Source: Achromobacter pestifer
GTDB lineage: Bacteria; Pseudomonadota; Gammaproteobacteria; Burkholderiales; Burkholderiaceae_B
NCBI RefSeq assembly: GCF_013267355.1
Contig: NZ_CP053985.1
Coordinates: forward strand, 1,674,001-1,738,000
DNA: 64,000 nt
Direction of reading: 5' to 3'
The stretch's first letter is position 1, and every line of letters begins with the position of its first letter. The position numbers and the translations under genes are program-made. This document shows, piece after piece, positions 1 to 64,000 of this stretch. A model generated the notes under the pieces. It saw only the letters and a program-made list of their open reading frames with translations. It did not search any database and was not told the DNA's origin.

Positions 1-682
1 GCAGCATCACCACCGTCGACTGGGGTATGCGCCGCTCCAGGAAGCGGGCTGAGCGCGGACTGGTCAGCTCGTCTTCTTCCGCGTGCATGATCAAGGTCGG
101 GCAGCGCATGCGCTCCAGCCCCTGCCGGACCATGCCGCGCAGCCGGTCCACCTGCCGCACGCAGGCCAGCGGCACCCATTGGTAATGGAAACCGTCGCCG
201 CGCGCGAAGCCCGCCTTGATGAAGGCGCGCACCAATTCGCTCTTGACGCCATAGGGATCTTCCTCGCGCACCCGAATCCACCGCCGCAAGCCCGGCAGGC
301 GATACACCAGGTAGCGCACGGCCCGGTACCAGGGCGTGCTCCACCCATCCAGGAAGACCGGCGCGGACAGCGACACCAGCGCGCCGCGCGTGTGCGATTC
401 ACGCTTGCACAGCTCCACCGCCAGCAGTGCGCCCAGGCACATGCCGATGACGTGCAGCACCTCGTATTGCGCGCAAAGCTCGCGATAGCGCTGCGTCACC
501 ACCGCCATCCAGTCCTCGACCTTCACATCGAGCAGGTCTTCCGGACAACCGGCATGGCCGGGCAAGGTCACGCCGTGGGGTTCGATCCCGGCGCGCGCCA
601 GCACCTTGTGCATGGCGCCCATGTCGAATTCGGTGCCGCCCAGCCCGTGGATGAGCAGCGCGCCGACGCGTTGCTGGCTCAC
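1..682 (-). CDS. alpha/beta hydrolase, 3' end outside the window
   Basis: The reading frame starts at a GTG at 682 and runs off the left edge, giving about 227 residues. The GTG is chosen because an AGGAG lies about 6 bases upstream and an in-frame stop closes the frame a few codons before it. An HGLGG oxyanion-type loop is at residues 12-16. The nucleophile elbow reads G-M-C-L-G (80-84), so the nucleophile would be Cys82 rather than Ser. A late HAEEDELTS stretch supplies a plausible catalytic Asp, and the His would lie beyond the edge. Fold assignment to the serine aminopeptidase/carboxylesterase-like hydrolases is fairly safe. The substrate is unknown. The divergent AraC-type gene at 869-1651 does not obviously share an operon with it. 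Confidence 0.8.
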   Translation of the reverse strand, partial: MSQQRVGALLIHGLGGTEFDMGAMHKVLARAGIEPHGVTLPGHAGCPEDLLDVKVEDWMAVVTQRYRELCAQYEVLHVIGMCLGALLAVELCKRESHTRGALVSLSAPVFLDGWSTPWYRAVRYLVYRLPGLRRWIRVREEDPYGVKSELVRAFIKAGFARGDGFHYQWVPLACVRQVDRLRGMVRQGLERMRCPTLIMHAEEDELTSPRSARFLERRIPQSTVVML

Positions 683-754
683 GGCGCACTCCTGGCCGGC
701 GGCAACGCCAAGAAAAACAAGTCATTCATGAAACACCCCTGAAGCATGGCGGGC

Positions 755-769
755 AGGACAAAAAGTCCT
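755..769. promoter_or_regulatory. short inverted repeat upstream of the hydrolase
   Basis: AGGAC-AAAAA-GTCCT is a 5-bp inverted repeat with an A-rich centre, located 73 bases upstream of the hydrolase start codon and between it and the AraC-family gene. It could be a regulator site. It is short enough to be chance. Confidence 0.25.
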
Positions 770-868
770 ATCCGACCCTGGCGTCATACTAGGCAGGGGG
801 TGTCTGGGAAGATCGGCAAAACTGTCGGAGAACCGTGAAAATGCGTAAAGCCCGCCGCCGGGGCCGCG

Positions 869-1651
869 CTACTCGCGTTCGGCCAGGTAGCGCGTGGGCG
901 TCACGCCGAAAACCGCGCGGAAGCTGCCGATGAAGGCGCTGGTGCTCTCGTAGCCCACCGATAGGCCGGCCTCGGTGACCGAGCCGCCGCGGCAGAGCAG
1001 CTCCAGCGCGCGCAGCAGGCGGGCCTGCTGGCGCCACTGTCCCAGCGTCACGCCGGTTTCCTGGCGGAAACGGCGCATCAGCGTGCGCGAGGACATGTTC
1101 AGGCGCTGCGCCCACTCATCGATGCCGGCCGTATCGTCGGGCCGGTCCAGCAGCGTATTGGCCAGATCCTGCAGGCGTGGATCGACGGGCATCGGCAACG
1201 GCACGGGCTCATGCTCGCGCTGCTTGAGTTCTTCCAGCAGCACGTCGAACAGCTGCTCCTGGTAGGCGGGAGACAAAACAGTGTTCGGCTGGACCGAGGT
1301 AAAGCGGTCCATCAGGGCTTCGATCAGCCGGGACGCAGGCCAGGACCGGCAGTGGTCCGGCAGGCGCCCGCAGGCGTCGCGGCGCACGTACAGGAACGAC
1401 CCGCGCGCCTCGCCGAACCAGCGCGCGCCGTGCTGCACGCCCGGCGGAATCCAGCCCAGGCTGCCCGGCATCACCGTCCAGACCTGGGCGCCCGCCTGCA
1501 CCAGCACCAACCCCTCGTGCACCAGCACCAGCATGCCCTCGTCATGGACATGAGAGGGCACGGCGATGCCTTTGGATTCGCGCCGTCCGTGGACGCTGAA
1601 CGGCGTCAGCAATACATCCGGCAGGGGGGGCGCAACGGCCACGTGAAGCAT
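869..1651 (-). CDS. AraC-family transcriptional regulator (cupin + HTH)
   Basis: The protein has 260 residues. The N-terminal part (about 10-95) is a cupin-like sensor with the HVHDEG metal/ligand segment and an IPPGVQH motif, as in AraC_N/cupin regulators. The C-terminal 100 residues hold two helix-turn-helix units: a first around NMSSRTLMRRFRQETG and a second around SVGYESTSAFIGSFRAVFG, ending with the family's TPTRYL. It acts in the cytoplasm on DNA. The likely target is the adjacent hydrolase gene or itself, which is an inference from position only. No strong ribosome binding site is seen before the ATG at 1651. Confidence 0.88.
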   Translation of the reverse strand: MLHVAVAPPLPDVLLTPFSVHGRRESKGIAVPSHVHDEGMLVLVHEGLVLVQAGAQVWTVMPGSLGWIPPGVQHGARWFGEARGSFLYVRRDACGRLPDHCRSWPASRLIEALMDRFTSVQPNTVLSPAYQEQLFDVLLEELKQREHEPVPLPMPVDPRLQDLANTLLDRPDDTAGIDEWAQRLNMSSRTLMRRFRQETGVTLGQWRQQARLLRALELLCRGGSVTEAGLSVGYESTSAFIGSFRAVFGVTPTRYLAERE

Positions 1652-1703
1652 GGTTGGCAGGTTTGAGCTACAGGTTGACGGTTTCCGGCGAGCGGATCTA
1701 GTT

Positions 1704-1722
1704 GGAAATGTACATCATTCTC
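1704..1722. promoter_or_regulatory. imperfect palindrome upstream of the Fur-type gene
   Basis: GGAAATG-TACAT-CATTCTC has two 7-base arms that match at 5 of 7 positions when one is reverse-complemented. It lies 33 bases before the Fur-family start codon and resembles the general form of Fur/Zur-type operators. Autoregulation is a guess. Confidence 0.3.
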
Positions 1723-1755
1723 ACCTGGATATCAGCCCCGCAAGGAGAACCCCCC

Positions 1756-2196
1756 ATGGACCACTCAAGATTGCGCCATGCCGGCATCAAGGCCACCTTC
1801 CCGCGCATGAAGATCCTGGATCTCTTCTATCAGCACGCCGGCCTGCACATGAGCCCGGCCGACATCTACCGCAACCTGCTCTCGGACAGCAGCAATATCG
1901 GCCTGGCCACGGTTTATCGCGTCATCACGCAACTTGAAGGCGCCGGCCTGCTCAAACGTACTCAGCTCGACGCCCACACCACCGTGTACGAGCTCAATGA
2001 CAAGGGACACCACGACCATCTGGTCTGCACCGATTGCGGACGGATCCTGGAGTCCAGCGACCCGGCCATGGGCCAGCTGGTCAGGAAGATCGCCAAGCGC
2101 AGCGGCTTCCTGCTGGACGCCTACAGCCTGGTGCTTTACGGCCACTGCGGCTGCGGCAAGAACGCGGCAGCCCTTCCTCACGGAGAATTCGAATGA
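1756..2196 (+). CDS. Fur-family metalloregulator
   Basis: The ATG at 1756 is chosen over an upstream in-frame start because AAGGAGA precedes it by about 8 bases. The 146-residue product matches Fur throughout: an N-terminal winged helix with the recognition helix near NIGLATVYRVITQLE (47-61), the HHDH metal segment at 85-88, the C91-x2-C94 pair, and a C-terminal YGHCGCG (128-134) supplying more cysteines. It represses genes when loaded with metal. The metal (iron, zinc or other) cannot be read from the sequence. It overlaps the next gene by 4 bases (ATGA), so the two are translationally coupled. It may be a second Fur paralogue rather than the main one. Confidence 0.9.
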   Translation: MDHSRLRHAGIKATFPRMKILDLFYQHAGLHMSPADIYRNLLSDSSNIGLATVYRVITQLEGAGLLKRTQLDAHTTVYELNDKGHHDHLVCTDCGRILESSDPAMGQLVRKIAKRSGFLLDAYSLVLYGHCGCGKNAAALPHGEFE

Positions 2197-2612
2197 ACCA
2201 CGAACAGTTTTTCTTCCACGACCTGTCCCAATTTCCCATCGTCACTTCCAGGCATGGCGGCGCGCCCGACGGCTATTCCGCCAGCTGGATACGCGAAATG
2301 GAGATGCTGGTGGACAACCCCCAGAGCTTCGTCATGGTCGTGCCCGACATGCGGCAGGAAGCCGGCCAGGCGGACCGCAAGGCCATGATCGAATGGCAGA
2401 CCGCCAACATGCCGCGCCTGAAGGCCCGTTGCCGGGCCTTCATCGCCGTGGAGGGCAATGCCGAGGCGCTGGACAAGATCCGCAAGCGCGGCGAAAAGAT
2501 GACCCACGCCTTCGGCGTGCCGTTCCTGGCCGTGGCCACCGTCGGCCAGGCGGCGCAATGCGCCCGCGAACTGCTGGGGCAGTCGGGGCCCGGGGGCTTC
2601 GTCGTGGACTGA
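2193..2612 (+). CDS. hypothetical protein coupled to the Fur-type gene
   Basis: The 139-residue protein starts at an ATG overlapping the stop of the Fur-family gene, with CGGAGA about 7 bases upstream. It has no signal peptide or membrane segment. The middle (about 45-100) is helical and charged, and near residues 110-118 there is a short hydrophobic strand, FGVPFLAVA. I do not recognise the family. Its tight coupling suggests a role tied to the regulator or its metal, which is inference. Confidence 0.75.
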   Translation: MNHEQFFFHDLSQFPIVTSRHGGAPDGYSASWIREMEMLVDNPQSFVMVVPDMRQEAGQADRKAMIEWQTANMPRLKARCRAFIAVEGNAEALDKIRKRGEKMTHAFGVPFLAVATVGQAAQCARELLGQSGPGGFVVD

Positions 2613-2717
2613 GGCCCGCCGATTTAAGACTTGGCCGCCAGCGCCGTTGTCCATGATGTCATGGCGCTGGCACCCGCAGGGTAGCGCCCCCTCCACCCCC
2701 AGGACCGGCCGCCCCGC

Positions 2718-3005
2718 ATGAACCGCGCACTCGCCTGCATGTTTTGCCAATCGACGCTTGCGCAGGGCGCGCCGCTGCTCGAAAAAAACGGCGCGGCCAT
2801 TTGCAGGGCTTGTGCCGATAGTTTCTCGGCCCTGTTCGCTGAACGCGCCTGGACCATGGCGGCCACCCTGCAGGAACAGCTGGACGTGCTGCTGGAGGAA
2901 AGCCAGCGCGCACTCGCGCACAGCGAACTGATGTCGGAGCGCGCCCGCAGCTGCGGTCTGAACCTGCACGATCTGTCGGCCGTGCCGGCGCGCACCCTGT
3001 CCTGA
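2718..3005 (+). CDS. small protein with two CxxC motifs
   Basis: This is a 95-residue protein with Cys7-x2-Cys10 and Cys29-x2-Cys32, a spacing expected of a zinc ribbon or treble-clef-like site. The remainder (about 45-80) is a predicted helix rich in Gln, Glu and Leu, compatible with a coiled coil. The ribosome binding site is weak. It lies about 105 bases after the Fur-family pair on the same strand. The four ordered cysteines and clean codon use argue that it is real. The function is unknown. Confidence 0.6.
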   Translation: MNRALACMFCQSTLAQGAPLLEKNGAAICRACADSFSALFAERAWTMAATLQEQLDVLLEESQRALAHSELMSERARSCGLNLHDLSAVPARTLS

Positions 3006-3025
3006 AATCCCCCTCTGACCTGCCG

Positions 3026-4045
3026 TCAGCGCCCTCCTCCAGCGATTTCCACGCGCTGGTCGATGGCGCCGAATGGCGTATCGCCGTCCCGTCCACGCGC
3101 GTAGATTCGGACGCGGTCGCCATGCCGCAAGTAGGGCGGCAGCCGCTCTTCGGCCATGCCATCGAGCTGGGCGCGAACCCGCGCTTCGGTGATGCAGGCG
3201 CTGCCCGCGGCCGGGTCTGCATTGCTGATGGTCCCCGCGCCGACGATGCTGCCCGCCGCCAGACTGCGCGTCCTGGCCAGATGCGCGATGATCTGGCCAA
3301 AATTGAAGACCACCTCACTATTGGCATGAGGCTCGCCGAAGCGCTCGCCATTGATCTCGATGCGCACGGGCAGGTCCAGCATGCTGTCCTTCCAGGCGTG
3401 GCCCAGCGCGTCGGGCGTCAGCGCGATAGGCGCGAAGCTGGTCGCGGGCTTGCTCTGGTAGAAGCCGAAGCCCTTGGAGAGTTCTCCAGGAATCAGCCCG
3501 CGCAGGGAAACGTCGTTGAGCAGGACGACCAGGGCGATCAGCTCGGCGGCCTGCGCGGCATCGGTGCCCATGGGTACGTCCTTGGTGATCACGGCGACCT
3601 CGGCTTCCAGGTCGATCTGATGGGCCTCGTCGACCGCCACGACGGGATCCTCCGGGCCGAGCATCACGTCCGACCCGCCCTGATACACCAGCGGTTCGTC
3701 CTCATAGCGCGGCGGAATGGGCTCCCGGCGCCACTGGTAGATCAGCCGCGCATGATTGCGGTAGACGGAGGCATCCGCCCACTGGTAGGCCCGGGGCAGC
3801 GGGGCCATGCACTGGCCGGCGTCGAACGCATCCGCGGCGGCCCACTCGGCGGCGTCGAACTCCTGGCTGCGGCGGACGAGCCGCGGCGCCACCGCATCCC
3901 AATCGTCCAGCAGGGCCTGCAGCGTTGCCGCGCCGGCCCCGGCGGATGCCCACCGCAAACCCGAGGGACTCACCAGCATCAACTCGCCGTCACGCGTGCC
4001 GTTCCTGCGCGTCGCCACGCGCAATGGCAAAGCAAGCTTCGTCAT
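3026..4045 (-). CDS. fumarylacetoacetate hydrolase family protein
   Basis: The 339-residue protein has the FAH catalytic-domain pattern: a metal-ligand acidic segment around DLEAEVAVI, the GFGFYQSKPAT and FAPIALTPD segments, and SEVVFNFGQIIAHLARTRSL followed by GSIVGAGTIS, which is the family's GxGT loop. Members hydrolyse C-C bonds in acylpyruvates (fumarylacetoacetate, fumarylpyruvate) or act as related hydratases or decarboxylases. It overlaps the VOC gene by 4 bases and is the last gene of the leftward catabolic operon. In that position it would act after ring cleavage. The exact substrate is not predictable. Confidence 0.9.
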   Translation of the reverse strand: MTKLALPLRVATRRNGTRDGELMLVSPSGLRWASAGAGAATLQALLDDWDAVAPRLVRRSQEFDAAEWAAADAFDAGQCMAPLPRAYQWADASVYRNHARLIYQWRREPIPPRYEDEPLVYQGGSDVMLGPEDPVVAVDEAHQIDLEAEVAVITKDVPMGTDAAQAAELIALVVLLNDVSLRGLIPGELSKGFGFYQSKPATSFAPIALTPDALGHAWKDSMLDLPVRIEINGERFGEPHANSEVVFNFGQIIAHLARTRSLAAGSIVGAGTISNADPAAGSACITEARVRAQLDGMAEERLPPYLRHGDRVRIYARGRDGDTPFGAIDQRVEIAGGGR

Positions 4046-4584
4046 GCCAGCCTCCCCGGCGTGGCCGCGACACCGCGCTTGTCTTCGGTCCAGCGGTCCA
4101 GCGCCGCGCGGGCCTCGTGCACATAGCCCTCAACGACGTCGGGCGCCGCCACTTCGACCGTCAGCTCCAGCCGCAAGCCATTGGGATCGAAGAAATAGAT
4201 CGATTCGATGTAGCTGTCGTGGTCCGTGACGCCGACCACCTCCACGCCATGGGCTTCAAGCCTCGCTTTCATGGCCAGCAGATCGTCGCGCTGCGGCACC
4301 CGCAGGGCGATGTGATTGACCCAGCCCGGCGTGTTCGGCGAAGGCAGCGCCGCGGTCTGGTCGCCCAGGTCGAAGAACGCGATGCAGGAGCCGTCGCGCA
4401 TGCGGAAGAAGATATGCACGTAAGGGCAGAATTCCCCGGTGCTGGGCACGGAGTCCTTCTTGATGACGTGCACCAGCGGCAAGCCCAGCAGGTCCTCGTA
4501 GAAGCGCCGGGTTTCCTCGGCATCCCGGCAGCGCCAGGCGAAATGGTGCAGTCCCTGCACGGGACGGGCGGCGGTATGGTCCAT
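4042..4584 (-). CDS. VOC-fold metalloenzyme (glyoxalase/extradiol dioxygenase-like)
   Basis: The product has 180 residues. The ATG at 4584 is used because GAGGAA sits 5-6 bases upstream. Two beta-alpha-beta-beta-beta modules are visible. The candidate metal ligands are His14 in LHHFAW, His91 in VNHIALRV and Glu140 in LRLELT, which is the His-His-Glu arrangement of vicinal-oxygen-chelate enzymes. In an operon with an aromatic-type FAD monooxygenase and an FAH-family enzyme, ring-cleaving dioxygenase is an attractive reading. Lactoylglutathione lyase-like or isomerase activity cannot be excluded. Its start region appears copied at 5615-5627 (see the relic there). Confidence 0.85.
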   Translation of the reverse strand: MDHTAARPVQGLHHFAWRCRDAEETRRFYEDLLGLPLVHVIKKDSVPSTGEFCPYVHIFFRMRDGSCIAFFDLGDQTAALPSPNTPGWVNHIALRVPQRDDLLAMKARLEAHGVEVVGVTDHDSYIESIYFFDPNGLRLELTVEVAAPDVVEGYVHEARAALDRWTEDKRGVAATPGRLA

Positions 4585-4592
4585 GCGATTCC

Positions 4593-5570
4593 TCAATCGA
4601 GCGAGATCTTGTTGGCGCGGATGACTTCGCCCCAGCGGGCCGATTCGGCGCGCGCCAGGGTCCTGAACGCATCGGGCGTTCCGGGCAGCGGCTCGAAGCC
4701 GAACTCGGCAAAGCGCTTCACCACGGCGGGATTGGCCAGGGCCGCGTTCAATTCCTGGTTCAGGCGCACAACCGCTGGCGCCGGTATGCCCTTGGGGCCA
4801 AGCATGCCTTGGAACGCGAACACCTCGGCGTCCGGCACGCCCAGCTCGGCCAGCGTCGGCACATCCGGCAGCAGCGGCGAACGGGTCTGCGAGCCGATGG
4901 CCAGCGGCCGCACCTTGCCGGCCTTGATGATGCCGGCCCCAGAGGCCAGGTCCAGGAACATCACCGGCACCTGCCCTCCCATCACGTCCTGCATGGCAGG
5001 AGCGGCGCCGCGGTAAGGCACGTGCGTCAGGCGCACGCCGGTGCGGCTCTGGAACAGCTCCATGGCCAGATGATGTGGCGAGCCATTGCCGACCGAGGCG
5101 TAGTCCACCTTGCCCGGTTCCGCCTGCACCCGCGCCATGAAGGCCTTGAAGTCCGCGGCGGGAAACGACGGATGCACCACCAGCACCAGCGGAAACTTGC
5201 CGATGGCGCCGATATAGGTGAAATCCTTTTCCGGACTGAAGGCCAGCTTGCGGAACAGATGTTCATTGAAGGCCAGCACGCCGTTGTCCGCCGACATGAC
5301 GGTATAGCCGTCGGGCTTGGCGTTCGCGACCTGCTCCGCGCCGATATTGGTCGCGGCGCCCGGCCGGTTATCGATGATGATCTGCTGACCCAGCGCGGCG
5401 CGCATGGACTCGGCCAGCGTGCGCGCCAGATTGTCGGTGCCGCCGCCCGCGGGGTACGGCACCACCCACTTGATCAGTTGGTCGGGATACTTGCCCTGGG
5501 CGCTGGCCAGCGGCGCGGCGGCGGCCAAGGCCGCGGCCCCCATGGCTTCGAGGAAATGGCGTCGGTTCAA
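4593..5570 (-). CDS. Bug-type TTT substrate-binding protein, copy 1
   Basis: This is a 325-residue periplasmic binding protein of the Bug/TctC family. A twin-residue RRHFLEA start leads into a hydrophobic stretch and an ASAQ cleavage site (about residue 25), so it is exported. Family motifs include WVVPYPAGGGTDNLAR, IIIDNRPGAATNIGAE, THVPYRGAAPAMQDVMGGQ and RPLAIGS. The start is a TTG at 5570, with AAAGGAG 6 bases upstream. The GTG of copy 2 sits in the same place. No TctA/TctB membrane genes are present here, as is common for orphan Bug proteins. It would bind a small carboxylate linked to the pathway encoded around it. Confidence 0.92.
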   Translation of the reverse strand: MNRRHFLEAMGAAALAAAAPLASAQGKYPDQLIKWVVPYPAGGGTDNLARTLAESMRAALGQQIIIDNRPGAATNIGAEQVANAKPDGYTVMSADNGVLAFNEHLFRKLAFSPEKDFTYIGAIGKFPLVLVVHPSFPAADFKAFMARVQAEPGKVDYASVGNGSPHHLAMELFQSRTGVRLTHVPYRGAAPAMQDVMGGQVPVMFLDLASGAGIIKAGKVRPLAIGSQTRSPLLPDVPTLAELGVPDAEVFAFQGMLGPKGIPAPAVVRLNQELNAALANPAVVKRFAEFGFEPLPGTPDAFRTLARAESARWGEVIRANKISLD

Positions 5571-5600
5571 GTCTGTCTCCTTTGTAATGGTCGTCGCCGG

Positions 5601-5627
5601 TCAGCCGGCTGAATTGGCGTGGATCAT
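5601..5627 (-). pseudogene. nine-codon relic joining a VOC start to a small-gene end
   Basis: Between the two Bug genes lies a nine-codon frame from an ATG at 5627 to a TGA at 5601. Its first bases and the preceding GATTGAGTAATTCC match the start region of the VOC gene (GATTGAGGAATCGC then ATG). Its last codons, TCA-GCC-GGC-TGA, match the end of the 67-residue gene (TCA-GCC-GAT-TGA). It is best explained as the junction scar of a tandem duplication of the Bug gene. Confidence 0.6.
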
Positions 5628-5635
5628 GGAATTAC

Positions 5636-6613
5636 TCAATCAAGCGCGATCTTGTTGGCGCGTATGACCTCGCCCCAGCGAGCCGATTCGGCGCGAGCCA
5701 GCGCCTTGAATGCTTCGGGCGATCCGGGCAACGGCTCGAAGCCAAACTCGGTGAACAGCTTGAACACCTCCGGCTTGGACAAGGCCGCGTTCAAGGCCTG
5801 GTTCAAGCGCGCAACGACCGGCGCCGGCAATCCAGCCGGGCCCAGCAATCCCTGGAACGCAAACACCTCGGCATCGGCAACCCCCAGCTCGGCCAGGGTC
5901 GGCACTTCCGGCAACAGCGGTGAACGGGCTTGCGAGCCGATGGCCAGCGGCCTGACCTTGCCCGCCTTGATGATGCCGGCCCCTGAAGCCAGGTCCAGAA
6001 ACATCACCGGCACCTGCCCTCCCATCACGTCCTGCATGGCCTGCGCGGCGCCGCGATAAGGCACGTGCGTCAAGCGGGTGTCGGTGCGGCTCTGGAACAG
6101 CTCCATGGCCAGATGATGCGACGATCCATTGCCGGGCGAGGCGTAGTTCACCTGTCCCGGCTCCGCTTGCACGCGAGCCAGGAAAGCCTGGAAGTCCGCG
6201 GCGGGAAACGCGGGATTCGCCACCAGCACCAGTGGAAACCTGCCGATGGCGCCGATGTAGGAAAAGTCATTTTCCGGGCTGAACGGCAGCTTCCTGAACA
6301 GATGCTCGTTGAAAGCCAGCACGCCGCTTCCGGCCGACAGGACCGTATAGCCGTCCGGCTTGGCCCGCGCGACATACTCCGCGCCGATGTTGGTCGCGGC
6401 GCCCGGCCGGTTGTCGATGATGATCTGCTGGCCCAGTTCCGCGCGCATGGCGTCGGCCAGCGCACGCGCCAGAATGTCGGTGCCGCCGCCGGCGGAATAC
6501 GGCACCACCCACTTGATGAGCTGCAGGGGATAGCGGTCTTGCGCGCGAGCCAGTGGCGCAACGGCAACCAGCGCCACGGCCGCCAGCGCTTCGAGAAAAT
6601 GGCGTCGGTCCAC
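5636..6613 (-). CDS. Bug-type TTT substrate-binding protein, copy 2
   Basis: This second Bug protein also has 325 residues and aligns with copy 1 without gaps, with roughly four in five residues the same by eye. The GTG at 6613 is preferred to the ATG at 6631 because AAAGGAG lies 6 bases before it, exactly as for copy 1. The signal peptide ends at LARAQ. Differences cluster in the ligand-facing parts (for example SAGSG against SADNG, and SRTDTRL against SRTGVRL), so the two may bind different substrates. It directly follows the 67-residue gene in the operon. Confidence 0.9.
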   Translation of the reverse strand: MDRRHFLEALAAVALVAVAPLARAQDRYPLQLIKWVVPYSAGGGTDILARALADAMRAELGQQIIIDNRPGAATNIGAEYVARAKPDGYTVLSAGSGVLAFNEHLFRKLPFSPENDFSYIGAIGRFPLVLVANPAFPAADFQAFLARVQAEPGQVNYASPGNGSSHHLAMELFQSRTDTRLTHVPYRGAAQAMQDVMGGQVPVMFLDLASGAGIIKAGKVRPLAIGSQARSPLLPEVPTLAELGVADAEVFAFQGLLGPAGLPAPVVARLNQALNAALSKPEVFKLFTEFGFEPLPGSPEAFKALARAESARWGEVIRANKIALD

Positions 6614-6643
6614 GTCCGTCTCCTTTGTCATGCTCGCCGCCCG

Positions 6644-6847
6644 TCAATCGGCTGAAAGCGATGGGTTGGGCAAATCGCACAAGGCTTGCTCGATGGCATC
6701 CAGGCAGCGCTGCTCATCCTGTACCTGCTCGAACAGCAGCAGGGCCAAGCGCGCCAGAAACAGCGACTCGCGTCCGCGCCCGGCGATAGCAATGGCATTG
6801 CTGCAGCGGGCATAGATGCGGTCCTGAACCGCGGCGTCTTCAATCAT
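6644..6847 (-). CDS. 67-residue protein of the monooxygenase operon
   Basis: The small frame starts at an ATG at 6847 with AAGGAG 7 bases upstream and overlaps the end of the FAD monooxygenase gene by 8 bases. The sequence is helical and leucine-rich, beginning MIEDAAVQDRIYARC, with an LARLALLLFEQV core and an acidic end. It has no signal peptide. The good ribosome site, the overlap with the upstream gene and the preserved end codons in the duplicated scar at 5601 all argue that it is expressed. The function is unknown. A small partner or stabiliser of the monooxygenase is possible. Confidence 0.7.
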   Translation of the reverse strand: MIEDAAVQDRIYARCSNAIAIAGRGRESLFLARLALLLFEQVQDEQRCLDAIEQALCDLPNPSLSAD

Positions 6848-8504
6848 TGGAGGCTCCTTGCGCGCCACAGGCGCGTTCAATGGCGGCCAGCACCGTATCC
6901 AGCGATGGCGAGCGCCACCGGCCGCAAACATGGCCGTCAGGCCGCAAGAGATAGGCCATGCCGGCCTGCGGCGTATCCCCGGGCGCCGGACTCCCTGCCG
7001 GCATCGCAGGCACGACACAACGGCCGGGCAGGAATCGCCACCCGGCCGAGGCCGTCATCGCTTCCAGCGCCTCTTGCTCCGGCCAGCCGCCGAACGCCAG
7101 CAAGGTAAAGCCGCCGGGCGTCAGCAGATCGGTCAGGTGTCCGCCATCCTCCGTGCCGCAATCCATCAGCGGCGCACCCGGCGCCCAATCGCCGCCGCTC
7201 TCATCGTCCGTCGACAAGGGCGATCCCGCATAAGCGATGGCTCGCGTCTGCCGTGGATTGACCAGGCGCGCGATGCCGGGATGCCGGCCCGCCAGCGACA
7301 GGCTGGCCTCGCGCATCAGATCGAAACCTCGATGCGGCGGCGACATGAACTCAGTGCTGCGCATGGCGTTCTCCGCATTGATGTGGAAGGCCTGCCGTCG
7401 CTCGCGGCAATAGCTGTCCAGCAGGGCATCCGCGCCCTTGCCTTGCAGCACGGCCGCCAGTTTCCAGACCAGGTTGTCGGCGTCGTCGAAGCCCGAGTTC
7501 AACCCGCGCACGCCGAAAATCGGCATGGCATGCGCAGCGTTGCCCGCAAACAGGATGCGGCCATGACGATAGGCATCCAAGGTCATCGCGCCAGCGCGGT
7601 ACACCGAGGTCCACACCGGCATCCATGGCAGATGCCCTTCGCCGATGGCGTCCAGATGCGTCTGCACGAACGCTTGCACCTGATCCGGCAGCAAGGCTTG
7701 CGCGGCATCCACGCCGGCCGCCAGTTGATAGTCCACGCGCCAGATGTTGTCCGGCTGCCGGTGCATCAGGATGGTGGTACCGCGCGCCCAGGGCGGATCG
7801 AACCAGGCGCGGCGCTCCGCGGGATGCTCGCTGGCCAGTTCGATATCGACGATCGCATAGCGACCTTGATAGCCCGTTCCCTTCAGTTCCAGCCCCAGGC
7901 TGGAGCGTATGAAACTCTGGCCGCCATCGCAGGCCAGCAGCCAATCGGCGCGAGTCTCGTAGCTACCCAGCGGATTCTCGATCCGCACGCTCACGCCCGC
8001 CGCGTCGGGCCGGCATGCGGCCACCTTGCTGGCCCAGCGGATATCCACCCGCCCCGGGAAAAGGCTATTGATCTCGTCGATGGCGTCCAGCAGGAACTGT
8101 TCGATGTAGTACTGCTGCAGATTGATCATCGGCGGATACTTGTCGCCCGACGCCGACGGCATGTCGAACACCAGCACTTCCTCGGTGCCGTAGTAGCTGC
8201 GACCCCGGGTCCAGGCCAGGCCCTTCTCCATGAATGCCGGCGCCACGCCCAGGCGGTCCAGGATTTCCAGGCTGCGGCGCGAAATACAGGCCGCCCGGCT
8301 GCCCTCGCAGACCGAATCGTCAGCCTCGATCACGACGCTGCCTATGCCCTGCCGGGCCAGGCCCAGCGCCGCCGCCAACCCCACTGGACCGCCGCCCGCG
8401 ATCAGCACGCGATGATGCAGCGCTTCATCGCCTTGCGGGGCCAGCCTGGGAAGCGAAGGCGGGAAACGCCGGTACTCGAAGGGTCCGATTCTTTCTAGGG
8501 GCAT
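6840..8504 (-). CDS. FAD-dependent aromatic monooxygenase
   Basis: The protein has 554 residues from the ATG at 8504, which has an AGGA upstream; a TTG two codons earlier is less likely. It is a PHBH-fold group A flavin hydroxylase resembling the MhpA/PheA/TfdB set: GGGPVGLAAALGLARQG for FAD near residues 37-53, the middle LLACDGG segment corresponding to the DG motif, and GRILFAGNAAHAMP followed by GVRGLNSGFDDADNLVWKLA. The usual GD pair reads GN here. The C-terminal thioredoxin-like domain is present. It would use NAD(P)H and O2 to hydroxylate a phenolic substrate as the first step of the operon's pathway. Confidence 0.9.
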   Translation of the reverse strand: MPLERIGPFEYRRFPPSLPRLAPQGDEALHHRVLIAGGGPVGLAAALGLARQGIGSVVIEADDSVCEGSRAACISRRSLEILDRLGVAPAFMEKGLAWTRGRSYYGTEEVLVFDMPSASGDKYPPMINLQQYYIEQFLLDAIDEINSLFPGRVDIRWASKVAACRPDAAGVSVRIENPLGSYETRADWLLACDGGQSFIRSSLGLELKGTGYQGRYAIVDIELASEHPAERRAWFDPPWARGTTILMHRQPDNIWRVDYQLAAGVDAAQALLPDQVQAFVQTHLDAIGEGHLPWMPVWTSVYRAGAMTLDAYRHGRILFAGNAAHAMPIFGVRGLNSGFDDADNLVWKLAAVLQGKGADALLDSYCRERRQAFHINAENAMRSTEFMSPPHRGFDLMREASLSLAGRHPGIARLVNPRQTRAIAYAGSPLSTDDESGGDWAPGAPLMDCGTEDGGHLTDLLTPGGFTLLAFGGWPEQEALEAMTASAGWRFLPGRCVVPAMPAGSPAPGDTPQAGMAYLLRPDGHVCGRWRSPSLDTVLAAIERACGAQGASND

Positions 8505-8578
8505 GCGCAAGTCCTGATCGTGTCATCAAACGGCCGTATTGGCTTGCGTCATATTCTGCTGGGCCGGACTGGTTAATA

Positions 8579-8598
8579 TGTCCTAATTAATCAGGACA
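8579..8598. promoter_or_regulatory. 20-bp palindrome, probable operator
   Basis: TGTCCTAATTAATCAGGACA reads as two 10-base arms matching at 9 of 10 positions. It lies 12 bases before the LuxR-type start codon and 74 bases before the divergent monooxygenase start. That position suits a regulator controlling both genes, most simply the LuxR-type protein itself. Confidence 0.65.
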
Positions 8599-8610
8599 GG
8601 CTAACCCGCG

Positions 8611-9414
8611 ATGAAACTGCTGCCCCTGCCGCCGCGCCCCCCTCCTCCCGGCCAGGCGCTGAGCATCGCGCTGATGAATGCGATCGGCGCCGACAACTTT
8701 GCCGCCGAGGTGCTGGGCGCACTGGGCGCCACACTGCCCGCCAGCCATTGCACGGTGTTTGCGCTGCGCAGCAGCGGGCGCGTCGAAGCCGTTTCGAGCG
8801 CCAGCGCCATCGGCGAAGTGGCGACGCTGACCGCCCTCGAGTACATGCGCCTGGGCTTCGACAAACAGGACTCCAACATGAACTGGCTATCCCGGCGCAA
8901 GCCCGCCAAAGCGCGCCAGCTCTGGATCGGACACCAGTTCGCCAAAGAAGTCGCCGATGCCCACTACCGCCGCGTCTGCTACGACGACCCGGGCATACGC
9001 GAACGCATGTCGCTGCTTGCCGTCTTCCCCGACGGCTACCGGGTCGCGGTCAGCCTGCACCGGAATTTTTCGTATCCGGACTACGGCCCCAAGGATTTCG
9101 AGCGCATGTCGCAACACGCGCCCCTGATTGCGGCGGCGGTCATGCGCCATGTCCAGGTGACCCGCCGCGCACCCGCGGACCAGCCGCTGCAGGTTCAGCT
9201 CATGACCAAGCTATCCGGACGGGAACGGCAGTTGATCACCCATGTGTTGGACGGGCTGACAACCAAGAAGGCCGCGCGCGAAATGGGCGTGTCCGAGACC
9301 ACCGCGCTGACGTACCGCTACCGGGCTTTCCAGCACCTGGGCGTGCGCAACCATCGGGAACTCATGGTGCTGCTGGGCGCGAGCGCACCCAAACGCGGCA
9401 GGCAAGCGCGCTGA
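8611..9414 (+). CDS. LuxR-family transcriptional regulator
   Basis: The 267-residue protein has a proline-rich start and a roughly 150-residue sensory region that I do not match to a known ligand domain; it lacks a convincing acyl-homoserine-lactone pocket signature. A C-terminal LuxR-type helix-turn-helix follows at about 200-255, beginning LSGRERQLITHVLDGLTTKK and continuing MGVSETTALTYRYRAFQHLGV. It is divergent from the monooxygenase operon and separated by about 105 bases containing the 20-bp palindrome. A pathway-specific activator responding to the aromatic substrate is the likely role, by context. Confidence 0.85.
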   Translation: MKLLPLPPRPPPPGQALSIALMNAIGADNFAAEVLGALGATLPASHCTVFALRSSGRVEAVSSASAIGEVATLTALEYMRLGFDKQDSNMNWLSRRKPAKARQLWIGHQFAKEVADAHYRRVCYDDPGIRERMSLLAVFPDGYRVAVSLHRNFSYPDYGPKDFERMSQHAPLIAAAVMRHVQVTRRAPADQPLQVQLMTKLSGRERQLITHVLDGLTTKKAAREMGVSETTALTYRYRAFQHLGVRNHRELMVLLGASAPKRGRQAR

Positions 9415-9489
9415 CTGGCATGCCGCGCGACCGCTGCAGTCATGGAGACGTCAGTCCCGCGAACGCCATGTAACCGGCTCCTCGCCGCT

Positions 9490-10395
9490 CTACTTGCTGG
9501 AGTAAACCAGGCTGTCGCGGGTGGCGATCAGGCAGTCGATAAAACACTCGGCGGCCGGCGTGGGCGGCGATTCCTTCTTCGCCAGAATTGAGATGCGGGC
9601 AGAGGGAAGCTCATGCGCCAACGGCATCATGCGCATGTGCGACGGCAGAAGATCGTGCTCGAACAAGGGGCGCACGAAGATGCCCAGCGCATCGCTTTTT
9701 GCCATGATCGCCAGCGCAACGGCCACCGAATGACAGGCGATGGTGTCACGCGGCATGGACAGGCCGTGCGCGGCGAAGGCCATCCGCAACAGATTTGCGG
9801 GAGCTTCCGTGTTGCCGGGCACCAGCCAAGGCGCGTCGTGCAGTTCAGTCAGGCTGCGGGCCTTGCGCAGCGGATGGCCAAGACGCGCGCCGACCGCAAG
9901 CGGCAGCGTGAACAAAGGACGGTGCGCAAAACCGTCGCTGATCTCTCCGTCATACTCGGTTTGCACCAGAAAATCGTAGCGGCCCGACTCCAGTTGCTCG
10001 TGGCTGAAGGGCGGCGCCACTTCATTGAACGAAACCGCCACGCGCGGCATGCGTGCGCGGAAAGCGACCAGCGCTTCCGGCACGACGACCAGCGCCGCCG
10101 AACTCACAGCCAGGTTCAATGTGCCGCCTTCGCCGTCGCGCATCTGTCCGATTTCCTCGCGCGCCCGGCGGGTCTCCTGCAGAATGACGATGGCCCGCTT
10201 GTACAACGCTTCGCCGTAGGTAGTCAGTTCCACGCCCTTGACGCTGCGGCGCACCAGATCGACGCCCACGCTCTGCTCAAGTTCGCGCAAGCTGCGTGTG
10301 GCCGCAGGCTGCGTCACGGCGAGCGCACGCGCCGCGGCCCGGATGCTGCCATGCTCGGCGATCAGCGCAAAGGCGCGCAATTGACGTAGGTTCAT
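9490..10395 (-). CDS. LysR-family transcriptional regulator
   Basis: This is a 301-residue LysR-type protein. The N-terminal winged helix covers residues 1-60 (MNLRQLRAFALIAEHGSIRAA, then AVTQPAATRSLRELEQSVGV), and the rest is a periplasmic-binding-protein-like effector domain starting at about 90. The effector is unknown. It is divergent from the MFS relic and the MFS/DUF2817 operon, which are its likely targets because LysR genes usually face what they control. The intervening 370 bases carry repeated promoter-like elements. Confidence 0.9.
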   Translation of the reverse strand: MNLRQLRAFALIAEHGSIRAAARALAVTQPAATRSLRELEQSVGVDLVRRSVKGVELTTYGEALYKRAIVILQETRRAREEIGQMRDGEGGTLNLAVSSAALVVVPEALVAFRARMPRVAVSFNEVAPPFSHEQLESGRYDFLVQTEYDGEISDGFAHRPLFTLPLAVGARLGHPLRKARSLTELHDAPWLVPGNTEAPANLLRMAFAAHGLSMPRDTIACHSVAVALAIMAKSDALGIFVRPLFEHDLLPSHMRMMPLAHELPSARISILAKKESPPTPAAECFIDCLIATRDSLVYSSK

Positions 10396-10450
10396 ACGTT
10401 CGGCTCCGGCGGATTCTTCCAGATATAAAAAAAACAGATCACAACGGACG

Positions 10451-10465
10451 ATTTCTGTCTTTTTT
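10451..10465 (+). repeat. partial copy of the shared promoter element
   Basis: ATTTCTGTCTTTTTT, preceded by an A-rich run, matches the upstream half of the element seen at 10658, 11401 and 17292. The downstream TATAGT half is degraded here. It sits just behind the LysR start in a 370-base gap (10396-10765) that otherwise contains only the fuller copy at 10658-10694 and a leader hairpin. Confidence 0.4.
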
Positions 10466-10657
10466 ATTCTATGGCAACCCTGTAGCGGCCGCGAGCGGAA
10501 ACTCTGGATCCGGGCTCAGGGGCAGCCACCGCGGACACGCCGCTGGAAGCCAGAGGATTGCGGCTTGCCTTCAAGCAAGATCGCGGGTCGTCCTGGCATA
10601 TGCGCAGAATTTCCCAGTTATTTCACCCTATAAGAAAAAGTATTCATTAGAACGTAA

Positions 10658-10694
10658 ATTCTGTCTTTTTCTTATTTCAAGGCATCCTTATAGT
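10658..10694 (+). promoter_or_regulatory. shared promoter element, copy A
   Basis: ATTCTGTCTTTTTC, then 17 bases, then TATAGT. The same arrangement and the same 17-base spacing occur before the MFS operon (11401) and the chemoreceptor (17292). TATAGT fits a -10 hexamer. The T-rich block is at the -35 position but does not match TTGACA, suggesting activator dependence or another sigma factor. Confidence 0.6.
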
Positions 10695-10738
10695 CCCTTC
10701 GAAAAGGGAGGCCGGTGCCCGCAGCCACGGACCGGCAA

Positions 10739-10759
10739 CCCTCTCAACAGACACGAGGG
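10739..10759 (+). promoter_or_regulatory. leader hairpin covering the ribosome site, copy A
   Basis: CCCTC pairs with GAGGG across an 11-base loop. The right arm contains the Shine-Dalgarno sequence 5-6 bases before the ATG at 10766. The equivalent place in the MFS leader (11481-11502) can form a shorter version. It may modulate translation. Confidence 0.35.
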
Positions 10760-10765
10760 GAAACC

Positions 10766-11290
10766 ATGTCTATCGCCATCGCCGTGGCCGCGCCCAACGC
10801 GCTGCACACACCATCCATGCGCCATGACGCTGACGCTATGGCTGATGGGGCGGTCTATCTGCGCAAATGGCGCGAACCTCCGCCTGATGAAGTCATGAGC
10901 GGAAAAGTCATGGCCGAAACTCGCCTGGCCGTCCCTACCCCTCTTTCCGACGCGCAGCTCCATGCCATCAAGCAAATTCTGGCATGTCTGTCGGATATTG
11001 GCGCCTCCCCGTTGGACACCCTGACCGGTGAATACGAAGCACGCCCCTACCAGCTTATCGGTCCCAACGATTCCTCGCCGGAAACCGACGGCGTCTTCTA
11101 TTTGCTGATCACCCGTTGGCCCACCCCCCAGGCAGCCATCACCTGGCAAGCGTCAACGGCGTATAGAGCGCTGCAAGGCATCGGCGCCGTGACCTCCGAC
11201 ACCTTCATGGCCCTGCCTGAGACCCGGCCGCTCGATCATCTGCGCGACGACAAGTTGCAGCGGGAATCGACGCCAGATGGCCATAAATAG
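10766..11290 (+). CDS. chimeric ORF beginning with a truncated MFS copy
   Basis: The 174-residue frame starts with the same 19 residues as the MFS gene at 11509 apart from two changes, and shares its leader. At 10821-10850 the DNA then matches MFS positions 11788-11817, but in a different reading frame, so about 220 bases are missing. A short further match (GCGCAAATGG) occurs at 10861. From about 10895 on, the sequence is unrelated to the transporter and I do not recognise it; it has its own possible start at 10895. Either the tail is a real small gene with a captured leader, or the whole is a decayed paralogue. Confidence 0.5.
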   Translation: MSIAIAVAAPNALHTPSMRHDADAMADGAVYLRKWREPPPDEVMSGKVMAETRLAVPTPLSDAQLHAIKQILACLSDIGASPLDTLTGEYEARPYQLIGPNDSSPETDGVFYLLITRWPTPQAAITWQASTAYRALQGIGAVTSDTFMALPETRPLDHLRDDKLQRESTPDGHK

Positions 11291-11400
11291 GCCACCACGC
11301 CTGGAGAACCCGCCACGGCCTGCGCAACCCAAGGCCGCCTAACGAAAGGTGAAACGAAAGGGGGACTGATCTATACAAAAAAGTGTTCACTAAAACATAT

Positions 11401-11437
11401 TTTCTTTCTTTTTCTTATCCCAGGGCATCCGTATAGT
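11401..11437 (+). promoter_or_regulatory. shared promoter element, copy B (MFS operon)
   Basis: TTTCTTTCTTTTTC, 17 bases, TATAGT. This copy precedes the MFS/DUF2817 operon by 71 bases and is highly similar to copy A on both sides, including the GGCATCC just before the -10 hexamer. Confidence 0.6.
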
Positions 11438-11480
11438 GCCCTTCGGGGGGAGCCCAAGGCTCGGAGCCACGGACCGGCAA

Positions 11481-11502
11481 CCCTCTAAAACAGACACAAG
11501 GG
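11481..11502 (+). promoter_or_regulatory. leader hairpin covering the ribosome site, copy B
   Basis: CCCT can pair with AGGG, whose right arm lies in AAGGGG, the Shine-Dalgarno sequence of the MFS gene. The stem is only 4 bp, shorter than in copy A. The preceding CCACGGACCGGCAACC is identical in the two leaders. Confidence 0.3.
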
Positions 11503-11508
11503 GAACCC

Positions 11509-12855
11509 ATGTCTATCACCATCGCAGCGGCCGCGCCCAACGCGCTGCACACACCATCCATGCGCCGGCGCGTCATCGCCGGCACCACCATCGGCAACGC
11601 ACTCGAATTCTTCGACTTCACCGTTTTCACTTTCCTGATGCTGGTGCTCGGGCCTCTGTTTTTCCCGGCGGCCTCGGGCTACGGCCAATTGCTGTTGACC
11701 ACCGCCACCTTCGGCGTGGGTTTCCTCATGCGCCCCGTGGGCGGCATGCTCATCGGCTCCTATGCCGACCGCCACGGCCGCCGCGCGGCCATGACACTGA
11801 CCCTGTGGCTGATGGGCCTGGGCTGCGCCTTGATCGCGGTGGCCCCCACCTATGCGCAAATGGGCATGGCCGGCCCGGTCATGATGGTGCTGGCCCGCCT
11901 GATCCAGGGCTTCGCCGCCGGCGGCGAAGTCGGCGCCTCGACCACCCTGCTGGTCGAACACGCTCCACGCGGCAAGCGCGCCTTCTATTCCAGCTGGCAA
12001 TTCGGCAGCCAATCGCTGGGCGTGATGCTTGGAGCCTTGGTCGTAACGCTGCTCACCATGGGGCTGAGCACGGCACAGATGCAGGCCTGGGGCTGGCGCG
12101 TGCCCTTCGTGATCGGCATCCTGACCGTGCCCGTGGGCGCCTACATCCGCCGCAACCTCGAAGAAACGCTGACCAGCCCGCCCGCGAACACCGGCGCGCC
12201 GCAGGCCGTGACCGCTCATCGCACCATCGCCCATCAGCCTTTGCGCCGCATCTTCTCGGAATACAAGCTCACCATACTCAAGGGCATCCTGCTGCTGATC
12301 GGCGGCATGGTCAGCACGCAGATCCTCAGCTTCTACATGCCGGCGTATGCCAACCGGGAACTGGGCTTGCCGGCAACTTCGACGCTGTCGGCCAGTGTCG
12401 TGTTCGGCGCAGTTGGCTTCCTTATCGCTCCTTTCGTCGGCATGCTGGCCGACCGCTACGGCCGCAAACGCGTGATCTTCTGGTCGCGCCTGGCAACCCT
12501 GATCGTCCTGCTGCCTTGCTTCCAGTGGCTCATGGCCGCTCCCAGCACCGAACGGCTGATGCTGCTCGTCGCCCTGTTCGCGCTCCTGGTGGCACTGCAG
12601 TCGGCGCCGGCATTCACAATGCTGCCCGAACTCTTCCCCAAGGCCGTGCGCACGACCGGCATGTCGGTGGTGTATGGATTGGGTATCTCCGTGTTCGGCG
12701 GCTTTGCGCAATTCTTCGTGACCTGGCTGCTGCACGTGACCGGCAACTCCATGGCCCCGGCGTGGTTCCTGATGGTGGCCATCGCGCTTTCAACGGTGGT
12801 GCTGTTCTGGATCGACGACCGCACGCATGACGACATCGACGGCCAGGAGGCTTGA
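11509..12855 (+). CDS. MFS transporter, metabolite:H+ symporter type
   Basis: The 448-residue protein has about 12 hydrophobic segments and resembles the MHS (citrate/alpha-ketoglutarate/proline symporter) branch: GTTIGNALEFFDFTVFTF in the first helix, the ADRHGRRAAM loop after helix 2-3 and a second ADRYGRKRVIF loop after helix 8, both MFS signatures. It imports a small organic acid or zwitterion using protons. AAGGGG precedes the ATG. The stop codon abuts the start of the first DUF2817 gene, so transporter and hydrolase are co-translated, implying that the imported compound is the DUF2817 substrate. Confidence 0.92.
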   Translation: MSITIAAAAPNALHTPSMRRRVIAGTTIGNALEFFDFTVFTFLMLVLGPLFFPAASGYGQLLLTTATFGVGFLMRPVGGMLIGSYADRHGRRAAMTLTLWLMGLGCALIAVAPTYAQMGMAGPVMMVLARLIQGFAAGGEVGASTTLLVEHAPRGKRAFYSSWQFGSQSLGVMLGALVVTLLTMGLSTAQMQAWGWRVPFVIGILTVPVGAYIRRNLEETLTSPPANTGAPQAVTAHRTIAHQPLRRIFSEYKLTILKGILLLIGGMVSTQILSFYMPAYANRELGLPATSTLSASVVFGAVGFLIAPFVGMLADRYGRKRVIFWSRLATLIVLLPCFQWLMAAPSTERLMLLVALFALLVALQSAPAFTMLPELFPKAVRTTGMSVVYGLGISVFGGFAQFFVTWLLHVTGNSMAPAWFLMVAIALSTVVLFWIDDRTHDDIDGQEA

Positions 12856-13947
12856 ATGCAGCACGGTTCCAGTTACTTTTCCCGCAGCTACGAAGAAGCG
12901 CGCCATCGTTTCGTGCTGGCAGCCAAACCGCTCGCCACGCAGTTTCAATCCTATGTCATTGAACCCGCCGGCCGCGCGGGCGAAGCCCTGGCGACCGATG
13001 TCGCGCTGATCGGGCCGGCGGATGCGGAACGGCTGTTGATCATGACCTCCGCCACCCATGGCGTTGAGGGTTTCTGCGGCTCGGGCTGTCAATTGGCCCT
13101 GTTGGACGATGCCCCCATGCTGGAACGCGCCCGCAGGGCCGGCGTGGCCTTGCTGCTCGTGCACGCAATCAACCCTTACGGGTTTTCCTGGCTGGCGCGC
13201 ACGAACGAAGACAATGTCGACCTGAACCGCAATGACCAGTCCTTCGACGGACGTCCCCTGCCGCAGAACCCCGGATACGCCGGGGTCCATGATCTGCTGC
13301 TGCCCGCGGAATGGCCGCCCACGGCCTCGAACGCCGCGCGCATCGATGCCTATGTCGCCGAACACGGCCGGGCGGCCTTTGCGCAAGTCGTGACCCGCGG
13401 ACAGTACACACACGCCGATGGCCTGTTCTATGGCGGCACCCACCTCACGGCGTCGCTGCTGAATCTGCGGCATATCCTGCAGCAGCACGGCAGCCGCAGC
13501 AAGCATATCGGCTGGATCGATGTGCACACAGGCTTGGGGCCGCGCGGGCACGGCGAAAAAATATACGCGGGCCGCCGCGACGCCGCCGCGGTCGCGCGCG
13601 CGCGACTATGGTGGGGTAGCGATATCGCGGTTCCCTACGAAGGCAGCTCCGCATCCGCGGACATTACCGGCCAGTTGGCGGGATTGATCTACCAAACGAG
13701 CCCGGACGCCCAACACACGCTGATGGCGCTGGAGTTCGGCACCCTGCCCTTTGAAGCCATGATCGAAGCGCTGCGCGGCCGCAACTGGCTGCTTGCGCAT
13801 CCCGAGGCGGATGATGCCAAGCGCGACGCAATTCTGAACGCCACCCTGGATGCGTTCTATTGCGACGCCTCCGATTGGCACGGCATGATCTTGGGCCAGA
13901 GCCGGGTCGCCGTGTTGCAAGCATTGGCCGGTTTACAGGAGGCGTGA
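12856..13947 (+). CDS. DUF2817 protein (M14 carboxypeptidase-like), complete active site
   Basis: This 363-residue protein belongs to the DUF2817 family, related to M14 zinc carboxypeptidases and aspartoacylases. The zinc ligands His68 and Glu71 lie in THGVEGFCGSG and His224 in WIDVHTGLGPRG. NVDLNRN at 120-126 is the substrate carboxylate-binding Arg motif, and Glu293 in LEFGT is the expected catalytic base. No signal peptide is present, so it acts in the cytoplasm. It probably hydrolyses an amide bond in whatever the MFS protein imports. It overlaps the next gene by one base. All expected residues are present, unlike its neighbour. Confidence 0.88.
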   Translation: MQHGSSYFSRSYEEARHRFVLAAKPLATQFQSYVIEPAGRAGEALATDVALIGPADAERLLIMTSATHGVEGFCGSGCQLALLDDAPMLERARRAGVALLLVHAINPYGFSWLARTNEDNVDLNRNDQSFDGRPLPQNPGYAGVHDLLLPAEWPPTASNAARIDAYVAEHGRAAFAQVVTRGQYTHADGLFYGGTHLTASLLNLRHILQQHGSRSKHIGWIDVHTGLGPRGHGEKIYAGRRDAAAVARARLWWGSDIAVPYEGSSASADITGQLAGLIYQTSPDAQHTLMALEFGTLPFEAMIEALRGRNWLLAHPEADDAKRDAILNATLDAFYCDASDWHGMILGQSRVAVLQALAGLQEA

Positions 13948-15038
13948 TGCGAACCAGCGCCAGCTACTTCTCCCACAGCTACGCCCAGGCGCGCGAGCGC
14001 TTTGCGCAGGCGGCCAGGCCGCTCGCCGATTCATTCCACTCCTACGGCATCGACCATACGGGAAGCGAAGGCGAAGCGCTGGCCACCGATGTCGCTTACA
14101 TCGGCGATCCAGACGCCGATCGCGTCCTCATCATGACCTCTGCCGTGCTGGGTGTGGAAGGATTCTGCGGCTCGGGGTGTCAGCTGGCGCTGCTCGACGA
14201 TACCGTCATGCTGGCCCGTGCGCGCGAAGCCCGCGTGGCCTTGCTGCTGGTGCACGCGGTCAACCCATATGGTTATTCGTGGATCGCCCGCACCGATGAA
14301 TGCAACATAGACCTGAACCGCAACGGCCTGCCGTTCGACGGGCGGCCGTTGCCCATGAACCCGGACTACGCGCGGATACATGACCTGCTGCTGCCCGAGG
14401 AATGGCCTCCCACGCCTTCCAACCAGCAACTGATCGCCCAGTACATCGCCGAACACGGCCAATCCACCTTCGCGCAGGCAGTCTCGCGCGGCCAGTACAC
14501 ACATGCCGACGGCCTGTTCTACGGCGGCGACCGTCCGGCGGCATCGCTGCAGAACCTGCGCCGCATTCTGCACGAGCATGTGCGTACGCGCACCCATGTC
14601 GGCTGGATCGACGTGCATACCGGCTGGGGGCCGCGCGGCCATGGCGAAAAGCTCTATGCCGGCCGCCGCGACGATGCCGAAGTCGCTCGCGCGCGCCAGT
14701 GGTGGGGTAGCGATGTCACGGTTCCCTACCAGGGAAATTCGGTATCGGTCGATGTCTCCGGTCAGCTCGCCGATCTGATTTACCAGGCGTGCCCATTGTC
14801 CTTGCCGACCTCGATGGCGATCGTCTTCGGCGCCGTGCGTTTCGACGCCATGGTGCATGCCTTATGCGGCCGGAACTGGCTGCATGCGCATCCCGAGGCG
14901 CCCGCGGAATTGCGGCGCAGCATCCTGCAGACCACACTGGACGCGTTCTATTGCAACGAGTCGAATTGGCACGGCATGGTGCTCGGGCAAACCCGGGTGG
15001 CAGTGCTGCAAGCACTGCGCGGCTTACAGGCAGCTTGA
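13947..15038 (+). CDS. DUF2817 protein, zinc and catalytic residues lost
   Basis: This is a second DUF2817 protein of exactly the same length (363) and very similar sequence, following the first with a one-base overlap (TGATG). The frame is intact and GGAGG precedes the ATG at 13947. Residue 68 is Leu (codon CTG at 14148) where copy 1 has the zinc-binding His, and residue 293 is Val (codon GTC at 14823) where copy 1 has the catalytic Glu. The Arg motif NIDLNRN and the third ligand in DVHTGWGPRG remain. It is probably inactive as a hydrolase and may bind or regulate: a pseudoenzyme partner of copy 1. Confidence 0.88.
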   Translation: MRTSASYFSHSYAQARERFAQAARPLADSFHSYGIDHTGSEGEALATDVAYIGDPDADRVLIMTSAVLGVEGFCGSGCQLALLDDTVMLARAREARVALLLVHAVNPYGYSWIARTDECNIDLNRNGLPFDGRPLPMNPDYARIHDLLLPEEWPPTPSNQQLIAQYIAEHGQSTFAQAVSRGQYTHADGLFYGGDRPAASLQNLRRILHEHVRTRTHVGWIDVHTGWGPRGHGEKLYAGRRDDAEVARARQWWGSDVTVPYQGNSVSVDVSGQLADLIYQACPLSLPTSMAIVFGAVRFDAMVHALCGRNWLHAHPEAPAELRRSILQTTLDAFYCNESNWHGMVLGQTRVAVLQALRGLQAA

Positions 15039-15127
15039 CGCAGGCAGCCGCAAGGATAGCGCCGGCACTTTCCATCCTCGCAGCTCGGAAGGAGTTGGCT
15101 TCATCTCAAGATATGGAGGTGCATCAT

Positions 15128-15394
15128 ATGGAACGGTCGGGCTTTACGGAAGAACAGATCAGGCACGCGCTGAAGCAGGCAACGCTGGGCTCGCCGATAT
15201 CTGACATCTGCATGCGCATGGGCGTAAGCGAAGCAACCTTCCATTCCTGGAAAGTGCATTACGACGGGCTGGCGTCCTACGAACTGAAGTTACTGAACAG
15301 GCTCGAGAACGAGTGCAACCGTCTCGAGCGCCTGATCGCCATCCTGGCGCTGAATAAAGTGATCTTGCAGGACACGCTTGGGGCCAAGGAATAA
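15128..15394 (+). CDS. orphan IS3-type OrfA (HTH_Tnp_1)
   Basis: The 88-residue protein matches the OrfA of IS3-group elements over its whole length: FTEEQIRHALKQA start, a helix-turn-helix around DICMRMGVSEATFHSWK (about 28-44) and a leucine-zipper-like LLNRLENECNRLERLIAILAL tail. The ATG at 15128 has GGAGG upstream. No OrfB, inverted repeats or target duplication were found around it: a DUF2817 gene ends 89 bases before and a GGDEF gene starts 71 bases after. It may be a leftover or a domesticated DNA-binding protein. Confidence 0.75.
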   Translation: MERSGFTEEQIRHALKQATLGSPISDICMRMGVSEATFHSWKVHYDGLASYELKLLNRLENECNRLERLIAILALNKVILQDTLGAKE

Positions 15395-15437
15395 GGCATA
15401 CGCGGCGCAGCGCATTCACCGCCACGCCTTCAGCATG

Positions 15438-15476
15438 TTGAAATCTCTACGTCTGCACCGTTCTTTTGAAATCTCT
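15438..15476 (+). repeat. 11-bp direct repeat at the diguanylate cyclase start
   Basis: TTGAAATCTCT occurs at 15438-15448 and again at 15466-15476, 28 bases apart. The first copy follows an ATG (15435); the second begins the open frame of the GGDEF gene. Because 28 is not a multiple of 3, the ATG is out of frame with the gene. Confidence 0.7.
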
Positions 15477-17202
15477 GAACCGCTACACGGTGGCATATGT
15501 CATCGGCGTACTGATCCCGGTCAGTGCGCTGATCGGCATTCAACTTATCCATAGCTGGCGCGCCCATACCGCGGCGCGCGACGCGAGATCGAGCCTGAGC
15601 GTCGTCCAAGGCACGCTGGACGCGATGGCTGCCGTTCTGATGGAGCGCGGCTCGATGAATGCCGCGTTGATAGAAGGGCATCCTGTATCCGAGCCCAGGC
15701 AGCAGGAATTGCAGCTTGCGCGCAAGGCCAGCGAAAGCGGGATCGCCGAGCTGCTGGAGCTGCACAGGACTCGCAACTGCGACGGCTGCCGGGACGCCCA
15801 GGCCTCCATTCAGCACATCGCGCGCGCCCTGGCCCAGCACCGCGCCACGGCGGATCGACTCATCGCCAGACGACGTGCGCAGATCAGCGCTCAGGAACTG
15901 AACGATGTGGTGGTGATCATGGCCGGGATTATCCCTGCGCTGGAAGAAACCGCGCTCGACAACTCTGCTGTCGTGATCCGCCATGAAGTGGAAAGCCCCG
16001 GCCTGATGACCATTGCCATGCTGGCAGCGGGCCTGCGCGAACAAGCCGGTCTGCTGGGTTCTGCCTTCATGCCGGCACAGGTTCAACGCCGCCCGCTCAG
16101 CGAGGTGGAAACACAGCGCATCGAGCAGCAACTGGGCCGCGTCACACAATTGCGCGCGCTGCTCGAAGTGCAGCTTTCCACCCATGCGGAACTCGAAACT
16201 CGAGCGTATCCTCGGGTGCAGTATGAGTACTTTGGCGCGGGCCTGGAGTACATCGAAGAGTTGCGCCACGCCGCCTCTTCAGGTCTCCACTCGATGACGC
16301 CAACGGCGGGCCTGCAAGAGCGCTATGTCCCGTTGATGCAATCCATCGTCGATTTCCGCGATGAAGTACTGAGCGTGCTGGAAAAATTGCTGGAGCGGCA
16401 ACGCATCAATGCGCTGACGGAACTGATTACGACGACCTCGGTCGCCATCGTGCTGCTGCTGGCCGCCACCTGGGGATTCACCAAGTTCCGCTGGCGCCTG
16501 ATACGCCCTTTCGTCGTGGCCACAGAAATCGTCAATTCCATCAACGACGATGCCCCCACGCCGATTTCTGGAACCGGCTACCGCAAGGAAGTCCGCGGCC
16601 TGTTCGACGCCATCCAGAAACTCAAGGACAACGCCATCGCCAAGTCTCGCACGGAGCACGAGCGCGAACGCCTTATTGCCGATCTCGCGGCATTGGCGGA
16701 AACGGACTTCCTCACTGGATTGCTCAACCGCCGCGCGTTCCACGCCCGTGCCGCAGCCCTTTGCGCCAGCCTGGATGAGCCTGGACAGATGCTGACCCTG
16801 ATCGTCTTTGACATCGATCATTTCAAGCGGATCAACGACTCTTACGGGCACGCTGGCGGCGACAACGTTCTGGTGGCCGTGGCGCAGGCATGCCACCAGA
16901 CGTGGCGCCGCTCCGACATCGTAGCGCGCATCGGCGGTGAAGAATTCGCCGTGCTATGCACGGTCCGCAGCCTGATGCAGGCCAGCGCAATGGCGCAGAG
17001 CATGCGCCGCCGCATCGAACGCCTGGTTGTGCCGGCAGACGGCAGGACCATTGAGTCGATCACCAGCAGCTTTGGCGTGGTCTGCGCGCACGCGGATGAA
17101 ATCGACAACGTCGACGCCCTGCTCAAGCAAGCAGACGAACTGCTCTATCGCGCCAAGGCCTCCGGCCGCAACTGCGTCGTCACGCAGCCCGACAACGCCT
17201 GA
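15466..17202 (+). CDS. membrane-bound diguanylate cyclase (GGDEF)
   Basis: The product has up to 578 residues. One hydrophobic segment near residues 8-27 and another near 320-340 flank a roughly 290-residue periplasmic, mostly helical sensor. The C-terminal GGDEF domain has TDFLTGLLNRRAFH, DIDHFKRINDSYGHAGGD and the active-site GGEEF. RRSD five residues before GGEEF is the product-inhibition (I) site. It should therefore make cyclic di-GMP from GTP under feedback control. The start is uncertain: the furthest in-frame start is a TTG at 15466 without a ribosome site, while an ATG 31 bases upstream is out of frame. A GTG at 15490 is another option. Confidence 0.88.
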   Translation: MKSLNRYTVAYVIGVLIPVSALIGIQLIHSWRAHTAARDARSSLSVVQGTLDAMAAVLMERGSMNAALIEGHPVSEPRQQELQLARKASESGIAELLELHRTRNCDGCRDAQASIQHIARALAQHRATADRLIARRRAQISAQELNDVVVIMAGIIPALEETALDNSAVVIRHEVESPGLMTIAMLAAGLREQAGLLGSAFMPAQVQRRPLSEVETQRIEQQLGRVTQLRALLEVQLSTHAELETRAYPRVQYEYFGAGLEYIEELRHAASSGLHSMTPTAGLQERYVPLMQSIVDFRDEVLSVLEKLLERQRINALTELITTTSVAIVLLLAATWGFTKFRWRLIRPFVVATEIVNSINDDAPTPISGTGYRKEVRGLFDAIQKLKDNAIAKSRTEHERERLIADLAALAETDFLTGLLNRRAFHARAAALCASLDEPGQMLTLIVFDIDHFKRINDSYGHAGGDNVLVAVAQACHQTWRRSDIVARIGGEEFAVLCTVRSLMQASAMAQSMRRRIERLVVPADGRTIESITSSFGVVCAHADEIDNVDALLKQADELLYRAKASGRNCVVTQPDNA

Positions 17203-17291
17203 TTTCTGCGCAAGGCCGCGCATGCGCGTTGCTGACGCCCATGCAATCTGCGGTCGCCCACAAGATAGAAAAATGTACTTGGTGGAAAAAA

Positions 17292-17329
17292 ATTTCTGTC
17301 TTTTTCTGCGCGCGACGCGTCCGTATAGT
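17292..17329 (+). promoter_or_regulatory. shared promoter element, copy C (chemoreceptor)
   Basis: ATTTCTGTCTTTTTC, 17 bases, TATAGT, preceded by an A-rich run. The element and its spacing match those before the MFS operon, while the 17-base spacer itself differs. It is followed by the chemoreceptor start 51 bases later. Confidence 0.6.
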
Positions 17330-17380
17330 CCGACCAGAGCAAGCCGAATTCAGAGATTCCATTTTGAAAGCGAAGAAGAA

Positions 17381-19012
17381 ATGAAACCGTCGAACTTGAA
17401 AATGCGTACTCGCCTCGCCATGGGCTTTGCATTGATCATGATGGCACTGCTGGTCTGTGGCGCGCTAGGCGTGTATGGGATTCGCACCTTGGAACATGAG
17501 GTCTACCAGATCACCGCGATCAACAATGAGCAACGTCGTCTGGCGATCGAGATGCGTTACGAGGTCCAGGAACAGGCCATCGCCATCCGCAACATCCTGC
17601 TTCTTACTGATCCGAACGTGTTGAAAACCGAGGTGAGTCGGGCGACGGAGGCGGAAAGGCTATACAACGACGCGCGTGATCGTCTGGGCAACATGTTTGC
17701 CAGCAGTCCAACCGCGATCGATGATGAAAAGCGTCTGTTCAGTGCAGCGGGCGCCGCCCAGCAGTCCCTGCGCTCGGTGTTCGAAAAGGTGCTGGCGGAA
17801 GGCATGTATGGAAACCGCCAGGATGCGCAACATATGCTCGAAGAAGACCTGCGTCCCAAACAGCGCGTTTTACAGGAAACGCTGTCCGCGCTCGCCTCGC
17901 TTGAGTCCCAGCTTAACGAAGAGCGGGCAGCCGCCGCGCGCTCCTTGGCGAATCAACTGCAATGGGCGATGGGAACAACCATCGCTATTGCATTGCTGCT
18001 CGCTGTGCTCGCGGCCTATGTCACCGCGCGCGGCATCCTGCGCCAGTTGGGCGGCGACCCCGGCGACGCGCAACGCCTGGCGGTGACCATCGCAGATGGC
18101 GACCTGAGCAACCGCTTGCAGCTCGACTCCCGCTATGACCACAGCCTGATGCATGGCCTGGAAACCATGCGATCACGGCTTTCCAGAATCGTGGAGGCAA
18201 TAAAGTCTTCGACGGCATCCATCTCGACGGCAGCAAGCCAAATTGCCCAGGGCAATACGGATCTGTCGCAGCGCACCGAAGAACAGGCGGCCTCGCTGGA
18301 AGAGACTGCAGCCGCCATCGAACAACTGACGTCCACCGTGAAGCTGAACCAAGACAACGCGGCAAGCGGCGACGAAATGGCCTCCGAGGGCGCCAAAGCC
18401 GCGGAAAAGGCGGGCGGCGTCGTATCCGAGATGCTGGCGGCCATGACGGAGATCTCCGCCAACTCCGAAAAGGTCGGGCATATCGTATCGCTGATCGAGA
18501 GCATCGCATTCCAGACGAACATACTTGCGCTGAACGCAGCGGTGGAAGCCGCCAGGGCCGGAGATCAGGGCCGGGGCTTCGCCGTGGTGGCCGGCGAGGT
18601 CCGCGCGCTGGCGCAACGCAGCGCCACCTCCGCACGGGAAATCAAGGATCTGATCGAAACCTCCACTTCCGTGGTCCAGACCGGCAAGGACCTGGCCGTG
18701 CGGGCGGGCCAGAACATGGAGGACGTAGTCACGTCCGTCATGCGCATGAAGATCGTAACGGGTGAGATCGCGACCGCGTCGCGCGAACAGGCCATCGGCA
18801 TCGAACAGGTAAACGTCGCCATCGCCCAACTGGACTCCGTGACGCAGCAGAACGCGGCGTTGGTCGAGGAATCCGCAGCGGCGGCGCTCTCAATGGCGGA
18901 ACAGGCACGAGAGCTGCTGCAAGCAGTGGAAGTGTTCAAGACGGCATCATCCATAAGCTCACGGCATGCCCCCATGACAGAGCCGGCGCTCATCGCGTAC
19001 GCGGCGTCGTAG
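17381..19012 (+). CDS. methyl-accepting chemotaxis protein
   Basis: The 543-residue chemoreceptor has a membrane segment near 13-35, a roughly 150-residue four-helix-type periplasmic domain, a second membrane segment near 195-215, and a HAMP-like linker with LGGDPGDAQRLAVTIADGDL. A long signalling coiled coil follows, with the hairpin tip at IESIAFQTNILALNAAVEAA, the CheA/CheW contact region. No CheR-binding pentapeptide is visible at the C-terminus. The ligand is not predictable. The ATG at 17381 has GAAGAAGAA upstream as a weak ribosome site. It shares its promoter element with the MFS/DUF2817 operon, so it may sense that operon's substrate. Confidence 0.93.
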   Translation: MKPSNLKMRTRLAMGFALIMMALLVCGALGVYGIRTLEHEVYQITAINNEQRRLAIEMRYEVQEQAIAIRNILLLTDPNVLKTEVSRATEAERLYNDARDRLGNMFASSPTAIDDEKRLFSAAGAAQQSLRSVFEKVLAEGMYGNRQDAQHMLEEDLRPKQRVLQETLSALASLESQLNEERAAAARSLANQLQWAMGTTIAIALLLAVLAAYVTARGILRQLGGDPGDAQRLAVTIADGDLSNRLQLDSRYDHSLMHGLETMRSRLSRIVEAIKSSTASISTAASQIAQGNTDLSQRTEEQAASLEETAAAIEQLTSTVKLNQDNAASGDEMASEGAKAAEKAGGVVSEMLAAMTEISANSEKVGHIVSLIESIAFQTNILALNAAVEAARAGDQGRGFAVVAGEVRALAQRSATSAREIKDLIETSTSVVQTGKDLAVRAGQNMEDVVTSVMRMKIVTGEIATASREQAIGIEQVNVAIAQLDSVTQQNAALVEESAAAALSMAEQARELLQAVEVFKTASSISSRHAPMTEPALIAYAAS

Positions 19013-19069
19013 GAACATCACTGGGAGAGGCCGGCCGCGACACGTTTCACCGTCGGCCCGGCCGGCGCC

Positions 19070-19125
19070 AATTGGGTCAACGTATTTGGGTCAACAAATT
19101 TGCGTCAACGTATTTGCGTTCACGA
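19070..19125. repeat. four tandem 14-bp repeats
   Basis: There are four consecutive 14-base units at 19070, 19084, 19098 and 19112. The first reads AATTGGGTCAACGT and the third ATTTGCGTCAACGT; the second and fourth differ at a few positions. They lie between the chemoreceptor stop and its terminator. There is no coding content. Confidence 0.8.
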
Positions 19126-19140
19126 ATCAGACACCAATGA

Positions 19141-19168
19141 AAAACGCCGCTAGATAGCGGCGTTTTTC
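19141..19168. terminator. bidirectional rho-independent terminator
   Basis: This is a perfect 13-bp inverted repeat, AAAAACGCCGCTA-GA-TAGCGGCGTTTTT, with A and T runs at its ends. It ends the chemoreceptor transcript on the plus strand and could end the tRNA transcript on the minus strand. Confidence 0.9.
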
Positions 19169-19230
19169 TTGCGTCTTGTCTGGTAGGGCAATACTCGAAA
19201 GAGCACTGCGGCGTACCACGGGAATTGGGG

Positions 19231-19306
19231 TGGTGGGTTGTGCGAGACTCGAACTCGCGACCAACGGATTAAAAGTCCGCTGCTCTACCGACTGAGCTAA
19301 CAACCC
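19231..19306 (-). tRNA. tRNA-Lys (anticodon TTT)
   Basis: The 76-base cloverleaf on the minus strand begins GGGTTGT, has the D-arm AGCTCAGTCGGTAGAGC, an anticodon stem-loop GCGGA-CTTTTAA-TCCGT giving anticodon UUU, the T-arm GCGAG-TTCGAGT-CTCGC and acceptor end ACAACCC-A. The CCA is encoded. Confidence 0.97.
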
Positions 19307-19394
19307 GACCGAAGCCAGAAATTATGGCCGATTTGGCGTCGTTTGTCAAAATTCGATGCAACAGCCCTGAACCAGACTCCGTCCCGGAAATGAA

Positions 19395-19417
19395 AACGGC
19401 CGCTCGCGGCGGCCGTT
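19395..19417 (-). terminator. terminator after metQ
   Basis: AACGGCCGC pairs with GCGGCCGTT across a 5-base loop, 22 bases past the metQ stop. On the minus strand it is followed by TTCATTT, a modest T-rich tail. Confidence 0.7.
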
Positions 19418-19439
19418 CCGGGGACAAGCGGCGCTGGAC

Positions 19440-20237
19440 TTACCAGGCGGCCACCACGGCGCCCTTGTACTTGGTCTCGATGAACTGCTTCACGGCCGGG
19501 CTGTGGTAGATCGCGATCAGCTTGGCGAACTCGGGGCGATCCTTGTCCTTTTCACGCACGACCAGCACGTTGGCATAGGGCGAGTCGGGCGATTCCTGGG
19601 CGATGGCGTCCTTGGCGGGGTTCAGGCCTGCTTCCAGCGCGAAGTTGGTGTTCACGGCCGACGCGTCGGTGTCATCCAGCGAGCGCGGCAGCTGGGCGGC
19701 GTCCAGTTCGATGAAACGCAGCTTCTTGGGATTCTCGACCACGTCGATCGGGGTCGCCTTCAGGCCGACGCCGGGACGCAGCTTGATCAGGCCGTTGGCC
19801 TGCAGCAGCAACAGGGCTCGGCCGCCGTTGGTCGGGTCGTTGGGCAGCGCGATGCGGGCGCCTTCCTTCAGCTCGGACAACGACTTGATCTTCTTGCTGT
19901 AGATGCCGATGGGGAAGATCACCGTCTTGGCGATGCTGACGAGCTTGTAGCCACGGTCCGCGTTGGCATTGTCCAGGTAGGGCTGGTGCTGGTAGCTGTT
20001 GGCGTCCAGGTCGCCCGCGGACAGCGCGACGTTGGGCTGCACGTAGTCGGTGAATTCGATGACCTGGATGTTCAGGCCCTGCTTGGCCGCTTCCTGCTTC
20101 ACCACATCAAAGATCTGGGCGTGCGGACCGGCGGTCACGCCGATCTTCAGCGGCTTGTCCTGGGCCAGCGCGGGCTGGGCGAATACGGCGGCGCCGAGTG
20201 CGAACGCGGCCAGCGACTTCAAAACCTTGATGCTCAT
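19440..20237 (-). CDS. metQ: methionine ABC transporter substrate-binding protein
   Basis: The 265-residue NlpA/MetQ family protein has a signal peptide MSIKVLKSLAAFALGAAVFA ending at ALAQ, with no lipobox Cys, so it is a soluble periplasmic protein rather than a lipoprotein. Family motifs are KIGVTAGPHAQIFDVVK, ANSYQHQPYLDN, ARIALPNDPTNGGRALLLLQ and ELDAAQLPRSLDD. It delivers D/L-methionine or a related amino acid to MetNI. It is the last gene of a leftward metN-metI-metQ operon, 55 bases after metI, and is followed by a terminator. Confidence 0.93.
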   Translation of the reverse strand: MSIKVLKSLAAFALGAAVFAQPALAQDKPLKIGVTAGPHAQIFDVVKQEAAKQGLNIQVIEFTDYVQPNVALSAGDLDANSYQHQPYLDNANADRGYKLVSIAKTVIFPIGIYSKKIKSLSELKEGARIALPNDPTNGGRALLLLQANGLIKLRPGVGLKATPIDVVENPKKLRFIELDAAQLPRSLDDTDASAVNTNFALEAGLNPAKDAIAQESPDSPYANVLVVREKDKDRPEFAKLIAIYHSPAVKQFIETKYKGAVVAAW

Positions 20238-20292
20238 GTTGCGATATCCCGAATGTCGGAAGTGAGGAGAAATTGGTAAGGCGCCGGCAGGA

Positions 20293-20946
20293 TCAACGAT
20301 GCGAGATGCGACGCACGTAGCGGTCGCCCAGGCTCTGGATCACCTGCACCAGGACGATCAGCACGATGACCACGGCGGCCATCACGTCGGATTGGAAACG
20401 CTGGTAGCCGTAGCGGATGGCCAGGTCGCCCAGGCCGCCTCCGCCGATGGCGCCGGCCATGGCCGAGTAGCCGATCAGGCTGACGACGGTGACGACGGTG
20501 GCGGCGATGAGGCCGGGCAAGGACTCGGGCAGCAGCACCTTCATGATGATCTGCATCGGCGATGCGCCCATGGCGCGTGCGGCGGTGATCAGTCCCGGGT
20601 CGACTTCGCGCATGGCGTTTTCGGCGATGCGCGCCATGAACGGGATCGCAGCGACGGACAGCGGCACGATGGCGGCGGTGGTGCCGATGGAGGTCTGGGC
20701 CACCAGGCGCGTGAACGGAATGATCGCAACCATCAGGATGACGAACGGCACCGAACGCGTGGCGTTGATCACCGCGCCCAGCACATGGTTGACGGAGTGG
20801 TTCTCGAGCATGTTGCCGCGCGCCGTCACCGTCAGGATCACGCCCAGCGGAATGCCGATCACCACCGCGATGGCGCTGGCCACGCCCACCATCAGCAGGG
20901 TGTCAAGCAGCGACGTAATAAGCAGGTCGATCAGTTGCGGACTCAT
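20293..20946 (-). CDS. metI: methionine ABC transporter permease
   Basis: The 217-residue permease has five to six hydrophobic helices and the EAA loop in AARAMGASPMQIIMKVLLPESLPGL, which docks to the ATPase. The end GGLGDLAIRYGYQRFQ is typical of MetI. Its start overlaps the end of metN by 44 bases. The overlap is kept because the MSPQLIDLL start aligns with the usual MetI N-terminus. Confidence 0.92.
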   Translation of the reverse strand: MSPQLIDLLITSLLDTLLMVGVASAIAVVIGIPLGVILTVTARGNMLENHSVNHVLGAVINATRSVPFVILMVAIIPFTRLVAQTSIGTTAAIVPLSVAAIPFMARIAENAMREVDPGLITAARAMGASPMQIIMKVLLPESLPGLIAATVVTVVSLIGYSAMAGAIGGGGLGDLAIRYGYQRFQSDVMAAVVIVLIVLVQVIQSLGDRYVRRISHR

Positions 20947-21991
20947 GAGCTATTTCTTCAACGGTAATGTCACGGGCGGCCAACGCGGCAATCGCGTCCT
21001 TGACCGCGGCGGGCGCGCCTTGGGCCAGCACGAACATCGTGCCCACGGCCACGCCCTGAATGTCTTCAACGCGCGCCTGGATCAGGTTCACGTCCAGCGA
21101 ATATTGCTTGTACAGATCGGACAGGAAGGAACCCGATGCTTCGGTGCCGGTCAGCGACAGGCGCAGCAGCCGCACGGCCTGGCCCGGCTTGCCGGCGACC
21201 AATGCCTGGATGCGCTCCTTGACTGCCGCCAGCGTGGCGTCGGTCAGGTCGGACGCGGTGGCCGCCGACACCATGGCGCGGGTGACTTCGTGGCGCGGCT
21301 GCGCGAACACTTCGCGCGTGCTGCCCATTTCAACCACTTCGCCCTGCGACAGCACGGCGACGCGGTCGCAGACCTCGCGCACCACTTCCATCTGGTGCGT
21401 GATCATGACCACGGTCACGCCGGTCTTGCGGTTGATGTCGCGCAGCAAGGCCAGGATGTTGTGGGTGGTTTCCGGATCCAGCGCGGACGTGGCTTCGTCG
21501 CTGAGCAGCACGTCCGGCTTGTTGGCCAGGGCGCGGGCAATGCCGACGCGCTGCTTCTGGCCGCCGCTGATCTGGCTGGGGTAGCGGTCGCGCAGATGCT
21601 CCAGGCCCACCAGCGCCAGCAGGCGCTCGACGCGGGCTGGAATCTCGGCCTTGGCCACGCCGGCGATTTCCAGCGGCAGGGCAACGTTGCCGTACACCGT
21701 GCGGCGCGACAGCAGGTTGAACCCCTGGAACACCATGCCGATGCGGCGGCGCTGCTCGCGCAGTTGCGCTTCGTTCAGTCCGGTCAGAGACTGGCCGCCG
21801 ATGGTGATCGAGCCTTCGTTGGGCCGCTCCAGCAGGTTGATGCACTGGACCAGCGTGCTTTTGCCGGCCCCGCTGGGGCCGATGATGCCGAAGACCTCGC
21901 CCTGCTTGATGTGCAGGTTGATGCCGCGCAGCGCCTGGAATTGTCCGTGCGGCGTCGCGTAGGTCTTGGATAGGTTCTCGATCTGAATCAT
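20903..21991 (-). CDS. metN: methionine ABC transporter ATP-binding protein
   Basis: The 362-residue ATPase has Walker A GPSGAGKST near residues 38-46, the signature ISGGQKQRVGIARAL and a Walker B-like segment VLLSDEATSALDP. The C-terminal NIL domain (about 270-345) is the regulatory methionine-binding domain of MetN, giving trans-inhibition. It is first in the operon. No SAM-sensing RNA was recognised in the 200 bases upstream. Confidence 0.94.
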   Translation of the reverse strand: MIQIENLSKTYATPHGQFQALRGINLHIKQGEVFGIIGPSGAGKSTLVQCINLLERPNEGSITIGGQSLTGLNEAQLREQRRRIGMVFQGFNLLSRRTVYGNVALPLEIAGVAKAEIPARVERLLALVGLEHLRDRYPSQISGGQKQRVGIARALANKPDVLLSDEATSALDPETTHNILALLRDINRKTGVTVVMITHQMEVVREVCDRVAVLSQGEVVEMGSTREVFAQPRHEVTRAMVSAATASDLTDATLAAVKERIQALVAGKPGQAVRLLRLSLTGTEASGSFLSDLYKQYSLDVNLIQARVEDIQGVAVGTMFVLAQGAPAAVKDAIAALAARDITVEEIAHESATDRPAYYVAA

Positions 21992-22124
21992 GGCAAGCGA
22001 TTTTGTATCTTTTCTCTTCTACAGAGAACGACTGTTTCTTTCATTTTTTATAACTACAAGTAATATAAAGACCCGTACCCGCGCCCTGTTGTGTCCCCAA
22101 GGAGCACATGCCATAACGCGGAAA

Positions 22125-22158
22125 GGGCAGTCAGGAAGGAAAGCCTTCCTGACTGCCC
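22125..22158 (-). terminator. terminator after the GH31-like gene
   Basis: A perfect 15-bp stem GGGCAGTCAGGAAGG / CCTTCCTGACTGCCC with a 4-base loop lies 32 bases past the GH31-like stop codon. It is followed on the minus strand by TTTCC. The rest of the 199-base gap to metN is AT-rich on the metN side and probably holds that operon's promoter. Confidence 0.8.
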
Positions 22159-22190
22159 AGTTTGTGCCGGACCGGCCGCAGCCGGCTTTT

Positions 22191-24416
22191 TCAGCGTGCG
22201 CGCGAGATGCGGACTTCCGCGCCGCGGCGCTTGACCTCCAGGCCCTCGGACGGGGAGATGCGCAGGCCTTCCAGCCCCTTGATGTAGCTGGAGCCCTGCA
22301 TCTGCATCACGCGGATCTTGTTGCGCATGACGACCGGGTTGTGCACAGGCATGCCGAACATCCAGACCTCGTCCAGGATGCGGGCCGAGTTGAACTCGCC
22401 CGTATGCTGAGCCGCCGGTCCAAGACAGAGCATATGCCCTTCGCGGCCGAACACCGGGAACTGGCCCAGTTCGCAATCGATGGTCCAGGTGGTGCCGCCT
22501 TCGTAGCGATGCCCCGTGTTCAGGTCCCACCAGGCTTCGCCCTTGGGCAGGTACACGCGCACCTGCTTGCCGGGTTCGGTCACGGGCGCCACCAGCAGGG
22601 CCGGGCCCAGCAGGTATTGCAGGTCCCAGTCATGCGCGTGTGGATCGTTCGGGAACGACATGGCCATGGAACGCTGCACCGGCAGGCCGGTGCGCGCCGA
22701 GTCCTCGATGGCGCCCAGCACATAGGGCACCAGGCGGTAGCGCCACTGCATCCAGGTCTTGGCATGCGCCAGGGTTTCTTCGCCGAAGTCCCAGGGCATC
22801 AGGCCTTCCACACCCTGGAAGGCGAAGTTCGACGAGAACACGCCCGCGGTCAGCCAGCGCAAGTACAGTTCGGGCGTCATGCCGGCGCGGTCGCGCGCGG
22901 CCGAGCCGATGCCATGCACCTGGACCGGCAAGCCGCTGGCGCCGATCGACAAGGCGGTACGCAGGGTGTGGCGCAGCCCGTCCCAGGTGTTCTCGGCCTG
23001 CGGCCCCACCTGCCACGGCAGGCGCTGGGCAGCAGGGAACAGATCGGAGCTGGGCACCACGCCTTCCGGCGGCACCTTCAGGCCAGCGACCGCATCGAAC
23101 AGCGCGCGGCGCACCAGCAGCGGATACATGCTGCGCAGCGCGGGGCCGGTTTCGCCGTTGCGGGCCGTGACGCCGTCGGGGATGGCGATCTGGGCGTCGC
23201 ACGCGGGCGCGTCCAGGCCGTCTTCGACCAATTGGCGATGGCGCTCCACCCACAGGTTGTAGATGTCGCGGTAGGTCAGGTCCAGCAAGCCATAGGGCTG
23301 CCCCGAGGTGGCGGCGTTGCCGTCGAACACCTGGGCCGAGCCGTCGTCCTTGGCCAACAGCCAGCCGCGGTCTTCGAGTTCCTCGAACAATGGGCTGGTC
23401 TTCAGCACGCCGGGGAAACCGGAGGCAGCGACATGCACATGGTGCTTGTGGAACAGCGCCAGCATCTGCTTGGCGTCCGGGAAGCGCTGGGCGTTCCATT
23501 CGAAAACCGTCTTGTCCGACTGGAAGCCCCAGGCCGCCGGCTGCGCCAGCGTCACGGCATCCACCGGAATCTGGTTCTCGCGCATGCGGGCCACCAGAGC
23601 CACGGTGTCCGTGGGCATTTCGCCCGGGGCCTGTTGCAGCCATGCGCCCATCGCCCACAGCGAGGGCTGGCCGGCGCGGCCGGTCAAGGCGGTGTACTGG
23701 TTGAGAATTTCAGCGGGCTCGCCGGCGAACAGGAACATGTCCAGCACGACGTCGTCCACGGTCAGCACATAGGCGGAATCCGCGGGGGCCACGCCCACCG
23801 AATGCTCGACGCGGCGCATGGTATTGACGTAGACGCCCCAGCCACGCGGGCTCCATGCCAAAGGCAGGGCGCGGTGTTCGGGATCGTCGGAAACCACGGA
23901 TTCTTCGCGGCGGTTCAAGTCGCCCGGGGTTTCGCCCAAGCCGTACACGCGCTCGTCGGACTGGAGCGTGAAGCCCGTCGTCCAGACGGCGTCGTCGGCC
24001 TGGTCCAGCGCGTTGTGCCCGAATGCGGGCGTATGCGCGGATACCTCGGACTCGAACACCCGTTCGTCGTTGCGGTAGACCGCGACGCGCACGGGGTTGG
24101 ACAGGACTTCCAGGGAGACGTCGCCCTGTGTGATCCGCCAGCCTTCCCCGTCGTCGCGCGGAGCGATAACGGCTTCGCCCACGGCCTCTTGGCGCGCGAG
24201 CAACATTTCCGCCACGGCGCGAGCACGCGCACCGGGCTTGTCATCGGTAAGGTGATTAGCCTCGCCGCAGCGCAGGCGAAAAACGCCAGGCGCATGCGCC
24301 TCGACTACCAGGTGCAACCCATCGCCCGCGTCGAAATCGATGCGACTGGGGCGGGACGTCAGCAGCTCGACATTTTCGAGCTGAGTAGTATGGGCAAAGT
24401 CGAACTTGGGCGGCAC
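22191..24416 (-). CDS. GH31-like protein with an atypical active site
   Basis: The protein has 741 residues from a GTG at 24416 with GGGGGA upstream. It follows GH31 alpha-glucosidase architecture: an N-terminal beta-sandwich with VYGLGETPGDLNRRE, a catalytic barrel, and C-terminal sandwiches including QYLLGPALLVAPVTEPGKQ and VYLPKGEAWWDLNTG. From a remembered alignment to E. coli YicI, Asp407 (in ACDAQIAIPDG) occupies the nucleophile position, but the acid/base position (GGDC in YicI) reads GPQAEN, putting Gln473 there. The 66-residue spacing equals that in YicI (416 to 482). The later WSHDIGGF equivalent is QVHGIGSA. It may be inactive or use another mechanism. No signal peptide is present. 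Confidence 0.85.
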   Translation of the reverse strand: MPPKFDFAHTTQLENVELLTSRPSRIDFDAGDGLHLVVEAHAPGVFRLRCGEANHLTDDKPGARARAVAEMLLARQEAVGEAVIAPRDDGEGWRITQGDVSLEVLSNPVRVAVYRNDERVFESEVSAHTPAFGHNALDQADDAVWTTGFTLQSDERVYGLGETPGDLNRREESVVSDDPEHRALPLAWSPRGWGVYVNTMRRVEHSVGVAPADSAYVLTVDDVVLDMFLFAGEPAEILNQYTALTGRAGQPSLWAMGAWLQQAPGEMPTDTVALVARMRENQIPVDAVTLAQPAAWGFQSDKTVFEWNAQRFPDAKQMLALFHKHHVHVAASGFPGVLKTSPLFEELEDRGWLLAKDDGSAQVFDGNAATSGQPYGLLDLTYRDIYNLWVERHRQLVEDGLDAPACDAQIAIPDGVTARNGETGPALRSMYPLLVRRALFDAVAGLKVPPEGVVPSSDLFPAAQRLPWQVGPQAENTWDGLRHTLRTALSIGASGLPVQVHGIGSAARDRAGMTPELYLRWLTAGVFSSNFAFQGVEGLMPWDFGEETLAHAKTWMQWRYRLVPYVLGAIEDSARTGLPVQRSMAMSFPNDPHAHDWDLQYLLGPALLVAPVTEPGKQVRVYLPKGEAWWDLNTGHRYEGGTTWTIDCELGQFPVFGREGHMLCLGPAAQHTGEFNSARILDEVWMFGMPVHNPVVMRNKIRVMQMQGSSYIKGLEGLRISPSEGLEVKRRGAEVRISRAR

Positions 24417-24689
24417 AGAGCATCCCCCGGCTTAAGCCAAAAACCATCAAAAGACGCTATTTTGACGGATTTGGGCTTTGAAATAAACTCGGTCCCTCAT
24501 TTGGACTGCGATCTCATCCATAAAAGGGGTCTAAAGCCTTCGGCCAGCGCCCCCCGAAAGGAGCGGCCGTCGAGCCGCCAAAATGCCAGGTTCGCGGCCA
24601 ACTCAGGCCTATTTAGCGCCAAATCCCGGCAATTCCCGCCATTCTACGCCACCCGGAACACGCCTCCGGCACCCCCGCGCGGCTTTTTT

Positions 24690-26561
24690 TCATCGTGGCA
24701 AAATAAGTTGCGCCAGGTCTGTTTCCAAGGGGGACGGCTCGCCGGCCAGGCGCGCGGCGATCAGGTCGCCCATGAGCGCCGCCCACGACAGCCCCCGCGA
24801 TGCGTAACCGATGGCCAGCCACAGGCCGGGGGCCTGAGGCAATTCGCCCACCGCCGGCAGGCGCCCCGGCAGCACGGCCCGCCAACCCGCCCAGCCCGGC
24901 AGGCTGCCGGGCTCCAGGGCGCCGAATTCCGGGAAGCCGCCGCCCAGCAGGCCGGCCGCCTTGTCCAAGGTGACGCGCTGGCCCTCGGCGCCGATCCGCG
25001 CTTCGACTGCGCCATGCACATAGGTGCTGCCGGCCACGCAGCCCGAGCCCACGTCGGGCAGCAGATAGCCCTCGCCGCCCACGATGCAGCGGGGGCCGCC
25101 GCGCAGCGCCTGCGCGGGCACCAGCGTCACCTCTCCCGCAAGCGCGTGCATCTGACCCACGCGCGGCAAGGGATCCAGCAAGCCGCTATCGGCCAGCACG
25201 GCGCGTGCGCCGAACGCATTGGCCAGGACGATGGTATCGGCGCGCGCCAGTTCAGCGCCGGCCGCATCACGCACGCTCCAGCCCGCGCCGGCGCGCTCGA
25301 CCCTGGCCGCCTTGCCCGGCAGGAGCGTCACGCCCTCCGTCGTCAGCAGGGCTTCTATCAGCAGGTCCGGCCGCAACAGCATGCCCTGCCCGAAATACAC
25401 GCCGCCCCGCGCCAGCGGCAGGCCGGCCAGGGCGCTGGCTTCGTCGCGGCTGACCTGGCGCACCCAGTCCGCGGGAAACGCCAAGGTCTCCAGGGTGCCG
25501 GCCAAGGCCGCGGACCGGCCTTCGTCGCGCTCCAGCTGGACGGTGCCGCAGACCAGGGGCGCCGCGCCTGCCGGCAAGCCTTGCCAACGCGCCAGCGCCC
25601 GCAGGCTGCCGGCGCGCGACAGGCGCGCCCGCGCGTTGTCGTCGCGCGCCACCACGGGCGTCAAGGCCGCCGCCACGTGTCCGGTATGCGCCGGCGCCCC
25701 CTGCGCCCGGCCCGCGTCGATCACGGTCACGCGCCACCCGCGCACGGCCAGCGCCTGGGCGATGCCCGAACCCGCCAGCCCCGCCCCGACCACCACCGCG
25801 TGGCGGGCCTCCCCGTCTGGCACGCAGGGAACCGCGCTGCCCGGCACGACTGCGGCCGCTACCGTCATATGCCATTTGCCGCCATGGCCGGGCTCGCGCC
25901 GGGCCTCGAAACCCGCCGCCCGCAAAGCTTGGCGCAATTCACCGGTGCAGGCCCAGGTGGCCAGCGTGGCGCCGGGCGCCGCCAGCCTGGCCAGATGGCG
26001 CAGCAGAGGCAGCTCCCACATGCGCGGATTGCGCTCGGGAGCAAAGCCGTCCAGGAAGAATGCGTCCACGCCTACGCTCAGGCGGGACGCCAGGACCTGC
26101 GCATCACCAAAGCCCAGCGTCAGTGTGACGGCTCCACCCTCGAACTCCAGGCGATGCAGTCCGGGCAACAAGACCGGCCACGCTGCCGCCAATTGCCGCC
26201 CCAGGTCGGCCAACGGCTCGGGCGCGTAACGCCTCAGCAGGGCCGCCAGGTCGTCGCGTTCAAAGGGATGCCCTTCCAGCGACACCACATGCAGCGCGGC
26301 GCTGCGCTGGGGATCATCGCGCCATGCTTTCCAGAGGGCCAGGAAGTTGAGCCCCAGCCCGAAACCCGTTTCGCAGACGGTGAACGCGCGGCGCCCGCGC
26401 CAGCGCCCGGGCAGGCCGTTGCCCCGCAGGAACACGTGTTCCGCCTGGCCCAGCGCGCCCGATGGCGAATGGTAGACATCGCCATAAGCGGGACTGTAGA
26501 GCCGGCCGTCGGCGTCGAATTCAGCCTTGGCGGGGATCAGAGGGGCATAGGAGAAGGACAT
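24690..26561 (-). CDS. mnmC: bifunctional tRNA mnm5s2U34 methyltransferase/oxidoreductase
   Basis: The 623-residue fusion protein has an N-terminal SAM methyltransferase (about 1-235) with [18 protein letters not shown] and the [15 protein letters not shown] catalytic segment. A C-terminal FAD oxidase (about 250-623) starts at [19 protein letters not shown]. It finishes 5-methylaminomethyl-2-thiouridine at the wobble position of tRNAs, acting after MnmEG. The order and length match the family. It is alone on the minus strand, with a 273-base gap to the GH31-like gene in which only weak hairpins are seen. Confidence 0.95.
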
Positions 26562-26703
26562 GGAAACGGCGGCAGCAGACGAAATGGAGAATGAAAATCA
26601 GCGCGGATTATCTGATGCGACCGCGTTGGGCGGATGCCACGCGGCACGGCGGTTTCGGGGCTCAGCCACGGATTTGACGCATACATGGGCTTACACTGGT
26701 TTC

Positions 26704-27579
26704 ATGGATACCTATGATCAGCCCCGTTCGCAGACCTCGCCCATCGACCTGTGCGCCGCGATCGACGCGGCAGTCACGGCGGCCCATGCCGGCGCGGCCA
26801 TACTGCAATCCTACGCGCATCACCGCGCGGATCTCGTGATCGACCGCAAGGCGCGCAACGATCTCGTATCGCAGGCGGACCGCGAGGCGGAGGCCGCCAT
26901 TATCCAGGAGCTGCAGGCGCGCACGCCCAGGTGCGGCATCGTCGCCGAAGAAACCGGCGGCAAGCCACAAGGCAGCGCCACCTGGTATATCGACCCGCTG
27001 GACGGCACCACCAACTTCCTGCACGACATCCCGCATTACGCGGTGTCGATCGCGCTGATCGCGCACGCCGGCACTGCCATATCGACTTCCGAAACACTGG
27101 CCGAGGACACGCCCGTGGTCGGCGTGGTCTACGATCCCTGCCGCGAAGAACTCTTTACTGCGGTCTACGGCCTGGGCGCCTGGCTCAACGGCCGGCGCAT
27201 CAAGTGTTCGCGCACGCCGACCATCGAAGACGCGGTGCTGGCCACCGGCTTCCCGTTCCGCGACTTTTCATTCGCCGCGCAATATATGCCCATGCTGCAT
27301 GACGCCATCAACCGCGCGCGCGGCGTGCGCCGCATGGGCGCCGCCGCGCTGGACCTGGCGTGGACGGCTTGCGGCCGCTACGACGGCTATTGGGAAATGG
27401 GCCTGGCGCCCTGGGACGTGGCCGCCGGCACGCTGATCCTGCGCGAAGCGGGCGGCGCATGTTCGGACATGCACCGCCAGGACCCCTGGCCCATCGGCGG
27501 GCGCGTCGTGGCCGGCAACAAGGCCATCGAGCGCGCCTTGCACGAGATGATCGCGCCGCACCTGGACAAGAAGGACTGA
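26704..27579 (+). CDS. suhB: inositol monophosphatase family protein
   Basis: The 291-residue protein has the IMPase metal site: the EE pair in GIVAEETGG, DPLDGTTNFLHDIPHYAVSIAL in the middle, and LAPWDVAAGTLILREAGG near the C-terminus. Members are Mg-dependent, Li-sensitive phosphatases; SuhB in proteobacteria also supports rRNA transcription. An insertion AHAGTAISTSETLAED between two core strands is longer than usual. The ATG at 26704 starts a conserved N-terminus. It converges with the fadD-type gene, leaving 6 bases between stops. The symbol is by family only. Confidence 0.85.
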   Translation: MDTYDQPRSQTSPIDLCAAIDAAVTAAHAGAAILQSYAHHRADLVIDRKARNDLVSQADREAEAAIIQELQARTPRCGIVAEETGGKPQGSATWYIDPLDGTTNFLHDIPHYAVSIALIAHAGTAISTSETLAEDTPVVGVVYDPCREELFTAVYGLGAWLNGRRIKCSRTPTIEDAVLATGFPFRDFSFAAQYMPMLHDAINRARGVRRMGAAALDLAWTACGRYDGYWEMGLAPWDVAAGTLILREAGGACSDMHRQDPWPIGGRVVAGNKAIERALHEMIAPHLDKKD

Positions 27580-27585
27580 CGACCC

Positions 27586-29286
27586 CTAGGCCGCCTTGTC
27601 CGCGGGCGCGCCCGCGACCGCGTCGGGACGCAATTCGCGACGCAGTATCTTGCCTACGTTGCTCTTGGGCAGCTCCTCGCGGAACTCCACGTAGCGCGGA
27701 CGCTTGTAGCCCGTGAGCTTTTCCCGGCACCAATCCTGGATCTGCGCCTCGGTCAACGTCGGATCCCGCCGCACCACGAATACCTTGACGGCTTCGCCCG
27801 AATGCTCGTCCGGCACGCCGATCGCCGCGCACTCCAGCACGCCGGGATGCTGGGCCACGGCCGCCTCGACCTCGTTCGGATAGACCTTGAAGCCCGACAC
27901 CGCAATCATGTCCTTCTTGCGGTCGACGATGCGGGTATAGCCCTGCTCATCCATGATGCCGATGTCACCCGTGCGGAAGTAGCCGTCGGCGGTCATGGAG
28001 TTGCGGGTTTCCTCGGGCTTCTGCCAGTATCCCAGCATGACCTGCGGACCGCGGATGGCGACTTCGCCGCGTTCGCCCAGCGGCACTTCGCGGCCTTCGT
28101 CATCGAGGATGGCCACGTCCGTGGAAGGCAGCGGCAGGCCGATGGAACCCGAATACGCGGTGGCGTTGGTGGGATTCACGGTCGCCACCGGCGAGGTTTC
28201 TGACAGGCCATAGCCTTCGATCAGCGGCCTGCCCGTGATCTTCAGCCAGCGTTCGGCAACCTGCTGCTGGACCGCCATGCCCCCGCCCAGGGTCAACCGC
28301 AAGCCGGAGAAATCCAGGCGCGCGAAGTCTTCGTTGTGCGCCAGCGCGTTAAACAGCGTATTGACGCCGGGGAACACGTTGATCGGCACCTTGCGCCACG
28401 CGTTGATGAGCGCAGGCTGGTCGCGCGGGTTGATGATGAGCAGATTGCGCATGCCCGCATGCAGGCCGTACAACCCGCATACGGTCATCGCGAACACGTG
28501 GTAGAGCGGCAGCGCGCTGATGATGGTGAGCTGCTGGTCCGCGAGGTCATGCACCACGGGCTGCGCCACCGCTTCCGTCTGCAGCACATTGGCCACCAGG
28601 TTGCGGTGGGACAGCATCGCGCCCTTGGGCACGCCGGTGGTGCCGCCGGTGTATTGCAGCACCGCAACGTCGTCCATCGACAGCGCAGGCGGCGTGAAGC
28701 GCTGGCGCGAGCCGTCGCGCAGCACATCGGGCAGCATGCGGGCGCCATCGATTTTCCACGCGGGCACGATCTTCTTGACATAGCGCGCGGCCAGGTTGAC
28801 CAGCGGCGCCTTCAGGCCGCCGAGCAGATCGCCGGGGCCGGTCACAATGATGTGCTTGAGCTGTCCGCGGTCGGCGACGCGCTGCAGGGTGTGCGCGAAG
28901 TTCTCCAGGATGACGATGGCCGACGCGCCGCTATCCAGCAACTGCCGTTGCAGCTCTTCGGCGGTGTAGAGCGGATTCACGTTCACCACGACCAGGCCCG
29001 CGCGCAACGTGCCCAGCATGCTGACCAGATAGGCCGGCACGTTCGGCATCATCAATGCCACCCGTTCGCCCTTGGCCAGGCCCGCGCTTTGCAGCCAGCT
29101 GGCGAATGCCTGCGCATGGGCGTCGAGTTGCGCATAGGTGATGTCGCTGCCCATGGCGGTGCACGCGATGCGCGAGGCGTACTGCTTGCAGGCCCGGTCC
29201 AGCAAGTCAGTCAGTGAGGCATAGCCGTCTGTCGATATCTCCGCCGGAACCCCCTGCGGATAATGGGCAAGCCACGGACGCGTCAT
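27586..29286 (-). CDS. fadD: long-chain fatty acid-CoA ligase
   Basis: The product has 566 residues from the ATG at 29286, with GGAGA 8 bases upstream; a start five codons earlier is possible. It is an ANL-superfamily enzyme: the P-loop-like YTGGTTGVPKGAMLSHRN, IEGYGLSETSP, GYFRTGDIGIMDEQGYTRIVDRKKDMI and the C-terminal catalytic Lys in ELPKSNVGKILRRELR. It activates fatty acids with ATP and CoA at the inner membrane for beta-oxidation. Length and motifs fit FadD. Chain-length preference is not predictable. It is divergent from the M20 amidohydrolase. Confidence 0.9.
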   Translation of the reverse strand: MTRPWLAHYPQGVPAEISTDGYASLTDLLDRACKQYASRIACTAMGSDITYAQLDAHAQAFASWLQSAGLAKGERVALMMPNVPAYLVSMLGTLRAGLVVVNVNPLYTAEELQRQLLDSGASAIVILENFAHTLQRVADRGQLKHIIVTGPGDLLGGLKAPLVNLAARYVKKIVPAWKIDGARMLPDVLRDGSRQRFTPPALSMDDVAVLQYTGGTTGVPKGAMLSHRNLVANVLQTEAVAQPVVHDLADQQLTIISALPLYHVFAMTVCGLYGLHAGMRNLLIINPRDQPALINAWRKVPINVFPGVNTLFNALAHNEDFARLDFSGLRLTLGGGMAVQQQVAERWLKITGRPLIEGYGLSETSPVATVNPTNATAYSGSIGLPLPSTDVAILDDEGREVPLGERGEVAIRGPQVMLGYWQKPEETRNSMTADGYFRTGDIGIMDEQGYTRIVDRKKDMIAVSGFKVYPNEVEAAVAQHPGVLECAAIGVPDEHSGEAVKVFVVRRDPTLTEAQIQDWCREKLTGYKRPRYVEFREELPKSNVGKILRRELRPDAVAGAPADKAA

Positions 29287-29361
29287 GGTATTTGTCTCCA
29301 TTAAATTGGTTTTTGATTGATGATACCCTTGTTGCGTTCCCTTTTTTCGCCCGAGAGCCCC

Positions 29362-30558
29362 ATGAAACTGCTCGAACCCATCGTCGCGTGGCATCACGAC
29401 ATTTCCAAGATACGACGCGACATCCACGCGCATCCCGAACTGGCGTTCGAAGAGTTCCGCACCGCCGACGTGGTGGCGGCGAAACTCGAGGGATGGGGCA
29501 TCGAAATCGACCGCGGCCTGGGCGGCACGGGCGTGGTCGGCATCATCCGCGGCAATCTCCCGGGCGACCGCGCCGTGGGCCTGCGCGCCGACATGGACGC
29601 GCTGCCCATGCAGGAGGCCAATACCTTCGAGCACGCCAGCACGCACGCCGGCAAGATGCACGCCTGCGGCCACGACGGCCACACCGCGATGCTGCTGGCC
29701 GCCGCGCAATATCTGTCGCAGCACCGCGATTTCGCCGGCACGGTCTACGTGATCTTCCAGCCCGCGGAAGAAGGCGGCGGCGGCGCCAAGCGCATGATCG
29801 ATGACGGCCTGTTCAAGCGCTTCCCCATGGAAGCGGTGTTCGGCATGCACAACTGGCCCGGCATGAAGGCCGGCCAGTTCGGCCTGACGGCCGGCCCCAT
29901 CATGGCCTCCAGCAACGAGTTCTCCATCATCGTGAAGGGCAAGGGCACGCACGCCGGCATGCCCAACCTGGGCGTCGATCCCGTCATGGCGGCCGTGCAG
30001 CTGGCGCAATCGCTGCAGACCATCATCACGCGCAACCGCAATCCGCTGGATGCGGCCGTGCTCAGCATCACGCAGATCCACGCCGGCAGCGCCGACAACG
30101 TCGTGCCCAACCACGCGGAATTGCGCGGCACCGTGCGCACCTTCACGCTGGACGTGCTGGACCTGATCGAACGCCGTATGGAAGAGATCACGCGCCACAC
30201 CTGCGCGGCGATGGACTGCGAAGTGCAGTTCACGTTCCAGCGCAACTATCCGCCAACCATCAACCACGCCGAGGAAGCCGCGTTCTGCGCCGACGTGCTG
30301 CGCGACATCGTGGGCGAGGCCAACGTCAACGACCATGTGCAGCCGACCATGGGCGCGGAAGACTTCGCCTTCATGCTGCAGGAACTGCCGGGCTGTTATG
30401 TCTGGATCGGCAACGGCACCGGCGACCACCGCGACAGCGGCCATGGCCTGGGTCCCTGCATGCTGCACAACGGCAGCTACGACTTCAACGACGAGCTGCT
30501 GCCGCTGGGCGGCACGTACTGGGTCCAGCTGGCGCTCAAGCGCCTGGCCAAGGCCTGA
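29362..30558 (+). CDS. M20 family amidohydrolase (hippurate hydrolase-like)
   Basis: The 398-residue M20D metallopeptidase-fold enzyme has RRDIHAHPELAFEE at the start, GLRADMDALPMQE, the metal motifs MHACGHDGHTAMLL and FQPAEEGGGGAKRM, the dimerisation-domain GKGTHAGMP, and a final HGLGPCMLHNGSYDFND. Relatives cleave N-acyl amino acids (hippurate, N-acetyl amino acids). There is no signal peptide, so it is cytoplasmic. The ATG at 29362 is chosen over an upstream one because it begins the conserved segment. It converges with a LysR gene three bases after its stop. Confidence 0.92.
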   Translation: MKLLEPIVAWHHDISKIRRDIHAHPELAFEEFRTADVVAAKLEGWGIEIDRGLGGTGVVGIIRGNLPGDRAVGLRADMDALPMQEANTFEHASTHAGKMHACGHDGHTAMLLAAAQYLSQHRDFAGTVYVIFQPAEEGGGGAKRMIDDGLFKRFPMEAVFGMHNWPGMKAGQFGLTAGPIMASSNEFSIIVKGKGTHAGMPNLGVDPVMAAVQLAQSLQTIITRNRNPLDAAVLSITQIHAGSADNVVPNHAELRGTVRTFTLDVLDLIERRMEEITRHTCAAMDCEVQFTFQRNYPPTINHAEEAAFCADVLRDIVGEANVNDHVQPTMGAEDFAFMLQELPGCYVWIGNGTGDHRDSGHGLGPCMLHNGSYDFNDELLPLGGTYWVQLALKRLAKA

Positions 30559-30561
30559 TCC

Positions 30562-31455
30562 TTAAACGCCGTCCGCCGTCCGGACCGCCAGGCACATCGC
30601 CAGGAAGCGTTCGGCGGCGCGAGCGGCCGCGTCCGCATGCGGCACCAGGATGCTCAAGGTCCGCGTCAGCGGCTTGGGCAACAGGCGCAAGGCCGCCAGC
30701 GCGCCGTCTTCGTGCCGCATCGACATGACGGACACGAAACCCACGCCCAGGCCGGCCCGCACGGCCTGCTTCACGCCTTCCACGCCGGCCAGTTCCAGGC
30801 CCACCGATGGCGCCAGGCCCGCATCCGTAAACGCGCGCTCCACCAGCCGGCGCACGCCAGAGCCGGGCTCACGCATGACCAACGCCGAGGCCGCCAGGTC
30901 GCGCAGCGTCACCGCTCCCTTGCCCGCCAGCGCGTGGTCCGCGCGCACCACCGCCACCACTTCGTCCTGGCGCCAGGCATGCACGGCCGTGTCCGCGGGC
31001 AGTCCCGCGGGCACGTCACCTTCGATGAACGCCAGATCCAAGGCCGGCAGGCGTTCGACGATCTCGCGCGTGTTGCCATCCGACAAATGCAGGCTGACCG
31101 CCGGAAAGGCATGGCGGAAATCCGCCACCAGGCTGGGCAGCAGATAGCTGGCGGGGGTGGTGCTGGCGCCCAGGCGCAGATCGCCGGTTTCCAGTCCGCG
31201 CCAGGATTCGCGCACCGCCTGGGCCTGCCGGTACACCTGGCGCAACTGGCGGGCCTGCTCGGCCAGGCGCTCGCCGGCCTCGGTCAGCGCGATGCCGTGC
31301 CCACTACGGCGGTACAGCGGCTCGCCGAACCATTCCTGCAGCATCCGCAGTTGGCCGGACACTGCGGGCTGGGACAGGTTCAGCAGTTGCGCCGCGCGGC
31401 TGATGTTGCCGGCATCGGCCACGGCGGCGAAGGTAAGCAGCTGGTCGGGAGTCAT
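30562..31455 (-). CDS. LysR-family regulator of the YeiH-type gene
   Basis: The LysR protein has 297 residues from the ATG at 31455. The HTH lies in LLTFAAVADAGNISRAAQLLNLSQPAVSGQLRMLQ (in pieces, residues 6-40); the effector domain starts at about 90. It is divergent from the YeiH-type gene, with 121 AT-rich bases between that contain a 17-bp palindrome. By context it controls that transporter, as is common for yeiE/yeiH and cysteine/sulfite-related pairs. Confidence 0.9.
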   Translation of the reverse strand: MTPDQLLTFAAVADAGNISRAAQLLNLSQPAVSGQLRMLQEWFGEPLYRRSGHGIALTEAGERLAEQARQLRQVYRQAQAVRESWRGLETGDLRLGASTTPASYLLPSLVADFRHAFPAVSLHLSDGNTREIVERLPALDLAFIEGDVPAGLPADTAVHAWRQDEVVAVVRADHALAGKGAVTLRDLAASALVMREPGSGVRRLVERAFTDAGLAPSVGLELAGVEGVKQAVRAGLGVGFVSVMSMRHEDGALAALRLLPKPLTRTLSILVPHADAAARAAERFLAMCLAVRTADGV

Positions 31456-31467
31456 GATCACTAAAAT

Positions 31468-31484
31468 TATCAGAATTTCTGATA
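31468..31484. promoter_or_regulatory. 17-bp palindrome between LysR and YeiH-type genes
   Basis: TATCAGAATTTCTGATA has perfect 8-base arms around one central base. It sits 13 bases from the LysR start codon, in an AT-rich intergenic region quite unlike its surroundings, and is a good candidate for the LysR binding site. Confidence 0.6.
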
Positions 31485-31576
31485 TTACATATCTGAAATA
31501 AAGATTTTTCAAATATTAGGCGGGAAATTAATATTTCGTGAAGTTATTTAGATATGCCTCCCCCAAAAGGCCAGCC

Positions 31577-32665
31577 ATGAGTACCTCCTCCAGCACCGCC
31601 GTTCCCCTGCCCGCCGCCCCTGCCTCCCCGGCCGCCGCTCCCACTGCCACGCCGTGGCGCGACAAACTCAATGGCGTGCTGTTCGTCGGTCTGATGGCCG
31701 CCGCGGTGATGCAGCTGGCGGACCTGCCCGCGATCCGCCAGTTGGGTTTCTCGCCGCTGGTGGTGGGCATCGTCTGCGGCATGCTCTACGGCAACTTCCT
31801 GCGCGGCACCATGCCGGCCGACTGGAGCGCCGGCGTGAACTTCACCGCGCGGCGCCTGCTGCGCATCGCCGTGGCTTTCTACGGTCTGAATATCAGCATC
31901 CAGCAGATTGCCGCCGTGGGCCTGCCGGGGCTGGCGGTTTCGGTGGCGGTGGTGGTGGGCACCCTGGTGCTGGGCACCGTGGTGGGCCAGCGCCTGCTGG
32001 GCCTGGACCGCGACACCGCCATGCTCACCGCCGCCGGCAGCGCCATCTGCGGCGCCGCCGCCGTGCTGGCCTTCGAACCCACGCTGCGGGCCGCTCCGCA
32101 CAAGAGCGCGGTGGCCGTCGCCACCGTGGTGCTGTTCGGGACCCTGTCCATGTTCCTGTACCCGGTGCTCTATCACGCAGGCTGGCTGAATCTCGACACC
32201 CAGGCTTTGGGCATCTATATCGGCGGCACCATCCATGAAGTGGCCCAGGTCGTCGGCGCGGCGAGCAATGTCGACCCCGCCACCACCGAAGTCGCCACCA
32301 TCGTGAAGATGACCCGCGTGGCCCTGCTGGTGCCGGTCCTGCTGATCCTGGGCCTGTATCTGCGCAGCGCGGCCTCGCACGCGGCCGGCGGCCAGGGCAA
32401 GGGCGCCAAGCTGCCCATTCCCTGGTTCGCGGTGGGCTTCCTGGTGCTGGCCATCATCAATTCGCTGAACATCATCCCCGCGGATGCGGTGGCCGCCATC
32501 CGCCGCCTGGACATCTTCGCCCTGACCATGGCCATGACCGCGCTGGGCATCGAAACCCGTTTTGCCCAGATCCGCAAGGCCGGCCCCCGGGTGATGGCGC
32601 TGGGCCTGATCCTGTACCTCTGGCTGCTGGTCGGCGGCTACGGCATCGTCAAGCTGGCGTCCTGA
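31577..32665 (+). CDS. YeiH-family membrane protein (putative sulfate exporter)
   Basis: The 362-residue membrane protein has about ten helices after an Ala/Pro-rich cytoplasmic start. Family segments include GVNFTARRLLRIAVAFYGLNIS, TAAGSAICGAAAVLAFEP and YIGGTIHEVAQVVGAA, the last carrying the conserved His-Glu. The YeiH/UPF0324 family is annotated as putative sulfate exporters and linked to taurine/cysteine degradation; direct evidence is thin. AAAAGG precedes the ATG at 31577. It is followed by a GC-rich hairpin. Confidence 0.88.
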   Translation: MSTSSSTAVPLPAAPASPAAAPTATPWRDKLNGVLFVGLMAAAVMQLADLPAIRQLGFSPLVVGIVCGMLYGNFLRGTMPADWSAGVNFTARRLLRIAVAFYGLNISIQQIAAVGLPGLAVSVAVVVGTLVLGTVVGQRLLGLDRDTAMLTAAGSAICGAAAVLAFEPTLRAAPHKSAVAVATVVLFGTLSMFLYPVLYHAGWLNLDTQALGIYIGGTIHEVAQVVGAASNVDPATTEVATIVKMTRVALLVPVLLILGLYLRSAASHAAGGQGKGAKLPIPWFAVGFLVLAIINSLNIIPADAVAAIRRLDIFALTMAMTALGIETRFAQIRKAGPRVMALGLILYLWLLVGGYGIVKLAS

Positions 32666-32671
32666 TTCCCG

Positions 32672-32699
32672 GCCCGCCGCGCCCAGCGCCGCGGCGGGC
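32672..32699 (+). terminator. GC-rich hairpin after the YeiH-type gene
   Basis: GCCCGCCGCG pairs with CGCGGCGGGC across an 8-base loop, 7 bases after the stop codon. A T-run is lacking (TTCGCGC follows), so termination may be partial. Confidence 0.5.
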
Positions 32700-32770
32700 T
32701 TCGCGCATGCACGCCGCTGTCGCATTTTTCCTGCATAATCGGCTGGTTCCCTAGCAGTGGAGTCGGCCGC

Positions 32771-33181
32771 ATGACCTCCAGCACCAAAACCCCGTTTACG
32801 ACTTTGCCCGCCGATCGCGACGCGGTGTTGCGCGTCATGCCGATGCCGGCCGACGCGAATATCCACGGGGACGTCTTTGGCGGCTGGATCATGTCCCAGG
32901 TCGACATCGCCGGTTCCATCCCCGCCGCGCGCCGCGCCGCCGGGCGCGTGGCCACCGTGGCGGTCAACGCCTTCCAGTTCAAAGAGCCGGTCTTCGTGGG
33001 CGACCTGCTCAGTTTCTACGCAGCCATCGTCAAGACCGGCACGACGTCGGTCACGGTGTCCGTCGAGGTCTACGCGGAGCGCCAGCGGCTGGACGCCGAA
33101 ATCGTCAAGGTCACCGAGGCCACGCTGACCTACGTCGCCACCGACGAAGCCCGCCGCCGCCGCCCCCTCCCCACTCTTTGA
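32771..33181 (+). CDS. hotdog-fold acyl-CoA thioesterase (YciA type)
   Basis: The 136-residue single hotdog domain has MPADANIHGDVFGGWIMSQVDIAG, containing the catalytic Asn/Asp region of the YciA/BACH family, and VAVNAFQFKEPVFVGDLLS. It hydrolyses acyl-CoA in the cytoplasm. The C-terminus is Arg/Pro-rich. It is 10 bases before mgtE on the same strand, so the two are likely co-transcribed without an obvious functional link. Confidence 0.9.
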   Translation: MTSSTKTPFTTLPADRDAVLRVMPMPADANIHGDVFGGWIMSQVDIAGSIPAARRAAGRVATVAVNAFQFKEPVFVGDLLSFYAAIVKTGTTSVTVSVEVYAERQRLDAEIVKVTEATLTYVATDEARRRRPLPTL

Positions 33182-33191
33182 GCCGTAACGC

Positions 33192-34664
33192 ATGACGCAG
33201 TCCGCCGCCGCGCAGAAACCGCCCGCGACGCCTCGCCGCCTCGACCCGGAAGACGCCCAACACGCCCTGGCGGAAGTACAGGAACGCCTGCGCCGCCAGC
33301 AGCTGGTGGCCGACCTGGTGCATCGCCAGGAAGAAGGCGACTCCAAGGCCTCGCTGGTCGAGGACCTGGTGCACCGCCAGCACGAAGCCGAACTCAAGAC
33401 CCTGCTGGACGGCCTGCATCCGTCCGACATCGCCTTCATTCTGGAATCGTTGCCCAAGGACGAACGGCAAGCCATCTGGAAGCTGGTCAGCCCCGAGCAT
33501 GACGCGGACGTGCTGCTGGAAGTCGAAGACTGGGTGCGGGAATCGCTGATCGAGGCGATGGACCGCCAGGACCTGGTCGCCGCCACCGGCAATATGGACG
33601 CCGACGAGCTGGCCGACCTGGCGCCCGACCTGCCGCCCGACGTGGTGGCCGAAGTCCAGAAGGGCCTGACCGAAGAGGAACGCGCGCAGCTGCTGGAGGC
33701 CATGGGCTATCCGGAAGACAGCGTGGGCGCGATCATGGACTTCGAGATGGTCCGGGTGCGCGAGGACGTGACGCTGGAAGTGGTGCTGCGCTACCTGCGC
33801 CGGCTGCACGAACTGCCCGACCACACCGACCAGATCTTCGTGGTGGACCGCCAGGACAAGCTACAGGGCATCCTGCCCCTGTCCAAGCTGCTGGTCAGCG
33901 AGCCCGAAACCGAAGTGCGCGCCGTCATGAACTCGGATTTCCTGGCGCTCAACCCGCTAGACTCCGACGCCGACGCCGCCGGCGCCTTCGAACGCTATGA
34001 CCTGGTCTCCGCGCCGGTCATGGACGACCAGGGCCGCCTGATCGGCCGCGTGACCATCGCCGACGTGGTGGACGTGATGCGCGAGGACTCCCAGGAACAG
34101 GCGCTGTCGCGCGCCGGTCTGCAGGAAGAAGACATCTTCGCGCCGGTCTCCACGGCCCTGCGCAACCGCGCCCCCTGGCTGCTGTTCAACCTCTGTACCG
34201 CCGCCACGGCATCCTTCGTGGCCTCCCAGTTCGAGGGCACGGTCAGCCAGATCGTGATCCTGGCGTTTCTGATGTCCATCGTGGCCGGCATCGGCGGCAA
34301 CTCCGGCAACCAGACCATGACCCTGATCATCCGGGCCCTGGCCATGGGCCGCATCACCGGCCGCAACCTGTGGCAGCTGGTCAAGCGCGAGCTCTTGGTC
34401 ACCTTGATGGTGGGGCTTTGCGGCAGCCTGGTCGCCGCCTTGTTCGCCTGGGCGATCTCGCACTCGTTATCGATCGCCCTGGTGATGATGGCCGCCATGA
34501 TCTGCAACATGCTGGTCGGCGCGTCGGTGGGCGTGCTGGTGCCGATGGTGCGCGCCCGCTTCGGCAAGGATCCGGCGATGGGATCTTCCGTGCTGCTGAC
34601 CTTCGCCACCGATTCGCTGGGGTTCTTCATCTTTCTGGGCCTGGCGACGATCTTCCTGCTGTAG
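33192..34664 (+). CDS. mgtE: magnesium transporter MgtE
   Basis: The 490-residue MgtE has an N-terminal helical domain with LLDGLHPSDIAFILESLP, two CBS domains (about 175-310, including VRAVMNSDFLALNPLDSDADA), and five C-terminal membrane helices. The pore helix contains GIGGNSGNQTMTLIIRALA. It is a homodimeric Mg2+ channel gated by cytoplasmic Mg2+ through the N and CBS domains. No M-box RNA was seen upstream; the gene is too close to the thioesterase for one. Confidence 0.94.
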   Translation: MTQSAAAQKPPATPRRLDPEDAQHALAEVQERLRRQQLVADLVHRQEEGDSKASLVEDLVHRQHEAELKTLLDGLHPSDIAFILESLPKDERQAIWKLVSPEHDADVLLEVEDWVRESLIEAMDRQDLVAATGNMDADELADLAPDLPPDVVAEVQKGLTEEERAQLLEAMGYPEDSVGAIMDFEMVRVREDVTLEVVLRYLRRLHELPDHTDQIFVVDRQDKLQGILPLSKLLVSEPETEVRAVMNSDFLALNPLDSDADAAGAFERYDLVSAPVMDDQGRLIGRVTIADVVDVMREDSQEQALSRAGLQEEDIFAPVSTALRNRAPWLLFNLCTAATASFVASQFEGTVSQIVILAFLMSIVAGIGGNSGNQTMTLIIRALAMGRITGRNLWQLVKRELLVTLMVGLCGSLVAALFAWAISHSLSIALVMMAAMICNMLVGASVGVLVPMVRARFGKDPAMGSSVLLTFATDSLGFFIFLGLATIFLL

Positions 34665-34747
34665 TCCGGATACAACAGCAAGAAAAAACGGCTTCCCTCT
34701 GGCGGCGCCTGCTTGACAGCTAGCTGACAGGGTTGATGACGCCCCTT

Positions 34748-34762
34748 CCATTACAGTAATGG
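34748..34762. promoter_or_regulatory. 15-bp palindrome upstream of pagP
   Basis: CCATTAC-A-GTAATGG is a perfect inverted repeat with one central base, 31 bases before the pagP start codon. This would overlap its promoter region. The regulator is unknown; pagP is under virulence or envelope-stress control in related bacteria. Confidence 0.45.
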
Positions 34763-34793
34763 GATTGTCATCTTCACCCTTTCAGCGCCCACA

Positions 34794-35348
34794 ATGACCG
34801 CAAGATTCCGGGCGGCACTCCTTTGCCTGCTGCTCGCTACCTTCACCGCCACCGCCCAAGCCTGTGACAGCATGCCCTCCTGGGCCCAGTCGGCCTGCAA
34901 CCGACTGGACCAGATCTGGACCGAGGGCGGCAATGACCTCTACATAACCGGCTACTCCTGGCACAACCGGGCCACCTACAGCAAAGAGAAGATCGATAGC
35001 TTCAACGAGCTGGCCTGGGGCGGCGGCTACGGCCGCAGCATCTACGACGAAGATGGCGACTGGCAGGGCCTGTACGCCATGGCCTTCCTGGATTCGCACA
35101 GCAAGATAGAACCCATCGCCGGCTACGGCTTCCTGAAGATCGGACGAGTCAGCGAGAACTTCCGCCTGGGCGCGGGCTACACCGTCTTCCTGACGGCGCG
35201 CCACGACATCATGAGCTACGTGCCGTTTCCCGGCATCCTGCCGCTGGTGAGCGCCAGCTACAAGGACACGATGCTATACGCGACCTACATTCCAGGCTCC
35301 GCCGGCGCGGGCAATGTGCTGTTCATGTTTGGCCGCTGGCGCTTCTGA
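34794..35348 (+). CDS. pagP: lipid A palmitoyltransferase PagP
   Basis: The 184-residue outer-membrane enzyme has a signal peptide covering about residues 1-23 (cut after TAQA). The catalytic triad-like residues of PagP are present: His57 in YSWHNR, and Asp100 and Ser101 in FLDSHS, with the same 43-residue spacing as His33-Asp76 in the E. coli enzyme. The C-terminus ends in the aromatic GRWRF that outer-membrane barrels use for BAM recognition. It transfers palmitate from phospholipid to lipid A, increasing resistance to cationic peptides. Confidence 0.95.
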   Translation: MTARFRAALLCLLLATFTATAQACDSMPSWAQSACNRLDQIWTEGGNDLYITGYSWHNRATYSKEKIDSFNELAWGGGYGRSIYDEDGDWQGLYAMAFLDSHSKIEPIAGYGFLKIGRVSENFRLGAGYTVFLTARHDIMSYVPFPGILPLVSASYKDTMLYATYIPGSAGAGNVLFMFGRWRF

Positions 35349-35362
35349 CGCGCCCCCAGGCC

Positions 35363-35974
35363 TCAGAAGGCCTGGCCCAGCTTGCGCACCAGATCGCCCA
35401 GGCGCCAATCGTCGATGCCGTGCGCGCGCAGCGCGCGCTCGGTCTCCACAACATAATCCAGGCAAGGCCCCGAATGGCCCACGGCATTGCGCACCGACGC
35501 CAGCAGGCGGTCGTCGCTGATGCCCGCCGCGTACTCCTGGCAGGCCCGGTTCAACAGGAATACCAGCCCGCGCACCGGCGCGGCCTCCGTATGGCAGGTG
35601 AGCCAGCGGGGCGAGTAGGCGCCGGTGACCATTTCGCGGAGCCACAGCGCCTGGAACACCCCCGGCACGTCACACGCGGCAATCTGGAAAGCCACGCCGC
35701 GGCAGCAGCCGCCGCGGTCCAGGCCGAACACCAAGCCGGGATTGTCGGGCGAGCCGCGATGGTCGTGCGACCACAGGCATAGGGACCGGTGGTAGCCGCG
35801 GACGGTCGCCAGCCGGCGTTCGCGCCAGGCGAAACCGGGATGCCATATCAGGGAGCCGTAGGCGAACACCCACAGGTCGTCGACGCCGTTCCAGCCGACC
35901 AGCAGGTCATCCACCGAAAGCGCGCGCCGCGAATTTGCCGTACCGGCGCAGCCGGCGGGTACTGCCAACGACAT
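35363..35974 (-). CDS. ChaC-type gamma-glutamylcyclotransferase
   Basis: The 203-residue protein begins its conserved part with WVFAYGSLIWHPGF, the substrate loop of the cyclotransferase fold. The catalytic Glu is expected in ALWLREMVTGAYSPRW. ChaC enzymes split glutathione into 5-oxoproline and Cys-Gly in the cytoplasm. The start at 35974 is the usual ATG, though 20 extra N-terminal residues precede the family core. It converges with pagP, with 14 bases between stops. Confidence 0.9.
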   Translation of the reverse strand: MSLAVPAGCAGTANSRRALSVDDLLVGWNGVDDLWVFAYGSLIWHPGFAWRERRLATVRGYHRSLCLWSHDHRGSPDNPGLVFGLDRGGCCRGVAFQIAACDVPGVFQALWLREMVTGAYSPRWLTCHTEAAPVRGLVFLLNRACQEYAAGISDDRLLASVRNAVGHSGPCLDYVVETERALRAHGIDDWRLGDLVRKLGQAF

Positions 35975-36133
35975 AGGGTCCTCTGATATCCCGATTCATC
36001 CCATGATGGGAGTGGGGATATCCTACGCCGTAGCCTGCGCAAAAGAATTGCGTGATGCAGGCCGGCCGGCGGGCCGAATGGAATTTGCATCCCCGGCGGC
36101 CCCTGCCTTGGGAAAAAAATTGCGCGCGCCCGC

Positions 36134-36592
36134 CTACACCGCGTTCAGCGGCAATTCGGTGGTGCTTTTGATGACTTCCATTGAGAAGCTGGCGCTGACG
36201 TCCAGCAGGTCCACGGCGGCGATCAGGCGGCGGTAGAAGCGGTCATAGGCCGCCATGTCCTCGACCACGACCTTGAGCAAATAATCGACGTCGCCCGCCA
36301 TGCGGTGGAACTCCACCACATTGGGCAGGGCCATCACGGCGTTGATCAGGCTTTGGGTCCATTTCTCGTTGTGCTGGCTGGTCTTGATGGACACGAACAC
36401 CGTCAGGTTCAGGCCCAGCGCGCGGGGATCCAGCAAGATGGCGTTGCGGGCGATGACGCCGTCATCCTTCAGCTTCTGGATGCGGCGCCAGCACGGCGTG
36501 ACGGACAGATGCACCTGCTCGGCGATCTCGGCGACCGAACAGGTGGCGTCCTTCTGCAGCAAGGCCAGTATCTTGATGTCCGTCTGGTCCAT
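36134..36592 (-). CDS. Lrp/AsnC-family regulator
   Basis: The protein has 152 residues from the ATG at 36592, with GAGGAAA 7 bases upstream. An N-terminal HTH (DIKILALLQKDATCSVAEIA, then HLSVTPCWRRIQKL) is followed by an AsnC ligand/oligomerisation domain with GDVDYLLKVVVEDMAAYDRF. It senses an amino acid. The target is unknown; the SDR gene lies just upstream on the same strand (72-base gap). Confidence 0.9.
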   Translation of the reverse strand: MDQTDIKILALLQKDATCSVAEIAEQVHLSVTPCWRRIQKLKDDGVIARNAILLDPRALGLNLTVFVSIKTSQHNEKWTQSLINAVMALPNVVEFHRMAGDVDYLLKVVVEDMAAYDRFYRRLIAAVDLLDVSASFSMEVIKSTTELPLNAV

Positions 36593-36664
36593 GGGTTTCC
36601 TCGGCTGGATCGGCCCCAATGTTGCCTGTTCCGCCTGCCCGCGTCCAGCCTGCGCCGCCGGACT

Positions 36665-37447
36665 TCAGTAGGTCCCGGGGTAGCCGCCGCCATCGATCAG
36701 GATGTTCTGCGCGGTCATGTAGCCGGCCTGCGCGGAACAGACATAGGCGCACAGGGCGCCCAGTTCCTCGGGCTGGCCATAGCGGCCCGCCGGGTTGGCG
36801 CGTCCGCGCTCGTCCCAGAGCTGCTCGAAGCTCTTGCCGTCGGACTGTTCCAGCATGCCTTGTATGTGCCTGACCTGCGCATCCGTGGCGAAGGCGCCGG
36901 GCAGCAGATTGTTGATGGTGACGTTGTGGCGCACGGTCTGGCGCGCCAGGCCGCTGACGAAGCCGACCAGGCCCGAACGCGCGCCATTGGACAAGCCGAG
37001 CTCAGCATGCGGCGCCTTCACGCTGCGCGACACGATGTTCACGATGCGCCCGAAGCGCCGCTCCGTCATCCCGTCCACGACCCGCCGGATCATGTCGATG
37101 GGCCCCAACATCATGGCGTCCAGCGCGGCGATCCAGTCGTCGTGGCTCCAGTTGCGGAAGTCGCCCGGCAACGGACCGTCCGCGTTGTTGATCAGGATGT
37201 CCGGGTGGGGACAGGCGGCCATGGCCGCGTCCCGGCCATGCGCCTGCGTCAGGTCGGCCGACACCCAGCCCACCCCTATTCCGGTTTCATGGGATATCTC
37301 GGCCGCGGCCTGCTCCAGCGTGGCCGGGTTGCGGGCGGCGATCGTGACCGCCACGCCTTCCCGCGCCAGTTGCAGGGCGCACGCCCGGCCCATGCCGCGG
37401 CTGCCGCCGAATACCAGTGCCGTCTTGCCGCTGATCCCCAGATCCAT
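36665..37447 (-). CDS. SDR-family protein lacking the Tyr-x3-Lys pair
   Basis: The product has 260 residues from the ATG at 37447, with AGGAG 8 bases upstream. The Rossmann fold is clear: GGSRGMG at 14-20, NNADG at 87-91 and the Ser of VNIVSRS at 140. Where classical SDRs have Tyr-x3-Lys, this one has Ser153-x3-Arg157 (GLSNGARSG). The C-terminal end is typical (LIDGGGYPGTY). A subset of SDRs has this Ser-Asn...Arg pattern, so the protein may be functional but with altered chemistry. Substrate unknown. Confidence 0.85.
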   Translation of the reverse strand: MDLGISGKTALVFGGSRGMGRACALQLAREGVAVTIAARNPATLEQAAAEISHETGIGVGWVSADLTQAHGRDAAMAACPHPDILINNADGPLPGDFRNWSHDDWIAALDAMMLGPIDMIRRVVDGMTERRFGRIVNIVSRSVKAPHAELGLSNGARSGLVGFVSGLARQTVRHNVTINNLLPGAFATDAQVRHIQGMLEQSDGKSFEQLWDERGRANPAGRYGQPEELGALCAYVCSAQAGYMTAQNILIDGGGYPGTY

Positions 37448-37628
37448 GCCTGACTCTCCTGTCATTGCGCTGCCCGGCGCAGCGTTGCGCCCAATCAGAC
37501 CAGTATAGGAGCGCCGGGCTCCCTGGCGGGATGGAATTTTTTTCCAATCCGCGCCCCTGATGCGCCCGATTTGGCAAAGGCATTCCAGCGCAAGCTCCTA
37601 CCATGGAAACTCTGCCTGGAGGCCTGCC

Positions 37629-38169
37629 ATGTCTTCCATCCAACTCGCCGGCGGCGACCTGCAAGCGCTATGCGCATCAGTGCAGGCGGCCCAACTGAAC
37701 GCCGCGCGCGCTGCTGCGCGACCTGGCCGCCAGCGTCGCCAACGCCGGCGACATGCTGTGCAACCTGCCCGCGGAGCTGCGCGGCGGACGGGCCGAGTCC
37801 TACGCCCGCCATATCGCCTACGCCGATCCGCATGGGGCCTTCACCATGGCCTACCTGATCTGGCGCCCCGGCCAATTCAGCCCGGTGCATGGCCACAAGA
37901 CCTGGTGCACCTACCAGGTGCTGCAGCGCGCACTCACCGAAACCCACTACCGCTGGGATCTGGAGTCCGCCATCGCCCGGGCCTGCGGCACGGTGGCCCG
38001 CCATCCGGGCGACATCGTCACCGCCACGCAGGGACTGCGCCAGATCCACCGGCTGGGCAATGCCGGCCCGGACATCGCCGTATCGCTGCATATCTACGGC
38101 GTGGCCCGGGACGACCTCTGCACCGGCGTCAATCACCTGGTCGACAGCGTCAACCCATCCACTGGCTGA
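37629..38169 (+). pseudogene. frameshifted cysteine dioxygenase-like cupin gene
   Basis: A good start (GGAGG about 8 bases before the ATG at 37629) opens a frame for 23 codons, ending in VQAAQL. The conserved continuation lies in another frame: dropping one A at 37698-37699 (CTGAAC to CTGAC) gives TPRALLRDLAASVANAGDM and then the rest to 38169. The rest has the cupin iron motif PVHGHKTW and a late LHIYG, like the CDO_I family, which oxidises thiols to sulfinates. A real mutation or a sequencing error are both possible. The 3' end overlaps the convergent TPP-enzyme gene by 20 bases. Confidence 0.7.
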
Positions 38170-39844
38170 CCGGCGCGGCCGCATCCTGCAGGGGCTGCGC
38201 CACCACGTCGATCAGCGCCGGGCCATCATGCTCCATCGCTGCCTTGATGGCGGCATCCAGCTTGGACGGATCCTCCACGCGCCAGGCCTTCACGCCATAG
38301 GCCTCGGCGATGCGGGCGTGGTCGGTGCGGTTGAAGTCCACGCTGTAGTAGCGCTTGTCGTAGCCCGCCTTCTGGCTGGCCTTGATCCAGCCATAGACCG
38401 AGTTCGAGAACACCACCATCAGCAGCGGCGCCTTGTGCCGCACGATGGTTTCCAGTTCGCCCACCGTGAAGCCGAAGCTGCCGTCGCCCATCACCGAGAC
38501 GCACTTGGACTGGGGCCGCCCCACCCAGGCGCCCAGGGCGGCCGACATGGAAAAGCCCAACGCGCCGTGCGCGCGGTTGGTGATGAAGTGCCGGCCGGGG
38601 CGCGACACGTCGTAGTAGGCGGAAAAATACGGGCAAGGCGTGCCGGGGTCGGCGCAGACCACCGCGTCGTCGGGCAGCAGGCGGTTCAAGGATTGCACCA
38701 CGCGCTCCGGGCGGATGGGCGCGTCCAGGCTGTTGGCCAACGGTTCCAGCTGCGCCCGGCGCGCCTCTTTGGCGCGGCCGGCCAGCACCGCGCCATCGGC
38801 CGCGTCCGAAGGACGATGCGCCAGGCGCGCCTCCACCTCGACTCCCAGGGCTTCCAGCGCCAGCTTGGCATCGCCCACCATGCCGACTTCGGTCAAGTAG
38901 TTGGCGCCAATCACCATGGGATCGATGTCGATGTGCAGAATCGGCACGTTGCGGTTGGGGAAGCGCCAGTGCTCGGTCGAGGTGGAGCCCGCGCGGCAGC
39001 CGACAAACAGCACCACGTCGGCCGCGGCCACCACGTCGCGCGTCGCCATCACCCCGCCGTTGGAGCCGACCACGCCCGCATTCAGGGGATGATTGTCGGC
39101 CAGGCTGCCCTGCCCGCTCACGGTCACGCAGACCGCGGCCTTGAGCGCTTCGGCCAGTTCCTGCAAGGCGCCGCTGGCGCCGGCGATGACCACGCCGCCG
39201 CCGCAGATGATCACCGGCGCCCACGCGCTGACCAGCCGCTGCGCGGCGCGCGCAACGTCCAGGGGATCCGGCGCGTAGCGCATCGCCGGGAAACGCCCAT
39301 GTTCGGGCTGGGCCCAGACATCGGACGCATCGACCTGCTGCTTCATCACGTCGTACGGAAAGCACAGATGGGTGGCGCCGGGCTTGCCGGTCGTCATGGC
39401 GCGGAAGGCCGCGCGCACCATGCCGGGGATCTGGTCGGCGCGGTCGATGGTGCGGTTCCACTTGGTCAGCGGACGGTACAGCGCTTCCTGGTCCAGTTCG
39501 GTCAACGGGTACTTGCCGCGCGAGCCCACCGCCACGTCCGAGGTGATGCCGAGCACCGGGATGGACGATTCGTTGGCCTCCACCAGGCCGGGCAGCAGGT
39601 AGGTCGCGCCGCCGCCGCTGGGGCCTTCGCACACGCCGACCTTGCCGGTCACGCGGGCATAGGCGTCCGCCATGTAGCCGGCGCTGCGCTCGTCGCGCGT
39701 CAGGATGTGCTGCATGCCGTGGTCCAGCCGGTACAGCGCGTCGTAGAACGGCAGGCTGGTATCGCCGCACAGGCCGAATATGTGCTTGACGCCGTTGTGC
39801 TGCAGCATGCGCACCATGGCTTCGGCGCCGGTCATGTTTTCCAT
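38150..39844 (-). CDS. thiamine diphosphate-dependent enzyme (acetolactate synthase-like)
   Basis: The 564-residue protein has the three domains of the ALS/benzoylformate-decarboxylase fold. The N-terminal PYR domain has the activating Glu in TRDERSAGYMADAYAR. A central domain with SGQGSLADNHPLNAG follows. The C-terminal PP domain has GDGSFGFTVGELETIVRHKAPL, the Mg-diphosphate GDG...N motif. It carries out carboligation or decarboxylation of a 2-oxo acid. It is the last gene of the GntR-Bug-TPP operon, 62 bases after the Bug gene, so it probably acts on the compound that Bug protein binds. It is not the housekeeping IlvB. Confidence 0.88.
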   Translation of the reverse strand: MENMTGAEAMVRMLQHNGVKHIFGLCGDTSLPFYDALYRLDHGMQHILTRDERSAGYMADAYARVTGKVGVCEGPSGGGATYLLPGLVEANESSIPVLGITSDVAVGSRGKYPLTELDQEALYRPLTKWNRTIDRADQIPGMVRAAFRAMTTGKPGATHLCFPYDVMKQQVDASDVWAQPEHGRFPAMRYAPDPLDVARAAQRLVSAWAPVIICGGGVVIAGASGALQELAEALKAAVCVTVSGQGSLADNHPLNAGVVGSNGGVMATRDVVAAADVVLFVGCRAGSTSTEHWRFPNRNVPILHIDIDPMVIGANYLTEVGMVGDAKLALEALGVEVEARLAHRPSDAADGAVLAGRAKEARRAQLEPLANSLDAPIRPERVVQSLNRLLPDDAVVCADPGTPCPYFSAYYDVSRPGRHFITNRAHGALGFSMSAALGAWVGRPQSKCVSVMGDGSFGFTVGELETIVRHKAPLLMVVFSNSVYGWIKASQKAGYDKRYYSVDFNRTDHARIAEAYGVKAWRVEDPSKLDAAIKAAMEHDGPALIDVVAQPLQDAAAPVSQWMG

Positions 39845-39906
39845 GTCATCTCCACTTGTGTTGCACGTGCCGCGGCCGGGCGCTCCTGCGCCAGGCCGCG
39901 CGCCGT

Positions 39907-40896
39907 TCAGTTGTCCAGATTGATGTTGCTGCTCTTGATGAAGGCGCTCCAGCGGTCGTATTCCGACTTCACGTAGGCGTCCAGCGCCGGGCCGTCGGAG
40001 GCCACGATTTCGAAGCCCGCGTCCGTCACCTTCTTGCGGATTTCCGGGTCGGCCAGCACGGCCTTGAAGTCTGCGGTCAGCTTTTTCACCGTTGCTTCCG
40101 GCGTGCCCTTGGGCGCGAACATGCCGCTCCAGGAATAGGCGACAAAGCCGGGGAAGCCGGATTCCGCCACGGTCGGCACGTTGGGCAGATCGGGCAGGCG
40201 CTTGTCGCCCGCCACCGCCAGCGGCTTGATCTTGCCGGCCTGGATCTGGCCGCGCAGGGCGGCGAAGCTCAGCCAGGTCATGCTGGCCTGCCCGCCCACC
40301 ACCGCCTGGATGGCCGGTCCGCCGCCGCCGTAGGGCACATGCAGCAACTCGACCTTCGACAGGCGCTTGAGTTCTTCGGGCGCCAGATGGTTCAGCGAGC
40401 CCACGCCGGTGGATGCGTAATTGAACTTGTTGGGCGGCTGCTTGGCGGCCGCGGCCAGGAATTCCTTCAGGTTGTTCCCCGGCACGCTGGGGTTGGCGCC
40501 CAGCACCAGCGGAAAGCGCACCGTCTGCGAAATGGCGACGAAGTCCTTGAACGTGTCGTAGGGCAGCTTGGGCTTCACCGCAGGGTTGATGCCGTGGTTG
40601 TCGAAGCTGACCAACAGCGTATTGCCGTCGGGTTCGGCGCGCGCCACGAAGGCGGTGGCGATCTGGCTAGCCGCCCCCGGCCGGTTCTCGACCACGACGG
40701 CGCGGCCGCCCAACTGCTGAGACAGGCGCGGCTGCAGGATGCGCGCCAGGATGTCGGTGCTGCCTCCTGGCGGATACGGCACGACCAGCACCAGCGGCCG
40801 CTCTTCCGCGGCAGCAGCCGGCGCGGCGACGAAGGCGCCTGCGGTGGCGGACAGCATGCATAGCGCAGCCAGTCCGCGCTTTATCCCGTGATTCAT
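39907..40896 (-). CDS. Bug-type TTT substrate-binding protein, third
   Basis: This is a 329-residue Bug/TctC protein with a signal peptide (MNHGIKRGLAALCMLSATAG, cut near APAAAAE). It has the family motifs VVPYPPGGSTDILARILQP, VVVENRPGAASQIA, HVPYGGGGPAIQAVVGGQ and PLAVAGD. It is clearly more distant from the pair at 4593-6613 than those are from each other. It overlaps the GntR gene by 4 bases, and no membrane components are nearby. It binds an extracytoplasmic carboxylate. Confidence 0.92.
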   Translation of the reverse strand: MNHGIKRGLAALCMLSATAGAFVAAPAAAAEERPLVLVVPYPPGGSTDILARILQPRLSQQLGGRAVVVENRPGAASQIATAFVARAEPDGNTLLVSFDNHGINPAVKPKLPYDTFKDFVAISQTVRFPLVLGANPSVPGNNLKEFLAAAAKQPPNKFNYASTGVGSLNHLAPEELKRLSKVELLHVPYGGGGPAIQAVVGGQASMTWLSFAALRGQIQAGKIKPLAVAGDKRLPDLPNVPTVAESGFPGFVAYSWSGMFAPKGTPEATVKKLTADFKAVLADPEIRKKVTDAGFEIVASDGPALDAYVKSEYDRWSAFIKSSNINLDN

Positions 40897-41648
40897 AGCT
40901 TTTCCCCTGCTTGTATGGTGTTGGCCGGCGCTGCCGTGGCGGGTTCGGCCTGGTCCCGCATGTAAATCGTGGAAAAACCCGTGCGTATGACGTCGGTGAT
41001 CTGGTCCAGGCGGCGGCCGATGTGCGCGCTCATCAGGCCCGGCAAGGCGTCGACGTCACGCCGCTGCAGCGCCTCGACGATACGCAGGTGTTCGCCCTGG
41101 GTATGGCGGCGGCGCCCTTGCTGCATGTCGATCCAGCGCACGAAGTGGATGCGGGCGTTGACGCTTTCCAGCGCGCGCACGAATTCCTCGTTGCGCGAGT
41201 AGCGCGCCAGCGTCAGATGGAAGGCCTCGTCCAGTTCCAGCAGGCGGGTGGCGTCGCTGTCCTCGGATACGTCGCGGGAGCGCTCGACGAATTCGCGCAG
41301 GCTGGCCAGCTCTTCGTCGCTGGCGCGCTCGCAGGCCGCGCGCACGATGCCGGCCTCCAGCACGGCGCGGTACTCGTAGAGGCTGTGGATCTGCTTGGCG
41401 TCGAGCAGGCGGGCAATAAAGCCGCGGTTGACTGACCGGGTCAGGAAACCTTCGACCATCAGCTGGTTCAGCACCTCGCGTAGCGGCGTGCGGCTGACGT
41501 TCAGCCTGCGCGCCAGCTCCACCTCGTTGATGCGCTCGCCGGGCTTGAATTCGAAACGCACGGCCATGGCCTTGACCGCGCCGTACAGCTCCGCCTGCGC
41601 TTCCTTGGTGCGCGCCGCGGGCCGGATTGCGATTGAGGATTGCGTCAT
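40893..41648 (-). CDS. GntR-family regulator (FadR/FCD type)
   Basis: The 251-residue protein has a winged HTH (about 35-80) with KPGERINEVELARRLNVSRTPLREVLNQL and an FCD helical domain with the metal-ligand pattern around ELDEAFHLTLARYSRN and EHLRIVEALQRRD. It is first in the operon, translationally coupled to the Bug gene, and so probably represses its own operon until the Bug/TPP substrate binds. AGGTGA precedes the ATG. Confidence 0.92.
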   Translation of the reverse strand: MTQSSIAIRPAARTKEAQAELYGAVKAMAVRFEFKPGERINEVELARRLNVSRTPLREVLNQLMVEGFLTRSVNRGFIARLLDAKQIHSLYEYRAVLEAGIVRAACERASDEELASLREFVERSRDVSEDSDATRLLELDEAFHLTLARYSRNEEFVRALESVNARIHFVRWIDMQQGRRRHTQGEHLRIVEALQRRDVDALPGLMSAHIGRRLDQITDVIRTGFSTIYMRDQAEPATAAPANTIQAGEKL

Positions 41649-41799
41649 GCCGGATCACCTGGGTTCGGTTGAATCGTCGGGAATGAACTGCATACTAAAG
41701 TGCATACACTTTGAGCAACAACCCGGGTTTCCCCGAATGCGGACTGCCGCCGGCCCTACCCTCAGGCGCCGCGGATCGGCAAACGCGGGGCGAAAAAAA

Positions 41800-41824
41800 G
41801 CCCGCAACGCGGAACGTTGCGGGC
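41800..41824 (-). terminator. rho-independent terminator after the glyoxalase-like gene
   Basis: GCCCGCAACG pairs with CGTTGCGGGC across CGGAA. On the minus strand it is followed by seven Ts, making a strong terminator for secA and the glyoxalase-like gene. The plus-strand side is followed by a weaker T-rich run. Confidence 0.9.
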
Positions 41825-41859
41825 GGTTTGTTCTTGCGGCGGCGGGTATCGCCTGGCGC

Positions 41860-42579
41860 TTACAGGCCGGTATCCAGCGTGTAGTGGGCGCCGTCCTTGT
41901 TTTCCAGGGTCAGCGTCGAAAGCGTGGGCCCCGCCGCTGCCGCATCCTGGCTCACATGGATGCGCAGGTTTGCCAGCGGCACGTCCCAGCCGCCGCTTGC
42001 GGTTTCGGCGCCCACGCCGGCCACCAGCGCCAGGCGCTCGGCGACCGCGCGCGCGTCGGGCGCCCGGGCATCGATGCGCAGCAGGCTGCGCGCGCCGTTG
42101 GGATGCGCCATGAGTTCAGGCGACCACACGCATTCGGGCGTCAGATGGCGGCAGAAATACATGCGGATGCCGGGCAAGGGCTGCTCGGCGAAACGCACGG
42201 TGTGGAAGCGGGCCTGGACTTCCTGACCATCCAGCATGGCGGGACGGCTCAGTTCCTGGACCGGGTTGACGGCGAACCCGGCCGCCAGCAGGCGCTCGCG
42301 GGTGGCTTCGGCGTCGTAGGTGCGGAACACCAGCGCCTCCAGCCCGAACGGCGAGTCGGCGATTTCCTTGCGGGCGGGCGGCGCGCCGGGCGGCCAGCCC
42401 AGCAGTTCGACATAGGTGCCTTCCAGCACGATCAGCCGGTTGCACGACCCCAGGTTGTGCACCGCCTTGTCGCTGAGCTGGAAGCCTTGGCGTTCGAAAT
42501 GCGGGGCCAGCGCATCCAGCCGGTCGCGCACCATGACCACGGCATGGTCGAATTCAGTGCGGCCGACGGAATGCAGCAT
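41860..42579 (-). CDS. glyoxalase-like (VOC) domain protein
   Basis: The product has 239 residues from the ATG at 42579, with AGGAG 6 bases upstream. It fits the glyoxalase-like domain (two linked VOC repeats): FDHAVVMVRD, LIVLEGTYVELLGW and MYFCRHLTPECVW. It follows secA by 13 bases and ends at a strong terminator, so it is the distal gene of the secA transcript. The function is unknown; the metal-ligand set is not obvious. Confidence 0.8.
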   Translation of the reverse strand: MLHSVGRTEFDHAVVMVRDRLDALAPHFERQGFQLSDKAVHNLGSCNRLIVLEGTYVELLGWPPGAPPARKEIADSPFGLEALVFRTYDAEATRERLLAAGFAVNPVQELSRPAMLDGQEVQARFHTVRFAEQPLPGIRMYFCRHLTPECVWSPELMAHPNGARSLLRIDARAPDARAVAERLALVAGVGAETASGGWDVPLANLRIHVSQDAAAAGPTLSTLTLENKDGAHYTLDTGL

Positions 42580-42592
42580 GATGGCTCCTGGA

Positions 42593-45328
<2,736 letters not shown>

Positions 45329-45509
45329 GCGTATGTCGGCCGCACGAGCCACGCCGCGCCCACGAAAGGCCGGAGCAGCGTCACCCGTGACTTGATGTTA
45401 TTGGTTGAGCGGGGGTCCGCTGGGAAACGAACCAGTTTAACGCACATGGAGCGCAATAGCCTGAACCTATGGCCAGGGTAGCACTGCCGGCCTGTTTGAC
45501 CGGCGCGGA

Positions 45510-45530
45510 CCGCCCAGGTTCACTGGGCGG
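45510..45530 (-). terminator. hairpin at the end of the M23 gene
   Basis: CCGCCCAG pairs with CTGGGCGG around a 5-base loop that contains part of the stop codon of the M23 gene. No T-run follows. It may give weak termination before secA. Confidence 0.4.
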
Positions 45531-46506
45531 CGTGCGCCACCGCGGAGGGCGGCGCGGTCTGGTGCGGTCCCAGGAACAGGCGCGGGTCCAGCGGCTGCCC
45601 GGCCAGACGGACTTCGAAGTGCAAATGCGGGCCGGTGGAACGGCCAGAACTGCCCACGCGCGCCACTTGCTGGCCGCGTTCGACCAACTGCCCCTGCTTC
45701 ACCATCAGGGAAGACGCGTGGGCGTAGCGGGTGATCAGGCCATCGCCGTGATCAATCTCGACCATATTGCCGTAGCCCGGCTGGAACTTGGATTCCAGCA
45801 CGACGCCGCCGGAAGCCGCCAGGATGGGCGTCCCCGGAGGCGCGGCGAAATCCAGGCCTTCGTGCATGGCGCTGCGGCCCGTCACGGGGTTGCGGCGCCA
45901 GCCATACGACGAACTGAGATAGGGGTAGTCGGTGATAGGCATGGCGGTCGGCATGCGCGCCTGGTCCGCCGAGCGCTTGGTCAGCGCCGCGTCCAGCAGC
46001 TTCAGGTTGTCCGACTGCTGGGCCAGCCTGGCCTGGATCTCGTCGAGCTGGCGGCCCAGCGCCTCGGCCGAGGCCGCGCTGGGCGGCGGATGGTCAGTGA
46101 ACAGATCGTCCATGACCTGGGTGGCTTCGGGCTGAGTCAGCGCCTCGGGCTGCGCCACGGCCAGTTGCTTGGCCAGCTCGGGATCGGTGTAAGCCACGCC
46201 GGCCACCTTGGCCACGCGCTGGCCCAATCCGTCGATGCTTACCAGCTTGGCCTGCAACGCCCCGACCTTGGCGGCCAGCAGATTCATGTTGCCGCGCAGG
46301 AAATCGGCGTCGCGCCCGGGCTGGCCCGCCAGGGGCCAACCCACGGCATGTACGGCCGGCAGGATCGGAGTAAGGTATCGTTGTAAGGCGGCGCCAAAGA
46401 TGGCAGCCGTGATCAAGGCGCCCCCCATGAACAGCGCGAGGCGCGCGCCGCCCAGGGTGAAATGCCCGTCCCGCCCGTCGCGGGCGTGCATAATCACGAT
46501 TTTCAA
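45520..46506 (-). CDS. M23 family metallopeptidase (LytM)
   Basis: The product has 328 residues. The TTG at 46506 is preferred because AGGAAG lies 7-8 bases upstream; an ATG at 46491 is the alternative. One membrane anchor is at about 22-45 (LALFMGGALITAAIFGAAL). A coiled-coil segment follows (about 85-185). The LytM domain has the zinc ligands of HEGLDFAAPPGTPI, YAHASS and HLHFEV, so it looks active. It should cleave peptide cross-links in periplasmic peptidoglycan. It sits beside lpxC/secA and is divergent from the DciA-type gene. Confidence 0.9.
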   Translation of the reverse strand: MKIVIMHARDGRDGHFTLGGARLALFMGGALITAAIFGAALQRYLTPILPAVHAVGWPLAGQPGRDADFLRGNMNLLAAKVGALQAKLVSIDGLGQRVAKVAGVAYTDPELAKQLAVAQPEALTQPEATQVMDDLFTDHPPPSAASAEALGRQLDEIQARLAQQSDNLKLLDAALTKRSADQARMPTAMPITDYPYLSSSYGWRRNPVTGRSAMHEGLDFAAPPGTPILAASGGVVLESKFQPGYGNMVEIDHGDGLITRYAHASSLMVKQGQLVERGQQVARVGSSGRSTGPHLHFEVRLAGQPLDPRLFLGPHQTAPPSAVAHAAQ

Positions 46507-46534
46507 GGTTTGCTTCCTAATTCTTAGAGCCGGC

Positions 46535-47026
46535 ATGAATAGACCCACTTCATACCGTCAACGTTCCAGTTCCAGCCGGCGGAAAGAAGATACCGCCCTG
46601 GGATGGCTGGGTCATGACATGCGGGGCGCCGGCGTTCTGGCGACCGCCCGCAAGCACTTGCAAATCCAGTACGCGGTGGCGGCGGTTCTGCCCGCCCCGC
46701 TGGGCGCCGTGTGCCAGGTGGGCAAACTGGAAAACCAGTGCCTGCACCTGGTGGTGCCTAGTGCCGCGCATGCGGCCAAGATGCGTCAATTGGCTCCGCG
46801 CATAGCGCGGACCCTGGCAGACCAAGGCTGGAACCTTAACGAAATCGCCGTCAAGGTACAAGCGGGTTTGCCCAAACCCGGCGCCCGCCAGCCGCGCCCT
46901 CCCAAAGAGGCGCAACCGCTGGGCGACACCGCCCTGGGCGCATTCGAGTCACTGCACGACAACCTGCGGCCCGGACCTCTGGCCGACGCGGTCGCCAAGC
47001 TGCTGAAGCACCACAAGAGTAGCTGA
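46535..47026 (+). CDS. DUF721 (DciA-like) protein
   Basis: The 163-residue protein of the DUF721 family has a core (about 45-110) that runs from LQIQYAVAAVLPAPLGAVCQ to LNEIAVKVQAGLP, then a charged, Pro-rich tail. Members of this family include DciA, which assists loading of the replicative helicase in bacteria lacking DnaC/DnaI. It starts 28 bases from the divergent M23 gene start. The gene order lpxC, DUF721, M23, secA is conserved in related bacteria. Assignment to the family is firm; the DciA role is family-based. Confidence 0.85.
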   Translation: MNRPTSYRQRSSSSRRKEDTALGWLGHDMRGAGVLATARKHLQIQYAVAAVLPAPLGAVCQVGKLENQCLHLVVPSAAHAAKMRQLAPRIARTLADQGWNLNEIAVKVQAGLPKPGARQPRPPKEAQPLGDTALGAFESLHDNLRPGPLADAVAKLLKHHKSS

Positions 47027-47207
47027 AGCCGGCAGCGTTGTCCGTGATCCGGGAGGTCCGGAAACGAAGCGAAACCAAGTTGTCGGACGGATCCATCCTA
47101 TGGTTTGCCGCCGGTTTGCACCTTAAGCGCTAGGGGATGACAGCCGTCACCCTCCTCGGGCAGCCCCCCAGGAGCCTGGCCGCGCACAATGAGGGTGCGG
47201 ACGTCGC

Positions 47208-47228
47208 GGAGCCGGCTTTGCCGGTCCG
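47208..47228. terminator. weak hairpin between DUF721 and lpxC
   Basis: GGA-CCGGC and GCCGGTCC pair around TTT with a bulged G. It lies in the 262-base convergent gap (47027-47288), where both transcripts should end. No T-run is visible; nothing else was recognised in the gap. Confidence 0.3.
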
Positions 47229-47288
47229 CCCTTGTCGCCGCTTAATGGGGCCGCGTCAGCGGGTAGGACGTGACCCTTTACCCAGCCC

Positions 47289-48212
47289 TCAGGCCAGTTG
47301 CCACTCGTGGCGAAACGCCTGCGGCGCCTCAGCCTGGGATTCGTAGGTGATCAGTTCCCAGGCGTCGCGCTGTTCCAGCAGCGCGCGGGCCAACTGGTTG
47401 TTCAGGCCATGGCCCGACTTGCACGCGACGTAGCGCGCCACCAGGGGCTTGCCCAACAGATACAGGTCGCCGATGGCGTCCAGGATCTTGTGTTTTACAA
47501 ATTCGTCGTCGTAGCGCAGCCCGTCACTGTTGAGCACGCGGTACTCGTCCATGACGATGGCGTTGTCCAAGCTGCCGCCGCGGGCCAGGCCCATGGAGCG
47601 CAGGGCCTCGACTTCGTTGACGAAACCAAAGGTGCGCGCACGGGCAATTTCACGTACATACGAATGCGTGGCGAAATCGATCTCGGCGAAATTGGCCGTG
47701 GAGTCGATGGCGGGGTGGCGGAAATCGATCGAGAACGCCAGCGCGTAGCCCTCGTGGGGTTCCAGGCGCGCCCATTTCTCGTTGCGGCCTTCGCCTTCGC
47801 GCACTTCCACCGGCTTCAGGACGCGGATGAATTGCTTGGGCGCGTTCTGCTCGACGATGCCCGCCGAGCGCAACAGATAGACAAACGTGGCCGCACTGCC
47901 GTCCATGATGGGGACTTCTTCGGCAGTGAGGTCGATATGCAGGTTGTCGATGCCCAGGCCGGCCAGGGCCGACATGAGGTGTTCCACCGTCGACACGCGG
48001 ACATTGCCCTGCTGCAGCACCGATGCCATGCGCGTGTCGCCGACGCCAGTGGCCTGCGCGGGCAGGTCCACGACCTGCGGCAGATCGACGCGGTGGAAAA
48101 CGATGCCCGTATTCGGTTGTGCCGGGCGCAAGGTGAGCTCGACCCGCCGTCCGGAGTGGACGCCGACGCCTGTCGTGCGGACGAGATTCTGAATGCTGCG
48201 CTGTCGGAACAT
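47289..48212 (-). CDS. lpxC: UDP-3-O-acyl-N-acetylglucosamine deacetylase
   Basis: The 307-residue protein has the LpxC domain pattern: [19 protein letters not shown] at the start, [18 protein letters not shown] with the first zinc His, and [15 protein letters not shown] plus [13 protein letters not shown] with the remaining zinc His/Asp and catalytic His. It commits UDP-GlcNAc acylation to lipid A. It follows ftsZ, separated by 241 bases with two hairpins, the typical betaproteobacterial order. Confidence 0.97.
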
Positions 48213-48379
48213 GAGACTTTGGTGTTTTTGAGCCAGGAAGCCGGCAAGAAGACAAGCAGATTGCCGGCGTAACTGACGTATTGTAACGCTGTCCGATCCC
48301 TGGCGCCATGCGGCGTCCGGATCGACCGATACCTCCGTCCCTTATTGAAACCGTGCAAGGGAAACACGGACCGCTCTGT

Positions 48380-48413
48380 CTCCGGCTTGCCTGTGGGGAC
48401 AGGCAAGCCGGAG
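48380..48413 (-). terminator. 15-bp perfect hairpin downstream of ftsZ
   Basis: CTCCGGCTTGCCTGT pairs with ACAGGCAAGCCGGAG around GGGG. It is the stronger of two stem-loops between ftsZ and lpxC. No T-run follows on the minus strand, so it may stabilise or attenuate rather than fully terminate. Confidence 0.6.
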
Positions 48414-48429
48414 ATGAGGGAGTGCGTTT

Positions 48430-48448
48430 AGAGCCGAAAATCGGCTCT
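48430..48448 (-). terminator. 8-bp hairpin just after the ftsZ stop
   Basis: AGAGCCGA pairs with TCGGCTCT around AAA, 5 bases past the ftsZ stop codon. Together with the larger hairpin it forms a paired structure at the end of the dcw transcript. Confidence 0.5.
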
Positions 48449-48453
48449 TAGGT

Positions 48454-49638
48454 TCAATCCGCTTGCTTGCGCAGGAATGCCGGGATGTCGAAATGATCCA
48501 TACCCGAGCTTTCCAGAGCACGCACCTGAGCCGACGCCTGGCTGCGCGGATTGCGCATGACAGACGGCATGTCCAGATTGCGGTAATCGCCTTGACCGCC
48601 AGCCGGCATCGTGCCCATGGGCATGTTGTCGGTGCCGGTACGCAGCACTTCAGCGGTGTTCTGCACCAGCTGCGGACGCGCTTGCGCACGGCCCAGGCCG
48701 GTCGCGACCACGGTCACGCGCAGGTTTTCGCCCATGGTTTCGTCGTAGGCGGTGCCGAAGATCACGGTCGCGTCGTCCGAAGCGTAGCTGCGGATCGTTT
48801 CCATGATTTCGCGCGTTTCGCGCATCTTCAGCGAGCGGCTGGCGGTGATGTTGACCAGCACGCCGCGAGCGCCGTTCAGGTCCACGCCTTCCAGCAGCGG
48901 GCAAGCAATGGCGTGCTCGGCGGCCACGCGGGCGCGGTCTGCACCCGAAGCCGACGCCGTGCCCATCATGGCCTGGCCCTGCTCACCCATGATCGTCTTG
49001 ACGTCTTCGAAGTCGACGTTGACGTTACCTTCGACGTTGATGATTTCGGCGATGCCTGCGCAAGCGTTGTGCAGGATATCGTCGGCGGAACGGAAGCAGT
49101 CTTCCTGCGTCGCGTCCTCGTCCATCAGTTCATAGAGGTTCTCGTTGAGCACCACGATGAGCGAATGCACGTGCTTGGCCAATTCCGAGATACCGTCCTC
49201 GGCCATCTTCAGGCGCTTGTTGCCTTCGAAGGTGAAGGGCTTGGTGACCACGCCCACGGTCAGGATGCCCAGTTCCTTGGCGACTTCGGCCACGACCGGA
49301 CCTGCGCCGGTGCCGGTGCCACCGCCCATGCCGGCGGTAATGAAGACCATGTGTGCGCCGTTCAGCGCGGCACGGATCTCCTCGCGCGCGGTTTCAGCCG
49401 ACGCACGTCCCTGCTCGGGCTTGGCGCCCGCGCCCAGGCCAGTGCGGCCCAGACGGATCTGCACCGGGGCGTTGGTCGCCGCCAGTGCCTGCGCATCGGT
49501 GTTGGCGCAGATGAAATCCACGCCATGCACACCGCTGCGAATCATGTGCGCCACGGCATTGCCGCCCGCACCGCCCACACCAACGACCTTGATAACGGTC
49601 CCTTTGGTGTTGTTCTCAAGCATCTCAAAGTTCATCAT
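48454..49638 (-). CDS. ftsZ: cell division GTPase FtsZ
   Basis: The product has 394 residues from the ATG at 49638, with GAGGGAG upstream; the next codon is also ATG. The tubulin signature GMGGGTGTGAGP is present (about 115-126), with the GTPase T7 loop around LNGARGVLVNITASRSLKM and the conserved C-terminal tail DHFDIPAFLRKQAD that binds FtsA and ZipA-type partners. It forms the Z ring. It is preceded by a 189-base gap from ftsA, which probably holds its own promoter. Confidence 0.98.
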   Translation of the reverse strand: MMNFEMLENNTKGTVIKVVGVGGAGGNAVAHMIRSGVHGVDFICANTDAQALAATNAPVQIRLGRTGLGAGAKPEQGRASAETAREEIRAALNGAHMVFITAGMGGGTGTGAGPVVAEVAKELGILTVGVVTKPFTFEGNKRLKMAEDGISELAKHVHSLIVVLNENLYELMDEDATQEDCFRSADDILHNACAGIAEIINVEGNVNVDFEDVKTIMGEQGQAMMGTASASGADRARVAAEHAIACPLLEGVDLNGARGVLVNITASRSLKMRETREIMETIRSYASDDATVIFGTAYDETMGENLRVTVVATGLGRAQARPQLVQNTAEVLRTGTDNMPMGTMPAGGQGDYRNLDMPSVMRNPRSQASAQVRALESSGMDHFDIPAFLRKQAD

Positions 49639-49827
49639 GATGACTCCCTCACAAGTCCGATTTCGCAAATCACAAAAATTCCCCAACCAACCTATGTTTT
49701 GTGAATCGCCTCAAACTCGTCGCCGGACGGGCCCGCAACGGGTTTGAAGCGCCTCCCCTCTTCTGGCCCGGCCCGCGATACCGCTGCGAACCGCACCAAG
49801 GACAGGCCCCAACCTGCCCTTTACAAC

Positions 49828-51054
49828 TCAGTTCATGAACCATTCCTTCATGCGCGCCAGCAGGCTCTTGAAATTGCCTGTCTGGGCGGCGACCTTGCGG
49901 CCGCGCACGCGCTGCATCCGTGCTTCCTGCAACAAGCCCATCACCGTCGAGAAGCGCGGATTGCGCATCACATCGGCCAGGCTGCCTTCGTATTCGGGCA
50001 CCGCCACGCGCACCGGCTTGAGGAACACGTCCTCGGCCAGTTCGATCATGCCGGGCAATTGCGCCGAGCCGCCGGTCAGGACCACGCCGGAAGCCAGCAG
50101 ATCCTCGTAGCCGGAGTCGCGCACGACCTGCTGCACCAGCGTGAACAGCTCTTCCACGCGCGGCTCGATCACCGCGCCCAGCGCCTGGCGCTTGACCTGG
50201 CGCGGACCGCGGTCGCCCAGGCCCGGCACTTCCACGGACTCGTCCGGGCTGGCCAGCACCTGCTTGGCCACGCCGTAACGCAGCTTGATTTCCTCGGCAT
50301 CGGGCGTGGGCGTGCGCAGCATCGCGGCGATGTCGTTGGTGATCTGGTCGCCGGCAATGGGCAGCACGGCGGTGTGGCGGATCGCGCCGCCGGTGAAGAT
50401 GGCCACGTCGGTGGTGCCGCCGCCGATGTCGACCAGCACGACGCCGAGCTCTTTTTCATCGGCGGTCAGCACGGCCAGGCTGGAGGCCAGGGGCTGCAGG
50501 ATCAGGTCCTGCACTTCCAGGCCGCAGCGGCGCACGCACTTCACGATGTTCTGGGCCGCGCTGACCGCGCCCGTCACGATATGCACGCGCACTTCCAGGC
50601 GCAGGCCGCTCATGCCGATGGGCTCGCGGATGTCTTCCTGGCCGTCGACGATGAACTCCTGCGTCAGCACGTGCAACACCTGCTGGTCGGTCGGGATGTT
50701 CACCGCCTTGGCGGTCTCGATGACGCGGGCAACGTCGGTGGCGGTGACTTCCTTGTCCTTCACGGCGACCATGCCGCTGGAATTGAAGCTGCGGATATGG
50801 CTGCCGGCAATGCCGGTGTAGACGTCGCGAATCTTGCAATCTGCCATCAGCTCGGCTTCTTCAAGCGCGCGCTGAATGGAATTCACAGTGGTCTCGATAT
50901 TGACGACCACGCCCTTGCGCATGCCGCGCGATTCGTGCTGGCCGAGGCCCAGCACTTCGAATCGCCCTTCAGGCAAAATTTCAGCCACCACAGCCACCAC
51001 CTTGCTGGTGCCGATATCGAGGGCGACGATAAGGTCCTTGATGTCACGGGTCAT
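49828..51054 (-). CDS. ftsA: cell division protein FtsA
   Basis: The product has 408 residues from the ATG at 51054. It has the actin-fold ATPase domains with LIVALDIGTSKVVAVVAEI at the start, VVLVDIGGGTTDVAIFTGGAI and ASGVVLTGGSAQLPGM. The C-terminus ends in an amphipathic helix, LLARMKEWFMN, that tethers it to the membrane. It anchors FtsZ. It follows ftsQ by 4 bases. Confidence 0.97.
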   Translation of the reverse strand: MTRDIKDLIVALDIGTSKVVAVVAEILPEGRFEVLGLGQHESRGMRKGVVVNIETTVNSIQRALEEAELMADCKIRDVYTGIAGSHIRSFNSSGMVAVKDKEVTATDVARVIETAKAVNIPTDQQVLHVLTQEFIVDGQEDIREPIGMSGLRLEVRVHIVTGAVSAAQNIVKCVRRCGLEVQDLILQPLASSLAVLTADEKELGVVLVDIGGGTTDVAIFTGGAIRHTAVLPIAGDQITNDIAAMLRTPTPDAEEIKLRYGVAKQVLASPDESVEVPGLGDRGPRQVKRQALGAVIEPRVEELFTLVQQVVRDSGYEDLLASGVVLTGGSAQLPGMIELAEDVFLKPVRVAVPEYEGSLADVMRNPRFSTVMGLLQEARMQRVRGRKVAAQTGNFKSLLARMKEWFMN

Positions 51055-51058
51055 GGCG

Positions 51059-51883
51059 TTAGCGTTTCTTGGGAGGTTTCGGTATGGATTTGGATTTGGT
51101 TTCCGACGGCGGCAACGGGGCCAGCGCCAGGGCGAAACCATTGGGATAGCGCAAATCGGCCTGCGTTACGGTGCGCCCTTCCAGGCGCCCCGCCACGGCG
51201 GGCCACGCCTGCACAAAACGTTGAATACGGGCCGCGAACGGCAAGGCACCCGGCAGGCCATGCGGATCCGGCGCATCGGCGCCCGGATCGCGGCCCAGGT
51301 CCAGCGACATGCCGTTGGACAGCACCACGCGCCAGGCGTAGCGCGGACTCAGGTCCAACTGCGTGACGTGCATGTCCAGCGGAGCGAACCAGCGCGCCAA
51401 TTCGGCGTAGCGCTGCACGACCAGCGACTCGGAGCCCTCCGGACCGGAGAACTGCGGCAGCACGGTCTCGTCGTCCACCTCGCCCGTGTTGGCCGTGAAC
51501 GCCTCGCCCCAGGTGTTGATCATCTGGTTCTCGTTCCACAGCGCCAGGGGCTGCTGTTCTTCGATCCGCACGCGCAGCACGTTGGGCCAGATCCGCCGCA
51601 CGGTGGCGTGCCGGACCCACGGCACCGATTCGAAGATCTCGCGCGCGTCGTCCAGGTCCACCGTGAAGAAGTTGCCCTTGAAGCGGCCCGCGATCGCCGA
51701 TCGCACCGCCCCCGTCGACACGTAGTGCAGCTCGGTGTCCGGCATCGATTCCAGCTCGATGGCCTGCAGCGTGAAGAACGGGCGTTGCGCCACCCACACC
51801 ACGCCCGCGACGAGCATGGCGCAAACCGCCAGCACGGCCAGCGTGTTGGCGATCAGGTTGGTGGTGCGAGCGTCGTTCCACAC
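51059..51883 (-). CDS. ftsQ: cell division protein FtsQ
   Basis: The 274-residue protein has a GTG start. A short cytoplasmic segment and one membrane helix at about 9-30 (LIANTLAVLAVCAMLVAGVV) are followed by a POTRA domain beginning FFTLQAIELESMPD and the FtsQ/DivIB domain. It bridges FtsB/FtsL to the early divisome. It lies between ddl (12-base gap) and ftsA. Confidence 0.93.
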   Translation of the reverse strand: MWNDARTTNLIANTLAVLAVCAMLVAGVVWVAQRPFFTLQAIELESMPDTELHYVSTGAVRSAIAGRFKGNFFTVDLDDAREIFESVPWVRHATVRRIWPNVLRVRIEEQQPLALWNENQMINTWGEAFTANTGEVDDETVLPQFSGPEGSESLVVQRYAELARWFAPLDMHVTQLDLSPRYAWRVVLSNGMSLDLGRDPGADAPDPHGLPGALPFAARIQRFVQAWPAVAGRLEGRTVTQADLRYPNGFALALAPLPPSETKSKSIPKPPKKR

Positions 51884-51895
51884 AGAGTATCCGGG

Positions 51896-52846
51896 TCAAG
51901 CGTTACGGGCCGGGCTGTGCACTTTGCACGCAGCCTCGGACAAGATCGCCACGCACAGTTCGGCGTAGCTGATTCCCACCGCCTTGGCGGCCATGGGAAC
52001 GAGTGAATGACTGGTCATGCCAGGCGAGGTGTTCATTTCCAGCAGCCACGGCCGGTTGTCGCGGTCGAGGATGAAATCGGCGCGGCCCCAGCCTTCGCAG
52101 CCCAGCGCCTGGTAAGCCTTGACCGCGATCTCGGCGACTTCCGCGGCCACTTCGGGCGGCAGCGTGGCCGGGCAGAAGTACTGCGTGTCGTCAGAGAAGT
52201 ACTTGTGCTCGTAGTCGTAGTTGCCGCCGGGCGCGGCGATCTCGATGACCGGCAGCGCGCGGGCGGTCTTGCCGCCGCCCAGCACCGCCACGGTCAGCTC
52301 GCGGCCGGTGATGAACTGCTCGGCCAGCACCTCGGCGTCGAAACGCGCGGCCGCGGCGTAGGCTTCCTTCATGTCGGAATAGCCCACCACCTTGGTGATG
52401 CCCACGGTCGAACCTTCGTGCGGCGGCTTGATGATCAGCGGCAGGCTCAGGCGGTCCGGCACCAGACGCAGCTCGGTGTCGGCGTCCAGCAATTCAAAAT
52501 CAGGCGTGGGCAGGCCGTGCTGCAGCCAGACGCGCTTGGTCATGGTCTTGTCCATGGCCAACGCGGACGCCAACGGGCCGCTGCCGGTGTAGGGGATGCC
52601 CAGCAGTTCCAGCGCGCCCTGGATGGTGCCGTCTTCGCCGTAGCGGCCATGCAGGGCGATGAACACGCGGTCAAAGCCCTGGGCTGCCAGCTCGGACAGG
52701 CTGCGCTCGCCCGTATCGAACAGGTGTGCATCGACACCGGCACTGAGCAGCGCCTGATGCACGCCGGCGCCCGACATCAGGGACACTTCGCGCTCGGCGG
52801 AACGGCCGCCGTACAACACACCCACTTTGCCGAATTGCGTGTTCAT
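51896..52846 (-). CDS. ddl: D-alanine-D-alanine ligase
   Basis: This is a 316-residue ATP-grasp enzyme. It has [42 protein letters not shown], and [33 protein letters not shown] with the metal-binding Glu/Asn. It makes the D-Ala-D-Ala dipeptide for MurF, and corresponds to DdlB of the dcw cluster. It overlaps murC by 4 bases. Confidence 0.97.
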
Positions 52847-54249
52847 GCCAGTTCTCCAACTTGGGCGGGGACCTTGCTGATCGAACCCGCTCCCATAACA
52901 ATCACTACGTCGCCGTCGCGCACGAAATCCACCACGGCCTGCGGCAGTTCCGCCACGTCCTCGACGAACACCGGTTCGACCTTGCCGGCCACCCGCAAGG
53001 CGCGCGACAAGGCCCGGCCGTCGGCCGCCACCAGCGGCGGCTCGCCCGCGGCATAGACCTCGGTCAGCAGCACGGCGTCTGCCGTGCCCAGCACGCGCAC
53101 GAAATCCTCGAAGCAGTCGCGGGTACGCGTATAGCGGTGCGGCTGGAAGGCCAGCACGATGCGGCGGTCAGGCCAGGCGCCGCGTGCGGCCGCCAGCGTC
53201 GCAGCCATTTCCACCGGATGATGGCCGTAGTCGTCGATCACGGTGAAGGTGCCGCCGCCATGATTGGCCGGCACCGCGAATTCGCCCGTCTGCGTGAAGC
53301 GGCGGCCCACGCCCCGGAACGAGGACAGCGCCTCGCAGATGGCATCGTCGGCCACGCCCAGCTCGGTCGCCACGGCGATCGCGGCCAGCGCGTTGCGCAC
53401 GTTGTGCAGGCCCGGCAGGTTCAGTTCGACCTGCAAGGGCGGCAACAGAGTGTCGCGATGCGTGCGCTGTACGTTGAAGCGCATGCGCGTGCCTTCCGGC
53501 TGTACTTCATAGGCGCGCACTTGCGCCTCTTCGTTCAGGCCGTAGGTCGTGATGGGCCGCGACACGAAGGGCATGATCTCGCGCACATTGGCGTCGTCCG
53601 AGCACAGCACGGCGCTGCCGTAGAACGGCAGGCGTTGCGTGAACTCGATGAAGGCGCTCTTCAGGCGCGCCACGTCGTGCCCGTAGGTGTCCATGTGATC
53701 GGCATCGATATTGGTCACGATGGCCATCACCGGCAGCAGATTCAAGAACGAGGCGTCGGATTCGTCAGCCTCGACCACGATGTAGTCGCCCTGCCCCAGG
53801 CGCGCATTGGCGCCGGCCGAATTCAGGCGGCCGCCGATCACGAAGGTCGGATCCAGGTCGCCGGCGGCGAGCACGCTGGCCACCAGGCTGGTCGTGGTCG
53901 TCTTGCCGTGCGTGCCGGCGACAGCGATGCCGCGCTTCAGGCGCATCAGTTCGGCCAGCATGATGGCGCGTGGCACCACCGGAATGCGCGCCGCGCGGGC
54001 CGCGATCACCTCGGGGTTGTCGCCCGCCACCGCGGTGGACGTGACGATGGCGGCGGCGCCGGTGACGTTGCTGGCCACATGGCCGATGGCGATCTTCATG
54101 CCCAGGCCGGCCAGGCGGCGCGTCACCGCCGACTCGTTCAGGTCGGAACCGCTGATGGTGTAGCCCAGGTTGAGCAGCACCTCGGCAATGCCGCTCATGC
54201 CCGAGCCGCCGATGCCTACGAAATGGATGTGTTGAATTCTGTGTTTCAT
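52843..54249 (-). CDS. murC: UDP-N-acetylmuramate-L-alanine ligase
   Basis: The 468-residue Mur ligase has the N-terminal [21 protein letters not shown], the ATP loop [17 protein letters not shown], the [11 protein letters not shown] metal segment and the C-terminal ligase domain with [16 protein letters not shown]. It adds L-Ala to UDP-MurNAc. Overlaps of 4 bases on both sides couple it to murG and ddl. Confidence 0.97.
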
Positions 54250-55322
54250 GATGCGCGCCCCGCTGCTTGTTCACAGACGTCGGCGATATGGGCCGCGGCT
54301 TCGGGGCGCGCATGCGCGCGGGCCCGTTCGGCCACGGCTTGAAGTTCTTGTCGGGAGCGCTGGCCCAGCCACTGCGCCAGCCATTCGGGTGTCAGGGCAG
54401 TCTGCGGCTGCAGCCAGGCGGCCTGCGCGTCGCTCAGGAAGCGCGCGTTGGCGGTCTGGTGGTCGTCGATGGCATGCGGGAACGGCACGAACAGGGCCGC
54501 GACACCCGCCGCGGCCACTTCGGACACCGTCATGGCGCCCGCGCGGCAGATCAGCAGATCGGCCTCGCCCATGGCGCCCGCCATGTCATCGATGAATGCG
54601 CGGCAGTCGGCTTCCACGCCCGCCTGGGCGTAGGCCTGCTGCAGCGCGGGCAAATGTTGCTCGCCAGCCTGGTGCACCACCACCGGCCGGCTTTCCTGCG
54701 GCAATAGCGCCAGCGCCTGCGGCAGCGTGGTATTCAGCGCCTGGGCACCCAGGCTGCCGCCCACGACCAGCACGCGCAGCGGACCACTGCGGCGGGCGTA
54801 GCGCGCCGCAGGTTCCGGCAACGCGCACAGGTCCGCGCGCACCGGGTTGCCCATGGCCTCGCCCTTGGGCAGCACGCCGGGAAAGCCGCTGAGCACGCGG
54901 CGGGCCATCCTGGCCAGCCACTTGTTCGCGGTACCTGCCACGGCATTCTGTTCATGCACGACCAGCGGCGTGCCGCGTAGCGCGGCGATCACGCCGCCCG
55001 GGAAGGCCACGTAGCCGCCCATGCCCAGCACCACGTCGGGCCGCACGTCGGACAGGCGCGACCAGGCTTGTCCGAATGCGCGCAGCAGCAGGAACGGCAG
55101 CTTCAGCAGCGCCGAAGCGCCCTTGCCGCGCACGCCCTGGAAGCGCAGCGGCACCAATTCTATGCCGCGCGGCGGCACCAGCCGGCCTTCCATCTTTTCG
55201 GGGTTGCCCAGCCACAGCACGCGCCAGCCGCGCTCGCGCAGTACGTCGGCCACGGCCAGCCCCGGCATGATGTGCCCGCCGGTGCCCCCAGCCATGATCA
55301 GGATGGTGCGAGAGGCCGTCAT
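54246..55322 (-). CDS. murG: UDP-GlcNAc:undecaprenyl-PP-MurNAc transferase MurG
   Basis: The product has 358 residues from the ATG at 55322. This GT-B glycosyltransferase has the G-loop [33 protein letters not shown], and [11 protein letters not shown] in the C-terminal domain, then [21 protein letters not shown]. It makes lipid II from lipid I at the inner membrane. It overlaps ftsW and murC by 4 bases each. Confidence 0.97.
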
Positions 55323-56512
55323 ACCCGTCCTCCACGCATCATGACGCGGTTTTCCACGTCGACCCGTATCAGCATCGCCAGCGCGCACAGGTTCATCACA
55401 ATGCCCGAACCGCCATAGCTCATCAGCGGCAGGGTCAGACCCTTGGTCGGCAGCAGGCCCAGGCAGACGCCCATATTGATGAACGACTGCACGCCGAACC
55501 ACATCGCCACGCCATGCGCCACCAAACCCGCGAAGGTGCGTTCCATGGCGATGGCCTGGCGGCCGATGTCGAAACCGCGATAGACGATGATGGCAAACAA
55601 GGTGATGACCAGCATCACGCCGGCAAAGCCCAGTTCCTCGCCCACCACTGCCATCAGGAAGTCGGTGTGCGCTTCGGGCAGGTAATGCAGTTTTTCGACG
55701 CTGGCGCCCAGCCCCACGCCCAGCCATTCGCCGCGGCCCAGGGCGATCAGCGAATGCGACAGCTGGTAGGCGCTGCCGTAGGCATTGTCTTCGTTCCAGG
55801 GATCCAGATACGCGAACAAGCGCGCCCGGCGCCACGGCGACAGCCAGATCAGCATCAGGAAGGTGCTCACCAGCACGGCCAGCAGGCTGCTGAAGTACTT
55901 GCCGTTGATACCGCCCAGGAACAGGATGCCGATGGCGATCGCCACGATCACCATGAAGGCGCCCAGGTCGGGTTCGAGCAGCAACAGCATGCCGACGCCG
56001 GCCAGTGCGAACGCCATCGGCAGGAAGCCGCGGGCAAAGGCCTGCATGTGCTCCTGCTTGCGCACGGTGTAATCGGCGGCGTAGAGCAGCGCAGCCAGCT
56101 TCATCAGTTCAGAGGGCTGGAAGTTCAGCGGGCCCAGCGGGATCCAGCGGTGCGCGCCGTTGACCTCACGGCCGATGCCGGGGATCAGCACCGCCACCAG
56201 CAGCACGATGGCCACCACGAACAGCGGCACCGCCAGGCGCTGCCACACGCGGATCGGCACCGCCAGCACCACGGCGGCGCCAAGCAGCCCGGCGCTGACA
56301 AACAGGCCATGACGGATCACGAAGTAGTAGCGGCCATACGATGCGTAGCGCGGGCCATCGGCCAGCGCGATCGACGCCGAATACACCATCAGCAAGCCGA
56401 GCAGCAGCAAGGTCGACGCCGCGATGACCAGCGGCAGATCGAAATTGCGCATGCGGGTACGGCCGGGCCGTACGGCGTTGACGCTGGCGGTGAGATCGGC
56501 GATCAGGCTCAT
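55319..56512 (-). CDS. ftsW: lipid II polymerase FtsW (SEDS)
   Basis: The 397-residue SEDS-family membrane protein has ten hydrophobic segments, including [12 protein letters not shown] early, [19 protein letters not shown] with the conserved Ser-Glu, and the late [23 protein letters not shown] signature. It polymerises glycan strands at the septum with FtsI. It overlaps murD and murG. Confidence 0.97.
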
Positions 56513-58041
56513 GCGATCTCTCCACGGTCGCGAGCCAGGTCTTCGACCTCTTCCACGAACACCTGCCCGCGATGCGGATAGTTGCGGAACATGTCCAGGC
56601 TGGCGCAGGCGGGCGACAGCAGCACGGCATCGCCCGGCTGAGCCAGTTCGGCAGCGCCGCGCACGGCGTCGCGCAGCGTTTCAACCGTCACGCAGTTCAC
56701 GCCGGTCGGCGCCAGCACGCGGCCGATCTCGGGGCCGTCAAGGCCGATCAACATCACGGCGCGCGCGTGCTGCGCCACCACCGGAATCAGCGGCGAAAAA
56801 TCCTGGCCCTTGCCCTGGCCGCCGGCGATCAGCACCACCGGCTGGCCCAGGCCCTCCAGCGCGGCGACGGTGGCGCCCACGTTGGTGCCCTTGCTGTCAT
56901 TGATGTAGTCGACGCCGCCGATCGTGCGCACGAAGGCGGCGCGATGCGGTTCGCCCGTGTATTCGCGCAGCGCGCGCAGCATGGCGCCCCAGCCCAGGTC
57001 CAGACAGCGCGCCAGCTGCAGCGCGGCCAGCGCATTCAGGGCATTGTGGATGCCGCGGATGCGCAAGGCGTCCACCGGCATCAGGCGGCTCATGCGGCCC
57101 TTGGCGCGCACCGGCTCGGGCGCGTCCTTCTTGCGGCGCACCGGCGGCGCGGGCTCATCGAAATCGTTGGGTTCGCAGGCCACCAGCCAGGCCACGCCCT
57201 GGCCCAGCTCCAGGCCCATGTCGCCGACCAGTTCCGGCACGTCGCGGCCGAAGCTGCGCACGTTCAGCGCGTTCAGGGTGGCGACCATGTCCACGGTGTA
57301 CGGATCATCGCGGTTGACGATGGCCACGCGGGCCATCTTCAGCAGGCGGGCCTTGGCCTGCGCGTAGGCTTGCATGCTGCCGTGCCAGTCCAGGTGATCC
57401 TGAGTGACATTCAGCACCACGGCTGCGTCGGCCATCAGCGTGCGCGTGGTTTCCAGCTGGAAGCTGGAGAGTTCCAGCACCCAGACCTGCGGCAGCGACT
57501 CGGTGTCCAACGCCTCCATCAGCGCGGTCAGCGCGGCCGGGCTGATGTTGCCCGCCGCCACGACCGACAGGCCGCTGGCCTCGACCAGTTGGCGCGTCAG
57601 CGCGGTGACGGTGGTCTTGCCGTTGGTGCCGGTCACGGCCAACAGGCGCGGGCGGTACTCGCGCGTCTCGGCCAGATCAGCCAGCGCGCGCGCAAACAAT
57701 TCGATCTCGCCGACGATCTCGATGCCGCGGGCCTCGGCCTCGCGCAGCAGTTCGGCCGCGGGCGCCTGCGCCGGCGCCAGGCCGGGGCTCAGCACCACCT
57801 GATTCACGCCGTCCAGCAGCGCCGTGTCGAAAGACTCGTCGCAACCCAGGCGGTATTCCACTTCGCTTTGCGCCAGCGAGTCGCGCAACGCCTCCAGCCC
57901 GCCCGGTTCGGCGCGTGTGTCGGCCACGCGCAAGCGGGCGCCCGATCGGGCGCACCAGCGAGCGGCGGCGACACCCGTCTCGCCCAATCCGAGGATCAGG
58001 ACGAGCGGCGCGTCTGCGCGGGAGGTTTCCATCGTATTCAT
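56509..58041 (-). CDS. murD: UDP-MurNAc-L-alanine-D-glutamate ligase
   Basis: The 510-residue Mur ligase has [19 protein letters not shown], the ATP loop [18 protein letters not shown] and [13 protein letters not shown]. The conserved substrate segment [20 protein letters not shown] is also present. It adds D-Glu. It is longer than the usual 440-450 residues because of inserts such as [20 protein letters not shown] in the middle domain. Confidence 0.96.
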
Positions 58042-59207
58042 CGCAACTTCAGGGTAGAGAGGCCAATCAGCACCAGCATCATGCTGATGATCCAGAAACG
58101 CACGACCACCTGGGTTTCTTTCCAGCCGCCCACTTCAAAGTGATGATGCAACGGGGCCATGCGGAAAATGCGTCTACCTGTTCCATAACGTCGCTTGGTG
58201 TACTTGAACCAAGTCACTTGCATCATCACGGAAAGGGTTTCGACCACGAACACGCCGCCCATGATGAAGAGCACGATTTCCTGGCGCACGATGACCGCGA
58301 TGGTGCCCAGCGCGCCGCCCAGCGCCAGCGCGCCGACGTCACCCATGAAGACCTGCGCCGGATACGCGTTGAACCACAAAAATGCCAGTCCCGCGCCGCC
58401 TATCGCGGCGCATAGCACCATCAGTTCCGCCGCGCCGGGTATGTAGGGGAACAGCAGGTACTTGGAATAGTCCACGCGGCCCACCACGTAGGCGAAGATG
58501 CCCAGCGCGCTGCCCACCATCACGGTGGGCATGATGGCCAGGCCGTCCAGGCCGTCGGTCAGGTTCACGGCATTGCTGGTGCCGACGATGACCGCCCAGG
58601 TCAGCGCCACGAAGCCCAGCACGCCCAAGGGGTAGCTCACGCTCTTGAAGAACGGCACGATCAGGTCGGCGCGCGTCGGCAAGGCCATCGTGAAGCCGCT
58701 GCCCACCCAGGCCTTGAAAAGGGGCCACAGTTCGGTGTTGGCGGGCGCCGACACGGCAAACGCCAGATACACCGCAGCCACCATGCCGATGGTGGCCTGC
58801 CAGAAGAACTTCTGCCGCGCGGGCATGCCTTCGGGATCGCGATAGACCACTTTGCGGTAGTCGTCCCTCCAGCCGATCCAGCCGAAGCCGAAGGTCACCA
58901 GCAGCACCACCCACACGAAGCGGTTGGTCCAGTCCGCCCACAGCAGTGTGCTGATGGCGATGGAAATCAGGATCAGCACACCACCCATGGTGGGGGTGCC
59001 GGTCTTGACCAGATGGGTTTCCGGACCGTAGGAGCGCACGGCCTGGCCGATCTTCATCTCGGTCAGTTTACGGATCACGCGCGGGCCGGCCACCAGGCCG
59101 ATCAGCAGCGCGGTCGCGCATGCCAGAACGGCGCGCAGGGTGATGTATTCGAACACCCCCAGTGCGCGCACATCGTCAGACAGCATGCGGGCGATTTCAA
59201 GCAGCAT
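58038..59207 (-). CDS. mraY: phospho-MurNAc-pentapeptide transferase MraY
   Basis: The product has 389 residues from the ATG at 59207, with GGGAGA upstream. It has about ten membrane helices and the catalytic acidic loops: [44 protein letters not shown] and the His-rich APLHHHFE. It transfers the UDP-muramyl pentapeptide phosphate to undecaprenyl phosphate, making lipid I. It overlaps the MurEF gene by 11 bases. Confidence 0.97.
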
Positions 59208-62052
59208 TCTGCTCTCCCTGCCCCTTGGCCGCCGTACCTTCATTCATCGAAAAAGCCGTCACTACCCGCTCCATGCGCATAAAGCGCGATCCCTTTACCA
59301 ATACGCAGGACGGGCGCAAGCCGCGCATGGCGGCAACCACTTCGTCTACCGATGCGCAGGCGTGCGCGCGCTCACCGAATGCGGCCGCGGCCGCCCGGCT
59401 GGCTTCGCCTAGCGTGATGAGCGCGTCGAGCCCTTGCTCACGCGCGTAATTGCCCACCTCGACATGCATGGCGGGGCCGTTGTCCCCGACCTCGCCCATG
59501 TCGCCCAGCACCAGGACGCGCTTGCCGGCCATGCGGGCCAGGACGTCCACGGCCACGCGAACCGAGTCGGGGTTGGCATTGTAAGTGTCATCGATGAGCA
59601 ACGTTCCGTCACTCATACTCTTGTGCTGCATGCGGCCCGCGACCGGGCTGAAACCAGCCAGGGCGCGCACCGCGCCGTCCAACGGCGCCCCCGCGGCGAT
59701 CGCGCTGGCGATGGCGGCCAGGGCGTTGCGCAGGTTGTGCAGGCCCGGCACCGGCAGCGCCAGGTCGGCGACGCCCACCGGCGTGACCACGCGGCAGCGC
59801 GTGGCGTTCACGTCCGCGAGGATCTGCTCGGCATACACATCCAGGCCGGGCTGCAGGCCGAAACGCAGCACGCGGCGCGGCTCGGCCAGCGCATCCCAGA
59901 TCGCCGAATACGGTTCATCCCCGGGATAGACGGCCACGCCGTCCTCGGGCAACGCCGCGATGGCGGCGCCATTCTCATGCGCCACCGCCTCCACGCTGTG
60001 CATGAACTCCTGGTGCTCGCGCTGGGCATTGGTGACCAGCGCCACCGTGGGCGCGGCGATGGCGGCCAGTTGCGCGATCTCGCCGGGGTGGTTCATACCC
60101 AGCTCGAACACGGCCGCGCGATGCTCCGGCCGCAGGCGCAGCAGGGTCAGCGGCACGCCGATGTCGTTGTTCAGGTTGCCGGCGGTCGCCAGGCGGCCCG
60201 TCTCGCCCTGCCACTCGGCCAGCATGGCCGAGATCATTTCCTTGGTCGTGGTCTTGCCGTTGCTGCCGGCCACCGCCACCACGGGCAGCGTGAACCGCGC
60301 ACGCCACGCGGCGCCGATGCGCATCAGCGCGACGCGGGTATCGCCCAGCACCAGTTGCGGCAGCTTGGCGTTCGGCACGGCATGCGCCACCACGGCCGCG
60401 CACGCGCCGCGCGCTTCGGCCTGATCCAGATAGTTGTGGGCGTCGAAGCTCTCGCCCACCAGCGCCACGAACAGTTCGCCTTCGCCGATGCGGCGGGTGT
60501 CGGTGGACACGCCCTGGACCTGCGGCAGCAGCAGTGCCAGCCGCGCCCATTCACGGTCATCGAAGGGCAGCTTCTCGCCGCCGATGTCCTGATAGGTTTC
60601 ATGCCCCTTGCCGGCCAGCAGCACCACGTCATCGGGCGCAGCCGCCCAGATGGTCTGCATGATGGCGCGTGCGCGGTCCACCAGTACGTCGGGGCTCACG
60701 CTGTCGGGAATGCCCGCCAGGATCTGCTCGACGATGGCTTCAGGCGATTCGGTGCGTGGGTTGTCGCTGGACACGACCACGTGGTCGGCCAGGTCCGCGG
60801 CGATGCGGCCCATCACGGGACGCTTGCCCGGATCGCGCTCGCCGCCGCAGCCGAACAGGCAGATCAATCGGCCCGAACGCGCGGTCGCGACGGCGCGCAG
60901 GGCGGCCAGCGCCCGCGACAGCGCATCGGGGGTGTGGGCATAGTCCACCACCACCAGCGGGCCGCGGCCCGTGCTGGCCTGGGTGCTGTGCGCCACCGGC
61001 TCGACGGTCTGCAGTCGGCCATCGACGGGATCCGTCGCGGCCAGTTCGCGTGCGATCTGCGCAAACGGCAGACCTAGCTGATACAGCACGCCCGCCACCA
61101 GCAGCAGGTTCGACACGTTGTGCGCGCCCAGCAGGCGGGTCACGATCTGGGCCTCGCCATGCGGCGACACCAGCGTGAATATTTGACCCTGGGCCGTCGC
61201 CTGGAGGTCGCGCGCGCGCATGCCGGCGGGAATATCCTGCGCTTCGCTCAGGCTGTAGCCCATCGCCATGCCGGCAGGCAGATCGGCGATCAGGCGGCGT
61301 CCGGCTTCATCGTCGGCGTTGATCACGGCGGCGGTCAGGCCGGGCCAGCGGAACAGGCGCGCCTTGGCGGCTTCGTACCGCTCCATCGTGCCGTGGTAAT
61401 CGAGATGGTCGCGCGTCAGGTTGGTGAAGGCGGCCAGCGCAACGCGCACGCCGTCCATCCGGCCCTGCTCGATGCCGATGGAAGATGCCTCCATGGCCAC
61501 GGCCTTGGCGCCGGCGTCACGCATGGCGGCCAGCGTACGGTGCACGGTCAACACGTCCGGCGTCGTCAGGTCTCCGCCCAGCGTCTGCCCGTCGGGCAAC
61601 ACGGCGCCCAGGGTGCCGATGGTGCCGCAGGGCTTGTCATTGCGGCTCAGCGCATGGGCAATCCATTGCACCGACGAGGTCTTGCCGTTGGTGCCGGTCA
61701 CCGCCACGACGGCCAGCGCAGCCGAGGGCCGGCCGTACCAGGTGTCGGCCAATTCGCCCAGCAGGGCGCGCAGGCCGGTCACCGGCAGCATCGGGGCCTG
61801 CTCCGCGGCGGCCTGGATGGCATCGCTGGCGGGGGCTTCGAACAACACCGCGCTGGCGCCCAGCGCCAGCGCCTTCTCTATATAGAGACGTCCATCGCTG
61901 GACAGGCCCGGGCAGGCGACGAAAACATCGCCCGGCTCGATATCGCGCGAGTCCAGCTTGAGGTGCGCGGTCAACGACACGCGCGAATGCAACCAAGCCA
62001 CGGTTTCGGCAACCGTGGCGACAGGGTTGGAGAGGAAGCCTTTGGCGCTCAT
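59197..62052 (-). CDS. MurE-MurF fusion protein
   Basis: A single 951-residue frame encodes both ligases. The MurE half (about 1-505) has its ATP loop [13 protein letters not shown] (118-130) and DNPR at 430-433, the signature of meso-diaminopimelate addition. The MurF half begins near [16 protein letters not shown] (516), has its ATP loop [12 protein letters not shown] with Lys600, and adds D-Ala-D-Ala. The join ([17 protein letters not shown]) has no long linker. One protein thus performs two consecutive steps. This fusion is known from Bordetella and its relatives. It overlaps ftsI by 4 and mraY by 11 bases. Confidence 0.97.
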
Positions 62053-63779
62053 CTGCCTGGCTCCTTAAGACCAGCAACAATTGTGGATTCGAAGGGTGCG
62101 TCCGGGCGCACCCCCATCAGCCGCAAGCTCCCCCCCACGATCTGGGAGAACACGGGCGCGGCGATAGCGCCGCCGTAGTAGCCGCCGACCGTCGGCTCGT
62201 CGATGGACACGGCCACGACGATCTTCGGATCGGACACCGGAGCGAAGCCCACATACGAGCTCCGATAGCGCTGCATGCTGTACTTGCCGTCGACGATCTT
62301 GCGCGCCGTGCCGCTCTTGCCGGCGACGCGGTAGCCCTGCACCTGGGCGGCCTTGGTTCCTTCGGGGCCGGCTGCGGCCTCGAGCATGGCGCGCACCATC
62401 TGGGTGGTCTTCGGCGTATAGATCTTGACGCTGGTGGGGTCGCTGTCGCGCTTGACCAAGGTCAGCGACACCATGTCGCCGTTGCGGGCGAAAACGGTAT
62501 AGGCCCGCGCCACCTGCAGCAGCGACACCGACAGGCCGTAGCCGTAGGCCATGGTGGCCTTCTCGATCAGGCGCCAGCGGTCCCACGGACGCAGGCGGCC
62601 GGGGGCCGCACCTGGAAATCCCACCTGGGGCGCCTGGCCCAGGCCCAGTTCCGTGAAGCGGTCCCACATCTCGCGGGATTCCAACTTCTCGGAGATCATC
62701 GTCATGCCGATGTTGCTGGACTTGCGCAGCACGCCAGCCACGTCCAGCGTGCCGTTGCGGCTCACGTCGCTAATCGTGCTGCCCTGATACTGGAAACGGC
62801 CATTGCCGGTTTCGAACAGGGTCTTGGTGCTGATGCGGCCCAGGTCCAACGCCAATGCGGCGGTGAACGGCTTCATGATCGAGCCGGGCTCGAAGGTGTC
62901 GGTGATGGCCTGGTTGCGCAGCTTGGAACCGTGGAAGGTCTCGCGCTTGTTCGGATCGAAGGTCGGCACGTTGGCCAGGGCCAGGATCTCGCCCGTATGC
63001 ACGTCCACGACCACGGCGGTCGCGCCCTTGGCCTGATGCTTGTCCATGGCGTCCTTCAACGCCTTGAACACCAGGTACTGCAAGCGCGTGTCGATGGATA
63101 AACGCAGGTCGCGGCCGTCCACCGGCAGGGTCACGGCCTGCACGTCTTCGATCACGCGGCCCAGCCGGTCCTTGATGACGCGGCGGCTGCCCGGACGGCC
63201 GGACAACTGTTGGTTGAACGTCAGCTCGACGCCTTCCTGCCCCTGGTCCTCGACGCTGTTGAAACCCACCACGTGGGCCATCACGTCGCCGTCCGGGTAG
63301 TAGCGGCGGGTCTCGGGCTGCTGGTGCACGCCAGGCATGCCCAGTTGCTTGATCTTGTCGGCCACGTCCATGGAGACCTGGCGCTTCAGGTAAACGAAGT
63401 TCTTGTCTTCGTCGACCAGACGGTGGCGCAGGTCGGCCAGGGGCGTTTCGAGCAGCTTCGCCAGCGTGTCCATCTGTGCCGGGGTGGCCTGCTTGGCGTC
63501 TTCGGGAATCGCCCAGATGGCGCGCGCCGGCACGCTGGAAGCCAGCACCGCGCCATTGCGGTCCATGATCTTGCCGCGCGTGGCGGCCAGGGTCAGCGTG
63601 CGCTCATAGCGCCGTTCGCCCTGCTGCTGCAGGAATTCGGTGGACAACCCCTGCAGGAACAGCGCGCGGCCGGCCAGCACGGTGAACCCGCCGAACAGCA
63701 GGATCAGCACCAGGCGCGCGCGCCAGGTGGGCAATTGCCCGCGCAGCACAGGGTTGTCGAAGAAAGGGACGCGTTTCAT
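62049..63779 (-). CDS. ftsI: septal peptidoglycan transpeptidase FtsI (PBP3)
   Basis: The product has 576 residues from the ATG at 63779, with GGAGG upstream. It has a short cytoplasmic start, one membrane helix (about 20-40) and a pedestal domain. The transpeptidase has the three active-site motifs: Ser300-x2-Lys303 in FEPGSIMKPF, SSN in RKSSNIGM, and Lys488-Ser-Gly-Thr in AGKSGTARK. It cross-links septal wall and is the target of several beta-lactams. Overlaps of 4 bases link it to ftsL and murEF. Confidence 0.97.
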   Translation of the reverse strand: MKRVPFFDNPVLRGQLPTWRARLVLILLFGGFTVLAGRALFLQGLSTEFLQQQGERRYERTLTLAATRGKIMDRNGAVLASSVPARAIWAIPEDAKQATPAQMDTLAKLLETPLADLRHRLVDEDKNFVYLKRQVSMDVADKIKQLGMPGVHQQPETRRYYPDGDVMAHVVGFNSVEDQGQEGVELTFNQQLSGRPGSRRVIKDRLGRVIEDVQAVTLPVDGRDLRLSIDTRLQYLVFKALKDAMDKHQAKGATAVVVDVHTGEILALANVPTFDPNKRETFHGSKLRNQAITDTFEPGSIMKPFTAALALDLGRISTKTLFETGNGRFQYQGSTISDVSRNGTLDVAGVLRKSSNIGMTMISEKLESREMWDRFTELGLGQAPQVGFPGAAPGRLRPWDRWRLIEKATMAYGYGLSVSLLQVARAYTVFARNGDMVSLTLVKRDSDPTSVKIYTPKTTQMVRAMLEAAAGPEGTKAAQVQGYRVAGKSGTARKIVDGKYSMQRYRSSYVGFAPVSDPKIVVAVSIDEPTVGGYYGGAIAAPVFSQIVGGSLRLMGVRPDAPFESTIVAGLKEPGR

Positions 63780-64000
63780 TGCGCGCCTCCATTGGCGGAG
63801 GCGGGCGGCTGATTCATGTACAGCGTGCGGTCCGGAACGATGGAGATCATCTTCAGGCCTTCGCGCGCGATGGCGTCGACCCGCGCGTTGCGGGCCAGTT
63901 CGGCGCGGTCCAGCTGCAGGCGCCGCCAATTGGTTTCAAGGTCGCGCGCCTGCGCCTGATCACGGCCCAGCTCGATAAAGAGCTGGCGCGACTGATACCG
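63776..64000 (-). CDS. ftsL: cell division protein FtsL, 5' end outside the window
   Basis: Only the C-terminal 74 residues are present, read in from the right edge and ending NQPPASANGGAQ. The segment LETNWRRLQLDRAELARNARV is a coiled-coil heptad region, and ARVDAIAREGLKMISIVPDRT is the conserved FtsL end. The gene stop overlaps the ftsI start (ATGA). Identification rests on position and this end. Confidence 0.9.
   Translation of the reverse strand, partial: RYQSRQLFIELGRDQAQARDLETNWRRLQLDRAELARNARVDAIAREGLKMISIVPDRTLYMNQPPASANGGAQ

Follow-up and report, generated by a model that had tools for sequence, protein, structure and literature searches.

A tandem DUF2817 gene pair in Achromobacter with a predicted pseudoenzyme as its second member

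Two genes of the DUF2817 family lie next to each other in the window (the whole stretch of 64,000 nucleotides of DNA analysed here), the first of which (copy 1) encodes a predicted active metallohydrolase while the second (copy 2) has lost two of the core residues present in its neighbour. The pair arose by duplication, and copy 2 has lost those two residues, has kept the predicted substrate clamp, has been held under purifying selection and is strictly linked to copy 1. That a dead copy has been kept nearly unchanged suggests that it serves a function of its own, and it probably acts as a partner to the live copy without being a catalyst itself. With moderate confidence, we infer that copy 2 is a functional dead pseudoenzyme that assembles with copy 1 and stabilises or tunes it, the complex, the binding and the loss of catalysis each being predicted from the genes. 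The original prediction that copy 2 is a pseudoenzyme is thus supported, since the residues are restored in none of the orthologues examined and purifying selection on it is strong. The pair offers a clean natural case for studying how a dead copy becomes needed: in six species a live gene and a dead one of the same length lie side by side, apparently from a single origin; single-copy and seemingly fully active double-copy relatives in Achromobacter serve as natural controls. It also offers a way into a domain of unknown function.

The gene pair and its predicted active sites

The features of the locus are collected in Table 1. The two genes had been described as adjacent and equal in length, and their coordinates proved exact. 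They align without gaps, with 245 of 363 residues identical (67.5%). The PF10994 profile scored 383 bits for copy 1 and 366.8 bits for copy 2 (cut-off 23) and was covered by both from model position 1 to 340 of 341, which places both in DUF2817; among the NCBIfam profiles, none matched either copy at E <= 0.001. To our knowledge, DUF2817 is a family without established function. The name given by NCBI to its Achromobacter proteins is 'M14 family metallopeptidase', and a literature search for Achromobacter together with this name returned no paper; in the open-licence literature a single paper naming DUF2817 was found, on a different topic.

Table 1. Features of the DUF2817 locus in the window.
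Feature	Position	Strand	Description
LysR-type regulator	9490..10395	-	Divergent, upstream; with the module in 37/39 Achromobacter loci
MFS transporter, metabolite/H+ symporter type	11509..12855	+	TIGR00883 351.8 bits, below cut-off 443; next TcuC
Junction MFS/copy 1	12845..12858	+	AGGAGG 12845-12850; TGA 12853-12855; ATG 12856, zero gap
Copy 1	12856..13947	+	DUF2817 (PF10994), 363 aa, M14-like fold, predicted active metallohydrolase
Junction copy 1/copy 2	13937..13949	+	AGGAGG 13937-13942; TGA 13945-13947; ATG 13947-13949
Copy 2	13947..15038	+	Predicted DUF2817 pseudoenzyme, 363 aa, H68->L, E293->V, T296->A

The ATG of copy 2 overlaps the TGA of copy 1, with AGGAGG four bases upstream of the overlap, and the motif CAGGAGGCNTGATG at this junction was identical in the six genomes that carry the tandem pair. 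Since the genes overlap and the ribosome site is strong, synthesis of the two proteins would be linked, and translational coupling of copies 1 and 2 is predicted. A TTG at 13860, which opens copy 2 in the list of open reading frames, was rejected as its start, being merely the first start codon past a stop.

The core residues of copy 1 are H68, E71, R115, N124, R125, H224 and E293, which comprise the HxxE...H zinc ligands, the arginine clamp and the catalytic glutamate of an active M14 enzyme. In copy 2, positions 68 and 293 are leucine and valine, in all six genomes, so that the full set of zinc ligands plus catalytic glutamate is missing, and E71, R115, N124, R125 and H224 are kept. The codons concerned are cat (13057-13059) in copy 1 versus ctg (14148-14150) in copy 2 at position 68, and gag (13732-13734) versus gtc (14823-14825) at position 293. 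These assignments verify the original prediction, which listed His68, Glu71, His224 and Glu293 for copy 1 and Leu68 and Val293 for copy 2, and which also held that copy 2 retains an open frame, a ribosome site, the arginine motif and His224; the frame is intact in 6/6 genomes. Judged by motif order, by a profile search with copy 1 and by Table 2 in the excerpted text of PMC11266112, H68 would be equivalent to the first zinc ligand and E293 to the catalytic base of M14 enzymes. Arg115, Asn124 and Arg125 form a predicted clamp for the substrate, probably for its carboxylate.

The predicted models of both copies have the M14 metallocarboxypeptidase fold and match solved M14 enzymes over the whole chain, with Foldseek TM-scores against solved structures of 0.29 to 0.59 in the matches listed. 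The sequence of copy 1 alone gave no match to solved structures at E <= 0.001, and the hits of its profile to solved M14 proteins were not significant (Rep34, 4oko_A, E 0.2; carboxypeptidase N, 0.64; MpaA, 1.8). Structure prediction drew on alignments of 30 and 32 of 122 proteins, and pLDDT fell under 50 in copy 1 at residues 69-71 and 110-115 and in copy 2 at residues 125-127 and 262-271; because it was lowest at several active-site residues, the geometry of the active site is unreadable from these models.

An association with an MFS importer had also been proposed, and it is real: at the 39 Achromobacter loci with a close copy, an MFS gene lies upstream in 38 and the LysR gene is present in 37. 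Neither was seen at the G024 locus, and G033 lacks the LysR gene because its contig stretch starts at the MFS gene. Among the 43 Achromobacter genomes, the neighbouring GGDEF gene was matched at E <= 1e-150 in the six tandem species only, and the LuxR-type neighbour at E <= 1e-50 in nine. The window further holds, at 10659-10849, the remnant of a second, upstream MFS copy, of which 10659-10823 matches the MFS upstream region and first codons (86%) and 10821-10849 an interior piece (90%). This first MFS copy persists in G005, G041 and G004; in G004 the one beside copy 1 is cut to its last 26 codons and the other is intact. At about 10850-11290 the window has an ORF, joined in frame to the MFS remnant, that neither Pfam nor NCBIfam profiles matched at E <= 0.001. 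Its counterparts (66-77% identity) lie between the two MFS copies of G005 and G041 and, in G004, follow the first one; none was seen in G042 or G001. Behind copy 2, an 88-aa ORF (15128-15394) resembles the beginning of an IS3 transposase (NF033516 at 30.4 bits, below the cut-off of 160). It occupies the same place in the five other tandem genomes, 82-93% conserved, and is possibly a retained regulator.

Active-site residues and tandem pairs across the family

Surveys of the family, the order and the phylum gave 145 near-full-length DUF2817 matches outside Achromobacter, of which 143 were examined; G315 and G641, which carry an in-frame TAG, weak partial matches and the fragments G227 and G131 were left out. 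H68, E71, R115, R125 and H224 were present in 143/143 of these proteins, and N124, E293 and T296 in 142 each, the one exception at T296 being T296A. At the 24 positions where 141 or more of the 143 agree, copy 1 has no change, whereas copy 2 is altered at three (H68L, E293V, T296A) and retains 21; under a strict cut, with the 16 positions invariant in 143/143, H68L is its sole change. When each of 145 rows was left out in turn, copy 2 had the highest count, three changes, with two in three rows, one in fifteen and none in 126, and it was the only row to have lost two of the seven core residues. The claim that exactly the active-site residues had been lost needs slight qualifying at this point: T296 has changed as well, and other active-site residues are kept. 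Among the 120 database proteins listed, out of 1496 matches, taken together with the two window copies, L68 combined with V293 occurred in copy 2 and its relatives P0003-P0005 only; these 122 proteins include two fragments without position 68, and the distant relative P0057 has Tyr at 224.

The loss of E293 alone is not unique, since a DUF2817 protein from another family of the order (G637, L184, G637:C88:19763-21142) has E293V and retains H68 (VVVVFGT). Its gene stands alone in the match list of its genome, and the catalytic glutamate may have been lost there independently, or the substitution may be an error of a fragmented assembly. The two genes set aside for an in-frame TAG, one each, are at G315:C1:709620-710651 and G641:C6:9985-10989.

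Outside Achromobacter no directly adjacent DUF2817 pair was found in 268 genomes of the family (84 with a match), and besides that of the window none in 399 genomes of the order (54 with a match), while 398 genomes of the phylum (86 with a match) yielded one more, in G669; the three surveys overlap in some genomes, and the order and phylum sets were sampled from larger groups. The G669 pair (L078, 5391-8266), from another family of the phylum, consists of genes 2 bases apart with complete active sites and with MFS genes nearby. Because this unrelated pair keeps both active sites, the tandem arrangement by itself does not denote an active and a dead member, and a rule equating a tandem DUF2817 pair with one dead copy was rejected on account of the G669 pair and of the Achromobacter double modules, all of which keep the residues.

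Distribution, history and selection in Achromobacter

A match to copy 2 was obtained in 40 of the 43 Achromobacter genomes, six of which have the tandem pair, three two complete MFS-DUF2817 modules, 30 one full-length close copy, and one (G031) fragments. In each of the six genomes with the pair, copy 2 immediately follows copy 1, and its substitutions, the start/stop overlap and the AGGAGG site are the same throughout; no copy 2 apart from copy 1 was found in the 43 genomes. A survey of orthologues had been proposed as a check: V67-L68 and V293 are present in the six genomes and in three further database sequences of the copy-2 clade, and in none have the residues been restored. This distribution bears on whether copy 2 might be a stand-alone ligand binder (a sensor, buffer or carrier) that makes no contact with copy 1, the two genes being held together by a shared pathway. 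In favour of such a protein, copy 2 keeps the predicted clamp and 21 of the 24 near-invariant positions and is strongly constrained, and throughout the genus the MFS gene is generally linked in what would be the same pathway; the overlap with its AGGAGG site in 6/6 genomes and the lack of a separate copy 2 in the 43 nevertheless fit a partner better, and we think a stand-alone binder unlikely.

In a tree of 71 proteins, in which a 40% paralogue of G013 was retained, the copy-2 group (six genomes plus P0003-P0005) formed one clade and the copy-1 group (six genomes plus P0054) another, each with support of 100/100; the two clades are sisters with modest support (83/84). The simplest reading is that a single MFS-linked DUF2817 gene underwent one tandem duplication within Achromobacter, and that copy 2 lost its catalytic residues along its stem, ahead of the divergence of the six species. 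A separate duplication, of the whole MFS-DUF2817 module, is seen in G014, G028 and G030 (L040, L041 and L042), where all copies keep the residues; P0057, with its His224 -> Tyr change, is a database relative of the second copy in these double-module genomes. Besides this pair, the window genome has two distant DUF2817 paralogues, making four genes in all; the active-site motifs of both paralogues are intact.

Selection was analysed with a branch codon model (an in-house script rather than PAML, GY-type, F3x4, on a fixed tree) over 360 of 363 codons in 24 genes, comprising six copies 1, six copies 2 and 12 of the 33 single or first copies; the codon model, the pairwise comparison and the fixed-change analysis described below all excluded the G031 fragments and the 30-40% paralogues from Achromobacter. 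The branch model (lnL -11993.1 versus -12023.9 for a single omega) put omega at 0.079 in the background, at 0.056 and 0.044 within the copy-1 and copy-2 clades, and at 0.39 and 0.21 on their respective stems. The copy-2 clade was below background (p 1.1e-5) and neutrality was rejected for it (2dlnL 877); the copy-1 clade also differed from background (p 0.008), and the two clades did not differ from each other (p 0.16). Pairwise NG86 dN/dS ranged over 15 pairs each from 0.028 to 0.084 for copy 2 and from 0.057 to 0.095 for copy 1. With its catalytic residues gone and the remainder under purifying selection, copy 2 shows the combination expected of a pseudoenzyme. Decay of a duplicate that has yet to gain stops might be suspected because copy 2 lacks two residues found in all, or all but one, of the 143 other members, but the clade omega, the rejection of neutrality, the low dN/dS in 15/15 pairs and the intact frame in 6/6 genomes refute neutral decay at the level of the genus, and we give this explanation practically no credence. 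The selection analysis by which the original prediction could have failed has therefore gone in its favour.

Both stems exceeded the background omega (p 1.1e-5 and 1.2e-3); that of copy 1 was compatible with an omega of 1 (p 0.13), whereas that of copy 2 was not (p 1.4e-4). The stem omega values are rough, given branch lengths of 0.61 and 1.20 in neutral units, at which the stems are partly saturated. Both copies changed rapidly right after the duplication and more slowly afterwards. Such a burst followed by strong constraint fits mutual adaptation of the two proteins, and also two independent changes of function. It sits poorly with copy 2 acting as a simple mimic, that is, as a dominant-negative inhibitor that replaces one subunit of an otherwise homo-oligomeric copy 1: 67.5% identity and the same predicted fold could let copy 2 enter the oligomer, and coupled synthesis would set the ratio of the two, but both copies diverged at their stems, and we regard an inhibitor of this kind as improbable.

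Twelve changes are fixed in 9/9 copy-2 sequences (L51Y, T67V, H68L, V121I, Q128L, L227W, I236L, A258T, T271S, E293V, R307C and S349T), counting positions where at least 32 of the 33 single or first Achromobacter copies agree and the commonest copy-1 residue is the same. The changes specific to copy 1 are A13E, D117N, A212G, E245A, Q262E and P287H. Of 184 positions invariant in the single or first copies of the genus, 31 are altered in some copy-2 sequence and 17 in copy 1, and therefore the targeting of the active site is clear at greater depth only. The fixed changes describe a remodelled protein in which E71, H224 and the clamp persist, as would be the case if the active site of copy 2 had been rebuilt for a different type of catalysis, such as that of a lyase or esterase using another metal or none. 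Yet the replacements at both lost core sites are non-polar (Leu and Val), and no newly fixed metal ligand beside E71 and H224 is apparent in the list, so that another catalytic activity also has little likelihood in our judgement.

Proposed role of copy 2 and comparison with known pseudoenzymes

If copy 2 is a dead partner, as we favour, copy 1 would have stayed an M14-type zinc hydrolase, probably cytosolic, whose substrate, perhaps a small molecule of acyl or peptide type, would be imported by the MFS symporter. Copy 2, without a first zinc ligand or catalytic glutamate, has kept the clamp, Glu71 and His224, and the two proteins would be made in linked amounts, as the arrangement of their genes suggests. 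Since its clamp is intact, copy 2 may still bind a carboxylate ligand; it would join copy 1, hold substrate or product without turnover, and stabilise or tune the active subunit. A loss of catalysis with the clamp kept predicts a binding-only site in copy 2, which is directly testable. More speculatively, and we would call this possible rather than probable, the active site of copy 2 may have turned into a ligand sensor by removal of metal and base and retention of the clamp, the bound ligand switching copy 1 allosterically. If that were true, the pair would be a ligand-gated hydrolase born of a tandem duplication, a metabolic counterpart of MPP alpha/beta that differs in fold and whose dead subunit still uses its binding site.

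Among titles and opening parts of abstracts in the open-licence literature, we found neither this pair nor any bacterial M14 pseudoenzyme described. The M14 pseudopeptidases reviewed in the excerpted text of PMC11266112 (AEBP1/ACLP, CPXM1, CPXM2, CPD domain III and Ecm14) are all five eukaryotic, and according to its Table 2 all have lost the clamp residue R145 and keep H69. Copy 2 resembles them in having the M14 fold, replaced active-site residues and a presumably non-catalytic function; in contrast, it shows the reverse pattern with respect to the residues tabulated there, the clamp being kept and the equivalents of H69 and E270 lost, and unlike them it is encoded right behind its own active paralogue. 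In Sonic hedgehog (M15) and Ebp1 (M24), the same excerpts describe pseudo-active sites reused for binding, although Sonic hedgehog may be active (PMC11266112). The likeness lies in a former active site that holds a partner or ligand, as copy 2 may do; these proteins are however eukaryotic and of other peptidase families, and in that text an adjacent active paralogue is not described for them.

The gene arrangement has its closest parallel in the M16B peptidases, in which an active subunit is paired with an inactive homologue; in MPP the inactive one is indispensable, and in prokaryotes such homologues are produced from a two-gene operon (PMC11266112). Bacterial M16B heterodimers named in PMC12731061 are SPH2681/SPH2682, TTHA1264/TTHA1265 and AlbF/AlbE. 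The DUF2817 copies are not M16B members, having the HxxE...H motif (copy 1) and an M14-like fold in place of the HxxEH motif and M16 fold; M16B is a clam-shell of two halves of about 50 kDa, and a complex of the DUF2817 pair is a prediction. Both are nonetheless two-gene arrays of an active and an inactive member, with activity judged in DUF2817 by residues, and by this analogy the DUF2817 pair may work like an active/inactive peptidase pair.
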